A DNA stretch of 64,000 nt from Methanosarcinaceae archaeon (GTDB lineage Archaea > Halobacteriota > Methanosarcinia > Methanosarcinales > Methanosarcinaceae), in contig JAIPUR010000001.1 in assembly GCA_020055655.1 (NCBI GenBank), positions 124,001 to 188,000 on the forward strand, given 5' to 3'. The position numbers and the translations under genes were made by a program. Shown piece after piece: positions 1 through 64,000 of this stretch; the first letter of the stretch is position 1, and every line of letters begins with the position of its first letter. The notes under the pieces are model-generated. The model saw nothing but the letters and a program-made list of their open reading frames with translations, was not told where the DNA came from and did not search any database.

Positions 1-421
1 CTTCTTCAGTGTTTCCTGCAATCTTTTGCAGGAATTCTGTATCTATTCCAATAAGATCAAACATATCATCAGCATTTTTTAAAAGCATGCAGATATTATC
101 AATTTCAGCTTCAACCTTTTCTATAGCTTTGACCTTACCCTTGAGATTAGGCTGGTCAGGATCAACGTCATCTTTTGCATCCTGCAGGAATTCAAGTGTA
201 TATCTGACCCACTCATCTTTCAGCGATTCGCGGTATAGAAGTCCCTCTTCCTCAAGCAGATGATGCATATAGTTCACATCAGCCACACTGCGCTCCCCGC
301 CAGACAAGGCAGCCTTACAAAAATGATTCCACATATCCTCATCAGACTCAACGACAGGTGGTTTAGTATATCTCTTCTCTATCATTCCGACAAGATCAGC
401 AAACTTATTTGGGATATGCAT
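1..421 (-). CDS. Unrecognised protein, N-terminal part (runs off left edge)
   Basis: On the minus strand an open frame of 140 codons starts at an ATG at 421 (protein begins MHIPNKFADL) and continues past position 1, so only the N-terminus is visible. It is rich in acidic and leucine residues and looks helical (for example MHHLLEEEGL, then YTLEFLQDAK) with no membrane segment or metal motif. No clear ribosome binding site precedes it; a TATA-like TATAAATAA lies about 110 bases upstream on the same strand. It follows lon after a terminator, so it is probably transcribed alone. I do not recognise the family and give no function. The frame is open throughout with plausible composition, so that it is a gene is fairly sure. 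Confidence 0.65.
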   Translation of the reverse strand, partial: MHIPNKFADLVGMIEKRYTKPPVVESDEDMWNHFCKAALSGGERSVADVNYMHHLLEEEGLLYRESLKDEWVRYTLEFLQDAKDDVDPDQPNLKGKVKAIEKVEAEIDNICMLLKNADDMFDLIGIDTEFLQKIAGNTEE

Positions 422-578
422 AAAAGGGCAAATGACCCTCATGGTATAACTTTATTTCTGTGGCTGTGTGTTTGCCTGGAAATCAGATTGGATATTTTCA
501 TCATCAAAAAGAAGATTGTCACTATTATTTATACTGAATGTAAGAAAATAACCTTTTCTAAATGCATTGCATTACATG

Positions 579-616
579 AAAAAAAATGGATCAAGGAGAA
601 CAAAGGTCATTTGTTC
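579..616 (-). terminator. Terminator downstream of lon
   Basis: Inverted repeat GAACAAA (598-604) and TTTGTTC (610-616) with a 5-base loop lies just beyond the lon stop codon. On the minus strand it is followed after a short spacer by a run of T residues (the A-run near 579-586 on the plus strand). The form fits an intrinsic, T-rich archaeal terminator. Confidence 0.55.
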
Positions 617-637
617 ACCTGTATCCATTATCTGGTA

Positions 638-3025
638 TTAGATATTCCCTGCAGAGGCTATATTCTGTCCTGTGTACGAAACAACCGGTCTGTGAAGGTC
701 TATATCCAGTGCCTCCTTCAATACCTCTTCGATGGTCTCAACAGGTATGAACCTTAGTTCCTTCCTGACATCCTCGGGAACATCCTCAAGGTCCTTTTCG
801 TTCTCTTTTGGCAGGATGACCTTCTTTATACCAGCCCTGTGAGCAGCCAGTACTTTCTCTTTTATGCCACCTACAGGCATTACGGCTCCACTAAGGGTAA
901 TCTCACCTGTCATGGCAAGTTTTGGATCCACCGTTCTGCCGGTGATAAGCGATGTTATTGCAGTGAATAGTGTTACACCTGCCGATGGTCCATCCTTTGG
1001 AGTTGCACCTGAAGGTACATGGATGTGAATATCGCTTTCTGTGAAATCAAAGGTGTTCGCATTGCTGGCAAGTCTTGATCTGGCCAGACTGAGGGAAATA
1101 TGTGCCGATTCTTTCATCACATCTCCAAGCTGGCCGGTAAGTGTAAGCTTGCCTTTTCCAGGCATGAAAGTTCCTTCTATGAAAAGGATATCTCCCCCAA
1201 CAGGTGTCCATGCAAGTCCTGTTACCACACCAGGTACATCCTCTTTCCTTGCCTCGTCCTGACGGATGAGTTCTTTCCCAAGGACCTCTTTCAGCATATC
1301 GGCCTTTATAATGTATGGAAGTTTTACCTTTCCAGAAACGATTTTCTCTGACACGAACCTTGCAGCTCTGGCAAGCTGTTTCTTCAGTCCGCGAACTCCG
1401 GCTTCCCGGGTGTATCTCTCTATCATCAGTTTCAGGGCATCTTCCTCGATCCTTAGCTTGTCTGAATCGAGGCCGTGTTCCTCAAGTATTATAGGTATCA
1501 GGTGATCATTTGCGATCTCAAGTTTCTCATTTTTGGTGTATCCTGATATTTCAATGATCTCCATCCTGTCCCTCAGTGGTCCGGGAATGGTTGCCAGTGA
1601 GTTGGATGTAGCTATGAACAGTACCTCGGACAGGTCATACGGAACTTCCAGATAATGGTCTGAGAATGTATTGTTCTGTTCCGGATCAAGCACTTCCAGA
1701 AGTGCACTTGCGGGGTCTCCTGAATAAGAGGAAGACAGTTTGTCTATCTCATCAAGGATAAATACAGGATTCTTTGTTCCTGCTTTTTTGAGACCTTGTA
1801 TGATCCTTCCGGGCATGGCACCAATGTAGGTTCGTCTGTGTCCTCTGATCTCAGCTTCATCCCTGACACCTCCAAGACTCACACGCACATATTCCCTGCC
1901 AAGGGAATCTGCAATACTTTCACCAAGACTTGTCTTTCCGGTTCCGGGTGGTCCTGTGAAAAGCAGGATAGAACCTTGTTTTTCCTGCTTTAGTTTCATA
2001 ACTGCAAGATGCTGGATTATCCTTTCCTTTACCTTTTCAAGTCCGTTGTGATTGTTTTCAAGCGTATTACGGGCATGTTCGATGTCAATGCTCTTCCTTT
2101 CAGTGACTTGCCATGGGATGTCAAGCAGGATGTCAAGATAATTCCTGATAACATGACTCTCCGGGTTATGCTTCCCTCCGGTCTCAAGCTTTTTCAACTC
2201 GGAAAGTGCTTTCTTGTTCACATCATCAGGCATATATGAATCTTCGATCCTGTTTTTGTAATTATCCTCCTCTGAGTCAGAATCATCAAATTCATGAAGT
2301 TCTTCCTGGATTACTTTGAGTTGTTCTCGCAGCATTGCCTCTCGATGTGTTTTACTAACTTTTTCAGCAACCTTTTTAGCCACCTCCATCTGGATGTTTA
2401 TATTCTCCATCTGGTTTGTCAGGATATGCAGGAATGTAAGGTAGCGTTCACGGACAGATACCATTTCCAGAAGCTTCTGTTTTTCCGTAAGTTCGATCGG
2501 TATAAAAGGCATTACATAACCCATCATCTGGTCAACAGATTCCATATTGTCAATTGGCTTGGTAAAGGCTTCAGAACTCTTGAAGCGTTCACTAATTTTA
2601 TGGATGGTCTTTTTGACATCCTTGAATATTACTTCCTGAATTTCTTCTTCAAGGTCATTTATGTCTGGAACTGTTTCATAAGTGGTATAAAATGTTCCAT
2701 TTTTCTGGTACAAGTCAAGTGTTTTCACTCTTTGTACAGACTTTGCGGATACAAGGTAACCTTCATCTGCAGGCATTATAGACTTTAGCTCCAGAATATT
2801 TCCAGTCTTATAGAGTGTATCTTCGGAAAGATCTGAGTGTGCTGTTCCACTTTTCATTGTGATTGCCACTGCATATGCAGTATCCTCATTTTCCATTATT
2901 GAAAGGAGGATCTTTCCAGTGTCGTTGTCAGTCAGGAATTTGGTTCTGCTTTCAGGGTAGATTACTAGTTCAGAAAGTCTGATTACTATGCTTTCTGTTT
3001 TGTTTTCGGTTGCTTGTGGGTACAT
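638..3025 (-). CDS. lon: ATP-dependent protease Lon, bacterial-type LonA
   Basis: Cytoplasmic AAA+ protease that unfolds and degrades damaged or regulatory proteins. The 795-residue product has an N-terminal substrate-binding domain (about 10-200), a coiled region (200-245), Walker A GPPGTGKT at 358-365, Walker B VFILDEID at 421-428, and a C-terminal protease domain with the Ser-Lys dyad Ser681 (DGPSAGVT) and Lys724 (GGIKEK). It has the N-terminal domain of LonA and no transmembrane pair in the AAA module, so it differs from the membrane-bound LonB typical of archaea; transfer from bacteria is likely (inference). The ATG at 3025 has no good Shine-Dalgarno, but a TATA box at about 3079-3087 and a palindrome at 3052-3071 place the transcription start close to it. 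The same palindrome precedes the upstream marR gene, so MarR control is likely. Confidence 0.96.
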   Translation of the reverse strand: MYPQATENKTESIVIRLSELVIYPESRTKFLTDNDTGKILLSIMENEDTAYAVAITMKSGTAHSDLSEDTLYKTGNILELKSIMPADEGYLVSAKSVQRVKTLDLYQKNGTFYTTYETVPDINDLEEEIQEVIFKDVKKTIHKISERFKSSEAFTKPIDNMESVDQMMGYVMPFIPIELTEKQKLLEMVSVRERYLTFLHILTNQMENINIQMEVAKKVAEKVSKTHREAMLREQLKVIQEELHEFDDSDSEEDNYKNRIEDSYMPDDVNKKALSELKKLETGGKHNPESHVIRNYLDILLDIPWQVTERKSIDIEHARNTLENNHNGLEKVKERIIQHLAVMKLKQEKQGSILLFTGPPGTGKTSLGESIADSLGREYVRVSLGGVRDEAEIRGHRRTYIGAMPGRIIQGLKKAGTKNPVFILDEIDKLSSSYSGDPASALLEVLDPEQNNTFSDHYLEVPYDLSEVLFIATSNSLATIPGPLRDRMEIIEISGYTKNEKLEIANDHLIPIILEEHGLDSDKLRIEEDALKLMIERYTREAGVRGLKKQLARAARFVSEKIVSGKVKLPYIIKADMLKEVLGKELIRQDEARKEDVPGVVTGLAWTPVGGDILFIEGTFMPGKGKLTLTGQLGDVMKESAHISLSLARSRLASNANTFDFTESDIHIHVPSGATPKDGPSAGVTLFTAITSLITGRTVDPKLAMTGEITLSGAVMPVGGIKEKVLAAHRAGIKKVILPKENEKDLEDVPEDVRKELRFIPVETIEEVLKEALDIDLHRPVVSYTGQNIASAGNI

Positions 3026-3051
3026 TGTTCTTGTTTTAAATCATGTGTTGG

Positions 3052-3071
3052 TTAGTTAGCCTTTACCTAAT
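3052..3071. promoter_or_regulatory. Candidate MarR operator in the lon promoter
   Basis: Palindrome-like TTAGTTAG-CCTT-TACCTAAT (half site TTAG[G/T]TA) lies 27 bases upstream of the lon start codon and just downstream of a TATA-like element (minus strand TTTATATC, about 3079-3087), hence over the expected transcription start. It matches 18 of 20 bases of the element in front of marR at 3526-3545. Binding is inferred. Confidence 0.6.
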
Positions 3072-3089
3072 GTTTGAGATATAAAAAAA

Positions 3090-3509
3090 TCATCTCACCT
3101 TTCCTAAGATTCCGATAAGCGTTGAAACTTCAGCTTCATTCAGTGAAAGGACCATTCTTTGAGTCAGTTTCAATAAAGCGATCTGCTCACATCGACAGAC
3201 ATTCTGTCCTTTCTCGGTCAGGCAGATATAATAGATCCTGCCATCATCGGGTGATCTCTTTTTGTAGACATATTCCATCCGGATGAACTTGTTAATCATT
3301 TCCGATATCGTAGGTTTGGAGTTCCTTGTGACTTCAGCAAGCTTGCTGAATGTGATCTCTCCATGTTCGTCAATGACCTGCAGATATCTCACCTGCTTCA
3401 TAGTTATGTCCGATGATCCGCATTCACAGAGAATCTCAGAAGAGCATTGGTTCTTAATACTGAGTAAATTCTCAAAAACTATGAATAAATGCTCTTTTCT
3501 CTCTATCAT
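3090..3509 (-). CDS. MarR-family winged-helix transcriptional regulator
   Basis: 139-residue DNA-binding repressor type protein. The middle carries the helix-turn-helix (ITFSKLAEVTRNSKPTISEM, about 52-71) and the wing with the typical DDGR (SPDDGRIYYICLT), followed by a C-terminal dimerisation helix. Several cysteines cluster near residues 22-30 (CSSEILCECG) and another pair at about 109-111; a redox or metal role is possible but unproven. The gene is on the same strand as lon and 64 bases upstream of it. Identical-looking palindromes lie over its own promoter and over that of lon, which suggests autoregulation plus control of lon. The ligand is unknown. Confidence 0.88.
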   Translation of the reverse strand: MIERKEHLFIVFENLLSIKNQCSSEILCECGSSDITMKQVRYLQVIDEHGEITFSKLAEVTRNSKPTISEMINKFIRMEYVYKKRSPDDGRIYYICLTEKGQNVCRCEQIALLKLTQRMVLSLNEAEVSTLIGILGKVR

Positions 3510-3525
3510 ATTTCTATCAGGTTCA

Positions 3526-3545
3526 TTAGTTAGTCATTACCTAAT
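3526..3545. promoter_or_regulatory. Candidate MarR operator in the marR promoter
   Basis: TTAGTTAG-TCAT-TACCTAAT lies 17-36 bases upstream of the marR start and abuts a TATA box on the minus strand (TATATAAT, about 3541-3549). It shares 18 of 20 bases with the element at 3052-3071, including both half sites. Its position over the start of transcription fits repression. Confidence 0.6.
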
Positions 3546-3592
3546 TATATACATGTTGGTCTGGGTATAGAAATATTGTAAAAAATAAAAAC

Positions 3593-4126
3593 TTATGTTA
3601 ACTCTCTCTTCAATATCTTGTGAGCGACATTAAGTTGCTTGAACTTCTCGGTATCTCCAGTTGGCTTGTCGGGATGTAGTTCTCTTGCCATCAATTTATA
3701 TTTTTCATTTATGATAGTGAAGTCAGTTTCATCGTGGTCGCAGTCAAAGAATTTTCTTGCTTCCTGGCGCTTCTGATGGACATCTTTGTTTTCTTTGAAT
3801 TCTGAAATAAAATCATCTATTGTGATGTCTTCTTCAAGCACGCGGTTCGTTTCCATCTCGATGACCTTTGAGAGTACATACATATTTTCCACATAGTTCT
3901 TTTGCATATTGTGGGTGAAATGCATGCGATGATCCCCTATCCACCATGTTGCAGAGGCCTTGATCTTTCTCATTCCCATACGCTCAAGGGAGATCTCAAT
4001 ATCATTGTCGACGATGCCGATCTTTTTCAAAGATGTAATAATGTTATTCCGAAATTGTACAGCTCTTCTGTTGCTGGCACTTTTAACATTCACTTCACCA
4101 ATTTCATGTCCTTTTATTTTAACCAT
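3593..4126 (-). CDS. J-domain (DnaJ-like) protein
   Basis: 177-residue protein with a C-terminal J domain: helix II (INEKYKLMARELHPDK) and the diagnostic His-Pro-Asp tripeptide at about residues 149-151, followed by the helix III region. The N-terminal 110 residues (basic; RAVQFRNNII, MRKIKASATWW) are not a known DnaJ zinc-finger or substrate-binding domain. It should stimulate an Hsp70 partner, but no dnaK is near. Similar N-domain plus J-domain proteins occur in methanogens; the client is unknown. ATG start at 4126. It is separated from marR and from the frd operon, so it is probably monocistronic. Confidence 0.8.
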   Translation of the reverse strand: MVKIKGHEIGEVNVKSASNRRAVQFRNNIITSLKKIGIVDNDIEISLERMGMRKIKASATWWIGDHRMHFTHNMQKNYVENMYVLSKVIEMETNRVLEEDITIDDFISEFKENKDVHQKRQEARKFFDCDHDETDFTIINEKYKLMARELHPDKPTGDTEKFKQLNVAHKILKRELT

Positions 4127-4214
4127 TAATTTCCACTCAGTTTCGTTTTTTTTTACTCCTTTAGTGTTATGCTCCCTTAAATAATCATGTGTATATTTTA
4201 AATTCAGCTTAGTT

Positions 4215-4256
4215 CAAAAAAGAAAAGCAGAAAGAAGTGTATAGACCCAAGTCTAT
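4215..4256 (-). terminator. Terminator of the fumarase-frdAB operon
   Basis: Hairpin ATAGAC-ccaa-GTCTAT (4241-4256) followed on the minus strand by a T-rich tract (plus-strand A/G-rich 4215-4239). It lies about 65 bases after the frdB stop codon. Confidence 0.5.
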
Positions 4257-4320
4257 CTGTCGTACTACAAATAAAATAAAATTAAAGGATGCTTGAATCT
4301 CCCAAAAGGTTTTCAAAACT

Positions 4321-5070
4321 CTATTCCATCTTTCCTCTCAATTTCAAAATACCCTGCGTGGGCGTGACCTTCTTCGGGCAAACTGCCACACACTTGTAAA
4401 CCACATCACATCCCCATACTCCAGAATCTGAATTGATGAATTTAGCCAGCTCTTTTCTGTCCTTTTCTTTGCTTCGTGGGTCCAGATGGAATCTCCATGC
4501 TTTAGCAAGAGCTGCTGGTCCGAGATATTCTCCATTCCTCGCAGCAGCCGGACATGCTCCGTGGCATGTGGCGCATAGGATACAATTGGTGTATTTTTCC
4601 AGTTGTATCTGCATAGAAGGTTCCATGAGTGTTGCCTTTTCCTTAGCATCGGAATTTATCCACGGTTTAATGGAATCCACCAGCTCATAGAAATGATCCA
4701 TATCCACAATTAGATCCCGAATTACGCTTAGGTTTGGAAGTGGTTCAACAAGTATCCCATTCCTGCCTTCGATTATTTCTGATGGTTTTATGGATGCTAC
4801 GCCATCCTTTGGTTCATCTGTAGTCTCATCCTTCACTTCAGATACCTGCGTCCTGCATGCAAGTCTTGGAACTTTGTTAATGAGCATGGCACAACTTCCA
4901 CAAACAGCACCCCTGCAAGAATATCTGAAGCACAGGCTTCCATCTATCTTTTCCTGCACGTGGAAAAGTGCTTCAAGAACCGTCATTCCCGGTCTTTCTT
5001 CAACAGTGAATCTATCAATCCAAATCTGTTCTCTATCCTGCCTTCTTATCATCAACTCAAATTCGGACAT
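4321..5070 (-). CDS. frdB: Fumarate reductase/succinate dehydrogenase iron-sulfur subunit
   Basis: Iron-sulfur subunit passing electrons to or from the flavoprotein FrdA. With the start at 5070 ([10 protein letters not shown]), whose ATG overlaps the frdA stop as TAATG, it is 249 residues. N-terminal plant-type [2Fe-2S] ligands are Cys52, 57, 60 and 72; a C-terminal ferredoxin-like domain has CxxCxxCxxxCP at 163-174 and Cys221, 227 and 231, the usual set for [4Fe-4S] and [3Fe-4S]. Methanogen thiol:fumarate reductase subunit TfrB carries in addition a long C-terminal HdrB-like region with CCG motifs; that region is absent here. No membrane anchor gene follows. The electron donor is therefore open. 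A longer reading frame to 5172 exists but lies inside frdA. Confidence 0.9.
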   Translation of the reverse strand: MSEFELMIRRQDREQIWIDRFTVEERPGMTVLEALFHVQEKIDGSLCFRYSCRGAVCGSCAMLINKVPRLACRTQVSEVKDETTDEPKDGVASIKPSEIIEGRNGILVEPLPNLSVIRDLIVDMDHFYELVDSIKPWINSDAKEKATLMEPSMQIQLEKYTNCILCATCHGACPAAARNGEYLGPAALAKAWRFHLDPRSKEKDRKELAKFINSDSGVWGCDVVYKCVAVCPKKVTPTQGILKLRGKME

Positions 5071-6746
5071 TAGTATTCCCTCCTTTTTGGCTGGAACTGA
5101 GTTATAGTGACGTCCTTGTAAGCCAGTCGGGGACCTTCTTCCGTATAATATGCAAGTGTGTGTTTGAGCCACTCCTCATCATTACGTTCTGTAAAGTCAG
5201 TCCTGAAATGTGCTCCCCGGCTTTCTTCCCGAACGAGAGCACCAAGGGTTATTACCTGGGCCAGTTCAAGCATAGCCTTTAATTCAAGGGCATTGAGAAG
5301 TTCGAAATTGAAGACATTAGTTTTGCTCATAACTTTGATATTATCAGCTCTTTTTTTCAATTCCTTAATTCTCTCAAATGCAAGATCAAGCTTCTCCCTT
5401 GTTCTGAAAACACCCACATTATTCTGCATCACAGCCTGCAATTCTTCCCGGATCTCTGCAAAATTCTCTCCACTTTCGCCCATGAGAGCCTTTATCATTT
5501 CATTCTCATCTGCAATGGCTTTTGATAATATATCATCCGATATAGCTTCCTGCGAGACTATATAATCTGAAGCAGCAGCACCTGCACGCTTTCCAAAAAC
5601 AACAGTATCAAGTAATGAATTACCACCAAGCCTGTTTGCACCATGTACACTTATGCAGGCACATTCACCCACTGCGTATAATCCTGATACAGGAGTTTCC
5701 CCATCTTTGTTAGAGCTGACACCGCCCATTGAATAATGCTGTCCGGGTTGCACTGGTATAGGTTCCTTGACCGGATCCACTCCGGCAAAATCAATTGATA
5801 TCTGACGAATCCCTGGTAATCTTTCATTGATGGTGTCATTTCCAAGGTGCGTTATATCAAGCTGCACATATCCTCCTGGAAAAGCTCTGCCCTCGTCAAT
5901 TTCTGTTTGTATTGCTCGTGCTACAATATCTCTTTGTGCAAGTTCCATGGCATTTGCTGCGTAATTTATCATGAAACGCTCATGGTTCTTATTGTAAAGG
6001 TAGCCGCCCTCTCCCCTTGCACCTTCGGTTATCAGTATATTCGTGCCAAGAAGTGTGGTCGGATGAAATTGTACAAATTCCATATCCTGAAGGGGAACGC
6101 CGGCAGTATATGCAAGACCGATGCCAGATCCCCGGTTTATAATGGCATTGGTGGAACGCTGGTAAATTCGTCCGTATCCTCCGGTTGCAAGAATGGTAGC
6201 TTTTGCCCTGAAGGATTCCAATTTTGAATCAATAGTATTCATTGCCAGAAAACCTACGCATTTCTCTTTGTCTACAATTAGCTTTGTGACCAGCCATTCG
6301 CTATAAACTTTAATTCCAGACCTTAGGACCTGTTCGTATAACGTGTGTAAAAGATTATGTCCTGTTCTATCACCTGCATAACAGGTCCTTGGAAAACCAG
6401 CTCCTCCAAAAGGACGCTGTGCAATATTTCCGTCTTCAGTGCGTGAGAAATTAGTGCCCCAATTCTCCATTTCAATTACTCTTTCAGGTGCTTCCCTGCA
6501 AAGTATTTCCACGGTATCCTGGTCTGCGAGATAATCACTTCCTTTTACAGTGTCTAATGCATGTGATCCCCAGCTATCATCAAGTCCTAGTGAAGCATTG
6601 ATCCCACCCTGTGCTGCACCGGAATGACTGCGAATCGGATGGACCTTTGAGATTATAGCAACGTCTACACCTTTCTTATCAGCTTCAAGGGCTGCTCTTA
6701 AACCTGCAAGTCCTCCACCTATTACTATAATATCGTGATCTATCAT
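5070..6746 (-). CDS. frdA: Fumarate reductase/succinate dehydrogenase flavoprotein subunit
   Basis: 558-residue catalytic flavoprotein interconverting fumarate and succinate. Visible features are the FAD dinucleotide fold GGGLAG at 10-15, the SHSGAAQGG motif with His41 as the expected covalent FAD attachment site, the QFHPTTL and EGARGEGG segments of the active site, and VHGANRLGG near residue 370. The C-terminus ([17 protein letters not shown]) is typical of the family. ATG at 6746 overlaps the stop of the upstream fumarase-like gene (ATGA). Direction cannot be decided from sequence; in an anaerobic methanogen with a fumarase partner, reduction of fumarate for succinate synthesis is more likely. 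It resembles SdhA/FrdA and TfrA alike. Confidence 0.92.
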
Positions 6747-8131
6747 TTCTCCACTCCCGTTAGTTTCATTGGGTCAAGCAGCTGATCTATTTCCTCTTCT
6801 GTGAGCAGTTCCATTTCCCTGACCACTTCTTTGATGCTCTTATTTTCCCTGTGTGCCTGATATGCAATTTCTGTAGCCTCTTCATATCCTATGAGGGGTG
6901 CAAGAGATGTTGCAATCGCAAGGCTTGATTCTGCAAGCTCAGCACAACGCTGGACATTAGCAGTTATACCTTGCAGGCATTTGCGATTGAAAGAGTCGAT
7001 TGATCCTGAAAGTATCCTTATGGATTTTAAAAGGTTATATGCAAGCATTGGAGTGAAAACATTAAGTTCCAGCTGTCCTCCCTGTGCAGCCATCATTATT
7101 GCAGTGTCGTTTCCTATTACCTGGAATGCTGCCATATTCATCATTTCAGCCATTACCGGATTGACCTTTGCAGGCATGATGGAAGATCCGGGTTGTACAG
7201 CAGGGAGATTTATCTCACCAATACTGGCACGTGGCCCGCTGGAAAGCAATCTAAGGTCATTTGCTATCTTTATGAGATCCACGGAAAGATTGCGAAGTGC
7301 TGCAGATGTGTTCAATATTGCATCTGCTCCCTGTGTAGCTTCAAATGGATTTTCAGTTAATCTAAAATCCATCTCAGTTATTTGATTTACCTCAAAAACA
7401 GCAAATTTTCCAAAATCTTCAAGAGAATTAAGTCCTGTACCAACTGCTGTTCCACCAATATTCAGCTCACCAAGGTCGTCCATGGCTCTAAATATTTTAT
7501 TTATACTAAGTTCGACCATTCTTGCATAGCCACTGAATTCCTGTCCCAAAGTAATGGGTACAGCATCCTGTAAATGAGTTCTTCCAGGTTTGACAATATA
7601 AATGAATTCAGATGATATTTCGTTTAGGATACTTTGTAATTCAACAAGTTTCGGGAGTAGTTCTGATTTTAATGCTTCCATTGCAGAGATATGAATTGCA
7701 GTATGTGTGGTATCATTGGAAGACTGGGACATGTTCACATGATCATTAGGGTGAATTATATCGTATCTTCCCATGTCAAAGCCTTTTATTTCAAGAGCAC
7801 AGTTGGCAATAACCTCATTTGCATTCATATTCTGTGATGTTCCGGCTCCTGATTGAAATGCATCAACCACAAATTGTTCATTAAGCTTTCCTTCTCTGAC
7901 TTTAGTGGCAGCCTGAACTATTGCTTCTCCAATTTCAGGGTCAAGCTTTCCAAGTTGCATATTTGCCTTTGCAGATGCGATCTTGATCGTAGCCTGTGCT
8001 TTTATGAAAACAGATGGCAGCTTCTCGCCACTAACATTAAAGTTCTCCACTGCTCTTGCAGTTTGAGGACCATAGTATGCATTATCCGGTACTTTCACTT
8101 CTCCAAGTGTATCTTTTTCTAAACGGACCAC
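6743..8131 (-). CDS. Class II fumarase / aspartase superfamily enzyme
   Basis: Makes fumarate either from malate (fumarase) or aspartate (aspartase). Conserved blocks are [25 protein letters not shown], the THLQDA catalytic region and the flexible signature loop [11 protein letters not shown]. Several blocks are mixed: HPNDHVN and [10 protein letters not shown] with PAKVNP resemble aspartase, while SSND and VGTGLNS resemble FumC. I chose GTG at 8131 (462 residues, protein starting [14 protein letters not shown]) because GGTGA lies 4-5 bases before it; a TTG at 8155 is possible. The gene overlaps frdA by 4 bases and is first in the operon, so its product probably feeds the fumarate reductase. 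Substrate is undecided; fumarase is slightly favoured by context. Confidence 0.88.
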
Positions 8132-8176
8132 AAAATCACCACAGTAAATATCCAAAAAGTCTAAAGTCCAAAATCT

Positions 8177-8202
8177 AAACTTTAATTTAAAACTTTAATT
8201 TA
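8177..8202. repeat. 13-bp tandem direct repeat upstream of the fumarase operon
   Basis: Two perfect adjacent copies of AAACTTTAATTTA, about 50 bases upstream of the proposed GTG start of the fumarase-like gene. They could be a regulator site or simply AT-rich promoter DNA. Confidence 0.4.
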
Positions 8203-8419
8203 ATTTGTAGATTCTAATAACTCCCCAATTAAAAATTGAAGATCCTATTAGATAAACATATGGTTTGAGTTTCTTTTCAACAATTTCCTAGATGAATGTA
8301 TTCAAATCACATTTACTTGATTTAATGGCAAATTAATTTTTTGAAAAGTTATATATATGACACATGTGTACGTTTATACAAGAAATAATTAAATGTCCAA
8401 AATAAAGCGAGGTGGACTT

Positions 8420-8602
8420 ATGTCATCATGGGAATACGATGTAATACCTGTTAGATTCGGAGTATGGGATGTAACCAAGAAAGAATTGAATAAGCTTGGT
8501 GTGGATGGATGGGAATTGATCAAATTCACTGAAGATATAGATGAAAATGGGATGGTACAGGCTTTCTTCAAGCGTGAAGTAGACGGGCTTGAAGCATTCT
8601 AG
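8420..8602 (+). CDS. Small DUF4177-like protein
   Basis: 60-residue protein starting MSSWEYDVIPV. The pattern WEY at the start, LNKLGVDGWEL in the middle and AFFKRE near the end matches the DUF4177 family of small cytoplasmic proteins of unknown function. ATG at 8420 is preferred over the upstream ATG at 8393 because AGGTGG lies 6 bases before it. A TATATATA box lies at about 8348-8355. No partner gene is evident. Confidence 0.72.
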   Translation: MSSWEYDVIPVRFGVWDVTKKELNKLGVDGWELIKFTEDIDENGMVQAFFKREVDGLEAF

Positions 8603-8741
8603 TCCATTTTCTTATCTTTTCTTTCTATTTCTTAAGCTCACTTTTTAGTAATTAAGTAGAACCTTGATCAAATAGGCATTAAACATGATTTTTACATATT
8701 TTCAGAATCTTTTAATTATTATGACTTCCATTTAGCATAAT

Positions 8742-9014
8742 ATGACTGAGAATAACACAAAAGAACAGGAATCAAAAACTAAAAGAGCTGAAAAAAATAT
8801 GGCTAAACCAATGGCTCATGATCTGGGATCAGGCGGTCTTTCCGTTTCCGGTGGATGTTCTATAACTCCCGGTCTTGGAATCGAATATCATGCACATAAG
8901 TCCCATGGCCTGCAAGGTGCAGCTGATATGTGGATCGACAAAAGCAAGTTCATTGAGAATCTTTCAATGGATGAAGCAACTCGAGATCATATAAAGAAGT
9001 TATCACGTCAGTGA
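8742..9014 (+). CDS. Small hypothetical protein, glycine-rich centre
   Basis: 90 residues: a charged, lysine-rich N-terminus (about 1-22), a Gly/Ser-rich middle (DLGSGGLSVSGGCS, about 27-40) with a single cysteine, a His-containing segment (YHAHKSHG) and a helical C-terminus. No family recognised. No Shine-Dalgarno is present and an AT-rich TATA-like stretch (about 8706-8718) sits some 25 bases before the ATG, so the message may be leaderless. Confidence 0.55.
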   Translation: MTENNTKEQESKTKRAEKNMAKPMAHDLGSGGLSVSGGCSITPGLGIEYHAHKSHGLQGAADMWIDKSKFIENLSMDEATRDHIKKLSRQ

Positions 9015-9188
9015 TAGTTCCTTTATCTTCTGTTTTTGATTTCAGATTTCAGATCTTTACTAAACTCTATTCTTCTTTACTGATCTCCTGAAGCATTTTT
9101 TCTTTTTATATAGGAACGGACAGTTTCTTAAAATGCTCTATAAGATCAGAACCCCATTGCAAAGCCTGTGGTTCGCAACTTATGAATT

Positions 9189-9508
9189 TTATGTTCTTAG
9201 ACAAAGCAAAATTTCCAGGTCTTCATCGGCCCGAAGAGCGTGAGGGGCATTTGCTGGCAGGAATATAAAAGTGCCTTATTTCTCTCAGTTTAATTGCCGA
9301 ATAGCGTGAAAATGCCTTTCCCTTTCAGTACCTGAACTACTCCTGTTTTTGTAAATGTGTGCTCATCAATATCTGTTCCGGCAGCAAGACACATCAAAGT
9401 ATAATTGTATCCTTCATCTTTGGCAAGAACCGTACTGAAAATTCCCTCAGTAGGGAACTGCACCAATTTGCTCAAGTCTCTTGCAAAACCCTTATCCTAA
9501 CCTACCAT
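9189..9508 (-). pseudogene. Cupin-domain protein, broken
   Basis: The minus strand encodes two consecutive parts of a small single-domain cupin. The first (GFARDLSKLVQF to GKGIFTLFGN) covers the N-terminal barrel with GTDIDEHT. After an in-frame stop at about 9290 and a frame change, the second part (GTFIFLPANAPHALRADED to LRT) covers the second cupin motif and ends at 9189. An ATG at 9508 is followed by an in-frame TAG, so the start is damaged too. An intact homologue would be about 105 residues. Confidence 0.75.
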
Positions 9509-9750
9509 CTTTATATCTGTCATCCTTCTCTCAAATGTAAATGTTTGATGCTTATATCTTTTCACAGCTTTGAACAGACTCAACAGAAAATACTCCAATT
9601 GATTTTTTGGGGAAAAAGCTGTGTACGCAGCCGCAAATGATATTGAATAGGCATTTTTCTTATCTCTTGCTTATAAATCAATCGAGAATACATTTAAAAT
9701 CGTAATAAGAAAGTTTTAAAAAGTATTACTACACATTTCCCCTGATAATT

Positions 9751-10395
9751 ATGTGTGATAAAAATTGTAATGATAATACTGTTTCACTTTCAATCCCATC
9801 CTTTGAAGATGCTGCAAAGTTCCACGGTCATATCTGCCCCGGTCTTACTATGGGCTATGTTGCTTCAAAAGCCGCTCTGGAAATGCTCGCATCTCACAGG
9901 GACAGCGATGAAGAGCTTGTAACAATTGTAGAGAACGATGCCTGTGGAGTTGATGGAGTTCAAGTACTCACAGGCTGCACCATAGGAAAAGGAAATCTCA
10001 TATTCCAGGATCACGGCAAGCAAGTCTTCACCTTCATTTGCAGAGATAGCAAAAAAGCAGTAAGAGCAGCACTTAGAGCAGATTTCGATGTAAGCACCAT
10101 CGACCCCGGCATCGCATCTCTCCGCTCAAAAGTAATGTCCGGCACTGCAAACGATGCAGAATCCGCAGAATACAAAACCCGAATGAACAATATCTCAGAA
10201 AAGATGAGGTCTGCACCTGCTGAAGATATTTTTGATATTAAATTCACAGATGCAAAGATACCATCGAAAGCCCGAATCTTTAACTCAGTGAAATGTGCCA
10301 AATGTGGTGAAATGGTTTCAGAGTCCCGTGCAAGGGTCCATAATAATGATTTTGTGTGTATTCCCTGTCAAGAAGGATATACTCGTGGTTGGTAA
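9751..10395 (+). CDS. FmdE-family protein with C-terminal zinc ribbon
   Basis: 214-residue member of the FmdE family, named after a protein co-purified with molybdenum formylmethanofuran dehydrogenase. The N-terminal domain shows the HGHICPGLTMGY signature (about 25-36) and a conserved Cys in NDACGVDGVQ; the C-terminus has a treble-clef-like zinc site CAKCGEMV ... CIPCQEG. Actual activity of the family is unknown; a metal or redox role is usually inferred. It stands alone between a pseudogene and a permease, not beside formylmethanofuran dehydrogenase genes. ATG lies within the putative leader, with no strong Shine-Dalgarno. Confidence 0.88.
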   Translation: MCDKNCNDNTVSLSIPSFEDAAKFHGHICPGLTMGYVASKAALEMLASHRDSDEELVTIVENDACGVDGVQVLTGCTIGKGNLIFQDHGKQVFTFICRDSKKAVRAALRADFDVSTIDPGIASLRSKVMSGTANDAESAEYKTRMNNISEKMRSAPAEDIFDIKFTDAKIPSKARIFNSVKCAKCGEMVSESRARVHNNDFVCIPCQEGYTRGW

Positions 10396-10725
10396 TATTT
10401 TAGTTAGGCGAAGGACTTTGTGTCGTTTGTTTTTGAGTTTAGGTTCGAATTCTATATCCCCTTATCTGGATTTTGGGGATATAGCTAATCTTGAAAAATG
10501 GAACTCTTTTAATATTTAGATAACCGACTATCAAATTAACAATTTAGCAGGTTTTAATTCTTGAATAAAATATACTTGAGTAGTCCATAAAGTTGCCAGA
10601 AATGAATGATTTATATTTTATGGACTCCATATTATTAACAATTAAATTCCCAATATTAGATTAGCAGTAAAAATTATAAAACAATGTCTTGTCCATTGAG
10701 GTAACTATATAGATATGTGTTATGA
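10396..10725. other. Intergenic region with a 10-bp inverted repeat
   Basis: No gene seen between the convergent FmdE and permease genes. The only structure is a perfect 10-bp inverted repeat AGTCCATAAA (10582-10591) and TTTATGGACT (10617-10626) with a 25-base loop, which could be a two-way terminator or a relic of a small element. Confidence 0.4.
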
Positions 10726-12033
10726 TTATTCTAAGCTGGACCTTGACCCTATGAACCATTTTTCACCGATAAAGATGAGTACTATGAGAATCACGGATAT
10801 CGCAACTAAAAACATATCTGTGGATGCTTTTGTCATCAGAAGAGCACCAAGGACAACTACATCAAGAATGATTGCTGTGCTCACAATATAAGGGTTTACA
10901 TTAATTTCTTCGCGCATATGACGCAAAAGACCCCAATGTATGATAATATCCATTAATATATAAAAAATAGCACCAAGCGAGGCTATCCTGCTTAAATCAA
11001 AAAATATGGTCAAAAATATGGCGACGACAACTGTGTAAACAAGAGTGTGTTTTTGGATATCTCCTGGCATTCCAAAGTGTTTGTGTGGTATTATCTTCAT
11101 GTCCGTTAGCATTGCAAGCATACGGGAAACCGCAAAAATGCTTGCAATTATACCGGAAACGGTTGCAATAATTGCTAATGCGACTGTGAACCAGAGTCCA
11201 TAATTACCAAAAAAGGGTCTTGCTGCTTCTGCCAGTGCAAAATCCCTCGCCTCGATAATCTCGGGCAGGGTAAGACTTCCTACAACAGCAAAAGCTACTA
11301 AAAGATAAACAATAGCACAGATCATTATAGAAATGATTATTGCTCTGCCCACATTGCGATGAGGGTCCACGATCTCTGAGCCACTGTTGGTAATCGTTGT
11401 AAAACCTTTGTATGCAAGCACTGATAATGCTATGGCTGCGAGATAACTACCTGTGGTGTTATCAAATGTACTAGTGGGTGTACTTGTAAAAGAAAAATCG
11501 GCAACCCATAGTCCAACGATTCCAAATATGGAGATTCCGGTTATTTTGATCAAAGACATAAAAAATGAAAATTTTTCTATCACCACGTTACCAGATATAT
11601 TGATTGCAAAAGCGAATATGAGTAATCCTACACCTAAGATTGGTACAAGAAAGCTTCCTTGGTCGATATCGAAGAGTTGCAATGTATATGTTCCAAAAGT
11701 TCGGGCAACAAGACTTTCGTTGATCACCATTGAAAAAGCCATTAACAACGCACTAAATCCGGTAATTACTCCTTTTCCGTATGCCTTTTCCAGGTACATG
11801 GCAATTCCTCCTGCGGAAGGGTAGGCATTGGATAATTTAATGTAAGAATATGCGCTAAAAGCCGTTACAATTGCACCGATAAAGAATATAAGGGGAAAGA
11901 ATCTTCCAGACAACTCTGCAATTTGTCCCAGCAATGCGAATATACCCGCACCGATCATTACACCGGTGCCTAAAGATACAGCACCAGTAAGTGTCAAACT
12001 TTCTGGTTTATATCGATTCTTTTTGTATCTCAC
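10726..12033 (-). CDS. APC-family amino acid permease
   Basis: 435-residue polytopic membrane transporter of the amino acid-polyamine-organocation superfamily. The first membrane helix holds the diagnostic unwound motif GVMIGAGIFALLG (about residues 24-36), and about twelve hydrophobic segments follow. It probably imports an amino acid or polyamine by symport or exchange; the substrate cannot be read from sequence. GTG start at 12033, with a weak ribosome binding site. Monocistronic. Confidence 0.88.
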   Translation of the reverse strand: MRYKKNRYKPESLTLTGAVSLGTGVMIGAGIFALLGQIAELSGRFFPLIFFIGAIVTAFSAYSYIKLSNAYPSAGGIAMYLEKAYGKGVITGFSALLMAFSMVINESLVARTFGTYTLQLFDIDQGSFLVPILGVGLLIFAFAINISGNVVIEKFSFFMSLIKITGISIFGIVGLWVADFSFTSTPTSTFDNTTGSYLAAIALSVLAYKGFTTITNSGSEIVDPHRNVGRAIIISIMICAIVYLLVAFAVVGSLTLPEIIEARDFALAEAARPFFGNYGLWFTVALAIIATVSGIIASIFAVSRMLAMLTDMKIIPHKHFGMPGDIQKHTLVYTVVVAIFLTIFFDLSRIASLGAIFYILMDIIIHWGLLRHMREEINVNPYIVSTAIILDVVVLGALLMTKASTDMFLVAISVILIVLIFIGEKWFIGSRSSLE

Positions 12034-12498
12034 AGAAATCCAAATTGATTATTGTTTTAATCTACCTTTAATGTTTTCGCATTAAGAGAAAATATCACCG
12101 TGCTTAAACTCATAAGAATTGCTTCAGAAACATGAAAAATATCTGCGTGCATCAGTGTTCATCTGCGGTTCACAAATTATTGATAATAGTTTTTCTACAG
12201 AGGCAAAATAATATTTTTCATTTAATAAAATAATATCATTTTCTAATTATATCCTTTATACATTAGATTTCATTCAAAGGTAAGATTGAATTTTTGAGGC
12301 TAAATGGCACTCCTGTAAAACTTCATGTGTTTCTCAAATAGCAGGAGTTATGATTTCACTGTGGTAAGTTCATTTATTCTTTTCAAAAGATGTAAAATAT
12401 GTGGATAAATACAACAAAAATTGCGAGTTCCTCAATAATCAATTTGGTAGGATAAAACTATATAAGAACAATCTCTAAACTAAAAATGGGTGAGTATT
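12034..12498. other. Intergenic region, 465 bases, no gene seen
   Basis: AT-rich spacer between divergent permease and orphan cassette. It holds an inverted repeat ACTCCTG (12309-12315) and CAGGAGT (12342-12348). The promoter of the cassette is likely near the AT-rich stretch about 12455-12475 (AACTATATAAGAAC). Nothing else supportable. Confidence 0.5.
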
Positions 12499-12813
12499 AT
12501 GGGAGATCAGATTTACCAAGAAGTGAATAATGTGGGAGATATTACGGAGATCAATGAGGAAATTCGAAAAGAGATCAGGAATGCCGATTCAAGGGACATG
12601 GTAACAGAGCTCAAAAGAAGAAGCAGATATCTTGTAGTACTCCTTTCTCCTTATAATCCAACAGGTATTGCTAAAAAGCTCAAGGACAGAGGTAAACTGG
12701 AAAGTGCCCAACAAAGAGCCTGGCAAGAATATGAAAAGACCACAAATGTTGCCAATAAAAACAAACATGGCGGTGATGAGTACTCCATAGGGCAAAAACC
12801 CGATTATGTATGA
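12499..12813 (+). CDS. Hypothetical protein, first gene of an orphan pair
   Basis: 104 residues starting MGDQIYQEVNN. Highly charged, mostly helical, with a central hydrophobic-basic segment (RRSRYLVVLLSPYNPTG) and a C-terminal tail rich in Lys, Asn and Gly. No signal peptide, metal motif or known domain recognised. ATG at 12499 is chosen over a GTG at 12490 because GGTGA overlaps that GTG and sits at the right spacing; a TATATAAG box lies near 12459-12466. Its stop codon forms part of the ribosome binding site of the next gene, so the two are co-translated. Confidence 0.65.
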   Translation: MGDQIYQEVNNVGDITEINEEIRKEIRNADSRDMVTELKRRSRYLVVLLSPYNPTGIAKKLKDRGKLESAQQRAWQEYEKTTNVANKNKHGGDEYSIGQKPDYV

Positions 12814-12824
12814 GGTGTTTTACT

Positions 12825-13187
12825 ATGGCATATAAAGAAACCACTGAGAAGTATGAAGCAGAAACAAAGACATACTGGTTGACATATGAAGTTCCAAGCA
12901 AAGCTGCTGAGGAGCCGGTAGATAAAGCTAAACGTTTCTATATTCCCGGTGAATTGAAAAGTACCCAGGGTCCTGACATATTCGTTAACAAAATGGGGAA
13001 TGAAACTTACGGGATGAAAGTGACCTACGAGAATCCACGCAAAGGATTTGAGGCAGAAAGAGATGGCACAGAATATAATGTCGAACCAACAACAACGACG
13101 ATAACTAAAATCATCAAGCTACCAAAAGAGGCCATCAACGTTAAGTTAACTGATAAAGAGCCTGGATCTGCGATGTCAGTAAAATGA
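12825..13187 (+). CDS. Hypothetical protein, second gene of an orphan pair
   Basis: 120 residues starting MAYKETTEKYEAET. Predicted beta-rich after a charged start (YWLTYEVPSK, KRFYIPGELK, TYGMKVTYEN), with a Thr-rich strand (EPTTTTITKI); this would fit a small soluble beta-sandwich protein. No family recognised. AGGTG lies 7 bases before the ATG at 12825, and the UGA of the previous gene overlaps that site. No export signal. The pair shares no evident link to its neighbours. Confidence 0.65.
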   Translation: MAYKETTEKYEAETKTYWLTYEVPSKAAEEPVDKAKRFYIPGELKSTQGPDIFVNKMGNETYGMKVTYENPRKGFEAERDGTEYNVEPTTTTITKIIKLPKEAINVKLTDKEPGSAMSVK

Positions 13188-13309
13188 AGGTTAGGCATCC
13201 TTTTGAAGTGAAATGATCTGATAGAATATTTTGGCTCATAACTACTTATCGTAACTATTTATGACATATTAAAGTAAAACAATCTATTTAATAAAAAGGA
13301 TGTGAAGAA

Positions 13310-13840
13310 GTGGAAAAGAACAATGATTACTGGAGAAGCCATAAGCTTGACTTCATTCCATCGAAACTTTCTGGAAGGATATCTGATTTTGAAAACTGTA
13401 CTCAAACAAAATTGTCAAAATCGCAAACATTCGATCAGGATGAGTATTTTCTGGATGAAGCTAAGAAAACAAAGGATCTACTAATACTAACAAATTTCTT
13501 ATCACCTGATTTCAAGTCAATTCTTACAGAAATTATCAAAGATGATACACATGTATCGCTCATCGTTTCAGAAAAGCTTTATGAGAAAATGATACAGGAG
13601 TATTATCTGGATCTTGCTGATATAATAGAAATCAAAAGGATCCAAGTTTATCTATATCCAGATGAAATAGAGTTAGGCTCTTTTGTACTAACTGATGAAA
13701 AGGTTATGTTTTGGTTATTGACCCAGAATGGTGATTACGATAATGAAACTATGATCTGTTCAGGCGACAGTGCAATCCAATTGGGAAAAGAGATATTTGA
13801 TTACTACAAAGAAAAATCAAAGCAGGCAACTGACATTTGA
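13310..13840 (+). CDS. FilR1/MRP-type ligand domain without HTH
   Basis: 176 residues matching the middle and C-terminal part (DUF1724) of the methanogenesis regulatory protein/FilR1 family: an N-terminal NDYWRSHKLDFIPSKL segment, LILTNFLSPDF, and the C-terminal VLTDEKVMFWLLTQNGDYD and IQLGKEIFDYYKE blocks typical of that domain. Full-length members begin with a winged-helix DNA-binding domain; it is missing here and no HTH-coding sequence is seen in the 120 bases upstream. Translation likely starts at GTG 13310. It may be a remnant or a stand-alone ligand-sensing or dimer-partner protein. Confidence 0.72.
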   Translation: MEKNNDYWRSHKLDFIPSKLSGRISDFENCTQTKLSKSQTFDQDEYFLDEAKKTKDLLILTNFLSPDFKSILTEIIKDDTHVSLIVSEKLYEKMIQEYYLDLADIIEIKRIQVYLYPDEIELGSFVLTDEKVMFWLLTQNGDYDNETMICSGDSAIQLGKEIFDYYKEKSKQATDI

Positions 13841-14006
13841 GTTTTCAGTCATAAGAATTTCAGTCAAATTCTGATAATTAGTAGAGTCCTATAACTCTAT
13901 TAATTATTATATAAACTATATGATTATTTTAAAAGTCCAAATAATACTCCTTTTAATAAATTTAACTTTGTAATCATCAAATGAGCTGTTCCATATTTCT
14001 TACATA

Positions 14007-14311
14007 ATGAATTATACTCTTGAAATAATCTTAATTATTATTTTGATACTGCTCTAACTCCATACAGTTATGCATTTGGAATTATCATTGTGGCGCTTAT
14101 GATTTCTTACTTTAACACCAGGGAGCTGATTCCAAAAATAGTTGCACTCTACAAGGCAGAACCAATTGCTTCCAGAGTAGCAAAACCTATGATAATGCTT
14201 TCTTCCATAGCAAGACCTCTGGTTATAATTCTAAGTGCTTCAAATGATGTCCTACTCAGGCTGATAACTGAGGGATCAACAAGGAATGTGAAAGACTTTT
14301 GCAGATCATAG
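14007..14311 (+). pseudogene. Remnant of a DUF21/CorC-type membrane protein
   Basis: An ATG at 14007 opens MNYTLEIILIIILILL and stops at once (TAA 14055-14057). Continuing from 14057 in another frame is TPYSYAFGIIIVALM ... RELIPKIVALYKAEP ... ARPLVIILSASNDVLLRL, the middle of a DUF21 transmembrane domain (with its xELIPK motif). The segment between these parts and the CBS and CorC_HlyC domains are gone. Remnant of a hemolysin-C-like transport-associated protein. Confidence 0.75.
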
Positions 14312-14353
14312 GCTAAACTGTTCTTACTTGGATTCAGAACCTAAAGAAAAGGT

Positions 14354-14379
14354 AGCGTTTCAGACAATGTTGAAACGCT
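14354..14379. terminator. Probable terminator of katG
   Basis: Perfect 9-bp stem AGCGTTTCA (14354-14362) and TGAAACGCT (14371-14379) with 8-base loop, flanked on the minus strand by ACCTTTTCTTTAG. It lies about 75 bases after the katG stop; it may act on both strands. Confidence 0.55.
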
Positions 14380-14455
14380 GTGTTCATATTTTCTTAATAG
14401 GCTTTTTGAGCGTCCAAAATATGCTTTGGAGATTCTTAAGATGTCCATGCTACGA

Positions 14456-17042
<2,587 letters not shown>

Positions 17043-17186
17043 TTATCAAATTAGAATTTTCCATTATATAAGGCATATACAAATGGACTGAGAAATGATT
17101 CTCCAGAATTGGATAAACATATTGATTTCTTAAAGATTTTCAATATTAACATTGATTCTTATGCTTTAGATTCTGAATATGATTAA
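17043..17186 (+). mobile_element. Relic of a DDE transposase gene
   Basis: Positions 17061-17186 translate as PLYKAYTNGLRNDSP, KHIDFLKIFNIN and SYALDSEYD and then a stop. This lines up with PLYMTYTKGLAYDSP, SHIEFLKDLNIE and SYALDGAYD of the truncated transposase at 23529-24236. It starts just after TTATCAAATTAGAA (17043-17056), a motif that also occurs, inverted, beside the 3' end of that other copy. Both are therefore remains of the same IS family. The rest of the gene is gone; 17187-17485 shows nothing further. Confidence 0.7.
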
Positions 17187-17485
17187 TTTGAATATCAAGT
17201 CTTTAAATGAATTTCGTTTTTAATCCTAAATGAATCTTTCTACTTCTTGGATTAAAAACGACTAATGAAGAGTGCTGTTTGAAAATCCCATATTCTCCCA
17301 TTCAGACTATGACATACTAAGAATCATTTGTGTGATGTCGTCTGAATCATATCTGTCTACTGAATAAGCAGGTTTAATGAAATTGAAAACTCAAACCTCA
17401 TACTCGGCAGCATCCCACATTCCTCAGGAACACCACCTTCAATGAAAACATTGTCATGCAACGATGCCATCGGGATAAATTCGAT

Positions 17486-18121
17486 TCAATTCTTCTCATC
17501 TTTGAATTCAACATCGCTGTGTGTTCCGTCACAGAATGGTTTGTTCCGGGAGGCTCCACATCTGCAAAGAGAATAATGGTCATGGGTCACTGGTTCAGAA
17601 CCATCGGGGTCATCAAGTCTTATTCCTGTAACATTGTAAGGTCCGTCCTTAAGAACAAATATCTCAGATTCACGTGAATAATCCTTATGCAATTCTCCGT
17701 TGATAGTATAGCTCAATGCGCCAGAAGGACATTTCCTGATTAGTTGTGCTATCTCTTCCGGATCTACAGCATCAGGATCTGCCCAGGGATCTTGACCTTT
17801 TTTGAAAACAGAAGGCAGATTGCGAACACAGTGCCCCACATGGCAACACATATCCTTGTTGCGGTGGATGGTGATATCTTTCCCTATGTAAGTCTCAACT
17901 CTACCGGCAACTGGTCCTTTTTCATTTTCCCCGGAAAAACCGTTCTTTGCATGTGTTCCGTCACAAAATGGCATCTTAGACGAGCCTCCGCATCTGCAAA
18001 GTGTTATAACAGGTTTTGTGTCGATGAAAACACCTTTTGAATTCCTGAGCGTTTTTACATTTTTAGCAATGTACGGACCGTTATTTGATACCTTTATTGA
18101 AGGCTTGACCTCTTTATCCAC
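17486..18121 (-). CDS. CDGSH / Fer4_19 / CDGSH iron-sulfur protein
   Basis: 211 residues with three metal sites in order: a CDGSH-type [2Fe-2S] site (Cys42, Cys44, Cys53, His57), a central divergent ferredoxin segment of the Fer4_19 type (Cys93, Cys98, Cys131-Pro), and a second CDGSH site (Cys186, Cys188, Cys197, His201). Electron carrier or redox sensor in the cytoplasm; no partner known. GTG at 18121 with AGAGGTG five bases before it. It stands just downstream of the Kef cluster in the same direction, with an 83-base gap, and may belong to an oxidative or electrophile stress set with katG and kef (inference). Confidence 0.88.
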   Translation of the reverse strand: MDKEVKPSIKVSNNGPYIAKNVKTLRNSKGVFIDTKPVITLCRCGGSSKMPFCDGTHAKNGFSGENEKGPVAGRVETYIGKDITIHRNKDMCCHVGHCVRNLPSVFKKGQDPWADPDAVDPEEIAQLIRKCPSGALSYTINGELHKDYSRESEIFVLKDGPYNVTGIRLDDPDGSEPVTHDHYSLCRCGASRNKPFCDGTHSDVEFKDEKN

Positions 18122-18204
18122 TGGAACACCTCTATTGATATATGCTCTGTATGCATCAGATTTCTAGTTTTTGCAGGGAACATCCTGAGTTTCCTCCTTT
18201 TGAA

Positions 18205-20061
18205 TTATTTTTCCGGATTTTGGGCAGTCCAGGCTTTGTCGATCTCTTCAAGGTCCAGGTTCATATCGAGAGCCATTAATTTCTCAAGGTATTCATTATG
18301 TTTCTGATACATTGATATGTAACTATCCTCATCTTTATGGCGCATTTTGTTTAATTCCGGCATCATTTCTTCGTCCTTTTTCCGGAAAATACGCATCAAT
18401 TTGTAGGCTTCATATGGGTCGAAACCGAGAAGTTTCAAGGAATCCTGTCCTAGTGCCAGAGCACTACCAAATGTCTCCCTTTTTATATGGGTGATCCCCA
18501 GGTCCATAAGCTCATGGCCAGAGCTACGGTCATAAGCATTGGCGGCAATTTTAAGATTCGGATAATGCTTACCTGCTAATTCGATCAACTTTCTCGATTT
18601 ATCTATATCACCTATGGTGATTATTAAGAGTTCAGCTTCAGCAGCTCCGGCAGCTTCAAGGAGGTCAAGGCGTGTAATATCTCCGTAATACACCTCAAAT
18701 CCGAATTTTCTCAGTACATCCACATTGTCTGCATCATGGTCGATGATGACCGGTTTGACACCGGCAGAAATGAGGAAACGACCAAGATCTGTTCCCAGAC
18801 GACCAAATCCGGCAAGGATGACCTTGTGTCCGGTATGATCGATGGTGTCAGAATCACGTCTGTCTTCTTCATCCCCTTGAGCACTTGAACTGAACTTCTC
18901 ATATGCCAAAAACAGGAAGGGGGTAAGGAACATGGAGATCGCAACTGCGGCAATAAGGGGTTCTATGGTTTGATTTGGCAATACACCATTGATCCTGGAA
19001 AACTGGAAGAGGACAAATGCGAATTCTCCTCCCTGGGCAAGAGCAACAGCAAAGAATGAACGGTCTTTTTTCTCCATTCCAAAGATGATGCTGGTACCTA
19101 CAAGGACCAGCCATTTGAAAAGTATCAGAGCTGCAGTAAGCCCTGCTATCAGTATGATCTCCTCCCTTATCAGTATGAAGTTGAGACTGGCACCAATGGA
19201 GATGAAGAAAATACCCAGTAGCAAGCCCTTAAATGGTTCTATGTCACTTTCAAGCTCGTGGCGGTATTCGCTGCCTGCCAGGACAACGCCGGCAAGGAAG
19301 GTTCCAAGAGCAGGGGACAAGCCAACTGCGGTCATAAGTATCGATATCCCAACTACAAGGGCCAGAGCTGCAGCAACAAAGATCTCCCTGACCCGTGTAG
19401 CTGCAATGGTCCTGAATATGGGTCTGCTTGCATATTTACCGAGGAAGAAAATAGATAGGATTGCAAGCAGGGTGATAATTATCTGCATGTATTCAGGCAG
19501 TGCGCTGATATTAAAGAGAGCTGCCTCAGAATGTCCGTCTTCATGCATGGTGATGGTTGCCAGGAATGGTAGGACTGCAAGTATAGGAATGACTGCCAGG
19601 TCCTGGAAAAGGAGAACTGAAAAGATGGATCTTCCGGAGGAGGTATTCATCAGTCCCTTTTCCCGCAGGGTCTGCAAGACTATAGCTGTAGAGGAGAGAG
19701 AGAGGGTAAGGCCAACGGCTACTGCCTGTTGCCAGGGTAGAAAGATAAGGGCTATACCGGAAATTATGATACTCGACAGAACAACCTGCATTCCCCCCAT
19801 TCCCAATATGGGGGTGCGCATCTGCCAGAGCAATGAAGGTTTGAGTTCAAGACCGACCAGAAAAAGCATCATAACTACGCCAAACTCCGTGAAGTGCATG
19901 ACCTCTTCAATGTCAGCAATAAGGGAGAGGCCGAAGGGCCCGATGATGATACCTGCTATGAGATATCCGAGCACTGAACCAAGGCCCAGTTTCTTGGCAA
20001 TAGGAACGGCAATGGATGCTGCAGCCAGGAAAATAAAGAGCTGAACCAGGAAATTTTCCAT
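18205..20061 (-). CDS. CPA2 K+/H+ antiporter, KefB/KefC type, with RCK domain
   Basis: 618 residues: about 12 membrane helices (1-385) of the monovalent cation:proton antiporter-2 family, then a TrkA-N (RCK) Rossmann domain from about 410 with the NAD-binding [10 protein letters not shown] motif, and a charged C-terminal tail. In bacteria Kef proteins release potassium in exchange for protons when electrophile-glutathione adducts bind. GGAGG precedes the ATG at 20061, two bases after the stop of the kefG-like gene, so they are one operon as in bacteria. Methanogens lack glutathione, so the gating ligand must differ or gating may depend on nucleotides alone. Confidence 0.9.
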
Positions 20062-20063
20062 TT

Positions 20064-20672
20064 TTACGCCCTCCTGATAATTGATTTCAGGTCGATGTTG
20101 AGATATTGACCATGCTTTGCCTTCTCAATATCCAGTGTACCATCTCGCAAGGCAATGACTGTACGGCGATATTCTTCTGCATGGAAATTGACTTCCTCCT
20201 CAGACAGACCCTGATGAATACCAAGGACAGCGAATGGAGGAAGCCAGTTCATGTTGCATAGATTTGCCATGGCACAATAAGGAGAGGTAAGTTCTCTAAA
20301 GGTGAAAACATTGCAACCACCTTTCTGATAAGTACAGTCGTCCCCACCTGCCGTGATAGCCTGAAGGAAGATCTTTCCTTCGAGTGCATTGCCCTTCGGA
20401 CCATAGGCCCAATCATACTCAAGTACCAGGTCAAGCCATTCTTTTATAATTGCCGGAGTTGAGAACCAGTAGAAAGGGTGCTGGAAAATAATGACATCAT
20501 GATCTTCACAGAGATTCTGCTCTCTTTTGACATCGATCAGAAAATCAGGATAGTTTGCATAGAGATCATTGATGGTTACATTTTCAAGATCTTCAACAGC
20601 ATTACGGAGAAGGGCATTGATTCTGGAACGTGTCCTTGCCGGATGGGCGAAGTTTATGAGAATTCTGTTCAT
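20064..20672 (-). CDS. KefF/KefG-type NAD(P)H-quinone oxidoreductase
   Basis: 202-residue flavodoxin-fold protein of the NQO/KefG family: N-terminal ILINFAHP flavin-phosphate loop, [20 protein letters not shown] (the conserved HPFYW and helix), [12 protein letters not shown] and the TAGGDDCTY segment. In bacteria such proteins are ancillary subunits that activate the partner Kef antiporter. It is encoded immediately upstream of the antiporter (2-base gap), supporting that role. GGAAAG lies before the ATG. Flavin is probably FMN or FAD; electron acceptor unknown. Confidence 0.88.
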
Positions 20673-20856
20673 GGTTTTCTTTCCTGGATGATGGTTTCAG
20701 CGATTGCAGAATATTGGAAGTAAAAGGGATAGGGTTTATTATCTCATAATTTTCAGAGTACAAAAAAGTTCCTATTGTTTTTAAGAAACAAACACCATGG
20801 GTGATGTTTTGGGAAATGTGTGCAAATAGTTTGGCAATTTGAATAAAGGTGTGAGT

Positions 20857-23256
20857 TTAATCACACCTGGTCCATCCACAGCCAACACAGTGCCTGCAGC
20901 CATCTGATTGTCTTATCCTATCGCCACATTCCGGACAAAGATTTTGTGACTTAGTTGTGCTTTCCTCAACAACAGGTTTAGCAACTTTTTTCGATTTCAA
21001 TGTTTTCTTTTTTGTGCTCTCAATGTCCTCTGATATAGTGTCTTTTATCATGCCTTTAACATGATTTGCAAGGATTGATGGGCATGATTTACCATCAGTA
21101 TCTCTATCTTTACATGCATCACATCTGATCTTGTTCCAGTGGTATACAAGATTCTTGATATTAGCACGTCCTTGCAGAGCAAGAGACAGGGTTATTGCTA
21201 CAGCTTCGGTGTGAGCTTTACATCCACCACCCACAGGAGTTACAAACATTTCCCATGGTACGGCTTCGCCATCATCAGCAATATTCTGGAATCCCTGGCA
21301 GTACATTTCACCGCATCCGGTGATGTACTTGACACGCTTGCCGTTGTATGTTTCCTTTGGATCGAGATCGATAGATGTGGCATAATCCAGACCAAACAGA
21401 TTCAATCTCTGGAGAAGTTCGTATTTATCTTCGCGGCTCATTCCGCTCATGGCTTCGATCATTACTTCAGGATTTCCCATAATATCTATTTGCGGGAATG
21501 CTGCAGCAGTAGTCACAGAAATACCTTCTTGATGACTGTATGTCACAGTTTCCTCTTTTGCAGCTACAATGACCTGATCATCCCTGGAACCATCACGATA
21601 GATCGTAAGTCCTTTGCAACCATGCTTCCATCCCATCATGTACAATTCACCGATCTGTTCAGGTGTTGCATCGTATGGTAGGTTTATGGTCTTTGATACA
21701 GCATTGTCGACGTACTTTTGGAATGCAGCTTGCATCAATATGTGGTTTTCCGGGCTAATATCGAATGCAGTGATAAAGTATTCCTTAATGTGGTCTGGTA
21801 TTTCATAGAGTTCTCTCATCTCAAGTGATGGAGTTGATGCGATCTTTTCCATTAGTTCATCAGAATAGAATCCTTCTTCCTTAGCAAGTTTTTCTAAGAA
21901 TGGATGTATTTCAATAAATTCTGTGTCAAGGATCTTCCTTTTATACACAAAACTGAATGATGGTTCAATACCAAATGATACATCTGCTATAGTTGCAAGA
22001 GTGCCTGTTGGTGCAATTGTAGTGATCTGGCAATTCCTCGGAGTTTCCTGCCCCTCAAGATATTCAGGCTTGAATTCCGGGAAAGTACCAAGTTCAAGGC
22101 CTAGTTCGTTTGATCTGTGCCATCCCACTTCATCAATGAGCCTCATAATATCTTCTGCAATTTCACGTCCCTTCTCTGAGTCATATGCAGTTTTCAGATA
22201 AATGAGCATATCAGCAAATCCCATAACACCAAGCCCTATAGGTCTGGTATTCATCGCCATCTCTGTAATTTCAGGCAGTGGGAAATAATTCACATCAATT
22301 ACTTTGTCCAGAAAAGTGACTGCAATTTCAGTAACTTCCTTGAGCCTGTCAAAATTAATTTCATATTCATGATTGTCATTCAGTTCAAGCATATTGACAA
22401 GGTTAATTGATCCAAGATTGCATACACCGAATGGAATAAAATAGAACTCACCACAAGGATTGGAACTTTTAATGGCTCCCAGGTGAGGTACAGGATTCGT
22501 GGAATTAACAGAATCGATAAATATCATTCCCGGCTCGCCGGATTCCCATGCATTCTGGCAGATCATATCAAAGATTTCACGAGCATTCATAAGCTCGGTC
22601 GATCCATCATAAGGATTAACAAGTTCGTAATCATGACCCTGATCAACAGCATTCATGAAAACATCTGAGCATGAAACAGATATGTTGAAGTTTGTCATTG
22701 CTCTATCATTCTTTTTGGATAGAATGAAATCAACAATTTCCGGGTGATCAACACGAAGAGCTCCCATATTTGCTCCTCTGCGCATGCCACCTTGCTTTAC
22801 TTCTTCAGTTGTGGCATTGATTATACGCATCCAACTAAGTGCTCCTGATGCTACACCTTTATTTGAGCTCACTGGTGCGCCTTTAGGTCTGACACTTGAA
22901 AAATCAAATCCTGTACCGCCACCAGTCTTGTGTACCTTTGCAGTATCTCCAACTGTTTTCATGATCTGTTCAAGGTCATCTTCAACTGGTAAAATGAAAC
23001 ATGCGGATAACTGTTGCAATTCACCTTCTTTACCTGCATTTGCAAGTGTCGGGGAATTTGGCATGAAATCTCTGCTATATATTATATCGAAGAACTGTTC
23101 AGCAAGATTTTCATCATCTTCTGCTATGATGGATGCAACACGCTTACAAAGATCATGCCAATCTTCTTCATCATGATAATATCGTTTTGCTAAAATAGAT
23201 TCAGCAATTTCGCTAAGTACTATCCTTTTGTTTTCGGGATTTTCTACTTTATTCAA
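20857..23256 (-). CDS. nrdJ: Adenosylcobalamin-dependent ribonucleotide reductase (class II)
   Basis: Converts ribonucleotides to deoxyribonucleotides using a cobalamin-generated thiyl radical. From TTG 23256 it is 799 residues. Seen: FMPNSPTLANAG and the N-terminal catalytic Cys in QLSACFILP, TGGGTGFDFS, SSNPCGE and CNLGSINL of the active-site barrel, TTIAPTGT, and a C-terminal zinc ribbon CPECGDRIRQ ... CVGCGWTRCD that serves reduction of the active site. Single-polypeptide NrdJ fits an anaerobe rich in corrinoids. The TTG at 23256 is preferred over TTG 23277 because AAAGGTGAG lies just before it. Promoter in the AT-rich 23280-23400. No NrdD or NrdAB nearby. Confidence 0.95.
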   Translation of the reverse strand: MNKVENPENKRIVLSEIAESILAKRYYHDEEDWHDLCKRVASIIAEDDENLAEQFFDIIYSRDFMPNSPTLANAGKEGELQQLSACFILPVEDDLEQIMKTVGDTAKVHKTGGGTGFDFSSVRPKGAPVSSNKGVASGALSWMRIINATTEEVKQGGMRRGANMGALRVDHPEIVDFILSKKNDRAMTNFNISVSCSDVFMNAVDQGHDYELVNPYDGSTELMNAREIFDMICQNAWESGEPGMIFIDSVNSTNPVPHLGAIKSSNPCGEFYFIPFGVCNLGSINLVNMLELNDNHEYEINFDRLKEVTEIAVTFLDKVIDVNYFPLPEITEMAMNTRPIGLGVMGFADMLIYLKTAYDSEKGREIAEDIMRLIDEVGWHRSNELGLELGTFPEFKPEYLEGQETPRNCQITTIAPTGTLATIADVSFGIEPSFSFVYKRKILDTEFIEIHPFLEKLAKEEGFYSDELMEKIASTPSLEMRELYEIPDHIKEYFITAFDISPENHILMQAAFQKYVDNAVSKTINLPYDATPEQIGELYMMGWKHGCKGLTIYRDGSRDDQVIVAAKEETVTYSHQEGISVTTAAAFPQIDIMGNPEVMIEAMSGMSREDKYELLQRLNLFGLDYATSIDLDPKETYNGKRVKYITGCGEMYCQGFQNIADDGEAVPWEMFVTPVGGGCKAHTEAVAITLSLALQGRANIKNLVYHWNKIRCDACKDRDTDGKSCPSILANHVKGMIKDTISEDIESTKKKTLKSKKVAKPVVEESTTKSQNLCPECGDRIRQSDGCRHCVGCGWTRCD

Positions 23257-23479
23257 TATCTCACCTTTTTGTGACAATTTGGAAACGATTATGCGGATAG
23301 ATAGTTAACTGTATATTTTCGTACGATAGTGATTGTCAATTTTTTAAAACACAAAAATAATATTTCTAATTGTGTTTTTTATTAAAATTATATAATTTGT
23401 TTTCTAAAAACTGGGAGAATATCTTATGCATTTTAGATTTATATTCTTTTGTACTTTGAAGGTTAATTAGTATGAGATC

Positions 23480-23517
23480 ATCAAATTAGCTCATAATTTC
23501 CTCCATTCTAATTTGAT
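23480..23517. repeat. Inverted repeat at the end of a transposase relic
   Basis: ATCAAATTAG (23480-23489) and CTAATTTGAT (23508-23517) form a 10-bp inverted repeat just beyond the 3' end of the truncated transposase. The right arm, read on the minus strand, gives TTATCAAATTAGAA, also found at 17043-17056. Probably the terminal repeat of that IS family or its terminator. Confidence 0.5.
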
Positions 23518-23528
23518 AAGCATTTATT

Positions 23529-24236
23529 TTAAATATAATTCGCAAATGAATTTGGATTTCTAACATTATTCTGTAAATTGGCAAGCAACATAAATTGATA
23601 CACTACAAAGTTCAGCGTAACATACAGTTGTCTGCTTTCTTTTCTAATTGATCTTACATCAAATTTGAGAATGTGCTTCAAGTGTTTATGGAATCTTTCA
23701 CAATCTTGCCTTGTATCTTTCTTCTTCTGGAATACTACATCATTCATGCTCTGATTTCTCAGGTACATACCCACCTGTTTTTCTCTTCCATGATTGTAGA
23801 GGAATTTCAATTTTCTGTTTAGTGGAAAGTGGGGATAGCCCCCACTTTTCCACATTTTGTTCATCCAATGATCAATTCGTTTCATTTTTCCTTCTGCACT
23901 GACAATAGCATCAGAAGGAAGCGATATTGTAGGATTTACATTCAAATAATTCCAGATATCTGCATAATTATTAAATGAATCATAAGCACCATCTAACGCA
24001 TATGAATCAACTTCAATATTCAAATCTTTCAAGAATTCGATATGCGATCTTATTTGAGGGGAATCATAGGCTAATCCTTTTGTGTATGTCATATACAAAG
24101 GATAAGTTCCAATCAATGTGATGTGTGCTTTATCCATTTTACATCCATAATGTGGATTATAGTCGCTGTGTCTATCGTATCTTGAAGCTTCAAGAGGTGT
24201 AGAATCTGTTTTCAGATTTCTAAATTCAGTACTTCG
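23529..24236 (-). pseudogene. DDE transposase, N-terminally truncated
   Basis: Open minus-strand frame from 24236 to the stop at 23529 with no start at its beginning. It reads STEFRNLKTDSTPLEASRYD, DYNPHYGCKMDKAHIT, then the segments SYALDGAYDSFNN and RFHKHLKHILKF up to a hydrophobic C-terminus (YVTLNFVVYQFMLLA). This is the C-terminal two-thirds of an IS4/IS1182-like DDE transposase; the catalytic Asp of DSTPLEA and DGAYD are visible. The N-terminal domain is missing, cut where the neighbouring ISH3-like element begins. Not functional. Confidence 0.75.
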
Positions 24237-24302
24237 CTAATTTCGAATAAGCCAGCGAATTATGCTTTCCGATAGCTTTATATGCAGCGGGAACGCCGCC
24301 AT

Positions 24303-25457
24303 ATGTCATTTCTAGCATTCAATTCACGAACCAGTTCTAAACTTGAATTAAGACCAAAACAATGTATTGATGCTGTTCTGAAACCACTTATAGATAATAT
24401 CGACATCAAGATTAACGGTCAACTTAGCTCTAAAGATCTATTTTACACTGCCATATGCATGGCAGTGGATAAGAGTTCAGTTCATTCGGCATCAAAACAC
24501 TATCAAGAGATTCCATGTGAGACATCTTTAAGGTATCATCTCAGGAAACTAAGTCTTGATGAACTTATCCAGGTAAATCAGAGCGTTCTTCTTCAAGGTT
24601 CTATCAGTACTCTAAAACCAGAGAAAAAGTATGAGTTTGCTATTGATTTTACAAATGATCCATATTATGGAAAAGTTAATCCATCCAATGAAGACTACGT
24701 GATACGTAGTCAGGCCAAGAAGTCCACTAACTCTTTTTATTCATATGTATCACTGTCTATCATAAACAAGAATGAGAGATATACTCTTGCAGTTTTTCCT
24801 GTTGAAAGGAAGAAAACAAAGGTTGACTACCTCACTTATTTCATAAACCTTATCGAGGAACTGAATTTCAATATCAAGGTAATTTGTCTGGATAGAGAGT
24901 TCTATTCAGTTGATGTTTTTGAGTTCTTACAGAACAAAGATATCCCTCACATTACACCAGTAGTAAGAAGAGGAAAAGTGATCAAGCAACTGCTTAACGG
25001 GAGAAAAGCAAGGTCTGCTGAACATGTAATGAAGAATGCTCAAAAGAAAGAAGTTCATCTGGATATTGTAATTGATGTGAAGTATCTGAAAGGTAAAAGA
25101 GGCAAATATGGGTGTGAAAACCTTGCTTTTGTTGTTTATGGAATTAAATGGTCTCAAAGAAAGGTTAGTAACGTCTACAGAAGACGGTTTGCTATCGAGT
25201 CATCATACAGGATGAGAAATATCGTTAAACCAAGAACATCAACAAAAGATGTAACTTTGAGATACTTCTTTACAATAATATCGTTCCTGCTGAGAAATGC
25301 ATGGCTCTGTCTCCAGAAAAAGCATTTCACAATAGTAAAACCAGGTCCAATAATCGTTGATGAAGACAAGTTCAGATTTGCCAGGTTTATTCTGTTTGTT
25401 GAAGAATGGCTTAGAAGAAAGTTAAGAATTCAGTTAGTAGTGCAGTGTTTAAGGTAA
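24303..25457 (+). CDS. ISH3-family transposase
   Basis: About 384 residues, full length for the ISH3 group known from halophilic archaea and methanogens. The DDE triad can be placed at AIDFTNDPYYG (Asp), VICLDREFYS (Asp) and RRRFAIESSYR (Glu), the last in the usual helix with following Tyr-Arg. I prefer ATG 24303 because a TTTATATG box lies about 25 bases upstream, which suits a leaderless message; ATG 24282 is also in frame. The frame is intact, so the element could be active. Possible ends are the ATAGCTTT motifs (24272-24279 and, inverted, 25526-25533), weakly supported. Confidence 0.82.
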   Translation: MSFLAFNSRTSSKLELRPKQCIDAVLKPLIDNIDIKINGQLSSKDLFYTAICMAVDKSSVHSASKHYQEIPCETSLRYHLRKLSLDELIQVNQSVLLQGSISTLKPEKKYEFAIDFTNDPYYGKVNPSNEDYVIRSQAKKSTNSFYSYVSLSIINKNERYTLAVFPVERKKTKVDYLTYFINLIEELNFNIKVICLDREFYSVDVFEFLQNKDIPHITPVVRRGKVIKQLLNGRKARSAEHVMKNAQKKEVHLDIVIDVKYLKGKRGKYGCENLAFVVYGIKWSQRKVSNVYRRRFAIESSYRMRNIVKPRTSTKDVTLRYFFTIISFLLRNAWLCLQKKHFTIVKPGPIIVDEDKFRFARFILFVEEWLRRKLRIQLVVQCLR

Positions 25458-25478
25458 TTCAATAGTGGTAGGAACAAG

Positions 25479-25811
25479 ATGGAGAGAAAAATTAGAGAAC
25501 TACTGACTATCAAAAAAGGTAGAATAAAAGCTATTTTTCACATAACATATTCAAAAGCAGAAGACCAGAAACTTGTTTGTCTTCACAAGAAGAACGAAAC
25601 CCGCAGAAAATTAATTGAGGTATTGACAAAAACGCCAGGTATAACAGGACAGGAGCTATCTTCAGAGCTTGATATTGACAAAAGTACTGTGCACTGGCAT
25701 GTCAAAGAGCTTCATGCGGACAATCTGGTTAATTTTGAGAAGGATGGAAGAGCAAAAAAATATTATCTGCAGTCATCTTTGCTTTCTGATATTGATAACA
25801 ACAATAAATAG
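25479..25811 (+). CDS. Winged-helix transcriptional regulator (ArsR-like)
   Basis: 110 residues. The C-terminal 65 (ETRRKLIEVLTKTPGITGQE, DIDKSTVHWHVKELH, GRAKKYYL) form a winged helix of the kind seen in many methanogen ArsR-type regulators. The N-terminal 40 residues are basic and without a known domain; they may derive from the end of the adjacent insertion element, in which case this is the C-terminal half of an interrupted regulator. ATG at 25479 lies 21 bases after the transposase stop, with GGAACAAG before it. Followed by a clear terminator. Target unknown; the protease genes downstream are candidates. Confidence 0.65.
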   Translation: MERKIRELLTIKKGRIKAIFHITYSKAEDQKLVCLHKKNETRRKLIEVLTKTPGITGQELSSELDIDKSTVHWHVKELHADNLVNFEKDGRAKKYYLQSSLLSDIDNNNK

Positions 25812-25814
25812 ATA

Positions 25815-25842
25815 GAGGAGAATCAAAAATCTCCTCATTTTT
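25815..25842 (+). terminator. Terminator of the winged-helix gene
   Basis: GAGGAGA (25815-25821) pairs with TCTCCTC (25830-25836), loop of 8 bases, followed by ATTTTT. It begins a few bases after the stop codon. Confidence 0.7.
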
Positions 25843-26201
25843 AAGATACAAAATAGTGTCTAAATATTCACAAGTCCAAATTTGTATATTTTTTGCTGTT
25901 CTATCAAATCGACACTTTTAGAGTTTACGAGCTGTAAATCTTCAAAAAATATAATCAGTAAAACAAATTTTCTTTTTTGTAAGGACAAAAATAATAGTTG
26001 GATAACAAGGCCATAAACCGTTAATAAAATCAAATAAAATTGTCTACAGCACATTATAATAATGTGTGATGGAGTTCTAACTGAATTTTCAGAGTTTGCT
26101 TGAACTCCAGGATACCCGAAGGCAAGATAACATTGGTTTTGATGTAGTTTAAAGCTTACGTGGTCTTGCCTCTGGAGTGAATTAAAAGAGGTAAAGAAAG
26201 A
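25843..26201. other. Long leader/spacer before the serine protease gene
   Basis: 359 bases without a convincing gene. The part up to about 26060 is strongly AT-rich. A TATA-like ATTATAATAATG lies near 26053-26064. Downstream is the paired structure 26104-26178 and, just before the ATG, GAGGTAAAG. Confidence 0.45.
26104..26178 (+). promoter_or_regulatory. Structured 5' leader of the protease gene
   Basis: Two nested pairs: ACTCCAG (26104-26110) with CTGGAGT (26172-26178) and GGCAAGA (26121-26127) with TCTTGCC (26164-26170). The 3' strand is almost continuous, the 5' strand has a 10-base bulge, and the loop is 36 bases. The structure ends 23 bases before the protease ATG. It may be a folded leader or an operator region. 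Confidence 0.4.
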
Positions 26202-27281
26202 ATGAAAAGAACATTTTCAATATTCTTGAGCATGCTTGTTGTACTAATCATGCTAGTGGGATATGCAGGAGCTGAATCAACGGATTCAATTCAAGATGAA
26301 TTGATCAATGAACTTTCCTATCCTGAATATGGACCAAATTCATTTGATTTATTAAAAGATGACTCAAATGTAATCAAAACCATGGGGAAAGTACCTGGTT
26401 TAACAGAAAACAAAGAAAAATTAGATTGGTTGAATTTAATAGATGCACATATAGAAAATTCTGCTGATGAATTAAAACCTTACATGACAGAATCCGATGG
26501 TCCCATAGTTGGTTATGGAACAAATTATGGAGGATACTTATTCATTGAATTCGACCAGGGTTTAAAAGGTAAAATTGATGATACCACAATCGATAATATA
26601 TATAATTCCATCACTAAAAAAGCAGGCATTCCAGAAATTCCCATAGTGTTCAGATATGGTGGAGAAGATATTGAAGAATCAAGGTCTTCCTACTGGAGAC
26701 CTATTATAGGTGGAATAAAGATCACAGATACATGGTACCGTGACTCTACAGTTTCTTTTGCAGCCGTCGATGATAATGGAAATGAAGGATACGTAATATC
26801 AGGCCATGCTGCACTCGACATGGGAGGCATTGGAGGAACCGTATTTCAATCCTCACTTTCAGCTGGAACTGTTACAGATATAGGTGGATATTATTCAGAT
26901 GCTGCTTGGGTAGAGTATAGTAATGTCGATTCTCAAGTTTATTATACTGACAGCAATATTTTAAGAGATGTATATGATGAGACAGACCCATTGCTAGGTG
27001 CTACAGTCTATAAATCTGGAGAACAAACCGGTTTAACATCAGGTACGGTTACAGAAACATATAAAAAACAACGTAGCAGTTCTTTTGGTTATCTCTATAA
27101 TCAATTCAAAGCTACATATAATTCCGATTCTGGAGACAGTGGAGGACCTGTATTAACAACAACATCAACTGGAAAAATAGTTCTTCTTGGAGTACATAGA
27201 GGGAGCATTACTGGAGATGCTGTATTCTCACCAATTAGTGGAGTAATGAATGACTTGGATATACAACCTATTCATGCTTAA
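26202..27281 (+). CDS. Secreted chymotrypsin-like (S1) serine protease with pro-domain
   Basis: 359 residues: signal peptide (1-24, hydrophobic stretch LSMLVVLIMLVGYAGA), a pro-domain (about 25-160) and a trypsin-fold domain (165-355) with a candidate catalytic triad His202 (ISGHAA), Asp233 (YSDAAWVEY) and Ser313 (GDSGGPV). Secretion and maturation by removal of the pro-domain are inferred from related bacterial and archaeal S1 enzymes. There is no PGF-CTERM or other anchor. GAGGTAAAG lies before the ATG. The next gene encodes a stand-alone copy of the pro-domain, so the two may work together. Target unknown; extracellular peptides or S-layer components are possible. Confidence 0.88.
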   Translation: MKRTFSIFLSMLVVLIMLVGYAGAESTDSIQDELINELSYPEYGPNSFDLLKDDSNVIKTMGKVPGLTENKEKLDWLNLIDAHIENSADELKPYMTESDGPIVGYGTNYGGYLFIEFDQGLKGKIDDTTIDNIYNSITKKAGIPEIPIVFRYGGEDIEESRSSYWRPIIGGIKITDTWYRDSTVSFAAVDDNGNEGYVISGHAALDMGGIGGTVFQSSLSAGTVTDIGGYYSDAAWVEYSNVDSQVYYTDSNILRDVYDETDPLLGATVYKSGEQTGLTSGTVTETYKKQRSSSFGYLYNQFKATYNSDSGDSGGPVLTTTSTGKIVLLGVHRGSITGDAVFSPISGVMNDLDIQPIHA

Positions 27282-27299
27282 GAAAATTGAGCTTCAGTT

Positions 27300-27340
27300 G
27301 GTCAAATTATATTTAAAATGATTTGACCATTTCTTTTTTT
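27300..27340 (+). terminator. Terminator of the protease gene
   Basis: GGTCAAAT (27300-27307) pairs with ATTTGACC (27321-27328) and is followed by ATTTCTTTTTTT. The next gene therefore has its own promoter (TTTATTTATAACC at about 27361-27373). Confidence 0.7.
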
Positions 27341-27416
27341 AAATCTTTAAAAAATCAACAAATTTATTTATAACCAAACACTGTACAATTAAAACCATTC
27401 TTTAGTCTGTGATAAT

Positions 27417-27944
27417 ATGATAAAAAATACACTTCTAACTGTTCTAATCATCTTACTTATACCGGGATTTGCATATGCTGCAACTAATGAAACAGTAAAC
27501 GTAGATGACCTTACCATCCCGGATTATGGTCCTCATATCTTTGAAGAGCTTAAGAATGATTCTGAAGTCATAGCTGTTCGAGGAACAATACCAACAATAA
27601 CTAGCAATAGAGAGAAACTTGAATGGACTGATAAACTTGTAGATTGTTCTTTGAATCTTGACAAAGATATGCACAAATATTTTGAAGATGGATCTATAGT
27701 AGATTTCGGAACATGCATTGGTGGATATTTAAAAGTTGGATTTGATTCAGAGGCACCCGAAAAAATAAATGATGCTGTAATTGATGAAATTTATATTGTA
27801 ATAGATAATCAATGCAAAAAACAAGGAATAACAGATGTACCTGTAGTTTTTGTATGGAGTGAAATTGCAACAGAAGATTCTCCTGGTTTCACGTCAATTT
27901 CACTAGTTCTATGTATGTTGGTACTGACTAAAACTAGAAAGTAA
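27417..27944 (+). CDS. Stand-alone protease pro-domain with PGF-CTERM anchor
   Basis: 175 residues. Signal peptide 1-21 (VLIILLIPGFAYA); residues 33-150 align with the pro-domain of the preceding protease (PDYGPHIFEELKNDSEV, NREKLEWTDKL, DFGTCIGGYLKVGFD, GITDVPVVFVW). The C-terminus is SPGF (155-158), a hydrophobic helix and the basic end TKTRK, the tripartite PGF-CTERM signal processed by archaeosortase and lipid-anchored at the cell surface. Two extra Cys (100, 133) and one at 77 are present. No protease domain. A surface-anchored inhibitor, chaperone or docking partner for the S1 protease is inferred; a decayed protease gene is the alternative, but the sorting tail argues for function. Confidence 0.75.
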   Translation: MIKNTLLTVLIILLIPGFAYAATNETVNVDDLTIPDYGPHIFEELKNDSEVIAVRGTIPTITSNREKLEWTDKLVDCSLNLDKDMHKYFEDGSIVDFGTCIGGYLKVGFDSEAPEKINDAVIDEIYIVIDNQCKKQGITDVPVVFVWSEIATEDSPGFTSISLVLCMLVLTKTRK

Positions 27945-27967
27945 TTATTAGATTATTAACAAAAAAA

Positions 27968-28000
27968 GAAAAGAAAAAATAAGACCTTACTGAAGGTCTT
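27968..28000 (-). terminator. Terminator of ftr, overlapping its stop codon
   Basis: AAGACCTT (27981-27988) and AAGGTCTT (27993-28000) form an 8-bp stem with loop of 4 that contains the ftr stop codon; on the minus strand it is followed by ATTTTTTCTTTTCTTT. Confidence 0.75.
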
Positions 28001-28880
28001 TCAGGTGGAACTGGAACTTACCGAGCTTTCCACCGTAGTTTCCTGCTGTGATCTTTGAGATACCAGCAACTGCGGTAGCAGCTTCCACACCAGCTTTCAT
28101 TGCTGCCTGGATCGAGTCTTCATCAAGACCGTTGATCACCAGTTCATAGACTGCTTTTACACCTTCTGGGATCTCGGTGCCTTCTACCTTGTCCCTGATG
28201 GATGGGCAGAACTTCTCGTTTGCAGTTGCCTTCATGAACTTGTAGGTGTTGAATCCTGCCTTTGAACCGCTAGCAACGATTCCTCCTGGGAATGGAGTGA
28301 TGGTTCCGTCCATTGCCTGGATAGCGTCTACTGCAACTTCTGCTGCTGTGAGTGCTGTCATCTGGCTGTCACCGAAGATGAAGAAGTTACCGCCTGCAAT
28401 ACCGGATACAGCACCGATGTTCTCTTCCACGAGGAAGTCGCCTTCCATGATAGGGATGCTGAACATTTTGCGGCCGCCAACTTCTGTTTCGGATTCCATT
28501 CCGTCACCGAAGAATTTGAGCTTGAAACCGACATTCATCTGCTTCTCAGCATCAGGAAGTCCGTTAAAGACTGCTGTTGTTGGAGCTGTGAGTACACACT
28601 GTCCGAGTCTTTCAAGGAGCTGGTGTTCAAGTGATTCGTATCCGAATGTGCAGATCTGGATGTATACACCAGGTCTTCCATCAGGTGTCTCATCAGGACC
28701 CACAAATTTCTCGATACCAGCTTCAGCCGGGCACATAATTACAGATGTACCAAACCCTGTTGCTTCCTGTGCAGCTATCTCTGCCCAGCGCTTTGTTGCT
28801 GCTGTGATAAGCACTCTTGAGATCTTGATCGGAAACGCTTCTGCAAAAGTATCTTCTATTTCTACTCCATTGATATCCAT
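27987..28880 (-). CDS. ftr: Formylmethanofuran:tetrahydromethanopterin formyltransferase
   Basis: Transfers the formyl group between methanofuran and tetrahydromethanopterin (or sarcinapterin), the second step of CO2 reduction or, reversed, of methyl oxidation in methylotrophic methanogens. 297 residues, the usual length. N-terminal [39 protein letters not shown] and [18 protein letters not shown] are family blocks. Acidic and alanine/glycine-rich, as usual for this soluble cytoplasmic tetramer. AAGGGA lies before the ATG at 28880, and CATATATT at about 28912-28920 is a TATA box giving a short leader. A five-fold 11-bp repeat lies directly upstream of the TATA box. Monocistronic with its own terminator. 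Confidence 0.97.
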
Positions 28881-28939
28881 AATAATCCCTTTAACCTAGT
28901 ATTGATATTGTAATAATATATGCCATATTTTTCGTTATG

Positions 28940-28994
28940 TGAACGCTGCATGAACATTACGCGAATGCTAAATGAACACTACGTGAACTAACAT
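28940..28994. repeat. Five 11-bp direct repeats upstream of the ftr TATA box
   Basis: TGAAC or its variant CGAAT starts at 28940, 28951, 28962, 28973 and 28984, exactly 11 bases apart; the rest of each unit follows a loose ACTACG-like consensus (TGAACGCTGCA, TGAACATTACG, CGAATGCTAAA, TGAACACTACG, TGAACTAACAT). The period equals about one helical turn, so all copies face the same side of the DNA. The array ends about 20 bases upstream of the TATA box of ftr on the minus strand. Confidence 0.8.
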
Positions 28995-29047
28995 TTACAG
29001 CAATATTAGAATACAATTACAATACATATACTCTTCGAAAATACTGT

Positions 29048-30721
29048 CTATTTTCTGGCAGTCTTATTATAGTTCTTTTCGAAAATCGAGAACATTTCTT
29101 CATCTATATGCTTGTACTTTCCCAGCTCGAAAACAGCATCGTTGACAAAAAGACTGAGATCATCTTTTAGTGAAAGTCTGGCAAGTGCCTTTGAAGAACC
29201 AACGATCGATCCTTTCATTTTTTCCCGGATGGCCAATTCACACATATGAGCAATGCTGCTTACACAAAAAGACATTTTATCATCCAGTTTTTTCTCTGCA
29301 CAGAGCAGACAGAAATATTCTATATCAGGAATGATCTTTGCAAGCTTCTTATCTTCATGTTTTCTTGCCGCAACAACCCCAATATCATGCAGGGAGCTAA
29401 TTACATCCTGGTAGGATTCTTCGCCAAATATCTCTCCTATTTCCTTTAGCAAAGAAACGGTTTTTTCTGTGGAGCTGTTCTTTTTGTCTTCTTCATATTC
29501 CTGAACTGTTTTCACTCCGCTATCCCTAAGGGACATGATTATTTGCTTTTTCAGATCCTCGGATTTACTGTCTTTCATTGATCTGGCAATATCTACAGCT
29601 GCAATTCTCACAAATTCAAATGTTTCCGTATCTTCCTTTGATATTGCATCGATAGCCAAAAGCCTTAGAACGGTTATGAGTTTTACAGTTACTTCCATCA
29701 TGCCATGCTCAAATGCGTTTATTCCAATTTCTCTGCATTCAATAGCGATCTTATGTCTGGGTGTGGACACAGGATTCTTTTTGAAAAGGTTTAGGAGATC
29801 CTCTGGGTTTTTAGCATTCCTCATAAATGCCAGTTTGCTTAATGAAGGAAAACTGTTCTTATTTTTGTGAATGTCAAAAAAGTTGTAAATATTCTCAGCG
29901 CATTGTAATGTTAAATTCTCCATTCCTTTTCCGGCACACAGACTACCGATCGTTCCAAAGGAATCCAATGTTTCCATAATTATATTTCTGTTATTTTTTT
30001 CCTCTGCTAGTATGCTGAGACTGTACAGGTTCAAATTCAAATGTTTAATTATCAGAGAGATATTTCCACCGGAAATAATGATTTTGGAAGCAAGTTCTGT
30101 GAGGCAACGAATACCCTGTATAGCTGTGAACTCATCTTCTTCGCGTACTGCTCCTCTTGTTATGTCTATTACAGATTGTACCGGATCGAAACTGGATCTT
30201 CCAGACTCAAGTTTTCTATAGCTTTCATTCATTTCGTAAATGCTCAGATCTTTAACCATCCGGCTGAAATTTTCTTTAATACCTTCATTTTTTAGATTAT
30301 GCGCAAAGAGAAAACCGATAATTGAGAGCAGAACAGATGTAATAACAACTACCATTCCTGTAAAGCCTGATATACTAAGGGTATGCATCATGGAAACAGC
30401 AAGAGCAAAAATTCCAAGGGTATATGATAGCATGTGGGCAAGTACATCTTTCCTGCTGGTTAACCAGAGACAGGCTATCCAGAAAAAGGAAAAGCAGAGA
30501 ATAAGAATGATATTGCTGTTAAGCTGTTCAATTTGCTGTCCGGTAAGTAATTTTGCTATAAACGCAAGCTGTATGAAAAGAGCAGCAATTGCAAGATCAG
30601 CACCAATGTCTTTTGTCCCGATTCTGAGACGATACTTTGCTGTTATATCCAAAAAAAGGAAGATCGCAACAACACCTACTATCAAAGCAGCGTCTATAAC
30701 ATCCGTCACCAGAATTTGCAT
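29048..30721 (-). CDS. Membrane protein with long helical cytoplasmic domain, unknown
   Basis: 557 residues: five predicted membrane helices in the first 145 residues, then about 410 mostly helical, charged residues with repeated patterns resembling HEAT-like or other alpha-solenoid units (TRGAVREEDEFTAIQGIRCL, IAIECREIGINAFEHGMMEV, YQDVISSLHDIGVVAARKHE). No catalytic motif recognised. Proteins of this build are widespread in Methanosarcinaceae without a known role; a scaffold or signalling part is possible. ATG at 30721, no strong ribosome binding site. It lies upstream of ftr on the same strand but is separated by the ftr promoter region. Confidence 0.72.
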   Translation of the reverse strand: MQILVTDVIDAALIVGVVAIFLFLDITAKYRLRIGTKDIGADLAIAALFIQLAFIAKLLTGQQIEQLNSNIILILCFSFFWIACLWLTSRKDVLAHMLSYTLGIFALAVSMMHTLSISGFTGMVVVITSVLLSIIGFLFAHNLKNEGIKENFSRMVKDLSIYEMNESYRKLESGRSSFDPVQSVIDITRGAVREEDEFTAIQGIRCLTELASKIIISGGNISLIIKHLNLNLYSLSILAEEKNNRNIIMETLDSFGTIGSLCAGKGMENLTLQCAENIYNFFDIHKNKNSFPSLSKLAFMRNAKNPEDLLNLFKKNPVSTPRHKIAIECREIGINAFEHGMMEVTVKLITVLRLLAIDAISKEDTETFEFVRIAAVDIARSMKDSKSEDLKKQIIMSLRDSGVKTVQEYEEDKKNSSTEKTVSLLKEIGEIFGEESYQDVISSLHDIGVVAARKHEDKKLAKIIPDIEYFCLLCAEKKLDDKMSFCVSSIAHMCELAIREKMKGSIVGSSKALARLSLKDDLSLFVNDAVFELGKYKHIDEEMFSIFEKNYNKTARK

Positions 30722-30781
30722 GTTTCTATATAGAACACTTTTATTTAAATAAATATTGAAGATCTTTTAAAAAATAAAATT

Positions 30782-31066
30782 TCACTTTTCACTTTTGTCT
30801 TTTTCACTGTTCACACAATTATAATCAATTATATAATTATTGTTTGCCAGTTTTATACGTGCTTGTATTACAGGAATTAATAGAAGTGCAGCAAGCAACG
30901 GCAGGCAAAGTCCGATTATGAGTAGATTCTGATCAATTTCCGACTTGTAAATATTGTTTTGATTTTCAGAGTCGGTTATGGAATAGGAAACAGCTCCAGC
31001 TAACATAAGTAAACTGAAAAATGTCAGAAAACCGATCCATATAATATGAGAATTTGTGTGTTTCAG
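30782..31066 (-). CDS. Small two-helix membrane protein, possible CTG start
   Basis: Two membrane segments: HTNSHIIWIGFLTFFSLLML and, after a polar loop of about 30 residues, LLIIGLCLPLLAALLLIPVI, with a charged tail. The first ATG in frame (31006) would cut the first helix in half and has no ribosome binding site. A CTG at 31066 starts before the helix, has AGGTGA 4-5 bases upstream and a TATA-like box (ATATATTTATAC, about 31098-31110) at the right distance; I therefore propose it as start (94 residues). Family not recognised. It precedes the helical-domain membrane gene on the same strand by 60 bases. Confidence 0.55.
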   Translation of the reverse strand: MKHTNSHIIWIGFLTFFSLLMLAGAVSYSITDSENQNNIYKSEIDQNLLIIGLCLPLLAALLLIPVIQARIKLANNNYIIDYNCVNSEKDKSEK

Positions 31067-31177
31067 ATATTCACCTGCATAAAGATGAGATCCTCTAAGG
31101 TATAAATATATCGCTTAAAATATAACTTTTATTAATATATTTATTCTGTGGCTACTAGAAAGCAAGAAAAAATAAGT

Positions 31178-32776
31178 TTAACTGGCTTTTTTGACACTGA
31201 CCCAAAAAATACTACCTTTGCCCAGCGGATTATCATCAATCCCAACCTTTCCGTTATGCAGGTCCATTATTCTTTTGACAATAGCAAGTCCCAATCCACT
31301 ACCCTTTACACTACCTTTATCAGCCTGTCTGAACCTCTCAAAGATCATTGATTTGTCCTTGCTGCTGATACCCGGACCAAAATCAGTTACCTGTACTCTG
31401 CATTCTCCATTATAGTCGTTGATGTTGACAATAACCTTTTCGTTGGCAGGACTGAACTTGATGGCATTGGATATGAGATTTAAGAACACTTCTTCCATAA
31501 GTGGACTGACAATGCTATTGCATTGACATGAGGGCCGAAGTTCAAGACTAACTCCTCTCTTTCTTGCTTCCTGTTCATATTCCCTGACAGCTCTCTGCAC
31601 CATAGGTACGATATCCTTCTCATCGAATTTTATGTCTTCTATAGACTCAAGTTTTATGAATTTTGAAGCTGACTCCATCATGGCAATGAGCCTTTCATTG
31701 TTACTGTGGATCTTTTCAAGCAGAGGTGTTTTTTCTTTATCGTCTTCCAGTATCAGGAGTTCTTCCGTAAATCCACGGATCACATTTGCCGGATTAAGGA
31801 GATCATGTGTCAAGATGTCAGTAAATAGAACTTTCAACTCAGTTGTTTTTTCCAGTTCCTGAGCATAATGTTTCAGGTTCTCTTCACTTACCTTGCGGCT
31901 AATGGATTCTGCCAGCACATTTGCAATAGATTGTACAAAATGGATGTCATCTTCTGTGAAAAGTCTCTGCTGGGTGGTGTGAACGTTCATGGTTCCAAAT
32001 GGATTATCCCTGCTGCCTATCAGTACATCCATACCACTGACAAGACCATGATCTTTCAAAAGAGAGAAAGCATTTATACTCTCTTTTTTATCATTTGTTC
32101 CTGTCACGGTTGAATCGTTCGAGTAAAGGGTATAACAGAAAATATTTTGATTTGCATCTTTTTTGGAACTTTCTATTTCCTTCTCTTTTTCCCACCCGAC
32201 ACTGGCGAGCATTGTTTGATTTCCATCTTCCTCTTCCTTCATTATCCGACAATATTCCACATCAAGGGTTTCTGCAACAAGCTCAGTAGCTTCTTCCATA
32301 AGCAGATCAAGCTCAATTCCTGAAAGTCCCTTTTGTCCGAGTTTTGCAACGGCTGCCTGTTGTAGCTCCCTCATTTTCAGGATCTTCTCAACATTTTTCC
32401 TTTCGCTTATATCTTTGGAATGCCTGACTACCATACTTACGCTACGGTCTTCGTCAAAAATAGGAGATAACTCAATAAGCTTGGTTTTTCCATCCAGCGG
32501 ATCTACCATTTCGACCTGTCTGCAATTTCCAGTGGAAAAGACTTCAAGTATATAGCATGGTTCACATGGCTTGCTACGATTCATAAGACAACTGTAACAG
32601 TAAGGATGACCCTGCTTTTCACTGGCAGCTATGGAATTACAGTCTTTCCAGTTACTTGTCACAATTTTCAGTTCCCTATCAATTACTACTATCATATCCT
32701 GTACCGAATCAAATGTTCTTTTAAGGAGATCAAGCAGGGGATCCTTTTCAAAATCGTTTTTAATTTCATTGGTCAA
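31178..32776 (-). CDS. PAS-GAF sensor histidine kinase
   Basis: 532 residues, soluble: PAS domain (about 15-125) with Cys60, 63, 71 and 74 arranged as CxxC-x7-CxxC, GAF domain (about 150-292), HisKA helix with the phospho-acceptor His324 (THDLLNP), and HATPase domain with N box (EVFLNLISNAIKFS), DFGPGI and GSGLGLAIVK. Cytoplasmic two-component sensor; no response regulator is adjacent and the C-terminus ends at the kinase domain. TTG at 32776 with GGAGA upstream. The Cys set of the PAS could bind a metal or a cluster or sense redox state (inference). Comparable PAS/GAF kinases are numerous in Methanosarcinaceae. Confidence 0.9.
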   Translation of the reverse strand: MTNEIKNDFEKDPLLDLLKRTFDSVQDMIVVIDRELKIVTSNWKDCNSIAASEKQGHPYCYSCLMNRSKPCEPCYILEVFSTGNCRQVEMVDPLDGKTKLIELSPIFDEDRSVSMVVRHSKDISERKNVEKILKMRELQQAAVAKLGQKGLSGIELDLLMEEATELVAETLDVEYCRIMKEEEDGNQTMLASVGWEKEKEIESSKKDANQNIFCYTLYSNDSTVTGTNDKKESINAFSLLKDHGLVSGMDVLIGSRDNPFGTMNVHTTQQRLFTEDDIHFVQSIANVLAESISRKVSEENLKHYAQELEKTTELKVLFTDILTHDLLNPANVIRGFTEELLILEDDKEKTPLLEKIHSNNERLIAMMESASKFIKLESIEDIKFDEKDIVPMVQRAVREYEQEARKRGVSLELRPSCQCNSIVSPLMEEVFLNLISNAIKFSPANEKVIVNINDYNGECRVQVTDFGPGISSKDKSMIFERFRQADKGSVKGSGLGLAIVKRIMDLHNGKVGIDDNPLGKGSIFWVSVKKAS

Positions 32777-32997
32777 AATAGTGATCTCCGTTTTTATGGA
32801 TTTTACTGATAGTTCTATGATAAATTAGCAGAGTTAAGCTTCTCATACTTGACTTCTCTTAATAGGAAAAGGTTTAATTTCCTGTTATTTATACGTATCT
32901 ACAGTATAAAAAAATAATCATAATGATGAGATAGAGATGAAAACATCTTAGCATTGCAATTCTTCAAACTTTGTATAAATTATTAATATCTGCTATC

Positions 32998-33840
32998 CTA
33001 GAGTTTATCCCCGCATATCTTGCAGAATAGTGAATTTTCGTCATTTTCAGGATTTCCACAGTTGTGACATCGATACTTACGTCTTCTCTCTTCCATGGAA
33101 GCAAATGCGGCCTCCACAGTCACAATGCCCGTGGGAACTGCTATGATACCGTAACCAAGTAGCATTATAATAGAAGCAAGACTAATTCCAAGTGGAGTCT
33201 TTGGTACAATATTTCCATAGCCTACAGTCGTCAGGGTTACAATAGCCCAATGTATGCTTATAGGTATACTGGTAAATCCATTTTCTTCTCCTTCTATCAG
33301 GTACATGAGCGAGCCTAGTATTACCACCAGAGTCAGTACGAAAAAAAGAAAGACAGTAACTTTTTGCCTGCTTGTTTTTAGAGCTTTAATTAACAATTCC
33401 GCTTCACTGACATATTTGGCAAGTTTAAGTACACGGAATATTCTTAAGACTCTCAGTACCCGGATAATTAGCAGGAACTGACTTCCTGGTAATAACAAGC
33501 TCAGGTAGGAAGGTATTATCGCAAGGAGATCAATAATTCCAAAAAAACTGAATAGATATCTGGACCTGTTTTCCACACATACTATTCTCAACAGATATTC
33601 AATAGTAAAAATAATGGTGAAGAACCATTCTAAATTGTAGAGCAATTGTCCATGAATTAATTTTATCGTGGAAACACTATCCAGCATCACTACAATAACA
33701 CTTAAGAGGATACTGGTAATAAGTAAAATATCAAAGTTCTTGCCTAGAGACGTGTTGGATTCAAACATGAAATCATAAATTTGTGTCCGTATACCCTCTG
33801 TTTTTGGCCTGTTACTTGCTTCTTTGTTCATTGCTGGCAT
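32998..33840 (-). CDS. Voltage-gated-type potassium channel with zinc-ribbon tail
   Basis: 280 residues: six membrane helices, with S4 carrying Arg127, 130, 133 and 136 every third residue, and the selectivity filter TVGYGN at 205-210. The C-terminus ends in a small zinc ribbon (Cys258, 261, 273, 276) in place of the usual RCK or tetramerisation domain. Likely a tetrameric K+-selective channel gated by membrane potential. GGAAT precedes the ATG at 33840, 10 bases after the dinB stop, so both are probably in one transcript. Confidence 0.9.
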   Translation of the reverse strand: MPAMNKEASNRPKTEGIRTQIYDFMFESNTSLGKNFDILLITSILLSVIVVMLDSVSTIKLIHGQLLYNLEWFFTIIFTIEYLLRIVCVENRSRYLFSFFGIIDLLAIIPSYLSLLLPGSQFLLIIRVLRVLRIFRVLKLAKYVSEAELLIKALKTSRQKVTVFLFFVLTLVVILGSLMYLIEGEENGFTSIPISIHWAIVTLTTVGYGNIVPKTPLGISLASIIMLLGYGIIAVPTGIVTVEAAFASMEERRRKYRCHNCGNPENDENSLFCKICGDKL

Positions 33841-33850
33841 ATTTTATTCC

Positions 33851-34939
33851 TTAAAAATCAAAGAGGCTTTTTTGACCTGTTCTTTCCTGAAGATTACCTA
33901 CTCTGATACCAATGCGCCTGAAATTCAATCTACTATTATCAAGAAAATGCTGCATTGTATCCATTGCATTTTTTCTCAGTATTTCTTTATCATAGACTGC
34001 ATGATTCAGCGTCCGACTCTTTGTCTCTGTTTTGAAATTTGAATAAATAACAGTTGCAGTAATGGATCTGAAAGCAACATTGCGGGATGTAGCTTTTGCT
34101 ATCACATCTTCTACAAGTTCGTCCATGAGTTCAAAAACCATTTTTTCGTCCCGACTATCATGCTTTAACGATGCCATGCGTCCTATCTGGTCGCTGGATG
34201 TCTTTTCCTTTACAGGACTTTCATCTGTTCCAGATGCTAAACGCTTGAGTAGTGTACCTCTATTCTTTCCGAAAGCTTCCACCAGTTTCAGAACATCAAG
34301 CTTTGCAAGCTCACCGATGCTCTCAATTCCCATTTCTGATAGTTTCTCTTCTGTGACCCTGCCAATTCCCCATAGTTTCTTCACAGGCATTGGGCTTAGG
34401 AATTCCTGAACTTTTTCAGGCTCTATCACAGTTATACCATCTGGTTTCTGGAAAGAAGATGCCATTTTTGCAATGAGTTTATTAGGACCGATTCCCACAG
34501 AACATGTAATTCCAGCATTTCTTTTTACTTCTTCTTTTATTGTATTTGCAATTTCGAATGAATGTTTAAAATTTCCACTGGAGCTCTCAGTTATTTCAAG
34601 AAAAGCCTCATCTATACTTATCTGCTCAAAAGCTTCATCGGTATCAGCATTGGATTGCAGCAATTTCATAATATCGTCAGAAACTTCCTTATAGAAGTCC
34701 TTGCGAACAGGGAGAAATACAGCATCAGGATAGATTGATCTTGCCTGTCTGCATGGCATGGCAGAATGAATACCCATATCTCTTGCGGTGTAATTACAGG
34801 TACTTACAGCTCCACCTTCTTCTCCTCGATTAGAATACATGCATACAACTATTGCTTTACCTTTCAATGAGGGATCTTCGCGCTCTTCTATAGCAGCATA
34901 AAAGTAGTCCATATCAACATGGACTATGACACGTTCCAT
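33851..34939 (-). CDS. dinB: DNA polymerase IV (Y family)
   Basis: Translesion DNA polymerase of 362 residues. Catalytic acids are Asp9 (HVDMDYFY) and Asp110/Glu111 (SIDEAFLEI); Tyr14 is the steric gate equivalent. The helix-hairpin-helix thumb is at KLWGIGRVTEEKL, and the C-terminus ends in a PCNA-binding motif QKSLFDF. Error-prone bypass of damaged template is the known family role. No ribosome binding site is obvious at the ATG 34939. It shares a transcript with the potassium channel gene downstream. Confidence 0.95.
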   Translation of the reverse strand: MERVIVHVDMDYFYAAIEEREDPSLKGKAIVVCMYSNRGEEGGAVSTCNYTARDMGIHSAMPCRQARSIYPDAVFLPVRKDFYKEVSDDIMKLLQSNADTDEAFEQISIDEAFLEITESSSGNFKHSFEIANTIKEEVKRNAGITCSVGIGPNKLIAKMASSFQKPDGITVIEPEKVQEFLSPMPVKKLWGIGRVTEEKLSEMGIESIGELAKLDVLKLVEAFGKNRGTLLKRLASGTDESPVKEKTSSDQIGRMASLKHDSRDEKMVFELMDELVEDVIAKATSRNVAFRSITATVIYSNFKTETKSRTLNHAVYDKEILRKNAMDTMQHFLDNSRLNFRRIGIRVGNLQERTGQKSLFDF

Positions 34940-34993
34940 TGATTGTATTTAGGTTGGAGGGTTCTTATGTTTAACTCCCTCCATGTTTTGCGA

Positions 34994-36052
34994 TCAAAGC
35001 ACCGGATCTCTGCAGTCCACATAGAGAGAACTGAAATCAGGAAGTTTTCCTTTTATAGGTTTAGCATAAAGGTGCATGACCTCGAATTTAGGCATACGCT
35101 TCTTTATAACTTCAAACATAGGGTCCTCAGGATCCAGATACGTGGCAAAGAATTCGCATCTTGTATTGTACATGATATTGTTACAGAATCCCATGATTTC
35201 ATCCATTGCATCCTCATAGCCCGGTTCAAAGGCATGGTCCACAATGGAGCGGAACATAAAGTGTTCTCCTTCTCTGGGAATATGCGGCAGATTCTTCACA
35301 TACCTGAGGGGACCAAGCAGTTTTGATATGGCTTTCCAGAGGAAAGGTTCCTGTGTATATGTCATTTCCATTATCAGTGCACTATCCCAGAAACCACCAC
35401 ATGCCACTATTCTTTCATTTTCTTTAGCTACAAGGAAATTCTCAAGTCCATAGCCAAGCATTTTATTCACGTACTGTTTAAAAGATCCGGGAGTAAAAGG
35501 AGTGAAGTGTGCTTTTCCTGTATAGTAACGATTCAGGAGTTCTACAGCTTCAGGAAGGTCTTTTTCATCCACTCGTTCAAGGCTGTATTTTTCGTTAACC
35601 TCTTCTTTTTTGTAGGCTGACATCTCACAGATCTTCACATCTTTCTTCTTGATATATCCCAGTTTGTCAAGCAATTTCATGGCAGGTTCATTAGGACCAT
35701 ATTCATAGGCATAGATATGCGAGACATTAATTTCTTCTGCACGCTTCTCAACTTCCCTGACAAGACTGGTGGCTATTCCTTTCTTTCGGAAATCAGGGTG
35801 TACCATGAATTCTGCAATATAGATATATTTTTGATCATTCTGCTTTTTTTCCGTCCAGCCGATCCACCCTGCAGTTTCTCCTTCCTGCTCAGCCACCAGT
35901 ATTTCCCAGTTATCGTAGAGTTCATATCGTGCTGTAATATCAGGATTCAGATCAACTATCATCGCAAGTCTTTCATCGCCACGTGGACAGAGTTTTTCAA
36001 TGTTCAAAAGTACGCTGTTATCTTCTTCTTTAAAAGGTCTTATTTTAACCAC
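34994..36052 (-). CDS. GNAT-family acetyltransferase, two-lobed
   Basis: 352 residues. The N-terminal half (1-145) is a complete GNAT fold with the acetyl-CoA loop (MVHPDFRKKGIATSLVREV) and the C-terminal helix YGPNEPAMKLLDKLGY. The second half (about 150-352) resembles a degenerate GNAT lobe (FLVAKENERIVACGGFWDS) without a clear acetyl-CoA loop. The substrate is unknown. GTG at 36052 with GGGAGATGG before it. Conserved double-domain proteins like this occur in methanogens. Confidence 0.8.
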   Translation of the reverse strand: MVKIRPFKEEDNSVLLNIEKLCPRGDERLAMIVDLNPDITARYELYDNWEILVAEQEGETAGWIGWTEKKQNDQKYIYIAEFMVHPDFRKKGIATSLVREVEKRAEEINVSHIYAYEYGPNEPAMKLLDKLGYIKKKDVKICEMSAYKKEEVNEKYSLERVDEKDLPEAVELLNRYYTGKAHFTPFTPGSFKQYVNKMLGYGLENFLVAKENERIVACGGFWDSALIMEMTYTQEPFLWKAISKLLGPLRYVKNLPHIPREGEHFMFRSIVDHAFEPGYEDAMDEIMGFCNNIMYNTRCEFFATYLDPEDPMFEVIKKRMPKFEVMHLYAKPIKGKLPDFSSLYVDCRDPVL

Positions 36053-36303
36053 ACCATCTCCCCCGGTAATACTTTTTATAGATATAGTGTATTTTCAATC
36101 AATTTAATTTGAACATGATCCTGGAAATGTACCTGTTGTTTCCCTGCAAACTTTTTACTAAGAACATCTCCTTAAATAAATGTGGAATCTGATTTAATAT
36201 ATACATTTTGGAAAAGGTGGTTTTTGCAGGACTGAAACTTAGTTTGAGTATTTTTCTTCGCTGATTTGAACAAATTTAAATATCATACAATGTTAGAATC
36301 TTT

Positions 36304-37461
36304 ATGATATTTCAGGAAAATATGTTGAAGCTTATAAGCGAAGAGCTGGTGCCGGTAAGTGGAATTGATATTAAATCATTGGCTGAAATATATGATGAAG
36401 AGGACATTTACCTCTCGATCTATTTACCTGTGTCAGGGGCTGAAAATGAGCGTTTGAACAAATTATTTATTAATTCAAGGGTGAAAGCTATCAAAAAAGC
36501 GTTGTCATCAGGACTCAGAGTTGAATTTGAAAGAACTTTTTCCATGCTTGAAGAGTTCATTCACAAGACCCCTATTTCCGGTGAAAAAGGATTGATTCTT
36601 TTTGCATGTTCTTCGGAATCATTCTTACATGTTTACAGATTGGCTGTGGAACCTGAGCAATCCATGGTTCTCGATACATCCCCGTTTTTACTACCACTTG
36701 CAAAATTGAGGGCAGATTATGATGACTATGGCATGCTACTTGTGGATTCTCAGGAAGGAAGATTCACATGCATACGTTCAGATCTTGCAGAGGAGAAAAA
36801 ACATCTCTCCATAGATCTGATGAACAAGCATAAAAAAGGAGGATGGAGCCAGGCACGTTTCAATCATTTAAGAAAAGGTGCTATCAAGTCTTTTTTCTCT
36901 GAGCTTGCAAACAATGTTCAAAATATATGTGATGGATCAGAAGTAAAAGGTTTTGTTGTTGCAGGACCTGGAAATGCAAAACAGGAGTTTGTGGAAATGC
37001 TTTCGAAAAATCTCCAGGGGAAAGTATTGGGAATTATTGATCTGCCAATGAATATTTCCAGAAATGAAATGCTTGAAGCTGGTGATAAGGTTCTTCATGA
37101 GACCGAGAGATCCGAATCCATAAAAAAAGCAGAGGAATTTAAAACTGCGATATTAAAGGGAAAGCTGGCAGTATATGGTGTAAAAGATGTCTTGAGTGCC
37201 TTGGAAAGTGGCAGGGTGAATGTTCTTCTGATATTGAAAGATTCATCTCTTCCCGGTTGGATATGTGAGAGATGTCAGAACCTGCAGGCAAATGTCCAGG
37301 CTCCAAAGGAATGTGACAGGTGTGGTGGCCCTACATCAGTTGTAGATGTGCTGGAAGAACTCTATGAACTTGCCCAGCGCACAGGTGCTGAAGTGGAATT
37401 TGTGGAAAAGGAGGATTTTCTGGCTTCTGACGATCTGGTGGGTGCGCTGCTGAGATACTAG
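36304..37461 (+). CDS. eRF1-like release-factor family protein (baeRF/Vms1 type)
   Basis: 385 residues with an eRF1-like architecture. The central domain has GGWSQARFNHLRK (Gly179-Gly180, Gln183), the counterpart of the GGQ or GxxQ loop of release factors and of the peptidyl-tRNA hydrolase Vms1. The C-terminal L7Ae-like domain (VKDVLSALESGRVNVLLIL) carries a zinc-ribbon insertion (CERCQ and CDRCGG). A role in ribosome rescue or peptide release from stalled 50S subunits is inferred. ATG 36304 or ATG 36322 (with AGGA before it) may be the start. Not in an operon. Confidence 0.82.
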   Translation: MIFQENMLKLISEELVPVSGIDIKSLAEIYDEEDIYLSIYLPVSGAENERLNKLFINSRVKAIKKALSSGLRVEFERTFSMLEEFIHKTPISGEKGLILFACSSESFLHVYRLAVEPEQSMVLDTSPFLLPLAKLRADYDDYGMLLVDSQEGRFTCIRSDLAEEKKHLSIDLMNKHKKGGWSQARFNHLRKGAIKSFFSELANNVQNICDGSEVKGFVVAGPGNAKQEFVEMLSKNLQGKVLGIIDLPMNISRNEMLEAGDKVLHETERSESIKKAEEFKTAILKGKLAVYGVKDVLSALESGRVNVLLILKDSSLPGWICERCQNLQANVQAPKECDRCGGPTSVVDVLEELYELAQRTGAEVEFVEKEDFLASDDLVGALLRY

Positions 37462-37490
37462 TATGTCTCAGGTTTCAGTGTTGGTTCAGT

Positions 37491-37841
37491 TCATCCCTGA
37501 ACATATTCGACCCCACTCTTCATTGCAATCTCAGCTTTTGCAAGTTCCTGACCCAGGTAAGCGGCATGCTTGAGTGTACTTGCCCACTGGTATTTGATGA
37601 TGGTCTGGCAGATAGATTCTGCGTCCGTTCCTTCGATTACCCTTAGCAGTTCCTTATTGTAGGAATAGTGCTTTGCCAGGATCAGCATTCTTTCCATGTC
37701 CTGTGCTATTTTAAAGTATCCGGCAGGGTCTAGTTCCAGTCCCCTGGGATTCTCAGCCTGAATAAAGGGAATATCTGATACATCGATAGAGTCCTTGATG
37801 CTTTGGATCTCGTTTATCTCAGTTTCTGCTTCATTATCCAT
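37491..37841 (-). CDS. DUF4346 protein
   Basis: 116 residues. DPAGYFKIAQD, VIEGTDAESICQTIIKYQW and the strongly conserved HAAYLGQELAKAEIAMKSGVEY block identify DUF4346, a family found in methanogens alone or fused to other domains. Function unknown. ATG at 37841 is chosen since AAGGTGAG lies 4-5 bases before it (a GTG at 37850 is part of that site). 47 bases downstream of the methyltransferase gene, probably the same transcript. Confidence 0.82.
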   Translation of the reverse strand: MDNEAETEINEIQSIKDSIDVSDIPFIQAENPRGLELDPAGYFKIAQDMERMLILAKHYSYNKELLRVIEGTDAESICQTIIKYQWASTLKHAAYLGQELAKAEIAMKSGVEYVQG

Positions 37842-37888
37842 GTTTCTCACCTTATCTTTAGTTGGATCTCGAGTGAATTTGATCGACT

Positions 37889-38587
37889 CTACTTTATGCA
37901 GTAAAACCCAGCCTGCATGTAGGAATACCAGAAGAGTTCCACAGCCCTGAATCCCATTCCTCTCAGAAGTTCAAGGTGCTCTTCTACTGTGAGTGGAAAA
38001 TATTCCACGTCAAAGCGTGCCAGATACTTTTCAGTGTCTTTCTCAGTTCTCCCTCTGCTTAGTAGAAAGTTTCTCCAGTATTTTTTTCCGGTCTTTATTC
38101 CATCATCAGTTACTGGTCTGATATTCTCAAAGGTGATGAAAGCACCATCAGTTTTCAGAAGATCAAAACATACTTTGATAGCTTTAGCACGCTCCTCACT
38201 ATTTAGATAATGATGGCATTGTATTGCGGTAATGATATCAGGTTTTTCTTCCAGTTTGCTGGAAAATTCCTGAGTAGAGGAAGCTTCAAGGAATTCCATT
38301 CTTTCTCTGGAAAATGATGTCAGTTTTTCTTTTGCAATTTCCAGCATTTTCTCAGATGGATCAAGTAGAAGGAATTTGGTACTCGGAAATTCATTTGCAG
38401 CTTTCTCTACCAGATTTCCGGTGCCACATCCCGTATCCATCCAGACCCTTGTTTCAGGTGGAAGTGCATTGACAAGATTAATGATTTCCTGATGGATCAT
38501 TGAATAATGTGGAATAGTGTTGTTTATGTTCGTGTCATATTCCCGGGGATTGTATGGTGTTCTGTTATCATTTGCTTCATCTGGCAT
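37889..38587 (-). CDS. Class I SAM-dependent methyltransferase
   Basis: 232 residues. SAM-binding motif I MDTGCGTGNLVEKA (about 48-61), acidic motif II LLLDPSEKML, and PDIITAIQCHHYL (motif IV region) define a small-molecule type methyltransferase. C-terminal ELLRGMGFRAVELFWYSYMQAGFYCIK is typical of the Methyltransf_25/UbiE-like group. Substrate unknown. It leads the DUF4346 gene. Confidence 0.85.
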   Translation of the reverse strand: MPDEANDNRTPYNPREYDTNINNTIPHYSMIHQEIINLVNALPPETRVWMDTGCGTGNLVEKAANEFPSTKFLLLDPSEKMLEIAKEKLTSFSRERMEFLEASSTQEFSSKLEEKPDIITAIQCHHYLNSEERAKAIKVCFDLLKTDGAFITFENIRPVTDDGIKTGKKYWRNFLLSRGRTEKDTEKYLARFDVEYFPLTVEEHLELLRGMGFRAVELFWYSYMQAGFYCIK

Positions 38588-38710
38588 TATAAAGAAGATT
38601 ATTGAGATTGGTATTTATGAATATCTATTTTTTCAATCTATTTCATGTAGATAATCTATAAATTGTTATAAGCAGTTAGTTATTTACAGTAATTTGAAAC
38701 TGAGATATTA

Positions 38711-38830
38711 TTGGTATTGTCGGTACTAATGCTGGTACTTGGTGCTATGATATTCATTTTTGTCAAGTATCCACCTGATGAAAGTGTTCGCCAATTATTA
38801 TTGCTGGGAGATGGAGAAAATCTTGAGTGA
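38711..38830 (+). CDS. Possible small membrane protein
   Basis: 39-codon frame with TTG start: VLSVLMLVLGAMIFIFVKYP forms one membrane helix, followed by a charged tail. It stops 13 bases before the aldo/keto reductase gene and would be its leader gene. Only a weak ribosome binding site (GAGATA) is present; no family recognised. Confidence 0.3.
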   Translation: MVLSVLMLVLGAMIFIFVKYPPDESVRQLLLLGDGENLE

Positions 38831-38843
38831 AGGTGTATGAAAA

Positions 38844-40043
38844 ATGCTGTACAGGAAAGATCCAAAGAGCGGAAATGAATTGTCTATTTTAGGTTTTGGT
38901 GCCATGCGCCTTCCCCTCAATGATGAAGGAAGCATAGATGAAGATAGAGCTACGTTCCAAATTCGCTATGCTATAGATCATGGTGTCAATTATGTGGATA
39001 CTGCATGGCCCTACCACATGGGAGAAAGCGAGCCTTTCCTTGCCCGTGCACTGGCCGAAGGTTATAGGGAAAAGGTAAAACTTGCTACGAAATTACCTCA
39101 ATGGCTGGTGAAAAAACATGAGGATATGGATAGATTCCTCAATTCTCAGCTGGAGAAACTGAACACGGATCATATTGATTACTATCTTGTACACAGTCTT
39201 GTGGGGACTAGCTGGGAAAAGATACACAACCTTGGTGTTCTGGATTTCCTTGACAGGGCAAAGGCAGATGGACGTATCATAAATGCCGGATTCTCGTTCC
39301 ACGGCAACACTGAGGATTTCAAAAAAGTGATCGATTCCTATGACTGGGATTTATGTCAGATCCAGTACAATTTCCTGGATAGGGAAAGACAGGCTGGTAT
39401 CGAGGGCTTGGAATATGCAGCATCAAAGGGTCTTGGAATAATTGTTATGGAACCCCTGCGTGGTGGGAATATTGCAAGGACCGTCCCTCCTTCCATAGAG
39501 GATATCTGGAATGAGGCTGAGGTAAAACGCAGCCCTGCCGAATGGGCTCTGCGCTGGGTATGGAATCATCCTGAAGTTACAGTTGTACTTTCAGGAATGA
39601 ACGAAGAATCCCATATCGAGGAGAATCTGAGGGTTGCAGATGAGGCTTTACCCAATTCGCTATCCCAAAAGGAACTGGAACTTGTGGACAGGGTAGCTGA
39701 AAAGTATAGTGAACTAATGAAAATAAACTGCACAGCCTGTCGATACTGCATGCCATGTCCTCAGGGGGTTGAGATCCCACACTGCTTTGAGATGTACAAC
39801 AATATGCATATGTTCGGTGACGAGGACAGGTTCAAGATGATGTATGTCGCAAAACTCGGAGGCATATTGAACAGTGAAGGCACAGGTTTCGCCTCCCAGT
39901 GTACCCAATGCGGTAAATGCCTGGAGGCATGTCCTCAGAATCTGTCAATTCCTGACCTTTTGGAAGATGTGGTCAGAGAATTCGAGGACGAAAAGATGGA
40001 TGAAAGGAGAGCTATTGCAGAAAAGTTGTTTTTGGGTGAGTGA
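38844..40043 (+). CDS. Aldo/keto reductase with C-terminal ferredoxin domain
   Basis: 399 residues. The N-terminal TIM barrel (1-285) has the AKR tetrad Asp52, Tyr57, Lys83 and His117. The C-terminal part carries two [4Fe-4S] motifs, CTACRYCMPCP near 295-305 and CTQCGKCLEACP at 353-364. Such proteins are common in anaerobes and are thought to couple ferredoxin or NAD(P)H to carbonyl reduction; the substrate is not known. AGGTG lies before the ATG at 38844. Confidence 0.93.
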   Translation: MLYRKDPKSGNELSILGFGAMRLPLNDEGSIDEDRATFQIRYAIDHGVNYVDTAWPYHMGESEPFLARALAEGYREKVKLATKLPQWLVKKHEDMDRFLNSQLEKLNTDHIDYYLVHSLVGTSWEKIHNLGVLDFLDRAKADGRIINAGFSFHGNTEDFKKVIDSYDWDLCQIQYNFLDRERQAGIEGLEYAASKGLGIIVMEPLRGGNIARTVPPSIEDIWNEAEVKRSPAEWALRWVWNHPEVTVVLSGMNEESHIEENLRVADEALPNSLSQKELELVDRVAEKYSELMKINCTACRYCMPCPQGVEIPHCFEMYNNMHMFGDEDRFKMMYVAKLGGILNSEGTGFASQCTQCGKCLEACPQNLSIPDLLEDVVREFEDEKMDERRAIAEKLFLGE

Positions 40044-40162
40044 ACGAAGATATCGAAGGCTTTTATGAGAAGTTTGGTTTTTTCAAAAGACCGACGGGTG
40101 ATTATGGATATGGGATGATAGTTGAGATCTAGACAACTCAACTTCGTACATGCTCATTTTTG

Positions 40163-41821
40163 CTATAGTTTTCGACTCTCGTTTTCTTTCTTCAAATAAG
40201 CCAGTGTTTCTTGTGTACTATCGAAGATACGGATATTTTTATTCTCAATTGCCTTGCTGAGATTGATATCGCTTAATATTTTCTCTATGACCTCTGGTTG
40301 TATGGAGCTAAGGTAAACTCTTTGGTTCATTTTCTTACTCGAGGAAATGAAGCTCTTCAGTCTTTCGATACCTGTTGTATCTATAAATGGTACATAACGC
40401 ATACGCAGGATTATGTGAGGTTTGCTGATGTTCATATGTTCGTTTATCTTACCCTCAAATACATTCATAGCACCAAAGAAGAAGGGTCCGTTTATGGTGT
40501 AAACAGCAACGTTCTTCTCAAGGTACGGGTCAGCAAATATGGTGGCGTTGATACCTTTTGATCTGTCATAGCTTTCCATTGTTTGTATATCAGTGGTGTT
40601 TGTCAGCCTGATGAAAAGCAGGATTATGGAAAGGAACATCCCCATCTGTACCGCAAATACAAGGTCTGTGAGCACTGTGAGTATGAATGTTGTAAGGAGA
40701 ACCGCTGTATCCATTTTGCTTATGTGCATAATGGTTTTGAGTTCTTCGATATTTATCATTCTGAAAGATACCAGAATGAGTACACCTGCCAGATATGCTT
40801 TAGGTATGAATCTGGCAACAGGGCCAAGGAACAATAGTATGAGAAGCAGGATCATTGCATGAATTACACCTGATATCTGTGTCTTTGCTCCTTCTCTGAT
40901 GTTCACTGCACTTCTTGCAATGGCTGCTGTACAGGGAATACCTGAAAAGAAAGGCAGGACCATATTTGCAATTCCATGTCCTATAAGTTCCTTGTTGCTG
41001 TTGTGTCTGGTATTTGTCATAGCGTCACAGACCACAGCGCATAGGAGGGATTCAATGGTTCCTAGTAGTGCGATGGTAAGAGCAGCTGGCAGGACTGCCA
41101 TGAGTAATGCAGGACTGAAATTTAACATTTGTATCTGTGGAAGTCCGGCAGGTATGATACCAACTATAGGTATGTCTATTTTGTAGAAGAAGACTAGCAT
41201 TATTGATAATATGAGTGTGACAATGGAAGCTGGAAGGCTGTTGAGTTTTATTTTTCCCAGTATTCCCGGCAGGTATAAGAGAAGTAGTATGGTAGCAAAA
41301 CATATCGTTATTGCAGTGCTGTCAAGTTGATCAAGATTGGAAATAATAGCGTAGAGGGTTTCCCATACATGTTCTTTTGCAGGAATGACCATTCCCAGAG
41401 CATTTGGTATCTGACCGATGAGAATGATGGCACCGATACCGCTCGTAAATCCTGATATGACGGGTAGGGGGATGTATTTTACAACCTTACCAAGTTTCAG
41501 GATTCCGAACAGTATCTGAAATGTGCCTGATAGAAAGCCTGCAAGGAGCAGTCCTTCAAGCCCGAATCCGTGAAGTGTTGAAAGAATTATAACGGTCATT
41601 GCCCCGGTTGGCCCGGTAATGGAAAATTTAGATCCCCCTGTAGTTGAGACCAGCATACCCGCAATGATGGCTGTATACAGTCCCATTTGAGGCTCAACGC
41701 CTGATGCAATGGCAAAAGCAATAGCAAGTGGCAGTGCCACAATAGCTGTAATGAATCCAGCCTTTAAGTCACTGGTAAACGATTCTCTGAAATATTGTGT
41801 AACTTTGTTCTGCTTGTTCAT
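40163..41821 (-). CDS. SulP-family anion transporter with STAS domain
   Basis: 552 residues: about 12-14 membrane helices starting with the FTSDLKAGFITAIVALPLAI signature region and TGPTGAMTVII, and a cytoplasmic STAS domain (about 430-550, RMRYVPFIDTTGIERL). SulP proteins carry sulfate, bicarbonate or other anions; the substrate is undecided. Monocistronic and convergent with the aldo/keto reductase. Confidence 0.9.
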   Translation of the reverse strand: MNKQNKVTQYFRESFTSDLKAGFITAIVALPLAIAFAIASGVEPQMGLYTAIIAGMLVSTTGGSKFSITGPTGAMTVIILSTLHGFGLEGLLLAGFLSGTFQILFGILKLGKVVKYIPLPVISGFTSGIGAIILIGQIPNALGMVIPAKEHVWETLYAIISNLDQLDSTAITICFATILLLLYLPGILGKIKLNSLPASIVTLILSIMLVFFYKIDIPIVGIIPAGLPQIQMLNFSPALLMAVLPAALTIALLGTIESLLCAVVCDAMTNTRHNSNKELIGHGIANMVLPFFSGIPCTAAIARSAVNIREGAKTQISGVIHAMILLLILLFLGPVARFIPKAYLAGVLILVSFRMINIEELKTIMHISKMDTAVLLTTFILTVLTDLVFAVQMGMFLSIILLFIRLTNTTDIQTMESYDRSKGINATIFADPYLEKNVAVYTINGPFFFGAMNVFEGKINEHMNISKPHIILRMRYVPFIDTTGIERLKSFISSSKKMNQRVYLSSIQPEVIEKILSDINLSKAIENKNIRIFDSTQETLAYLKKENESRKL

Positions 41822-42253
41822 ATAAAAGCCAGCTGACTTGCATTAAATTTATTCTAATGAGTGCGTAAATATTGGCTTGATATATAACCTTAATCAAGTG
41901 TTAAAAAAAATATTAAATGTTATGAGAGGGTATGATAAATTATGGAAAAAGAATCATCTGCTGTATTTAAATGGTCATATTCTCTCAATAGCAATATGAT
42001 CCCGAGGATTTTGTCACTTTTTGAGAAATGGGTCGCTCTGACGTCAACAACTGGGCAAAATGTGTTTCTCTCTGCAATCATACCATAGGAAGACTCATTG
42101 ATATATCCTCAGTAATTGATTGACCCAAAAACAGACGGTTTCGGAAACCCCTGGCTTAGCTGTGCTGCTCCTGTATAAGCGAGATCTAAGGATATGGAAA
42201 AATGAAAAATAAAATTCCTGATCGATATATCAGGAGTTAAAATTTAATTTTGA
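41822..42253. other. Intergenic region, 432 bases
   Basis: Between SulP and DUF3303 genes. On the plus strand two overlapping short frames occur: 41942-42088 (48 codons, EKESSAVFKWSYSLNSN) and one of 31 codons inside it (GRSDVNNWAKCVSLCNH). Neither has a ribosome binding site or known family; they could be remains of a lost gene. The SulP promoter lies near its 3' end on the minus strand (41860-41885). Confidence 0.35.
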
Positions 42254-42538
42254 TCAGGTTTTTGCCTTCTCCGCATTCACCTTCATGTGCATCTTAACAG
42301 CTTCTGTGGTATCCATCACAGGAATTGTCTCAACTTTTGAGATATCTCTCCAGGGGAATGTAGCTTTGGCATAGGCTTCCTCATTGTCGAGTTCGTAAAC
42401 GATAAAGACCCTGCATGAAGACAGGTCAGCCCACTCTGCTATCATATTGTATCCTTCAGGATATTTCCATGACATATATCGCTCATTGATTTCTTCGTTG
42501 TCCTTTGGTTCCCACGTCATTATGTCCATAAATAACAT
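42254..42538 (-). CDS. DUF3303 protein
   Basis: 94 residues starting MLFMDIMTWEPKD. The pattern with IMTWEP at the start, EWADLSSCRVFIVYELDNEEA and a C-terminal FPWRDISKVETIPVMD is that of DUF3303, a small ferredoxin-like-fold family common in methanogens with no known function. AAGGGG precedes the ATG. Monocistronic. Confidence 0.82.
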   Translation of the reverse strand: MLFMDIMTWEPKDNEEINERYMSWKYPEGYNMIAEWADLSSCRVFIVYELDNEEAYAKATFPWRDISKVETIPVMDTTEAVKMHMKVNAEKAKT

Positions 42539-42694
42539 TTCTCTAACCCCTTCCTTTTAATTGAAATATGTTTTTCTTAATAATATATTATCAGCGTTGC
42601 AAATATTTATCAGTAACTCGGAAAAACTTCCATAATATATTGCTTATAGGAAACAATAGTGGGGGATAGTAAATAACGAATCACGATTTTTGGC

Positions 42695-43351
42695 TCAAAC
42701 TTCACTGGAAGGACACCACTCATTCACCACACATATCTCACATTTTGGCTTTCTTGCAATGCATACGTTCCTGCCGTGGAGTATCAGTGTCATGGAAAGG
42801 TTTTCCAGATTCTTTTTTTCAGTAAGTGGGATCAGGTCGAGTTCTATCTTTTTGGGATCGGTATTTTTGCTAAGGCCGAGTTTTTGTGATAGGCGGCTTA
42901 CGTGCGTGTCCACTGCAATACCTTCGATGATGCCATAAGCTCTTGCAAGCACGATGTTCGCTGTCTTTCTTCCGACACCAGGGAGCTTAATCAGATCTTC
43001 CATGTTATTTGGGACATTGCCACCGAACTCGTTGATGATCATCTGAGCACTCTGGATAATGTGTTTTGATTTCTGACGATAGAATCCGGCTGTGTAGATA
43101 TCCTTTCCCAGCTCGTCCCAATCTGCATTGGCATAGTCCTCTACATTGTGGTATTTCTGGAACAACTGCTTTGTGACTATGTTTACCTGCCTGTCAGTAC
43201 ACTGAGCGGAAAGGATGGTTGCAATCATTAATTCCAGAGGGTTATTGAAATGAAGCATGGGTTCTGCATCAGGATATTCTCCTTGCAGAAGTTTGTAGAT
43301 TGCTTCAAAGTTTTCCCTATTATCAGGCACTGATGATTGCGAGGTCATGGA
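42695..43351 (-). CDS. nth: Endonuclease III
   Basis: DNA glycosylase/AP lyase removing oxidised pyrimidines. The helix-hairpin-helix LPGVGRKTANIVL with catalytic Lys, the catalytic Asp in VDTHVSRL, and the C-terminal [4Fe-4S] ligands Cx6Cx2Cx5C (CIARKPKCEICVVNEWC) are all present. 218 residues from ATG 43351; a TTG at 43387 could extend it by 12. No ribosome binding site decides between them. Downstream of the por operon on the same strand but after its terminator. Confidence 0.94.
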   Translation of the reverse strand, partial: SMTSQSSVPDNRENFEAIYKLLQGEYPDAEPMLHFNNPLELMIATILSAQCTDRQVNIVTKQLFQKYHNVEDYANADWDELGKDIYTAGFYRQKSKHIIQSAQMIINEFGGNVPNNMEDLIKLPGVGRKTANIVLARAYGIIEGIAVDTHVSRLSQKLGLSKNTDPKKIELDLIPLTEKKNLENLSMTLILHGRNVCIARKPKCEICVVNEWCPSSEV

Positions 43352-43454
43352 ATTAAAAATGGATTGATACTTCTTATGCTTTTTCAAAAGCCCATTGTTT
43401 CCATTGGAACTAAAAATAATAATAAACGAAAAAAGTAACGAAGAAACTAAAAAG

Positions 43455-43493
43455 TGAAAAAAGAAGATTCGGGTTTAGAGCCCGTAATCTTCA
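43455..43493 (-). terminator. Terminator of the por operon, overlapping the porB stop
   Basis: GAAGATTCGGG (43464-43474) pairs with CCCGTAATCTTC (43482-43493) with one mismatch and a 7-base loop containing the porB stop codon; the minus strand continues with TTTTTTCAC. Confidence 0.75.
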
Positions 43494-44350
43494 ATGTTCT
43501 TGTCAGCAAGTGCCTGGATCTGAGCAATCCTCTCCTCTCCACCTTCCATGGTGAAAAGGTGCTTGAAACGGCGCTGCATCTTGAGATATTCCTCTACAGG
43601 CTGGACCTTCTTACCAAGCTTCTTGACCCTGGTAACTTCTCCATCTTCCATCTCATATAGTGGCCAGAGACCTGTCATAACAGCCATCTTTGCGACCTCT
43701 ACGGTCTTGGAAGTGTCGAATCCCCATCCTGTTGTACATGGAGCGTGTGAGTGGATGTATGTTGGTCCTTCGACCTCAACTGCCCTCTCGACCTTTCTTA
43801 TCATATCCTTTGGGAATCCAATGGAACATGTTGCAACATAAGGTGAACCGTGTGCAACCATGATAGCAGGCATGTTCTTCTTTGGTCTGTCATTACCGAA
43901 GGAAACCTTTCCTGAAGGACTGGTCGTGGTTGATGCATTGAATGGTGTTGCACCACTTCTCTGCACACCGGTGTTCATATAAGCCTCATTATCGATACAG
44001 ACGTAGGTCATGTCGTGCCCTCTTTCAAATGCACCGGAGATGGCCTGCATACCGATATCAAGTGTTCCACCGTCACCGCCCATTACGATGACCTTTGTGT
44101 CATTCATCTTTCCAAGAGCCTTAAGACCAGCTTCAATACCTGATCCTACTGCACCTGCATTCTCGAAAAGTGAGTGTATCCATGGTACAGCCCATGCGGT
44201 CTCAGGGTATGGTGTTGTCATAACCTCAAGACATCCGGTTGGGTTGACAACGATACAGTCCTCGCCTGCGGCCATAAGTGTGAACTTGGCAGCCATTGCA
44301 TCACAGCAACCTGCACATCCTCTGTGTCCTGGGACTAGCAATGATTTCAT
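43475..44350 (-). CDS. porB: Pyruvate:ferredoxin oxidoreductase subunit beta
   Basis: 291-residue thiamine diphosphate-binding subunit. Seen: N-terminal [11 protein letters not shown] (Cys12, 15 with a third Cys further on for a [4Fe-4S] cluster), the TPP/Mg motif [15 protein letters not shown], and [16 protein letters not shown]. Por interconverts acetyl-CoA plus CO2 and pyruvate with ferredoxin, and is the entry to biosynthesis in methanogens. ATG at 44350 overlaps the porA stop by 4 bases. Last gene of porGDAB. Confidence 0.95.
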
Positions 44351-45561
44351 AGTAGATCCTCCCTTACATCAACAAACTGGCTCTCTTTCTTGATACCAGT
44401 CTTCATGACTTCTGTTGCCTCATCGATAATTCTCTCGATGGTATCCATTTTAATGTCACGTCCACCGTGTCCGATCATGTAACCGATCGTTGGTACACGG
44501 ATATCGGTGTTGTAGAGTACGGACTTGGTTTCTGTGAAGAGTGCTCCCTCGTTAAGACCAAGTGAAATGTTCTTGTCAAGGACAACAACGACCTTTGCAT
44601 CCTTAATGACATTCGTGATAGCTTCAGCAGGGAATGGTCTGAAGGTTCTTACCTTGAGCAGTCCTACCTTTACGTTGTTTTCCCTGAGCTTGTCAACAAC
44701 ATCCTTGATGGTTCCGACAATTGAACCCATTGCCATGAGTATTATGTCAGCATCCTCGGTCTGATACTCATCAATGAGACCACCGAAGTACCTGCCGTAC
44801 ATGTCATAGAACTCTTCTGCAACATCCTCGATCTTCTTGAGTGACCTCTCCATTGCCTGCTGCTGCATGTACCTGAACTCAGTGTAGTAGTTAGGATCTG
44901 CAAAAGCACCGAATGAGAGTGGGTTCTTTGGATCAAGTGTGTATTCAGGTTCGTATCTTGGAAGGAACTCATCTGTAATATCCTGCTCGAGAAGGACCAG
45001 TGGTTCGTATACGTGTGAAAGGATAAATCCGTCCATACAGACCATTGAAGGCATCATTATATCCTTGTCTTCAGATATCTTGTATGCCTGTGCGGTCATG
45101 TCGGAGATCTCCTGGATGTTCTCAGCGTGCATCTGTATCCAGCCAGTGTCTCTCTGTGAGATCGAATCCTGCTGATCGTTCCAGATACTGATAGGTGCAC
45201 TAACTGCCCTGTTTGTGACGGTCATGACAACCGGCAATCTCATACCTGAGACGTTGAAAAGTACTTCGTGCATGAGTTCAAGACCCTGTGATGTGGTAGC
45301 TGAGTAACATCTTGCACCTACTGCTGCTGAACCAACCAGAGCTGAAAGCGCTGAGAACTCGGATTCTACATTCAGGTACTCGCAGTTTGGGATCTCACCG
45401 TCTGCCATGAACTGGGAGAGGTCTTCCACGATGTGGGTCTGTGGTGTGATCGGGTATGCTGAGATAACATTTGGCTTGCAGACCTTAACGGAATGAGCAA
45501 CCGCATAGGATCCTTCGACAACGGTCATCTTGCTCTTGTCAATGTTCATTTCTCTTGACAT
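44347..45561 (-). CDS. porA: Pyruvate:ferredoxin oxidoreductase subunit alpha
   Basis: 404-residue subunit with the pyrimidine-binding and transketolase C-like domains. N-terminal [15 protein letters not shown] and [13 protein letters not shown] (pyruvate-binding Thr region), [13 protein letters not shown], and the C-terminal [19 protein letters not shown] identify it. GGAGGAG lies before the ATG; start directly follows porD. Confidence 0.95.
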
Positions 45562-45822
45562 TTATTTCTCCTCCAGGACCATTTCTATAGCGCTCTTTGG
45601 ACATTCGTTCGCACAAATTCCACATCCCTTACAGAAATCATAGTTGAACTCGAAGAACCCATCATCTCTTGGGTCTATGGATGCGTCAGGACAAAGCAGT
45701 TCACAGAGCTTGCATTTTACGCACTTGTCGTAATCATATACAGGCATGAAGGTTCTCCATCCGCCTGTCTTGTTGACAACTGTGGTACTACCTCTGCAGA
45801 TACCACCAGGTAGAAGAGTCAT
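45562..45822 (-). CDS. porD: Pyruvate:ferredoxin oxidoreductase subunit delta (ferredoxin)
   Basis: 86 residues with two [4Fe-4S] motifs, [13 protein letters not shown] and [13 protein letters not shown]. Relays electrons from the PorAB cofactor to external ferredoxin. Its ATG overlaps the porG stop (ATGA). Confidence 0.95.
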
Positions 45823-46364
45823 TTGTTAGCCTCCATCATTTCATATGCCTTCATAATAGCTTCGGCATTTCTTTCACCGATCTTTCCAGGGAACCTTTCC
45901 TTGACAGCTTCCATAATGGATTCCGGTTCTATCTCACCGGTTGCGCCTGCAAAAGCACCGAGCAGTACGGTATTGACGATCGGTCTTCCGATAATGTCCA
46001 GTGCGATCTTTGTAGCGTTCACTGTCATGATCTTTGCCTTTGTGTCAAAATTGAATTTGTCAGCGTCAAAGTCACTGTTGATAATAAGCATTCCATCATC
46101 TTTCAAACCGCTTGCAACATCAACAACTTCAACTAATGTCGGGTCCTGAACAATTACAAAATCCGGTTCGTATATCTGGCTTCTAAGCCTGATCTGGGTA
46201 TCATCCATTCTGGTGAAAGCCTGAACTGGTGCCCCCCTTCTTTCGACACCGAAAGCCGGGAAAGCCTGACTGAACTTACCATCAGCGAAAGCAGCGACGG
46301 CCAGTAGCTCTGCAGCAGTAACAGAACCCTGTCCACCTCGGCCGTGTATTCGTATTTCTTTCAT
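45819..46364 (-). CDS. porG: Pyruvate:ferredoxin oxidoreductase subunit gamma
   Basis: 181 residues; [19 protein letters not shown] at the N-terminus and [15 protein letters not shown] are the conserved blocks of the gamma domain. First gene of porGDAB; GGAGAA precedes the ATG at 46364. Promoter in the AT-rich stretch up to about 46440. Confidence 0.94.
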
Positions 46365-46550
46365 CTATAATTCTCCGTAATCTTAACTATCTTGAATTAA
46401 GTATTTTAAAACCATATGTTTACAATTATATCTATATGTAATAAAATAGGCAAATCTATCACTTTATTTACCTGATCCAATGAACTTTTTCAATGATGAA
46501 ATGAAGATTTTGACTTATTAACTGAGCAATTATCTGACCTTTAATTGATT

Positions 46551-46694
46551 TCACATTTTTGAGCGACGTGCAATGGCATTAGATATTATTGTGTAAACAA
46601 ATATTGCAAATCCAATCCATATAATAACAGAAGCGATCTGATTTTCCCCAAGAAACATCAATAACAGGCCAGAACCAAGTACATATATATTCAT
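46551..46694 (-). CDS. Small membrane protein, possibly frameshifted at its start
   Basis: 47 residues from ATG 46694: two short hydrophobic segments (YVLGSGLLLMFLG and SVIIWIGFAIFVYTIIS) with a basic C-terminal end. The frame is open further upstream and strongly basic (ITRKQKSRSILIRNRK), but without a start codon; a good start (AGGTGG before TTG 46774) is in another frame and is joined to it by a run of seven A (plus-strand T 46758-46764). The original gene probably spans 46551-46774. It follows purP by about 25 bases. No family recognised. The remaining spacer 46365-46550 shows nothing. Confidence 0.45.
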   Translation of the reverse strand: MNIYVLGSGLLLMFLGENQIASVIIWIGFAIFVYTIISNAIARRSKM

Positions 46695-46800
46695 TCTATT
46701 GATTTTCCTATTTCTAATAAGAATACTGCGAGATTTTTGTTTTCTAGTTATTCTTTCTTTTTTTCTAGTTTCAAAATGCCCACCTTATTTTACTAATATT

Positions 46801-47880
46801 TCATGTCAGCACTCTACTAAGACATCCCATGTCACGTGCCTTTTTGATCTCAATTGCTATCCTTCGACCTGTGGATAATTCTGGTTGGATGAAATCAGAA
46901 TATGGAGAGCCATTAATGTATGGATTTGTCCCCGCAACTATTCTGGCAGATATCTCAAAGATCTTGAACTCCAGTTTATCAGTGAGAACAGTTTCGAGAC
47001 AAAATGATCCTATAAGTCCTCCGAAAAGTTCTATTGATGTTTCCACAACCTTCTCCCCCATCTCAAAGACTTTGGGGAGCAATGATTCTCTTAATACAAG
47101 AGGAACATTTCCAGTAACCACAAAAGTGGGTTGAATTCCTGCTTTTTGTAACTCTGTAGGAGATCCTAGTCTGAAAATCTCATCAGCATTTGACTCAACA
47201 CGTCTATCCATTCCAGACACCTCAAGTGTACCCTGACTTAAACTATAACCTTCATTGGACAGCGGGGAATAGAAATAATGCAAATAGTACCTAGTTCCAG
47301 GAACAAATTCTTGCAGATCATAGATCTCTTTACGATCGATCCTCTCATTGAAATCCTCAATATTTTTAGCAACGAAAAAGCCTTTACCGCCTTTAGCACC
47401 ATGATATTTTACCATCACAGGACCGTCAATCTCTTCAGGACTATGGATTTTTTGCGGCATTGGTACATCGGCACTTTCAAGCCACTGGCGTTCAATTTTT
47501 CTATCAGATTCCCATTCTAGAACTTTTCGATTGCCAAATGTAGGCAATTTGATATTTACGAAATTTGATGCACCAAGATACTCTACAAAAGATCCGTGTG
47601 GAATTATTATGGCATTCTTCTCGACCAGTTCATCTGTCCTTTCAAGTATCTCCTTGTATGAACTCACAATCATAAAACTGTCTGGTTTTGCAAGTGGAAA
47701 TGCATCGTAGAATTTTGGTGGTTCCCTTATACATATACCAAGTGTTTTAAACCCTTCTTTTTTTGCACCGTGAAATATTTGAAGACTTGTATGAGAGCAT
47801 ACAGTAGCAATCGTCAGATTATCCTTATCATATCGGTCAATTATGTTTTGAATATACTTGTCAGTAATTTCGTCCATCAT
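46801..47880 (-). CDS. purP: FAICAR synthetase PurP (formate-AICAR ligase)
   Basis: 359 residues, ATP-grasp enzyme of archaeal purine synthesis, converting AICAR, formate and ATP to FAICAR. Family blocks: TVCSHTSLQIFHGAKKEGF at the N-terminus, IIPHGSFVEYLG, KYHGAKGGKGFF, EFVPGTRYYLHYFYSP, and the C-terminal EISARIVAGTN. ATG at 47880 overlaps the gamma carbonic anhydrase-like gene by 4 bases. Last of the five-gene operon; GAGGAAAC lies before the start (ATG ATG). Confidence 0.95.
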   Translation of the reverse strand: MMDEITDKYIQNIIDRYDKDNLTIATVCSHTSLQIFHGAKKEGFKTLGICIREPPKFYDAFPLAKPDSFMIVSSYKEILERTDELVEKNAIIIPHGSFVEYLGASNFVNIKLPTFGNRKVLEWESDRKIERQWLESADVPMPQKIHSPEEIDGPVMVKYHGAKGGKGFFVAKNIEDFNERIDRKEIYDLQEFVPGTRYYLHYFYSPLSNEGYSLSQGTLEVSGMDRRVESNADEIFRLGSPTELQKAGIQPTFVVTGNVPLVLRESLLPKVFEMGEKVVETSIELFGGLIGSFCLETVLTDKLEFKIFEISARIVAGTNPYINGSPYSDFIQPELSTGRRIAIEIKKARDMGCLSRVLT

Positions 47881-48422
47881 GTTTCCTCTCTAAGATCCTT
47901 ATAACCATTCACAAGCTCTAAATTTGCTATAATAACTGAGCTTTTAAATTCTGCATGGTCCTGCATTATATCCTCAAGATTCTTGGTATCAGCTTTTTCA
48001 GTAATCGTTTTTCCACTTGAGACAACTTTGCCATTTGGTATCTCAACACCATGGACTGTAGAATTGTGGAGAATTAATGAGTTTGTTCCAATTTTGCAGT
48101 CAAAGACCACTGATCCAAATCCTATAAAGCATCCTTCACCGACAAGGCAAGGTCCATGAACGATACATCCATGAGCAAGGGATGTTTTGTCATTTATCAA
48201 TACTTTTGAATTAGAGAGGGCATGAATCACTACATTATCCTCTACATTACAACCACTGCCTATTACAACGGATGAACCTGCCTCATCTGCTCTTATGACT
48301 GCATTGGGAGCTACAAATACATCATCTGCGATGGTGACATTTCCTACTATAACTGCAGTTTCAGATATCCATGCATTTTCACTTATATTTGGCTGTTGTT
48401 CTTGCGGATTTTGCATCTGCAT
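47877..48422 (-). CDS. Gamma-class carbonic anhydrase (Cam-like)
   Basis: 181 residues, left-handed beta-helix of hexapeptide repeats. Zinc ligands match those of archaeal Cam: His67, His84 and His89 (Cam 81, 117, 122). Arg44, Asp46 and Glu47 correspond to Cam Arg59, Asp61 and Glu62; Gln75 of Cam is replaced by Glu61. The acidic loop that in Cam carries the proton-shuttle Glu84 is absent, and there is no signal peptide, so it is cytoplasmic and closer to CamH types. Catalysis of CO2/bicarbonate exchange is likely but not certain. AAGGTGAT precedes the ATG. Its place between carB and purP in an operon with PEP carboxylase suggests bicarbonate supply. Confidence 0.85.
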   Translation of the reverse strand: MQMQNPQEQQPNISENAWISETAVIVGNVTIADDVFVAPNAVIRADEAGSSVVIGSGCNVEDNVVIHALSNSKVLINDKTSLAHGCIVHGPCLVGEGCFIGFGSVVFDCKIGTNSLILHNSTVHGVEIPNGKVVSSGKTITEKADTKNLEDIMQDHAEFKSSVIIANLELVNGYKDLREET

Positions 48423-51400
48423 TTAGATCACCTTGTATTCCTGAAGTGGTTTTACACCGAAACTATGATCTGCAGTTTTAACCATTGCCTTGGTTGCTGC
48501 CTTGAATCCTGATATTGTTGTAATGTATGGAATATTGGATTCGATCGCAGTACGGCGAATCAAAATATCATCCTGTGTGGATTTTCTACCACATATAGTG
48601 TTGACAACCAAGTCGATATTTCCAGATATTATCCGATCGAGAATATTTGGTCTCCCCTCACCTATTTTTGGGATTGATTCCACATTCATTCCATTATTCT
48701 GCAGCAACTGTGCAGTTCCAGTTGTTGCCATGATTTTGAATCCAAGTGATTGCAGATCACTTATTTCTGAAATAATATTTGACTTATCGCTGTCCTTCAC
48801 CGAGATAAATATCCGACCAGATTTTGGAAGAGGTGAACCTGCTGCTGACTGTGCTTTATGATATGCCATCTCAAAAGTGCTATCTATCCCCATTACTTCG
48901 CCCGTGCTCTTCATCTCAGGACCCAGTATGCTATCAGAACCACTGAGTTTTATGAATGGGAAAACAGACTCTTTTACAGCAACATGGGACATTTCGGTTT
49001 CACAAAGCCCGAGTTCAGCAATGGTCATACCCGTCATCACCTTAGCGGCTGCTTTTGCCACCGCTATGCAAGAAGCTTTACTCACAAACGGCACGGTTCG
49101 ACTTGCTCTTGGATTTGCCTCAAGTATGTATACCTCTTCTCTGTCAATTGCATACTGGATATTTATGAGCCCAATTACATTTAATTCAAGTGCAAGTGCA
49201 CGTGTGTACTCTTTAATCCTCTCTATCGTTTCACTGGAAAGTGTCTGCGGAGGTATGGTGCAGGCAGAATCTCCCGAATGTATACCTGCCTCTTCAATGT
49301 GTTCCATAATACCTGCGATATACACATCCTTCCCATCACAGATGGCATCCACATCAACCTCAATAGTATTTTCAAGGTATTTGTCTATAAGTATTGGCCT
49401 GTTGCTGGATATACCCACAGCCTTTTGCATGTAAATTTCAAGCTGAGTTGTGTCATGCACGATCTCCATACTTCTACCACCAAGTACATAAGATGGACGA
49501 AGCAGTACCGGATAGCCTATTTTTTCACCAATGAGTGTTGCATCCTTGATCGATGATGCCATACCATGCAGTGGAGCAGGGATACCTAGTTTATCGATTA
49601 TTTCCCCGAACTTTTCTCTATCCTCTGTAATATCAATACTTTCTGGTGATGTGCCTATAATATTTACTCCGTGATCAATGAGGTCAGTTGCAAGATTTAA
49701 TGGGGTCTGACCCCCGAACTGGACGATAACACCGTCCACTTTTTCTCTTTCAAGTATATTCAGTATATCCTCCAATGTCAAAGGTTCGAAATACAGGCGG
49801 TCTGAAGTGTCATAATCAGTGCTAACGGTCTCAGGATTGCAGTTGATCATTATGGTCTCTATGTTAAGCTCTCTCAGAGCATAGCAGGCATGAACACAGC
49901 AATAGTCAAATTCGATTCCCTGACCGATTCGATTTGGTCCCCCTCCAATTATGGCGATTTTATGTTTGCCTGTAGGTACTTGTTTATCGTCCCCATCCTC
50001 ATAAGTGGAATAGAGGTAAGGGGTTTTTGCATCGAACTCAGCAGCACAAGTATCTACCATTTTGTATGATGGAACTATGTTCAATTCCTGTCTGAGTTTC
50101 CGGATTATCCTCTCATCCGATTTCACAAGTTGTGCTATACGAATATCGGAAAAACCAAGTCTCTTTGAATCGATCAACATCTGTGATGGCAGGGTATAGG
50201 TAGTGTATGAGGAAAGGTCCAATTCCATTTCCACTATTTTTTTAACCTTTTCTATATACCAAGGGTCAATCTTTGTTAGATCGGCTATCTGGTTAACTGT
50301 CATTTTTTTGTTTAAGGCAGATGCGATATAGAAGAGCTGGTTATGATTCGGAGTAAGTAGAAGACAGTTAAGTTCCTCCACAGACAGCTTTTCAAATTCA
50401 TCAACAACAAGACTGAATCTATCGATCTCAAGGGACCTAACAGCTTTTTGCAGTGCCTCTTCGAATGTCCTCCCCATTGCCATAACCTCACCCACTGCTT
50501 TCATTTGGGTTGTTAGCATTCCATCTACACCCGGAAACTTTTCAAAAGCAAATCTTGGTATTTTCACGACCACATAGTCAATTGCGGGTTCAAAGGACGC
50601 AGGAGTCTCTTTTGTAATGTCATTTTGTATCTCATCCAATGTCATCCCTACAGCTAGCTTTGCAGCAATCTTTGCAATAGGAAATCCAGTGGCTTTGGAT
50701 GCAAGAGCAGATGAGCGCGAGACCCTTGGATTCATCTCGATTACTATAAATTTGCCATTAGCTGGATTTACCGCAAACTGTATGTTGGAACCGCCCGTAT
50801 CCACACCAATTTCCCGTATGATCTTTAATGATGCATCTCGCAGTATCTGATATTCCCGATCCGAAAGGGTTTGTGCAGGTGCTACGGTTATACTATCGCC
50901 TGTATGTATTCCCATGGGGTCCATATTCTCAATGCTGCACACAATCACAACATTATCAGCACAGTCACGCATGACCTCCAGTTCATATTCCTTCCAGCCT
51001 ATCACCGATTCCTCGATGAGCACCTGATCGATCCTACTATATTTGAGTCCCAAACCAGCGATTTTTTTTAGCTCTTCGAGGTTATATGCGATCCCACCGC
51101 CGGCGCCACCTAAAGTATATGCAGGTCTGACAACCACAGGATAATCAAGTTCTTCGGCAATATTCACAGCTTCTTCCACTGTAGAGGCAGTGGTACTTCT
51201 TGGAACAGGGATTCCGATATTTTCCATCGTTTCTTTGAATGCTAGCCTGTCTTCTGCCTTTTTGATAGCTGTAAGTTTGGCTCCAATAAGTTCAACACCA
51301 TATTTCTCAAGTATTCCCAATTCCGCAATCTCAGATGCAACATTTAAGCCAGTCTGACCACCAAGGGTAGGCAATAATGCGCAAGGCCGCTCATTTTCGA

Positions 51401-51632
51401 TAATCTTCCCCAGCACTTCAGATGTAAGTGGCTCTATATAGGTACGGTCTGAAAGTTCAGGGTCTGTCATGATAGTTGCGGGATTAGAGTTTACCAATAC
51501 TACCTCATATCCCTCTTCCTTGAGGGCTTTACATGCTTGACTACCTGAATAATCGAACTCACATGCCTGGCCAATTACAATAGGCCCGGCACCTATAACC
51601 ATAATTTTTTTAATATCGGTTCGTTTTGGCAT
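48423..51632 (-). CDS. carB: Carbamoyl-phosphate synthase large subunit
   Basis: 1069 residues, full length. Two homologous ATP-grasp halves, each with the [18 protein letters not shown]- or [16 protein letters not shown]-type start, oligomerisation domain between and a C-terminal MGS-like allosteric domain. Uses bicarbonate, ATP and ammonia channelled from CarA to make carbamoyl phosphate for pyrimidines and arginine. ATG 51632 overlaps the carA stop by one base (TAATG). Confidence 0.97.
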
Positions 51633-52729
51633 TATTGGTTAGCACTCCTGTTAATTTCAGTGAACATATTGTCAAAGAACTCGTAAGTATCATGTGGACC
51701 AGGAGCACCTTCAGGATGATATTGGACTGACCAAATTTTCAGTTCTTTGTGTCGTATTCCTTCTACTGTCCAGTCGTTTGGATTTATCATAGTGATCTCA
51801 AGCCCGGTCCCTTCAATAGAATATTTTTCCACCGCAAAACCGTGATTTTGGGATGTGATAAATACCCTGCCGGTTTCACAATCCATAACTGGATGGTTAG
51901 CGCCTCTATGGCCAAATTTTAATTTGTAAGTCTTTGCACCCATCGCAAGAGAAATGATCTGATGCCCTAGGCATATTCCAAATAATGGCACCTTTCCTGC
52001 CAAATTTTTAACAGTATCTATAGTATGATTCAATGTTGAGGGATCACCAGGGCCATTTGATATCAAGACTGCATCTGGTGCTTCATGAAGTATGTCATTG
52101 AAATTACAATCATAAGGAACAAGAGTCACATTTGCATCTTTCTTTTTCAACTGTTTTATGATGCTATTCTTAATTCCACAGTCAATAATCACAATTTCAG
52201 GTCCACTACCTTCATAAAATCGTTTTTGTTTTTTGATGGATACCCGATCTACAACTTCACATTCTGAAATACCAGGTTGAGAATTCGTTTTTTGTATTAA
52301 AGTAGAAATATCGGGCTTATCTCCCTCATATACCATTATCCTGCATTTCATTGTGCCGTGTTCACGAATTTTTGTCGTTAATTTTCTGGTATCTACTCCT
52401 TCTATTCCCTGGATTTCATTCATTTTCATGAATGTGTCAAGGTCCATCTGCGACCTCCAGTTACTAGGATTTCTACAGAGCTCCTTCACCACAAAGCCAC
52501 TTGCTTTTATGCTGTCCGACTCATAGTCTTCATTGCAGACCCCGTAATTTCCTACCAATGGGTAGGTCAACATGAGTATCTGTCCGGTATAAGACGGATC
52601 TGTAAGTGATTCCACATAACCTGTCATTGCTGTATTAAATACCAGCTCTCCATATGCTTCACCTACTGCACCGAAACCACTTCCAAATATTGTAGTACCG
52701 TCTTCAAGTACTAATACTGCTTTTTTCAT
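51632..52729 (-). CDS. carA: Carbamoyl-phosphate synthase small subunit
   Basis: 365 residues: N-terminal CPSase_sm domain and C-terminal class I glutamine amidotransferase with the triad Cys253 (GICLGHQ), His338 and Glu340 (YHPEG). Supplies ammonia from glutamine to CarB. GGGGTAAT precedes the ATG; two bases after ppcA. Confidence 0.97.
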
Positions 52730-52731
52730 GA

Positions 52732-54312
52732 TTACCCCAGTGATTTTCGAATTTTTCCCATTTTGAAAAGTGTTGAATGCATTAGTTGCAATAAATCTTG
52801 ATCCGTATCAATGGAACTACTATTTGCTAACAACACTTCTGGTGGCACCATATCAAGCAGAATATTATAGGATGGATCACATTCATTGTCCAGATCGAAT
52901 ATCTCTTTTAGAATATTGACATCCTGAGAAACACATTCCATAGCCTCTTTTGGTAGGAATTTTGATGCTGTACTCAGGTTTAAATAATCAAAAGCAAATT
53001 TTAAATCCGATCGCATGGAAGGGAAATACTTTGTAAGCAATCGCTCACAAGCATTTTCACCCATTTTATTCCTTACATCTGCAATCGCACATCCTGTTCC
53101 GATGATCTCAGGAGGCAAGCCTATTGAATAAAATGTACCTGTAAACTTTATTGCTCTTGGTAGATCCAGATTTCTTGCCGCCATGCTGGATTCTAGTTCT
53201 TTTTTTATGTCACTGCGACAAAATCCAGATATCTGTGTTATATCGGGTGTATCTCTCGAGTATCCGGTTTTCCCACACCGTGTAAGACGATTACGCTGCT
53301 GAGGCAGAAAATCAGATATACTGTTTACAACTGGAGATATACTTTTTATTGCTCTGTTGTAACTGGCACCGAATATTGCTATGATATTGATGAGCTCTTC
53401 TTTTTCATCACTTGAGAATTCGTCCGGAGATTTTGACAATTTGTTTTTGGCATGTTTAACTAACTTTAATGCATCTCCCTCTTCGTGATCATATCTCAAT
53501 CCGGACTGAAGCGTTATAGTATCTATTCCTCGGTATTCTTCAAAGAAATTATTAGCATTTTCGAGGGTCACATGCCCTCTAAAAGGAAGAGCACCGCCTC
53601 CGAATATGATCCCTATTTTTGTATCAATGTTTTTTTCCAATTCATGTAGGCTGCTTATGGCATATTTACACGAAAGGGTACTAGCAACATGACCAAATGT
53701 CAATGCAGAATCTGATTTTCCAATAAATATCCTGTACTTTTCAAATGTATCATTTAGCTGATCTTGACAGCCAAGGATTGTATTGGAAATGATATCTTTT
53801 GCATTCAGAAGCCCAGGTACATCTTCAATTAAAGGTATTATACGTGGAGATTCCATTTCAAAATTGAACTCTTTTTTTGCCAATTCACTTATATCTAGCA
53901 TATGTTGCTGTGCTTCTACAATCTCTTCAATGGTACTTGTCATAGGATGTACCAATTCAGAGATAGCCTGAAAATCAGAATATTCATTGGCGTTGTAGTT
54001 TGCTTCAGCAACAGACATCATAACCATAAGTTGTCTGAATCTGTTTTCGTGAACTGCACTTGGTGCCCTCGGGGTAATGAATACATCCTTGCCTGGGATA
54101 AATCCAGTTTCTTCAATTATTTTTGATACTATCTGGACATTTTGATGATATGGTGTGGTCTTTCCTTCATAGTCAGGCATGTATTCATCGCAGCCATATC
54201 TCGTGAACGCTTCAATGGCTTCTGTAGGCTCTTCTTGAATAGGGATATACTTTGACACAGAATCCGGGTGTTGTGTGCACATCACTTTTGGGAAATCTAT
54301 TTTTGCTACCAT
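52732..54312 (-). CDS. ppcA: Phosphoenolpyruvate carboxylase, archaeal type
   Basis: 526 residues, typical of the compact archaeal family (about 500 residues against 900 in bacteria). N-terminal VMCTQHPDSVSK, YEGKTTPYHQNVQIV, FITPRAPSAVHENRFRQLM, EDVPGLLNAKDI and FGGGALPFRGHV are family blocks. Fixes bicarbonate on PEP to give oxaloacetate for aspartate and for the reductive TCA arm. AGGTGTGA lies before ATG 54312. First gene of ppcA-carA-carB-gammaCA-purP; the promoter shares the divergent region with purE. Confidence 0.95.
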   Translation of the reverse strand: MVAKIDFPKVMCTQHPDSVSKYIPIQEEPTEAIEAFTRYGCDEYMPDYEGKTTPYHQNVQIVSKIIEETGFIPGKDVFITPRAPSAVHENRFRQLMVMMSVAEANYNANEYSDFQAISELVHPMTSTIEEIVEAQQHMLDISELAKKEFNFEMESPRIIPLIEDVPGLLNAKDIISNTILGCQDQLNDTFEKYRIFIGKSDSALTFGHVASTLSCKYAISSLHELEKNIDTKIGIIFGGGALPFRGHVTLENANNFFEEYRGIDTITLQSGLRYDHEEGDALKLVKHAKNKLSKSPDEFSSDEKEELINIIAIFGASYNRAIKSISPVVNSISDFLPQQRNRLTRCGKTGYSRDTPDITQISGFCRSDIKKELESSMAARNLDLPRAIKFTGTFYSIGLPPEIIGTGCAIADVRNKMGENACERLLTKYFPSMRSDLKFAFDYLNLSTASKFLPKEAMECVSQDVNILKEIFDLDNECDPSYNILLDMVPPEVLLANSSSIDTDQDLLQLMHSTLFKMGKIRKSLG

Positions 54313-54390
54313 AATTGAATCACACCTGCTATGAATGATTATGACAAGTTATTTAAAATTATTGCAATATATGAATCCAGAATAGTATTT

Positions 54391-54449
54391 ATGATAACTT
54401 GTATGGAATATGTTTAAATATATTGTCATATACTTGCATAAGTTATCAT
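54391..54449. promoter_or_regulatory. Inverted repeat between divergent ppcA and purE
   Basis: ATGATAACTT (54391-54400) and AAGTTATCAT (54440-54449) are perfect inverted copies 39 bases apart, placed nearly centrally between the two start codons. Each faces a promoter. It could be a regulator site serving both operons. Confidence 0.5.
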
Positions 54450-54493
54450 ATGTTTGGATATGAATTCATAAATACACATAAAAAGGTGAACCC

Positions 54494-54976
54494 ATGACTG
54501 ATGTATCAATACTACTTGGAAGTAAATCAGATAAGGATATAGCAAAAAAAACGATCGATATTTTCAATAAATTCGGTGTCGAATATGAAATCACGGTAGC
54601 ATCAGCGCACAGAACTCCTGGCAGAGTAACTGAGATCATTGAAGACGCCCATAGGAAGGATGTTCAAGTATTCATAGCAGTTGCCGGGCTTGCTGCTCAT
54701 CTTCCTGGTGTTGTAGCAGCACATACGACTAAACCCGTAATAGGTGTACCCGTAGATGGTGCGCTTGGTGGAAATGATTCTCTGCTCTCGATTGTACAGA
54801 TGCCACCAGGGATTCCAGTTGCTTGTGTAGGAATTGGTCGAGGCAAAAATGCAGGGATTCTTGCTGCCCAGATACTAGCAACGCATAATAAAGAACTGGA
54901 AACGAAATTAGCAGATTATAGGAAGGAACTTGCAGATAAAGTCGAAAAGGATGCTATAGACCTGTTTGAGCTTTAA
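54494..54976 (+). CDS. purE: PurE, N5-CAIR mutase / AIR carboxylase
   Basis: 160 residues: [23 protein letters not shown] and [24 protein letters not shown] are the signature blocks. Acts in purine ring synthesis, either moving or adding the CO2 group to AIR. No purK is seen nearby, so class cannot be fixed by context. AAGGTGAA precedes the ATG. Confidence 0.95.
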
Positions 54977-54984
54977 GAAGCGAC

Positions 54985-55030
54985 TTAGCCTATTATAGTA
55001 ACTAGCCTGAACATTCAATATAATAGCTAA
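54985..55030 (+). terminator. Stem-loop after purE
   Basis: TTAG-C-CTATTATA (54985-54997) pairs with TATAATAG-CTAA (55019-55030), one bulged base, 21-base loop. No T-run follows, so termination is less certain; it could also be an mRNA-processing structure before iorA. Confidence 0.35.
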
Positions 55031-55101
55031 AAATCAAAACCAAGTTAAAACCATACCTTCTCAAAATAGAGATCAGATTGTAGACTAGCAGGAGAAATAA
55101 C

Positions 55102-56931
55102 ATGATCAAACGCGAGTATATGCTAGGAAACGTTGCAATTTCACGCGGTATCGTGGAAGGAGGTGGGCAGGTCATATCCGGGTATCCGGGAACCCCGTCA
55201 TCTGAGATAATCGGTACTCTGGCATCGATGAAGGAAAGGAATTTTTTCGTAGAATGGTCCGTAAACGAGAAGGTAGCCCTTGAGGTTGCAGCAGGTGCTG
55301 CAATGACTGGTGTACGATCTGTAGTCACCATGAAGCACGTTGGTCTTAATGTTGCAGCCGACCCTCTTATGACCCTTGCCTATACAGGTGTCAAGGGCAG
55401 TCTTATAATAATAGTAGCAGATGATCCTTCATGCCATTCATCACAGAACGAGCAAGACACCCGCAGGTACTCACAGTTTGCAATGATCCCATGCCTTGAT
55501 CCCGCCGACCCGCAAGAAGCAAAGGACATGGTTCCTTACGCTTTTGAGCTTTCCCACAAGCTGCAGACCCCTGTTATATTCAGGCCAACAACTCGTATCT
55601 CTCATGGCAAATCTGATGTAACACTCGGTCCTGTAAATGAGGAGTATTTCGAGGCTGATTTCCAGAAGGACCCTGAAAAGTGGGTAATGATACCCAAGAA
55701 TGCCCGCATAAGGCATCCGCATCTTCTCAATCTGCAGAAAGATATGCTTGCAGAACTTGAAGATTCACCCTGGAACTCTCTTGAGATGTACGAAGGTATG
55801 AAGTTCGGTGTAATCGCATCGGGACTGGCTTCAGTCTATGCAAAGGAAGCACTTGCAAGACTTGGATTTGAATCATGCTTCCTCAAGATAGGAACCTATC
55901 CCATTCCTGAAGGGAAGATCCACACTATGATGGAGCAGGTCGATACCGTTCGAGTATTCGAAGAAATGGAGCCTTTGGTAGAGGAGCAGGTAAGGATAAT
56001 TGCCCAGCAGCTTTCATCACCTGTCGAAATTATTGGAAAACTGCAGGGTCCTGTCCCAAGAGTCTTCGAACTGAATGTCGATGTATGTGCGGATGTTCTT
56101 GCAGAAGTGCTTGATCTTGAAAGGAACGATGTTCCAGAAGATAAAGGAGAGGATTTTGAGTATAATGCATGCAGGCTGAACCTTCCAATGCGTCCTCCTG
56201 TCATGTGTTCCGGATGTTCTCACAGGGGTACTTTCCATTCAATGAAGAAGGTTTTCGGCAAGAATGCGATCTTCCCAAGTGATATTGGTTGTTACACACT
56301 GGGAATCCAGAGCGGTACCGTTGACACTACACTCTGCATGGGTGGAAGTATCACTGTTGCCAGTGGAATGTACCAGGCAGGCGAGAAAAAACCGATCTGC
56401 TGCTCAATTGGAGATTCAACATTCTTCCACACAGGTATGAATGGTCTTCTCAACGCAATCTATAATAAAGCTGATATCACGGTCACCATCGTGGACAACC
56501 GTACAACTGCCATGACCGGACACCAGCCAAATCCTGGTATGGGTAAGACTGCTACAGGCGAAGAAACATCAGAGGTTGATATGGTTGCACTTTGTAAGAG
56601 CCTGGGTGCAGGTTTTGTAGAAAAAGCAGATCCATACAACCTTGAAGAGACTGAGGAGGCCTTTAAGAGAGCAAAGGATTACAAAGGAACTTCTGTTGTG
56701 ATTACCGAACAGCTCTGTGTTATCGATGCTAAGCGTTCTGGAATATGCAGGATACCTTTCACCATCAATGCCGATGACTGTATGGGCTGTAAAATCTGCG
56801 TGAATCTCGGATGTCCTGCAATCGAATTTGACACCAAGACAAAGAAAGCATCCATCAATGCAATGTGTACAGGATGTGGAATTTGTGCCCGCCTATGTAA
56901 GTTCGACGTTATCACGGAGGGGAAGAAATGA
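55102..56931 (+). CDS. iorA: Indolepyruvate:ferredoxin oxidoreductase subunit alpha
   Basis: 609 residues; oxidises aryl-pyruvates to aryl-CoA or works in reverse in aromatic amino acid synthesis. N-terminal MLGNVAISRGIVEGGGQVIS and GYPGTPSSEI, MKHVGLNVAADPL, TPP motif IGDSTFFHTGMNGLLNAIYN and a C-terminal 2[4Fe-4S] domain (CMGCKICVNLGCP, CTGCGICARLCK). AGGAG precedes the ATG. iorB overlaps by 4 bases. Confidence 0.96.
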   Translation: MIKREYMLGNVAISRGIVEGGGQVISGYPGTPSSEIIGTLASMKERNFFVEWSVNEKVALEVAAGAAMTGVRSVVTMKHVGLNVAADPLMTLAYTGVKGSLIIIVADDPSCHSSQNEQDTRRYSQFAMIPCLDPADPQEAKDMVPYAFELSHKLQTPVIFRPTTRISHGKSDVTLGPVNEEYFEADFQKDPEKWVMIPKNARIRHPHLLNLQKDMLAELEDSPWNSLEMYEGMKFGVIASGLASVYAKEALARLGFESCFLKIGTYPIPEGKIHTMMEQVDTVRVFEEMEPLVEEQVRIIAQQLSSPVEIIGKLQGPVPRVFELNVDVCADVLAEVLDLERNDVPEDKGEDFEYNACRLNLPMRPPVMCSGCSHRGTFHSMKKVFGKNAIFPSDIGCYTLGIQSGTVDTTLCMGGSITVASGMYQAGEKKPICCSIGDSTFFHTGMNGLLNAIYNKADITVTIVDNRTTAMTGHQPNPGMGKTATGEETSEVDMVALCKSLGAGFVEKADPYNLEETEEAFKRAKDYKGTSVVITEQLCVIDAKRSGICRIPFTINADDCMGCKICVNLGCPAIEFDTKTKKASINAMCTGCGICARLCKFDVITEGKK

Positions 56932-57524
56932 ACACTGAAAAAAATTCAAAATTCGACCTTATAATCGCCGGTGTAGGTGGCCAAGGTACTATCCTTGCAT
57001 CTGACATCATCGGCAAGGCTGCTGTAAAGGAAAAACTGTCAGTACGTGCAGCAGAAACTCATGGGATGGCACAGCGTGGTGGGTCAGTTATTAATCATGT
57101 CAGAGTTGGCTGTGAACTGGGTTCCATGATTCCCGCAAAAGGTGCTGATGTATTGCTCGCACTTGAACCAAGTGAAGCTTTGAGATATATTGATTACATG
57201 TCAGAGGATGGCGTGATTATAGTCAATACCACTCCAGTACTTCCTGTAACTGTTACTTCGGGATTATGTGGATATCCTGATGTCGATCAACTTGTTGCAG
57301 CTATGCGTAAAAAAAGAGAAGTTATTGCCTTTGATGCAACAGCTCTTGCCGCAGAAGCAGGGCATCCTCAGTCCATGAATGTTGTAATGGTGGGTGCAGT
57401 TTCAAGCTATCTTCCTGCATCTTCGGAGATCCTGCTTGAGTCAGTAAAAGAATTGGTTCCTGCAAAAACAGTTGATATTAATGTGAAAGCCTTTGAGCTT
57501 GGAAAAAAAGCAATACTGGAATGA
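56928..57524 (+). CDS. iorB: Indolepyruvate:ferredoxin oxidoreductase subunit beta
   Basis: 198 residues; GVGGQGTILASDIIGKAA and ETHGMAQRGGSVINHVRVG are the gamma-type 2-oxoacid oxidoreductase blocks. Partner of IorA. Start overlaps the iorA stop (ATGA). Confidence 0.95.
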   Translation: MNTEKNSKFDLIIAGVGGQGTILASDIIGKAAVKEKLSVRAAETHGMAQRGGSVINHVRVGCELGSMIPAKGADVLLALEPSEALRYIDYMSEDGVIIVNTTPVLPVTVTSGLCGYPDVDQLVAAMRKKREVIAFDATALAAEAGHPQSMNVVMVGAVSSYLPASSEILLESVKELVPAKTVDINVKAFELGKKAILE

Positions 57525-57560
57525 ACTTAAGTTAACCAATGATTGCAAATTTCAACAATA

Positions 57561-57612
57561 AGTGCAACCTTGGCACATCTGCCAAATTTTGCACTAATAT
57601 TTTTGATTAAGC
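57561..57612. terminator. Two-way terminator between iorB and the antiporter gene
   Basis: Nested stem AGTGCAA-cc-TTGGCA-catc-TGCCAA-att-TTGCACT (57561-57595), followed by AATATTTTTGATT. It lies between the convergent iorB and antiporter genes. Confidence 0.7.
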
Positions 57613-57673
57613 CCTCCTTCATCCTATTACTTTTTCACCCAATTTTGTCCAAACTCCATGCTTATAAACGACT

Positions 57674-59722
57674 TCACCGGAGAAGGAACTGATTGTGATT
57701 TACTTTGTCATCGAATCCCTCTTCTGGCGGATAGGCAATTATAAGGTTACCTTTGAAGAACGTAGTAATACGTCTTGGCAGTACCTGCAATATCGGATGC
57801 CAGCCAATAGTATCACGGCGAGTACTTGCAATTATGATCAACTCATTTTTATTTTCACCTTTTGAATCCAGAGACTTTATAAGAACATCCCATCCTTCCA
57901 CCTTTTCAAATGTGATGGATATTTCAGAACCTGGGCCGGTGAAAAAATCCTTATATTCCACAGGGTCAGAGCCAAATACAATAGCATGCACATGTGCCGA
58001 TGTATGTTCAGCTATCTTTTTTACAGTATCTGCTACGGAACAAAAACCTGAATTATGGCCCATACCGTTGGGAATTATAAGAGTAATTCTTCGTGTGTTG
58101 CATAAGGGATTTCTGATCATTGAGATAATAACAAGTTTTTTAATCCCTCTTATTATCTGATCTGTGGCAGAACCAATAATACTTTCCTTTGGAGAGTGAA
58201 CACCATCCCAGCCCATCACAACAGTTGATATCCTATTCTCAAGAACTGCTCCCATTATACCTGAAGCTATGTTATGGTTAATACGCACATGAGTATTTAC
58301 AGGAACTTCAGCACAAGCTGCATAATTAATGGAATCCAGAAGCATTTTCTCTGCTTCTGCTAGCTTTTTTTCAGAGTTACCAGAATCATGTTTTACAACA
58401 GAAAGTACATGCAACGGTTCACTGGATCTTTTCTCCCGGATCATTAAGGCCAAGTCCATTAAAAGTTGCTTGTAAGTAGATCTTGTCGAAAATGAAACAA
58501 GTATGCGAGAATCTTCTTGTGGAACATGGCATGTGATACTCTCTGCAAGGGATAACCTCTTACCATACATCTCTACAACCTGAGGACTAACTATCCCGAC
58601 AAATAGTATCATTATCATTACGGCGTTTATGAGACTCTCATTGAAAAGGCCAGCTTCAAAACCCACAAGCACAATTGCAAGTGCAGCAGCAGCATGCCCA
58701 ATGGACAGACCGAACATGCTCATTATCTGATTCTTATCATAGCCATAAAATTTCCCTGCAATCCAGGAAGCTCCAAATTTTCCAGTGAGCATAGCACCTA
58801 TCATCCAGAAGGCCACAGTGAGTTCTTTTCCTCCTTCAAATAAAGACTGGATGTTTGTAAGCATTCCTACTGAAAAAAGGAAGAAGGGTATGAACAATAC
58901 GTTTCCAGCGAACTCTATTCTGTTCATGAGTGGACTTGTATTTGGAATTAGACGGTTAAGTAAAAGCCCTGCCAGGAATGATCCAATAATAGGTTCAATT
59001 CCTGCAATTTCTGCAAGAAATGCAAGTATAAATGCTATAGATAGCACAAAAAGAAATTCAAAGTAAGTCTCATCTGTTAGTTTACTGAAGAACCATCGTG
59101 CAATACGAGGAACAATAAGTAAGGATCCTACAAAGAAAACTGTAATCCCTAATAACAATCTTGCCCAGAAGAAGAAATCAAGGCTTCCCTCCAGAGAAGA
59201 AGTCACAACTGCAAGGATCATCAGAGTCATTGTATCAGTGAGCAAAGTGGCTCCAATGGCTGCAGTAATGGCCTCATTGTTTACAATGCCAAGTTTCTTG
59301 ATAACAGGATATGCAAGTAAGGTTTGTGAAGCAAAGACGGAAGCAAAAAGGAGAGCTTCAATGAAGGGTAGATCCAATAAAAAATATCCAACCGCAGTCC
59401 CTGCAACCTGTGGAATTAAGAATGATAAGGCACCAAAGACCAGACTCCTATCTATCTTCTCAATAAACTTGTTAATATTGATCTCCAGGCCTGCTATGAA
59501 CATAAGATAAACAATACCTATCTCACCAAGAAGCACAATAGTCTCGTCCCTCTCAAGTATGTGCAACGCATTTGGTCCTATCAATGCACCGGCAAGGATT
59601 ACACCTATCATCCCCGGTAATCTGAATGATTTGAATAAAAGAGGTGCTATAAGGAACACAAGCATTGATAAAGCAAAGATCAATATAGGTTCATGCAAAG
59701 GAAGTGTGGGGATCATATTCAT
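57674..59722 (-). CDS. CPA2-family cation:proton antiporter with Usp-like tail
   Basis: 682 residues: about 12 membrane helices in the first 385, with family blocks GVILAGALIGPNALHIL and GSFLAGLLLNRL, then a cytoplasmic tail of nearly 290 residues with two universal-stress-protein-like segments (ILVSFSTRSTYKQLLMDLAL and a second starting RRITLIIPNGMGHNSGF). Probably Na+/H+ or K+/H+ exchange under nucleotide control. Differs from the Kef protein at 18-20 kb, which ends in RCK. Start ATG 59722 with AGAGAGA before it. Confidence 0.88.
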   Translation of the reverse strand: MNMIPTLPLHEPILIFALSMLVFLIAPLLFKSFRLPGMIGVILAGALIGPNALHILERDETIVLLGEIGIVYLMFIAGLEININKFIEKIDRSLVFGALSFLIPQVAGTAVGYFLLDLPFIEALLFASVFASQTLLAYPVIKKLGIVNNEAITAAIGATLLTDTMTLMILAVVTSSLEGSLDFFFWARLLLGITVFFVGSLLIVPRIARWFFSKLTDETYFEFLFVLSIAFILAFLAEIAGIEPIIGSFLAGLLLNRLIPNTSPLMNRIEFAGNVLFIPFFLFSVGMLTNIQSLFEGGKELTVAFWMIGAMLTGKFGASWIAGKFYGYDKNQIMSMFGLSIGHAAAALAIVLVGFEAGLFNESLINAVMIMILFVGIVSPQVVEMYGKRLSLAESITCHVPQEDSRILVSFSTRSTYKQLLMDLALMIREKRSSEPLHVLSVVKHDSGNSEKKLAEAEKMLLDSINYAACAEVPVNTHVRINHNIASGIMGAVLENRISTVVMGWDGVHSPKESIIGSATDQIIRGIKKLVIISMIRNPLCNTRRITLIIPNGMGHNSGFCSVADTVKKIAEHTSAHVHAIVFGSDPVEYKDFFTGPGSEISITFEKVEGWDVLIKSLDSKGENKNELIIIASTRRDTIGWHPILQVLPRRITTFFKGNLIIAYPPEEGFDDKVNHNQFLLR

Positions 59723-59831
59723 TCTCTCTGATTATGTACATTTATTGGATGAAAAAGTATACAATCTAAAAATGTGATGATATCCTTAATAGTTATGGAT
59801 ATAAGTTCCTGATGCTTTTGAAAACACGATG

Positions 59832-60122
59832 TTAATCATAATATTGATCTTCCATCTTCTTCAAAACTTCTTTCCCTTTGGCATTTAATATGTATTTTTT
59901 CCAGGTGGCTTTTTCAGGAGTTAAACATTTTATCAAATCTTTATCTTCAAGCTCCTTCAAAGCACGGCTGATATTTTGTGTTGACCTATGTGTTTCGTGG
60001 GCAATGTCAGAAGCTTTGATGATAGTGTGATCCTTCATAGCTTCCATAAGTACCAGACGACGATCGACACTTACGACCCATAAGAGCAGTTCATCAATTG
60101 AATTTTCTTTTTGATTTTCCAT
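59832..60122 (-). CDS. Winged-helix regulator downstream of purC
   Basis: 96 residues from ATG 60122 (MENQKENSIDEL), chosen since GAGG lies 8 bases upstream; a TTG at 60155 is in frame. Helix-turn-helix IKASDIAHETHRSTQNISRAL and wing TWKKYILNAKGKEVL. Probably a MarR/ArsR-like DNA-binding protein. 36 bases after purC on the same strand, so likely co-transcribed and possibly regulating purine genes (inference). Confidence 0.8.
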   Translation of the reverse strand: MENQKENSIDELLLWVVSVDRRLVLMEAMKDHTIIKASDIAHETHRSTQNISRALKELEDKDLIKCLTPEKATWKKYILNAKGKEVLKKMEDQYYD

Positions 60123-60158
60123 TGCGATTTCCTCTATATAAGTGTCTAATGTCAACTT

Positions 60159-60926
60159 TCACATATTCATATTATGTAGCTTATTATATAATTCATTATA
60201 GGCAAGATTCAGGTCGCCATTGTTTTTTCTGAATACGTCTTTGTCGAGACTGGATATAACCCCGTTATCAAAATCATCTTTTTTCCAAAAACGACATCCA
60301 TCAGGAGTTCCCACTTCATCAGCAAGAACAATATTACCATCAGAAGTTCTTCCATACTCTACCTTGAAATCTGCTAGAATTATACCACTAGTAGCTAATT
60401 CATGGCTCATTATTTCATTTATTCTCTTTGTAAGATCTTCTATATATTTAATTTCCTCTTTGCTTAGCCACCCATTTGATATAATTTCATCTGTGTTTAC
60501 AGGTCGATCCACTATTTCGAACTTAGTAGTAAAGTCAATCATTCCACCAGGTATCAGTGAACCTTCTTTTGGTTCCACATCTTCGGGAATTAGATTGTCG
60601 CCTGCTTCATATCGGCGCAAAAGAGAACCTGCCACATAGTTTCTCCAAATAACCTCTACAGGTACTATGTCCAGGCGCTTGACAATCATACTTGTTGATG
60701 TTGGGCATTCAATATAATGAGTGGGTATGCCACTATTTTCTAAAATTTTAAACCAGTACTCTGCTACTTTGCACGTAATCTCTCCCTTTTCATGGCATTC
60801 TGATTTTTTCTTTCCATCAAAAGCAGTTACTCGATCAGTAAACTCAAAAAGGAGGGTGTCGATGGATTTTTCATAAACGTCCTTGGCTTTTCCAGAAAAA
60901 ATGTATGCTGTTTTTTCTTGTTGCAT
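60159..60926 (-). CDS. purC: SAICAR synthetase
   Basis: 255 residues. IFSGKAKDVYEKS, DRVTAFDGKKKSECHEKGEI, PVEVIWRNYVAGSLLRRYEAG and ADFKVEYGR are family blocks. Joins CAIR and aspartate in purine synthesis, the step after PurE. AAGGT lies just before the ATG at 60926. Confidence 0.96.
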   Translation of the reverse strand: MQQEKTAYIFSGKAKDVYEKSIDTLLFEFTDRVTAFDGKKKSECHEKGEITCKVAEYWFKILENSGIPTHYIECPTSTSMIVKRLDIVPVEVIWRNYVAGSLLRRYEAGDNLIPEDVEPKEGSLIPGGMIDFTTKFEIVDRPVNTDEIISNGWLSKEEIKYIEDLTKRINEIMSHELATSGIILADFKVEYGRTSDGNIVLADEVGTPDGCRFWKKDDFDNGVISSLDKDVFRKNNGDLNLAYNELYNKLHNMNM

Positions 60927-60986
60927 ACCTTATAGAAAAAAGCTCATGGTTTAAATAATTTATCATAATCTCTCATATGTTTGAAC

Positions 60987-61038
60987 CGAGGGCCTACTTG
61001 CAAACATTAAGAGATGCTGGGCCTTGTAGAAACCCTCG
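60987..61038. other. Possible structured element in spacer
   Basis: In the 240-base gap upstream of purC, CGAGGG (60987-60992) can pair with CCCTCG (61033-61038), with CTAC/GTAG inside. No gene is seen in the gap. RNA or operator role unknown. Confidence 0.25.
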
Positions 61039-61165
61039 ATATTCAGGCAAACTGAAGTTAACACTATTTACAACATACTTCCGAGCTTTCATATATTTGT
61101 AAATATTACCAGATCGGTATTGATTTTGACAGGTTTCCACAGAGCCTAAAAAGGTATTATAGTGC

Positions 61166-61357
61166 TTATTCATCGTGATCAACGTGTGAGTAGAAGCATC
61201 TTTTTGGAGTGCATACCGCATCTTCTGATTTGAGCTTCTTGAGCACCTTGCTTACTTCCTTTGTGTCAAGCTCTGTGGCTTCTGCAATTTCTCCAGGTCT
61301 CATTGGTTTTCCTGCATCTTTAAGTGCATTAAGTACTTTTTCTTGATTATCTATCAC
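61166..61357 (-). CDS. Small winged-helix protein
   Basis: 63 residues: VLNALKDAGKPMRPGEIAEA and DTKEVSKVLKKLKSEDAV form one HTH with minimal wing, ending CTPKRCFYSHVDHDE. The compact type is common in methanogens as DNA-binding protein. GTG at 61357 with GGAG eight bases upstream. 15 bases after the HIT gene, in the same transcript. Confidence 0.8.
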   Translation of the reverse strand: MIDNQEKVLNALKDAGKPMRPGEIAEATELDTKEVSKVLKKLKSEDAVCTPKRCFYSHVDHDE

Positions 61358-61372
61358 AATTTAATCTCCTGT

Positions 61373-61792
61373 TTATTTTTCAAAATGATTGCTGATACTG
61401 TCTGCCAGTTCAGCAAGATTATCTCGATCCGCTTTTGTTTCCACAATGGTGTTCATGGAGCCGCCTTTGTCATTATCACGCCTTGGTATGATGTGAACAT
61501 GGACGTGTTGTACTGTCTGCCCGGCAATTTCTCCATTGTTCATTCCGATGTTCATGGCTTCCAGAGCAAGCGCTCTTTCAATTAATTTTGCAACCTTGTT
61601 CACAGAAGAAAAAAAGCTTGCAGCATGCTTCTCATCCATGTCAGTAAAGCGGGCAAAGTGCTGCTTGGGAAGAACTATGGTATGGCCTTCTGAACAAGGA
61701 TAGATATCCAGAAAAGCGTAAACAAAGTCATCTTCATAGACTTTATGGGAAGAAATTTCCCCAGCTACTATTTTGCAGAATAAACAATCCAT
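61373..61792 (-). CDS. HIT-family nucleotide hydrolase
   Basis: 139 residues: N-terminal zinc-binding CLFCKIVAGE, DIYPCSEGHTIVLPKQH, and the histidine triad QHVHVHIIPR. Hydrolyses nucleoside phosphoramidates or dinucleotides; the natural substrate is unknown. ATG 61792 is chosen as GGTGA lies 5 bases upstream (a GTG at 61801 belongs to that site). Confidence 0.93.
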   Translation of the reverse strand: MDCLFCKIVAGEISSHKVYEDDFVYAFLDIYPCSEGHTIVLPKQHFARFTDMDEKHAASFFSSVNKVAKLIERALALEAMNIGMNNGEIAGQTVQHVHVHIIPRRDNDKGGSMNTIVETKADRDNLAELADSISNHFEK

Positions 61793-61954
61793 ATGTGTCA
61801 CCGATTTTCCTTAGGTGATACGATTATTTATTTATTCTGATAGTAAGCAATACCATGTTCATCATAATAATATATATAGTGTGATGAACATGATAGTTTT
61901 ATAGCTTGCATATTTAGTCGTAAATGACAATATGGATCTGAACATTCAGAATAT

Positions 61955-62608
61955 ATGCTCTTTGGAGTTGTCATCATCAGTATATTTGCATTTACTAATA
62001 CTTCACTTGCGGGATTTGTAGAAATGGCCGGAGATGAATTAGATGATATCATTGAGCAAGATGCAAAAACATCTTCCTCATTTGAAAATGAAAGAACCAC
62101 TAGTACAAAGGTTCTAAGGCAATCCAATTCAGGCACCATTTATACTTCTAACTCAAATCCTGATCAGAATTCGGATAATCAACAGGATTCTAAAGATTCC
62201 AATGAGCAAAATGTAAGTTCAAAAATACCGGAAAAAGATCTATATATCGATCTGAAGCGTTACACATCAAAATACAACAGTGGAATAAATGAAGTTCCTG
62301 AACTTGTGAAAAGTATTGCAGGAAACGATATTATAGTTCTTGAGATATTAACTAATGATAATAAGATCCTGAAGATTAAAGCCGTTACAAAAAAAGGCTT
62401 CGTCAAGGAATTCCGGGAAGTTCCTACATTACGTGGAACTTATTCCACAGTATCAGTCTCATCAAATGAGAGATGTATAAGGGCTTTAATTTCCAGTTAT
62501 GATCCCATGGGGAAGTTGTCAGCTTCCCTCAATAGTGGTGATATTGAGATCGAATGCAAGGGATTTTTGAAGAAGGCTGCTGTTTCTGCATTAAAAAATC
62601 TTGCGTGA
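61955..62608 (+). CDS. Secreted or membrane-anchored protein, unknown
   Basis: 217 residues: hydrophobic N-terminus (LFGVVIISIFAFTNTSLAG) as signal or anchor, a Ser/Asn/Asp/Gln-rich linker (about 38-90), then a folded domain of about 125 residues with mixed alpha/beta pattern (DLYIDLKRYTSKYNSG, IVLEILTNDNKILKIKAV, ERCIRALISSYDP). Family not recognised. No ribosome binding site at the ATG; ATATATATAG at about 61866-61876 may be the TATA box. Convergent with the beta-helix gene. Confidence 0.65.
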   Translation: MLFGVVIISIFAFTNTSLAGFVEMAGDELDDIIEQDAKTSSSFENERTTSTKVLRQSNSGTIYTSNSNPDQNSDNQQDSKDSNEQNVSSKIPEKDLYIDLKRYTSKYNSGINEVPELVKSIAGNDIIVLEILTNDNKILKIKAVTKKGFVKEFREVPTLRGTYSTVSVSSNERCIRALISSYDPMGKLSASLNSGDIEIECKGFLKKAAVSALKNLA

Positions 62609-62638
62609 ATGATATATCCACACAAGATAGAACTCATA

Positions 62639-64000
62639 TTATTTTTGATAGTTTTCTGCAAACTGAACAAAATCGATGAAATCGACATCACAATCATTTT
62701 CAAAGTCGAATATCACACAGTATTTACTATCATCGATCATAGAATTATAGGATGCTGCAAACTTCACAAAGTCAATAAAATCAACATCTGAATCGCGGTC
62801 AAAATCTCCTTTGTATGAGCACGTACTTTCATATAGGGGAAACATATCGCTATCCATTCCAGTAATAAGGTAAGGGATATCGCATATTCCATTGTCATCT
62901 ATATCTTCACAATCTTGACTGTATCCTGTCCTGTAAGGTTCTGACCAGAAATTTCCTCCTACAAAATCACCATTTACAATATTCTTTTCTTCATGCAGAT
63001 CTGTATTCCATAGATTTCCAAAATTATTCCCTTCAAAAGCAACGTTTATCAGATTGTGAAAATAATTGTTGTATATCAGGTTATTACTCGAATAGATTAT
63101 TCTTATTCCATTTGAACTACTAACAAGGAAATTTCCATTTATGGAATTATCATCTGATTCCTGAATTCCGATTCCTGAATCTTTATTGTGAAAAATCTGG
63201 TTCCCAATAATATCATTTAAATCTGAATTTGTCATATATATCCCAAAAGCAGGTTTTCTTTTATCATCAAATGATGTATCAGGCATATTTTCAGATACTG
63301 AATTATTCATCAATTGATTTTCATCGGAATATCTCATGAAAATCCCATTGTAGTAATTTGAATCAGCCACATTTTCAGAAAGAATATTAGAATTTACAGA
63401 TCGTAGATATATACCTGAATTTTTGTTAAAACTTGCACTATTGTTCTTCAATTTGTTTTCATTGGAATCTGTGTAGAATGCAATTCCATAACGATGATTT
63501 GAATTTGCATTATTGTAAGTGAGCACATTGCCACTTGACCTGTAAAGGTAAATTCCGTCCCTATTTGCACTAAGAGTGTTATTTACAATCTCATTCTTAC
63601 TAGATGAACTAAATAAAATACCAGCACCCCAATTTTTTTTTATGGTGTTTGAGTTCAGCATGTTATCATTGGAATTATTAAGAGATATTCCATTACCATT
63701 GACATTTCTGAACATATTATTCATTTCGAGTGTATTAAGATGAGAATCGTAAAGTATGATGCCTTCATAATTTCCTGTAAATCTGTTCTTGCTGATCATA
63801 CATGAATTAGATGATTCCAGAAAAAGGCCTGCTATCCTATCATCCCAACTACAATTAATTGCTCCTTCAATGCTAAGTCCTTCAATGTTGACAGAATCGG
63901 AACTTATATGAAACGTATGGTCACTTTCATTAGCAGCTTTTACTATAGTATCACTGTAATTTCCACTTTCTGACATTATAGTCACTTTTTTATCAACATC
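62639..64000 (-). CDS. Parallel beta-helix (NosD-type) surface protein with dockerin-like end, partial
   Basis: The visible 453 codons run off the right edge, the start lying outside (residues DVDKK precede the first in-window GTG at 63985). Some 14 repeats of about 23 residues (for example NNTLSANRDGIYLYRSSGN, NNSASFNKNSGIYLRSVNSN) form a right-handed beta-helix of the NosD/CASH type, followed by a short domain with CEDIDDNGICDIPY and two Ca-binding dockerin-like loops (DFDRDSDVDFIDFVKFA and DFENDCDVDFIDFVQFA). Probably exported and surface-bound, for polysaccharide or S-layer interaction (inference). No signal peptide visible because the 5' end is missing. Confidence 0.85.
   Translation of the reverse strand, partial: DVDKKVTIMSESGNYSDTIVKAANESDHTFHISSDSVNIEGLSIEGAINCSWDDRIAGLFLESSNSCMISKNRFTGNYEGIILYDSHLNTLEMNNMFRNVNGNGISLNNSNDNMLNSNTIKKNWGAGILFSSSSKNEIVNNTLSANRDGIYLYRSSGNVLTYNNANSNHRYGIAFYTDSNENKLKNNSASFNKNSGIYLRSVNSNILSENVADSNYYNGIFMRYSDENQLMNNSVSENMPDTSFDDKRKPAFGIYMTNSDLNDIIGNQIFHNKDSGIGIQESDDNSINGNFLVSSSNGIRIIYSSNNLIYNNYFHNLINVAFEGNNFGNLWNTDLHEEKNIVNGDFVGGNFWSEPYRTGYSQDCEDIDDNGICDIPYLITGMDSDMFPLYESTCSYKGDFDRDSDVDFIDFVKFAASYNSMIDDSKYCVIFDFENDCDVDFIDFVQFAENYQK

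What the first reader, a model, noticed from the sequence alone, without database searches (positions are those of the whole stretch)
26202..27944. Serine protease paired with a surface-anchored copy of its pro-domain
The second gene encodes only the pro-domain, with signal peptide and PGF-CTERM tail, and has its own promoter. A free pro-domain tethered at the cell surface could inhibit the secreted protease near the cell (self-protection), fold it, or hold it on the S-layer. I know of no description of such a pair in methanogens.
Basis: partly seen in the sequence, partly recalled or inferred. Interest (0 to 1): 0.62.

Follow-up and report, generated by a model that had tools for sequence, protein, structure and literature searches.

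The report
Secreted protease with cell-anchored pro-domain partner
A methane-producing archaeon secretes a chymotrypsin-like protease and, from the gene directly behind it, makes a second copy of that protease's pro-domain fixed to its own cell surface; the two-gene pairing recurs across the methanogen family and probably lets the cell restrain, and so survive, its own protease.

Summary
Gene 1 (26202-27281) is a pre-pro-protease of the alpha-lytic/streptogrisin type: triad H202/D233/S313, and its modelled mature domain matches solved alpha-lytic proteases at Z about 26. Gene 2 (27417-27944) is a signal peptide, one copy of the same pro-domain (39% identical) and a PGF-TM-basic tail.

It is not a one-off. 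In 45 good Methanosarcinales genomes, 28 of 36 S1 hits have a separate pro-domain gene directly downstream on the same strand. The partners carry PGF/PSF/SGF-type tails and the proteases carry none. A terminator-like hairpin separates the genes in 18 of 23 pairs. The partners are under purifying selection (dN/dS 0.17-0.42 in eight partner comparisons) and mostly form a clade apart from the proteases' own pro-domains, so this is an old, retained duplication. Twenty-three of the 45 genomes carry such domains but no protease hit.

Most likely gene 2 is a surface-tethered cognate inhibitor (self-protection). Binding and inhibition are inferred, not shown. Surface capture of the protease is the main rival; a trans-foldase is less likely. 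Stand-alone propeptide inhibitors are known for subtilases and papain-like proteases; I found none described for alpha-lytic-type S1 enzymes, membrane-anchored, or in archaea.

The parts
26202..27281 (+). Gene 1: pre-pro-serine protease, alpha-lytic/streptogrisin-type S1, 359 aa, no membrane anchor
26202..26273 (+). signal peptide of gene 1 (residues 1-24, by eye)
   Evidence: sequence; hydrophobic N-terminus in relatives
26328..26660 (+). cis pro-domain of gene 1 (residues 43-153)
   Evidence: profile hit; model pLDDT about 80
26682..27278 (+). mature S1 domain (residues 161-359); H202 codon 26805-26807, D233 26898-26900, S313 27138-27140
   Evidence: Z 26 to alpha-lytic protease
27300..27341 (+). 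terminator-like hairpin (11-bp stem, 27300-27328) and T-tract between the two genes
   Evidence: z -3.7; same feature in 18 of 23 pairs
27363..27373 (+). TATA-like element (TTTATTTATAA) 44-54 nt upstream of the gene 2 ATG; weak evidence
   Evidence: sequence; motif not enriched over shuffles
27417..27944 (+). Gene 2: stand-alone pro-domain protein with signal peptide and C-terminal anchor, 175 aa
27417..27482 (+). signal peptide of gene 2 (residues 1-22, by eye)
   Evidence: sequence
27525..27863 (+). pro-domain of gene 2 (residues 37-149), predicted beta-alpha-alpha-beta-beta-alpha-beta
   Evidence: core pLDDT above 90
27882..27941 (+). PGF motif, hydrophobic segment and basic end (PGF-CTERM-like archaeosortase tail)
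   Evidence: sequence; relatives; ArtA in genome

Best explanation
Gene 1 is a secreted alpha-lytic-type serine protease that folds with, and then cuts off, its own pro-domain. Gene 2 is an old duplicate of that pro-domain that lost the catalytic part and gained a PGF-type lipid/membrane anchor. Displayed on the outer face of the cell, it should bind mature protease as the cis pro-domain does and block its active site, so that protease diffusing back to the producer (or coming from kin or competitors) is inactivated at the S-layer: a tethered cognate inhibitor, or immunity protein. Shown here: the anatomy, the conserved pairing, terminator-like signals between the genes, purifying selection, and the predicted fold of the pro-domain. 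Inferred: binding, inhibition, surface location and the self-protection role.
For: Pairing: 28 of 36 S1 hits in 45 genomes have a separate same-strand pro-domain gene beginning 82-943 nt behind the S1 domain, typically 190-350 nt (hits). It is seen in Methanolobus, Methanococcoides, Methanohalophilus, Methanosarcina, Methanoperedens and a divergent small-genome genus. The tethering is one-sided: of 63 non-protease pro-domain ORFs, 48 meet a strict PGF-like plus hydrophobic plus basic rule, about ten more have such a tail by eye, and no protease has one. Constraint: partner dN/dS 0.17-0.42 in eight comparisons. Age: partner domains of the main clade (60 rows, SH-aLRT 96) are separate from the protease pro-domains (19 rows, 96), and a protease's own pro-domain is generally no closer to the adjacent partner than to other partners. 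Separate expression: terminator-like hairpins in 18 of 23 pairs. Asymmetry: all 18 genomes with an S1 hit have pro-domain proteins, 23 genomes have the domain without any S1 hit, none the reverse, as expected of immunity genes. In this genome the second protease (C44) is frameshifted, and in M. seepicolus one protease has lost its pro-region, yet both partners are intact. Mechanistic precedent: the alpha-lytic pro/protease junction lies across the active site (PMC2829044); SUB1-ProM, a stand-alone propeptide-like protein encoded beside Plasmodium subtilases, is a potent inhibitor (PMC6993865).
Against: No binding or inhibition datum exists, and a complex could not be modelled. The domain also occurs with cohesin and HEAT modules and in protease-free genomes, so some copies may bind something else. 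The residues after the VPVVF strand differ between the protease pro-domains and the anchored ones, so docking could differ. Similarity to the alpha-lytic pro-domain is only at fold level (Z to 3pro_C 4.5; no Pfam hit). The S1+/S1- asymmetry alone is not statistically strong, because most genomes have the domain anyway.
Confidence: 0.58

Rival explanations
1. Surface capture: the anchored pro-domain is mainly a docking site that holds the secreted protease (inactive, or released and active on demand) on the S-layer, so that proteolysis happens at the cell and the enzyme is not lost.
For: Tethering is one-sided and nearly universal; many partners have two domains, and some loci have two or three partner genes behind one protease (L044, L048, L049, L053); the same domain sits in anchored cohesin and in HEAT proteins; one protease of this genome may carry a dockerin (weak).
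Against: A pro-domain that docks in the cis manner would block the active site, so retention and inhibition come together; orphan partners in protease-free genomes would be useless unless they capture other cells' proteases.
Confidence: 0.2
2. Trans-acting foldase: gene 2 helps fold the protease after export.
For: Alpha-lytic-type proteases depend on a pro-region that accelerates folding about 10^9-fold (PMC2829044), and pro-regions of that enzyme are known to work in trans (established knowledge).
Against: Every intact protease paired with a partner has its own pro-domain in cis. The protease copy without one, in M. seepicolus, also lacks its signal peptide and looks like a remnant. A membrane anchor and orphan copies are not needed for folding.
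Confidence: 0.07
3. General binding module: the domain is a widespread surface-protein interaction domain, used as a pro-domain in proteases but with an unrelated ligand in anchored proteins.
For: Domain found in 82 of 186 genomes of the order but S1 in only 52; cohesin and HEAT architectures; orphan genes next to unrelated genes.
Against: Does not explain why most S1 genes of the family are followed by one, nor why the arrangement recurs in divergent protease subfamilies and was apparently rebuilt in Methanoperedens (89% identical neighbours, L061).
Confidence: 0.13
4. Gene 2 is a decaying truncated duplicate of the protease gene.
For: It lacks the catalytic domain.
Against: dN/dS 0.17 against the M. 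seepicolus counterpart (dS is near saturation, 1.5), gained anchor shared with dozens of relatives, conserved 1- and 2-domain architectures.
Confidence: 0.02

Closest known systems
SUB1-ProM of Plasmodium (stand-alone subtilisin propeptide-like inhibitor; PMC6993865)
   Same: Stand-alone propeptide-like gene next to the protease genes whose pro-domain it mimics; the purified protein is a potent selective inhibitor.
   Different: Subtilase (S8) rather than alpha-lytic-type S1; eukaryote; not described as membrane-anchored.
Propeptide-like inhibitor families I9 (POIA1, yeast PBI2) and I29 (CTLA-2, crammer, BCPI; PMC4089206)
   Same: Inhibitors that are free copies of a protease pro-domain.
   Different: They target subtilases and papain-like proteases; soluble; not gene-paired with an anchor in archaea (I9 details from memory).
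Alpha-lytic protease / streptogrisin pro-proteases (2alp, 1hpg; pro-region complex 3pro)
   Same: Mature domain Z about 26 over about 180 residues; N-terminal pro-domain; pro-domain model has the alpha-lytic prodomain-like arrangement (3pro_C, 4hlb in the list).
   Different: Methanogen pro-domain is a single domain without a hit to the Pfam model PF02983; bacterial enzymes are not known to me with an anchored pro-domain partner.
NARROW LEAF 1 (rice NAL1, 8pmi)
   Same: Solved structure that aligns over pro-domain plus protease together (model residues 75-359, 264 aligned, Z 22, rmsd 4.1).
   Different: Plant protein in one chain; no separate anchored copy known to me.

Membership tests
Alpha-lytic/streptogrisin-type S1 serine protease | chymotrypsin fold closest to bacterial alpha-lytic/streptogrisin enzymes | tested here: met
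   AF2 model, mature part mostly pLDDT 80-96; VIA-align Z 22.0-26.8 over 173-184 residues to these enzymes, HtrA/Deg proteases 16-17; phmmer E 3e-4 to SGPA
Alpha-lytic/streptogrisin-type S1 serine protease | His-Asp-Ser triad with GDSG | tested here: met
   H42, D73, S153 of the mature domain invariant in 21 sequences
Alpha-lytic/streptogrisin-type S1 serine protease | secreted, active protease matured by removal of the pro-region | not testable with these tools
   hydrophobic N-terminus present; activity needs an assay
Pro_Al_protease (PF02983) pro-domain | hit to the Pfam profile | tested here: not met
   no hit at E <= 1 in gene 1 or gene 2; the search of 40 genomes of the order also found none, but the control genomes were empty too
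Pro_Al_protease (PF02983) pro-domain | fold of the alpha-lytic pro-region C-terminal domain | tested here: inconclusive
   3pro_C Z 4.5 (69 residues, 3.0 A) and 4hlb Z 4.9 among hits, none at Z 8 or more; Foldseek no hit at E <= 0.001
Stand-alone propeptide-like protease inhibitor | homologous to the pro-domain of a protease, without a catalytic domain | tested here: met
   BLASTP E 3e-28 to gene 1 residues 20-160 only
Stand-alone propeptide-like protease inhibitor | inhibits the cognate protease | not testable with these tools
   needs purified proteins
PGF-CTERM / archaeosortase A substrate | C-terminal PGF motif, hydrophobic segment, basic end | tested here: met
   SPGFTSISLVLCMLVLTKTRK; 48 of 63 relatives pass a strict rule
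PGF-CTERM / archaeosortase A substrate | hit to a curated PGF-CTERM model | tested here: not met
   none for gene 2 in Pfam at E <= 1 or NCBIfam at E <= 5, only Heimdall-CTERM at E 1.7; so only 'PGF-CTERM-like' is claimed
PGF-CTERM / archaeosortase A substrate | archaeosortase A encoded in the genome | tested here: met
   TIGR04125, 266 bits against a cut-off of 75

The most novel reading that the evidence does not exclude
A protease-immunity system of methanogens: secreted alpha-lytic-type proteases serve partly as weapons or public-goods enzymes in mixed communities, producers carry anchored cognate pro-domains as immunity, and protease-free relatives keep orphan anchored pro-domains as defence against neighbours.
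Probability: 0.2. Interest if true: 0.78.

Novelty: new variant of a known kind. Interest (0 to 1): 0.56.

Why it matters
Methanogens are not thought of as protease secretors; a 2008 survey listed no trypsin-family proteins for Methanosarcina or Methanococcoides (PMC2605481). A conserved protease plus tethered pro-domain module would show how an S-layer-only cell lives with its own extracellular protease, extends stand-alone pro-domain inhibitors to S1 enzymes and to anchored proteins, and gives a simple testable pair. The orphan copies make a community-level immunity hypothesis testable.

Tried and rejected
Relaxed-selection or pseudogene reading of gene 2: rejected by dN/dS and conserved architecture. 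Recent local duplication as the general origin: rejected by the tree and by neighbour identities, except Methanoperedens L061 (89% identical). M. seepicolus protease without pro-domain (L045 4961-5590) as proof of trans action: upstream frames show no pro-domain and the signal peptide is gone as well, so it looks like a 5'-truncated remnant. Sequence search of the PDB with the pro-domain profile gave only chance-level hits. hhalign of the pro-domain profile against one Geoglobus pro-region gave nothing. Pfam PF02983 in 40 genomes of the order: none, control empty. TATA-box enrichment upstream of partners: none over shuffles. The paper searches found nothing describing the pair; only part of the literature is held.

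Full report
Observation. The window (genus Methanolobus: the same-genus genome G117 is M. profundi by its 141,410-base contig) encodes at 26202-27281 a 359-aa pre-pro-protease and at 27417-27944 a 175-aa protein. BLASTP aligns gene 2 only with the pro-region of gene 1 (39% identity over 145 residues, E 3e-28). Gene 2 ends with SPGF, a hydrophobic segment and KTRK; the genome encodes archaeosortase A. Curated PGF-CTERM models miss this particular tail, so I call it PGF-CTERM-like.

What gene 1 is. Pfam sees only a sub-threshold trypsin-like match, but phmmer against solved structures gives SGPA and alpha-lytic protease. The AF2 model (mean pLDDT 79, mature part mostly 80-96) aligns with streptogrisin/alpha-lytic proteases at Z 22.0-26.8, well above HtrA-type proteases at 16-17. 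The catalytic His, Asp and Ser are invariant in 21 relatives. Rice NAL1 aligns over the pro-domain and the protease together (264 residues, Z 22, rmsd 4.1), which supports the predicted placing of the pro-domain on the protease.

What gene 2 is. Its AF2 model is confident over the domain (pLDDT above 90): beta-alpha-alpha-beta-beta-alpha-beta. No solved structure reaches Z 8. The list holds the alpha-lytic pro-region itself (3pro_C, Z 4.5) and an 'alpha-lytic protease prodomain-like' protein (4hlb, Z 4.9) among ribosomal S3 (KH), OsmC-like and DUF59-type folds. From memory, SCOP groups several of these under the alpha-lytic prodomain-like fold. The kinship is therefore fold-level only; the Pfam model PF02983 does not hit.

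The domain is a family. This genome has 12 copies in 8 proteins (loci read): the window pair; a second locus on C44 with a frameshifted protease and an intact 290-aa two-domain partner; a third protease (C22, weak dockerin-like tail) followed by a 317-aa two-domain anchored protein; a solitary 345-aa two-domain anchored protein; and a 512-aa cohesin + two pro-domains + PGF-CTERM protein. In the order, 82 of 186 genomes have the domain and 52 have an S1 hit; weaker relatives are scattered through the phylum (19 of 136 genera in the sample).

The pair is a module. In 45 high-quality genomes I compared the hit lists. Of 36 S1 hits, 28 have their own N-terminal pro-domain within reach of the profile, and 28 are followed on the same strand by a separate ORF with the pro-domain. 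With roughly six such domains per 3-Mb genome, chance would place one there in well under 1% of cases (my estimate). Reading 40 regions and 20 more shows the order signal peptide-pro-S1, then signal peptide-pro(1 or 2)-PGF tail, in Methanolobus, Methanococcoides, Methanohalophilus, Methanosarcina, Methanoperedens and a small-genome genus, across strongly diverged protease subfamilies.

Selection and age. Partner dN/dS was 0.17-0.42 in eight comparisons, counting one partner against an orphan ortholog and leaving two orphan-orphan comparisons (0.30, 0.33) inside that range; one more, between two paralogs within one genome (G161), gave 0.49. Partners evolve faster than the proteases in some pairs of species (0.29 against 0.07; 0.42 against 0.07). 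In the domain tree (113 columns, many forks unresolved) the main partner domains form one set of 60 rows (SH-aLRT 96) apart from the protease pro-domains (19 rows, 96), with first domains (23 rows, 96) and second/single domains (33 rows, 93) mostly separate. A protease's own pro-domain is generally no closer to the adjacent partner than to other partners. Methanoperedens L061 is the exception (89% identical): a recent re-creation or a gene conversion.

Expression. A terminator-like hairpin with T-tract lies between the genes here and in 18 of 23 tested pairs at p <= 0.05 against shuffles, so separate transcription is likely and conserved. TATA-like words alone prove nothing in this AT-rich DNA.

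How it most likely works. In alpha-lytic protease the junction with the pro-region lies across the active site (PMC2829044), and archaeal subtilase propeptides can be very tight, selective inhibitors of the cognate enzyme (PMC10580911). A second copy of that domain, fixed to the producer's surface, is best read as a tethered inhibitor. In favour are the one-sided tethering, separate expression, partners that stay intact where a protease copy has decayed, and orphan partners in genomes without any S1 hit (23 of 45), while no genome has the S1 hit without the domain. Capture of the enzyme on the surface is physically the same binding event and cannot be separated from inhibition by sequence. A foldase role is unlikely since the paired proteases keep a cis pro-domain. 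Binding, inhibition and location are inferences.

Known or new. The closest system that works the same way is SUB1-ProM in Plasmodium, a stand-alone propeptide-like protein encoded beside subtilases and a potent inhibitor of SUB1 (PMC6993865); I9 and I29 inhibitors are the general class (PMC4089206). What differs here is the protease family (S1, alpha-lytic type), the cell-surface anchor, the archaeal setting and the family-wide gene pairing. I rate it a new variant of a known kind.

Noticed in passing
L010:4196-5734 (G000 C11); L115, L116: Conserved anchored protein with a cohesin domain followed by two copies of the pro-domain; similar 500-600-aa proteins in many genomes, although two Methanosarcina ones (L118, L119) gave no Pfam cohesin hit.
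   Followed up: partly
L121 (G135), L122 (G178), L120 (G095): Proteins with HEAT repeats followed by one pro-domain; two of the three end in a hydrophobic tail.
   Followed up: partly
L009:7093-9136 (G000 C44) and L009:6890-7036, 9429-10028, 12772-13185; L043:8147-8284: Second protease locus with a frameshifted protease and an intact partner is flanked by fragments of the ftr gene; M. profundi also has an ftr fragment behind its partner, and the window pair lies next to intact ftr (27987-28880). The module seems to move with ftr 3' parts.
   Followed up: partly
24282-25811: DDE transposase (PF01609) lies against an HTH regulator remnant (25479-25811) that matches the C-terminal half of a 265-aa double-HTH regulator with an N-terminal hydrophobic part at L009:1040-1837; the N-terminal half is not in the window.
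   Followed up: partly
G086 (L126, L127), G084 (L124), G088 (L125), G089 (L128): A small-genome genus of the same family has diverged copies of the pair; one 1.7-Mb genome has 16 pro-domains and 9 S1 hits. Genus not identified.
   Followed up: partly
L009:139-1047, 3370-4569, 11220-12521: C44 of this genome looks like a secreted-peptidase island: by eye, a subtilase-like, a C39-like and a zinc-metalloprotease-like gene near the S1 remnant.
   Followed up: no
G000 C11:11924-13615: 786-aa frame with three cohesin domains close to the cohesin/pro-domain gene; only two clear dockerins elsewhere in the genome.
   Followed up: no
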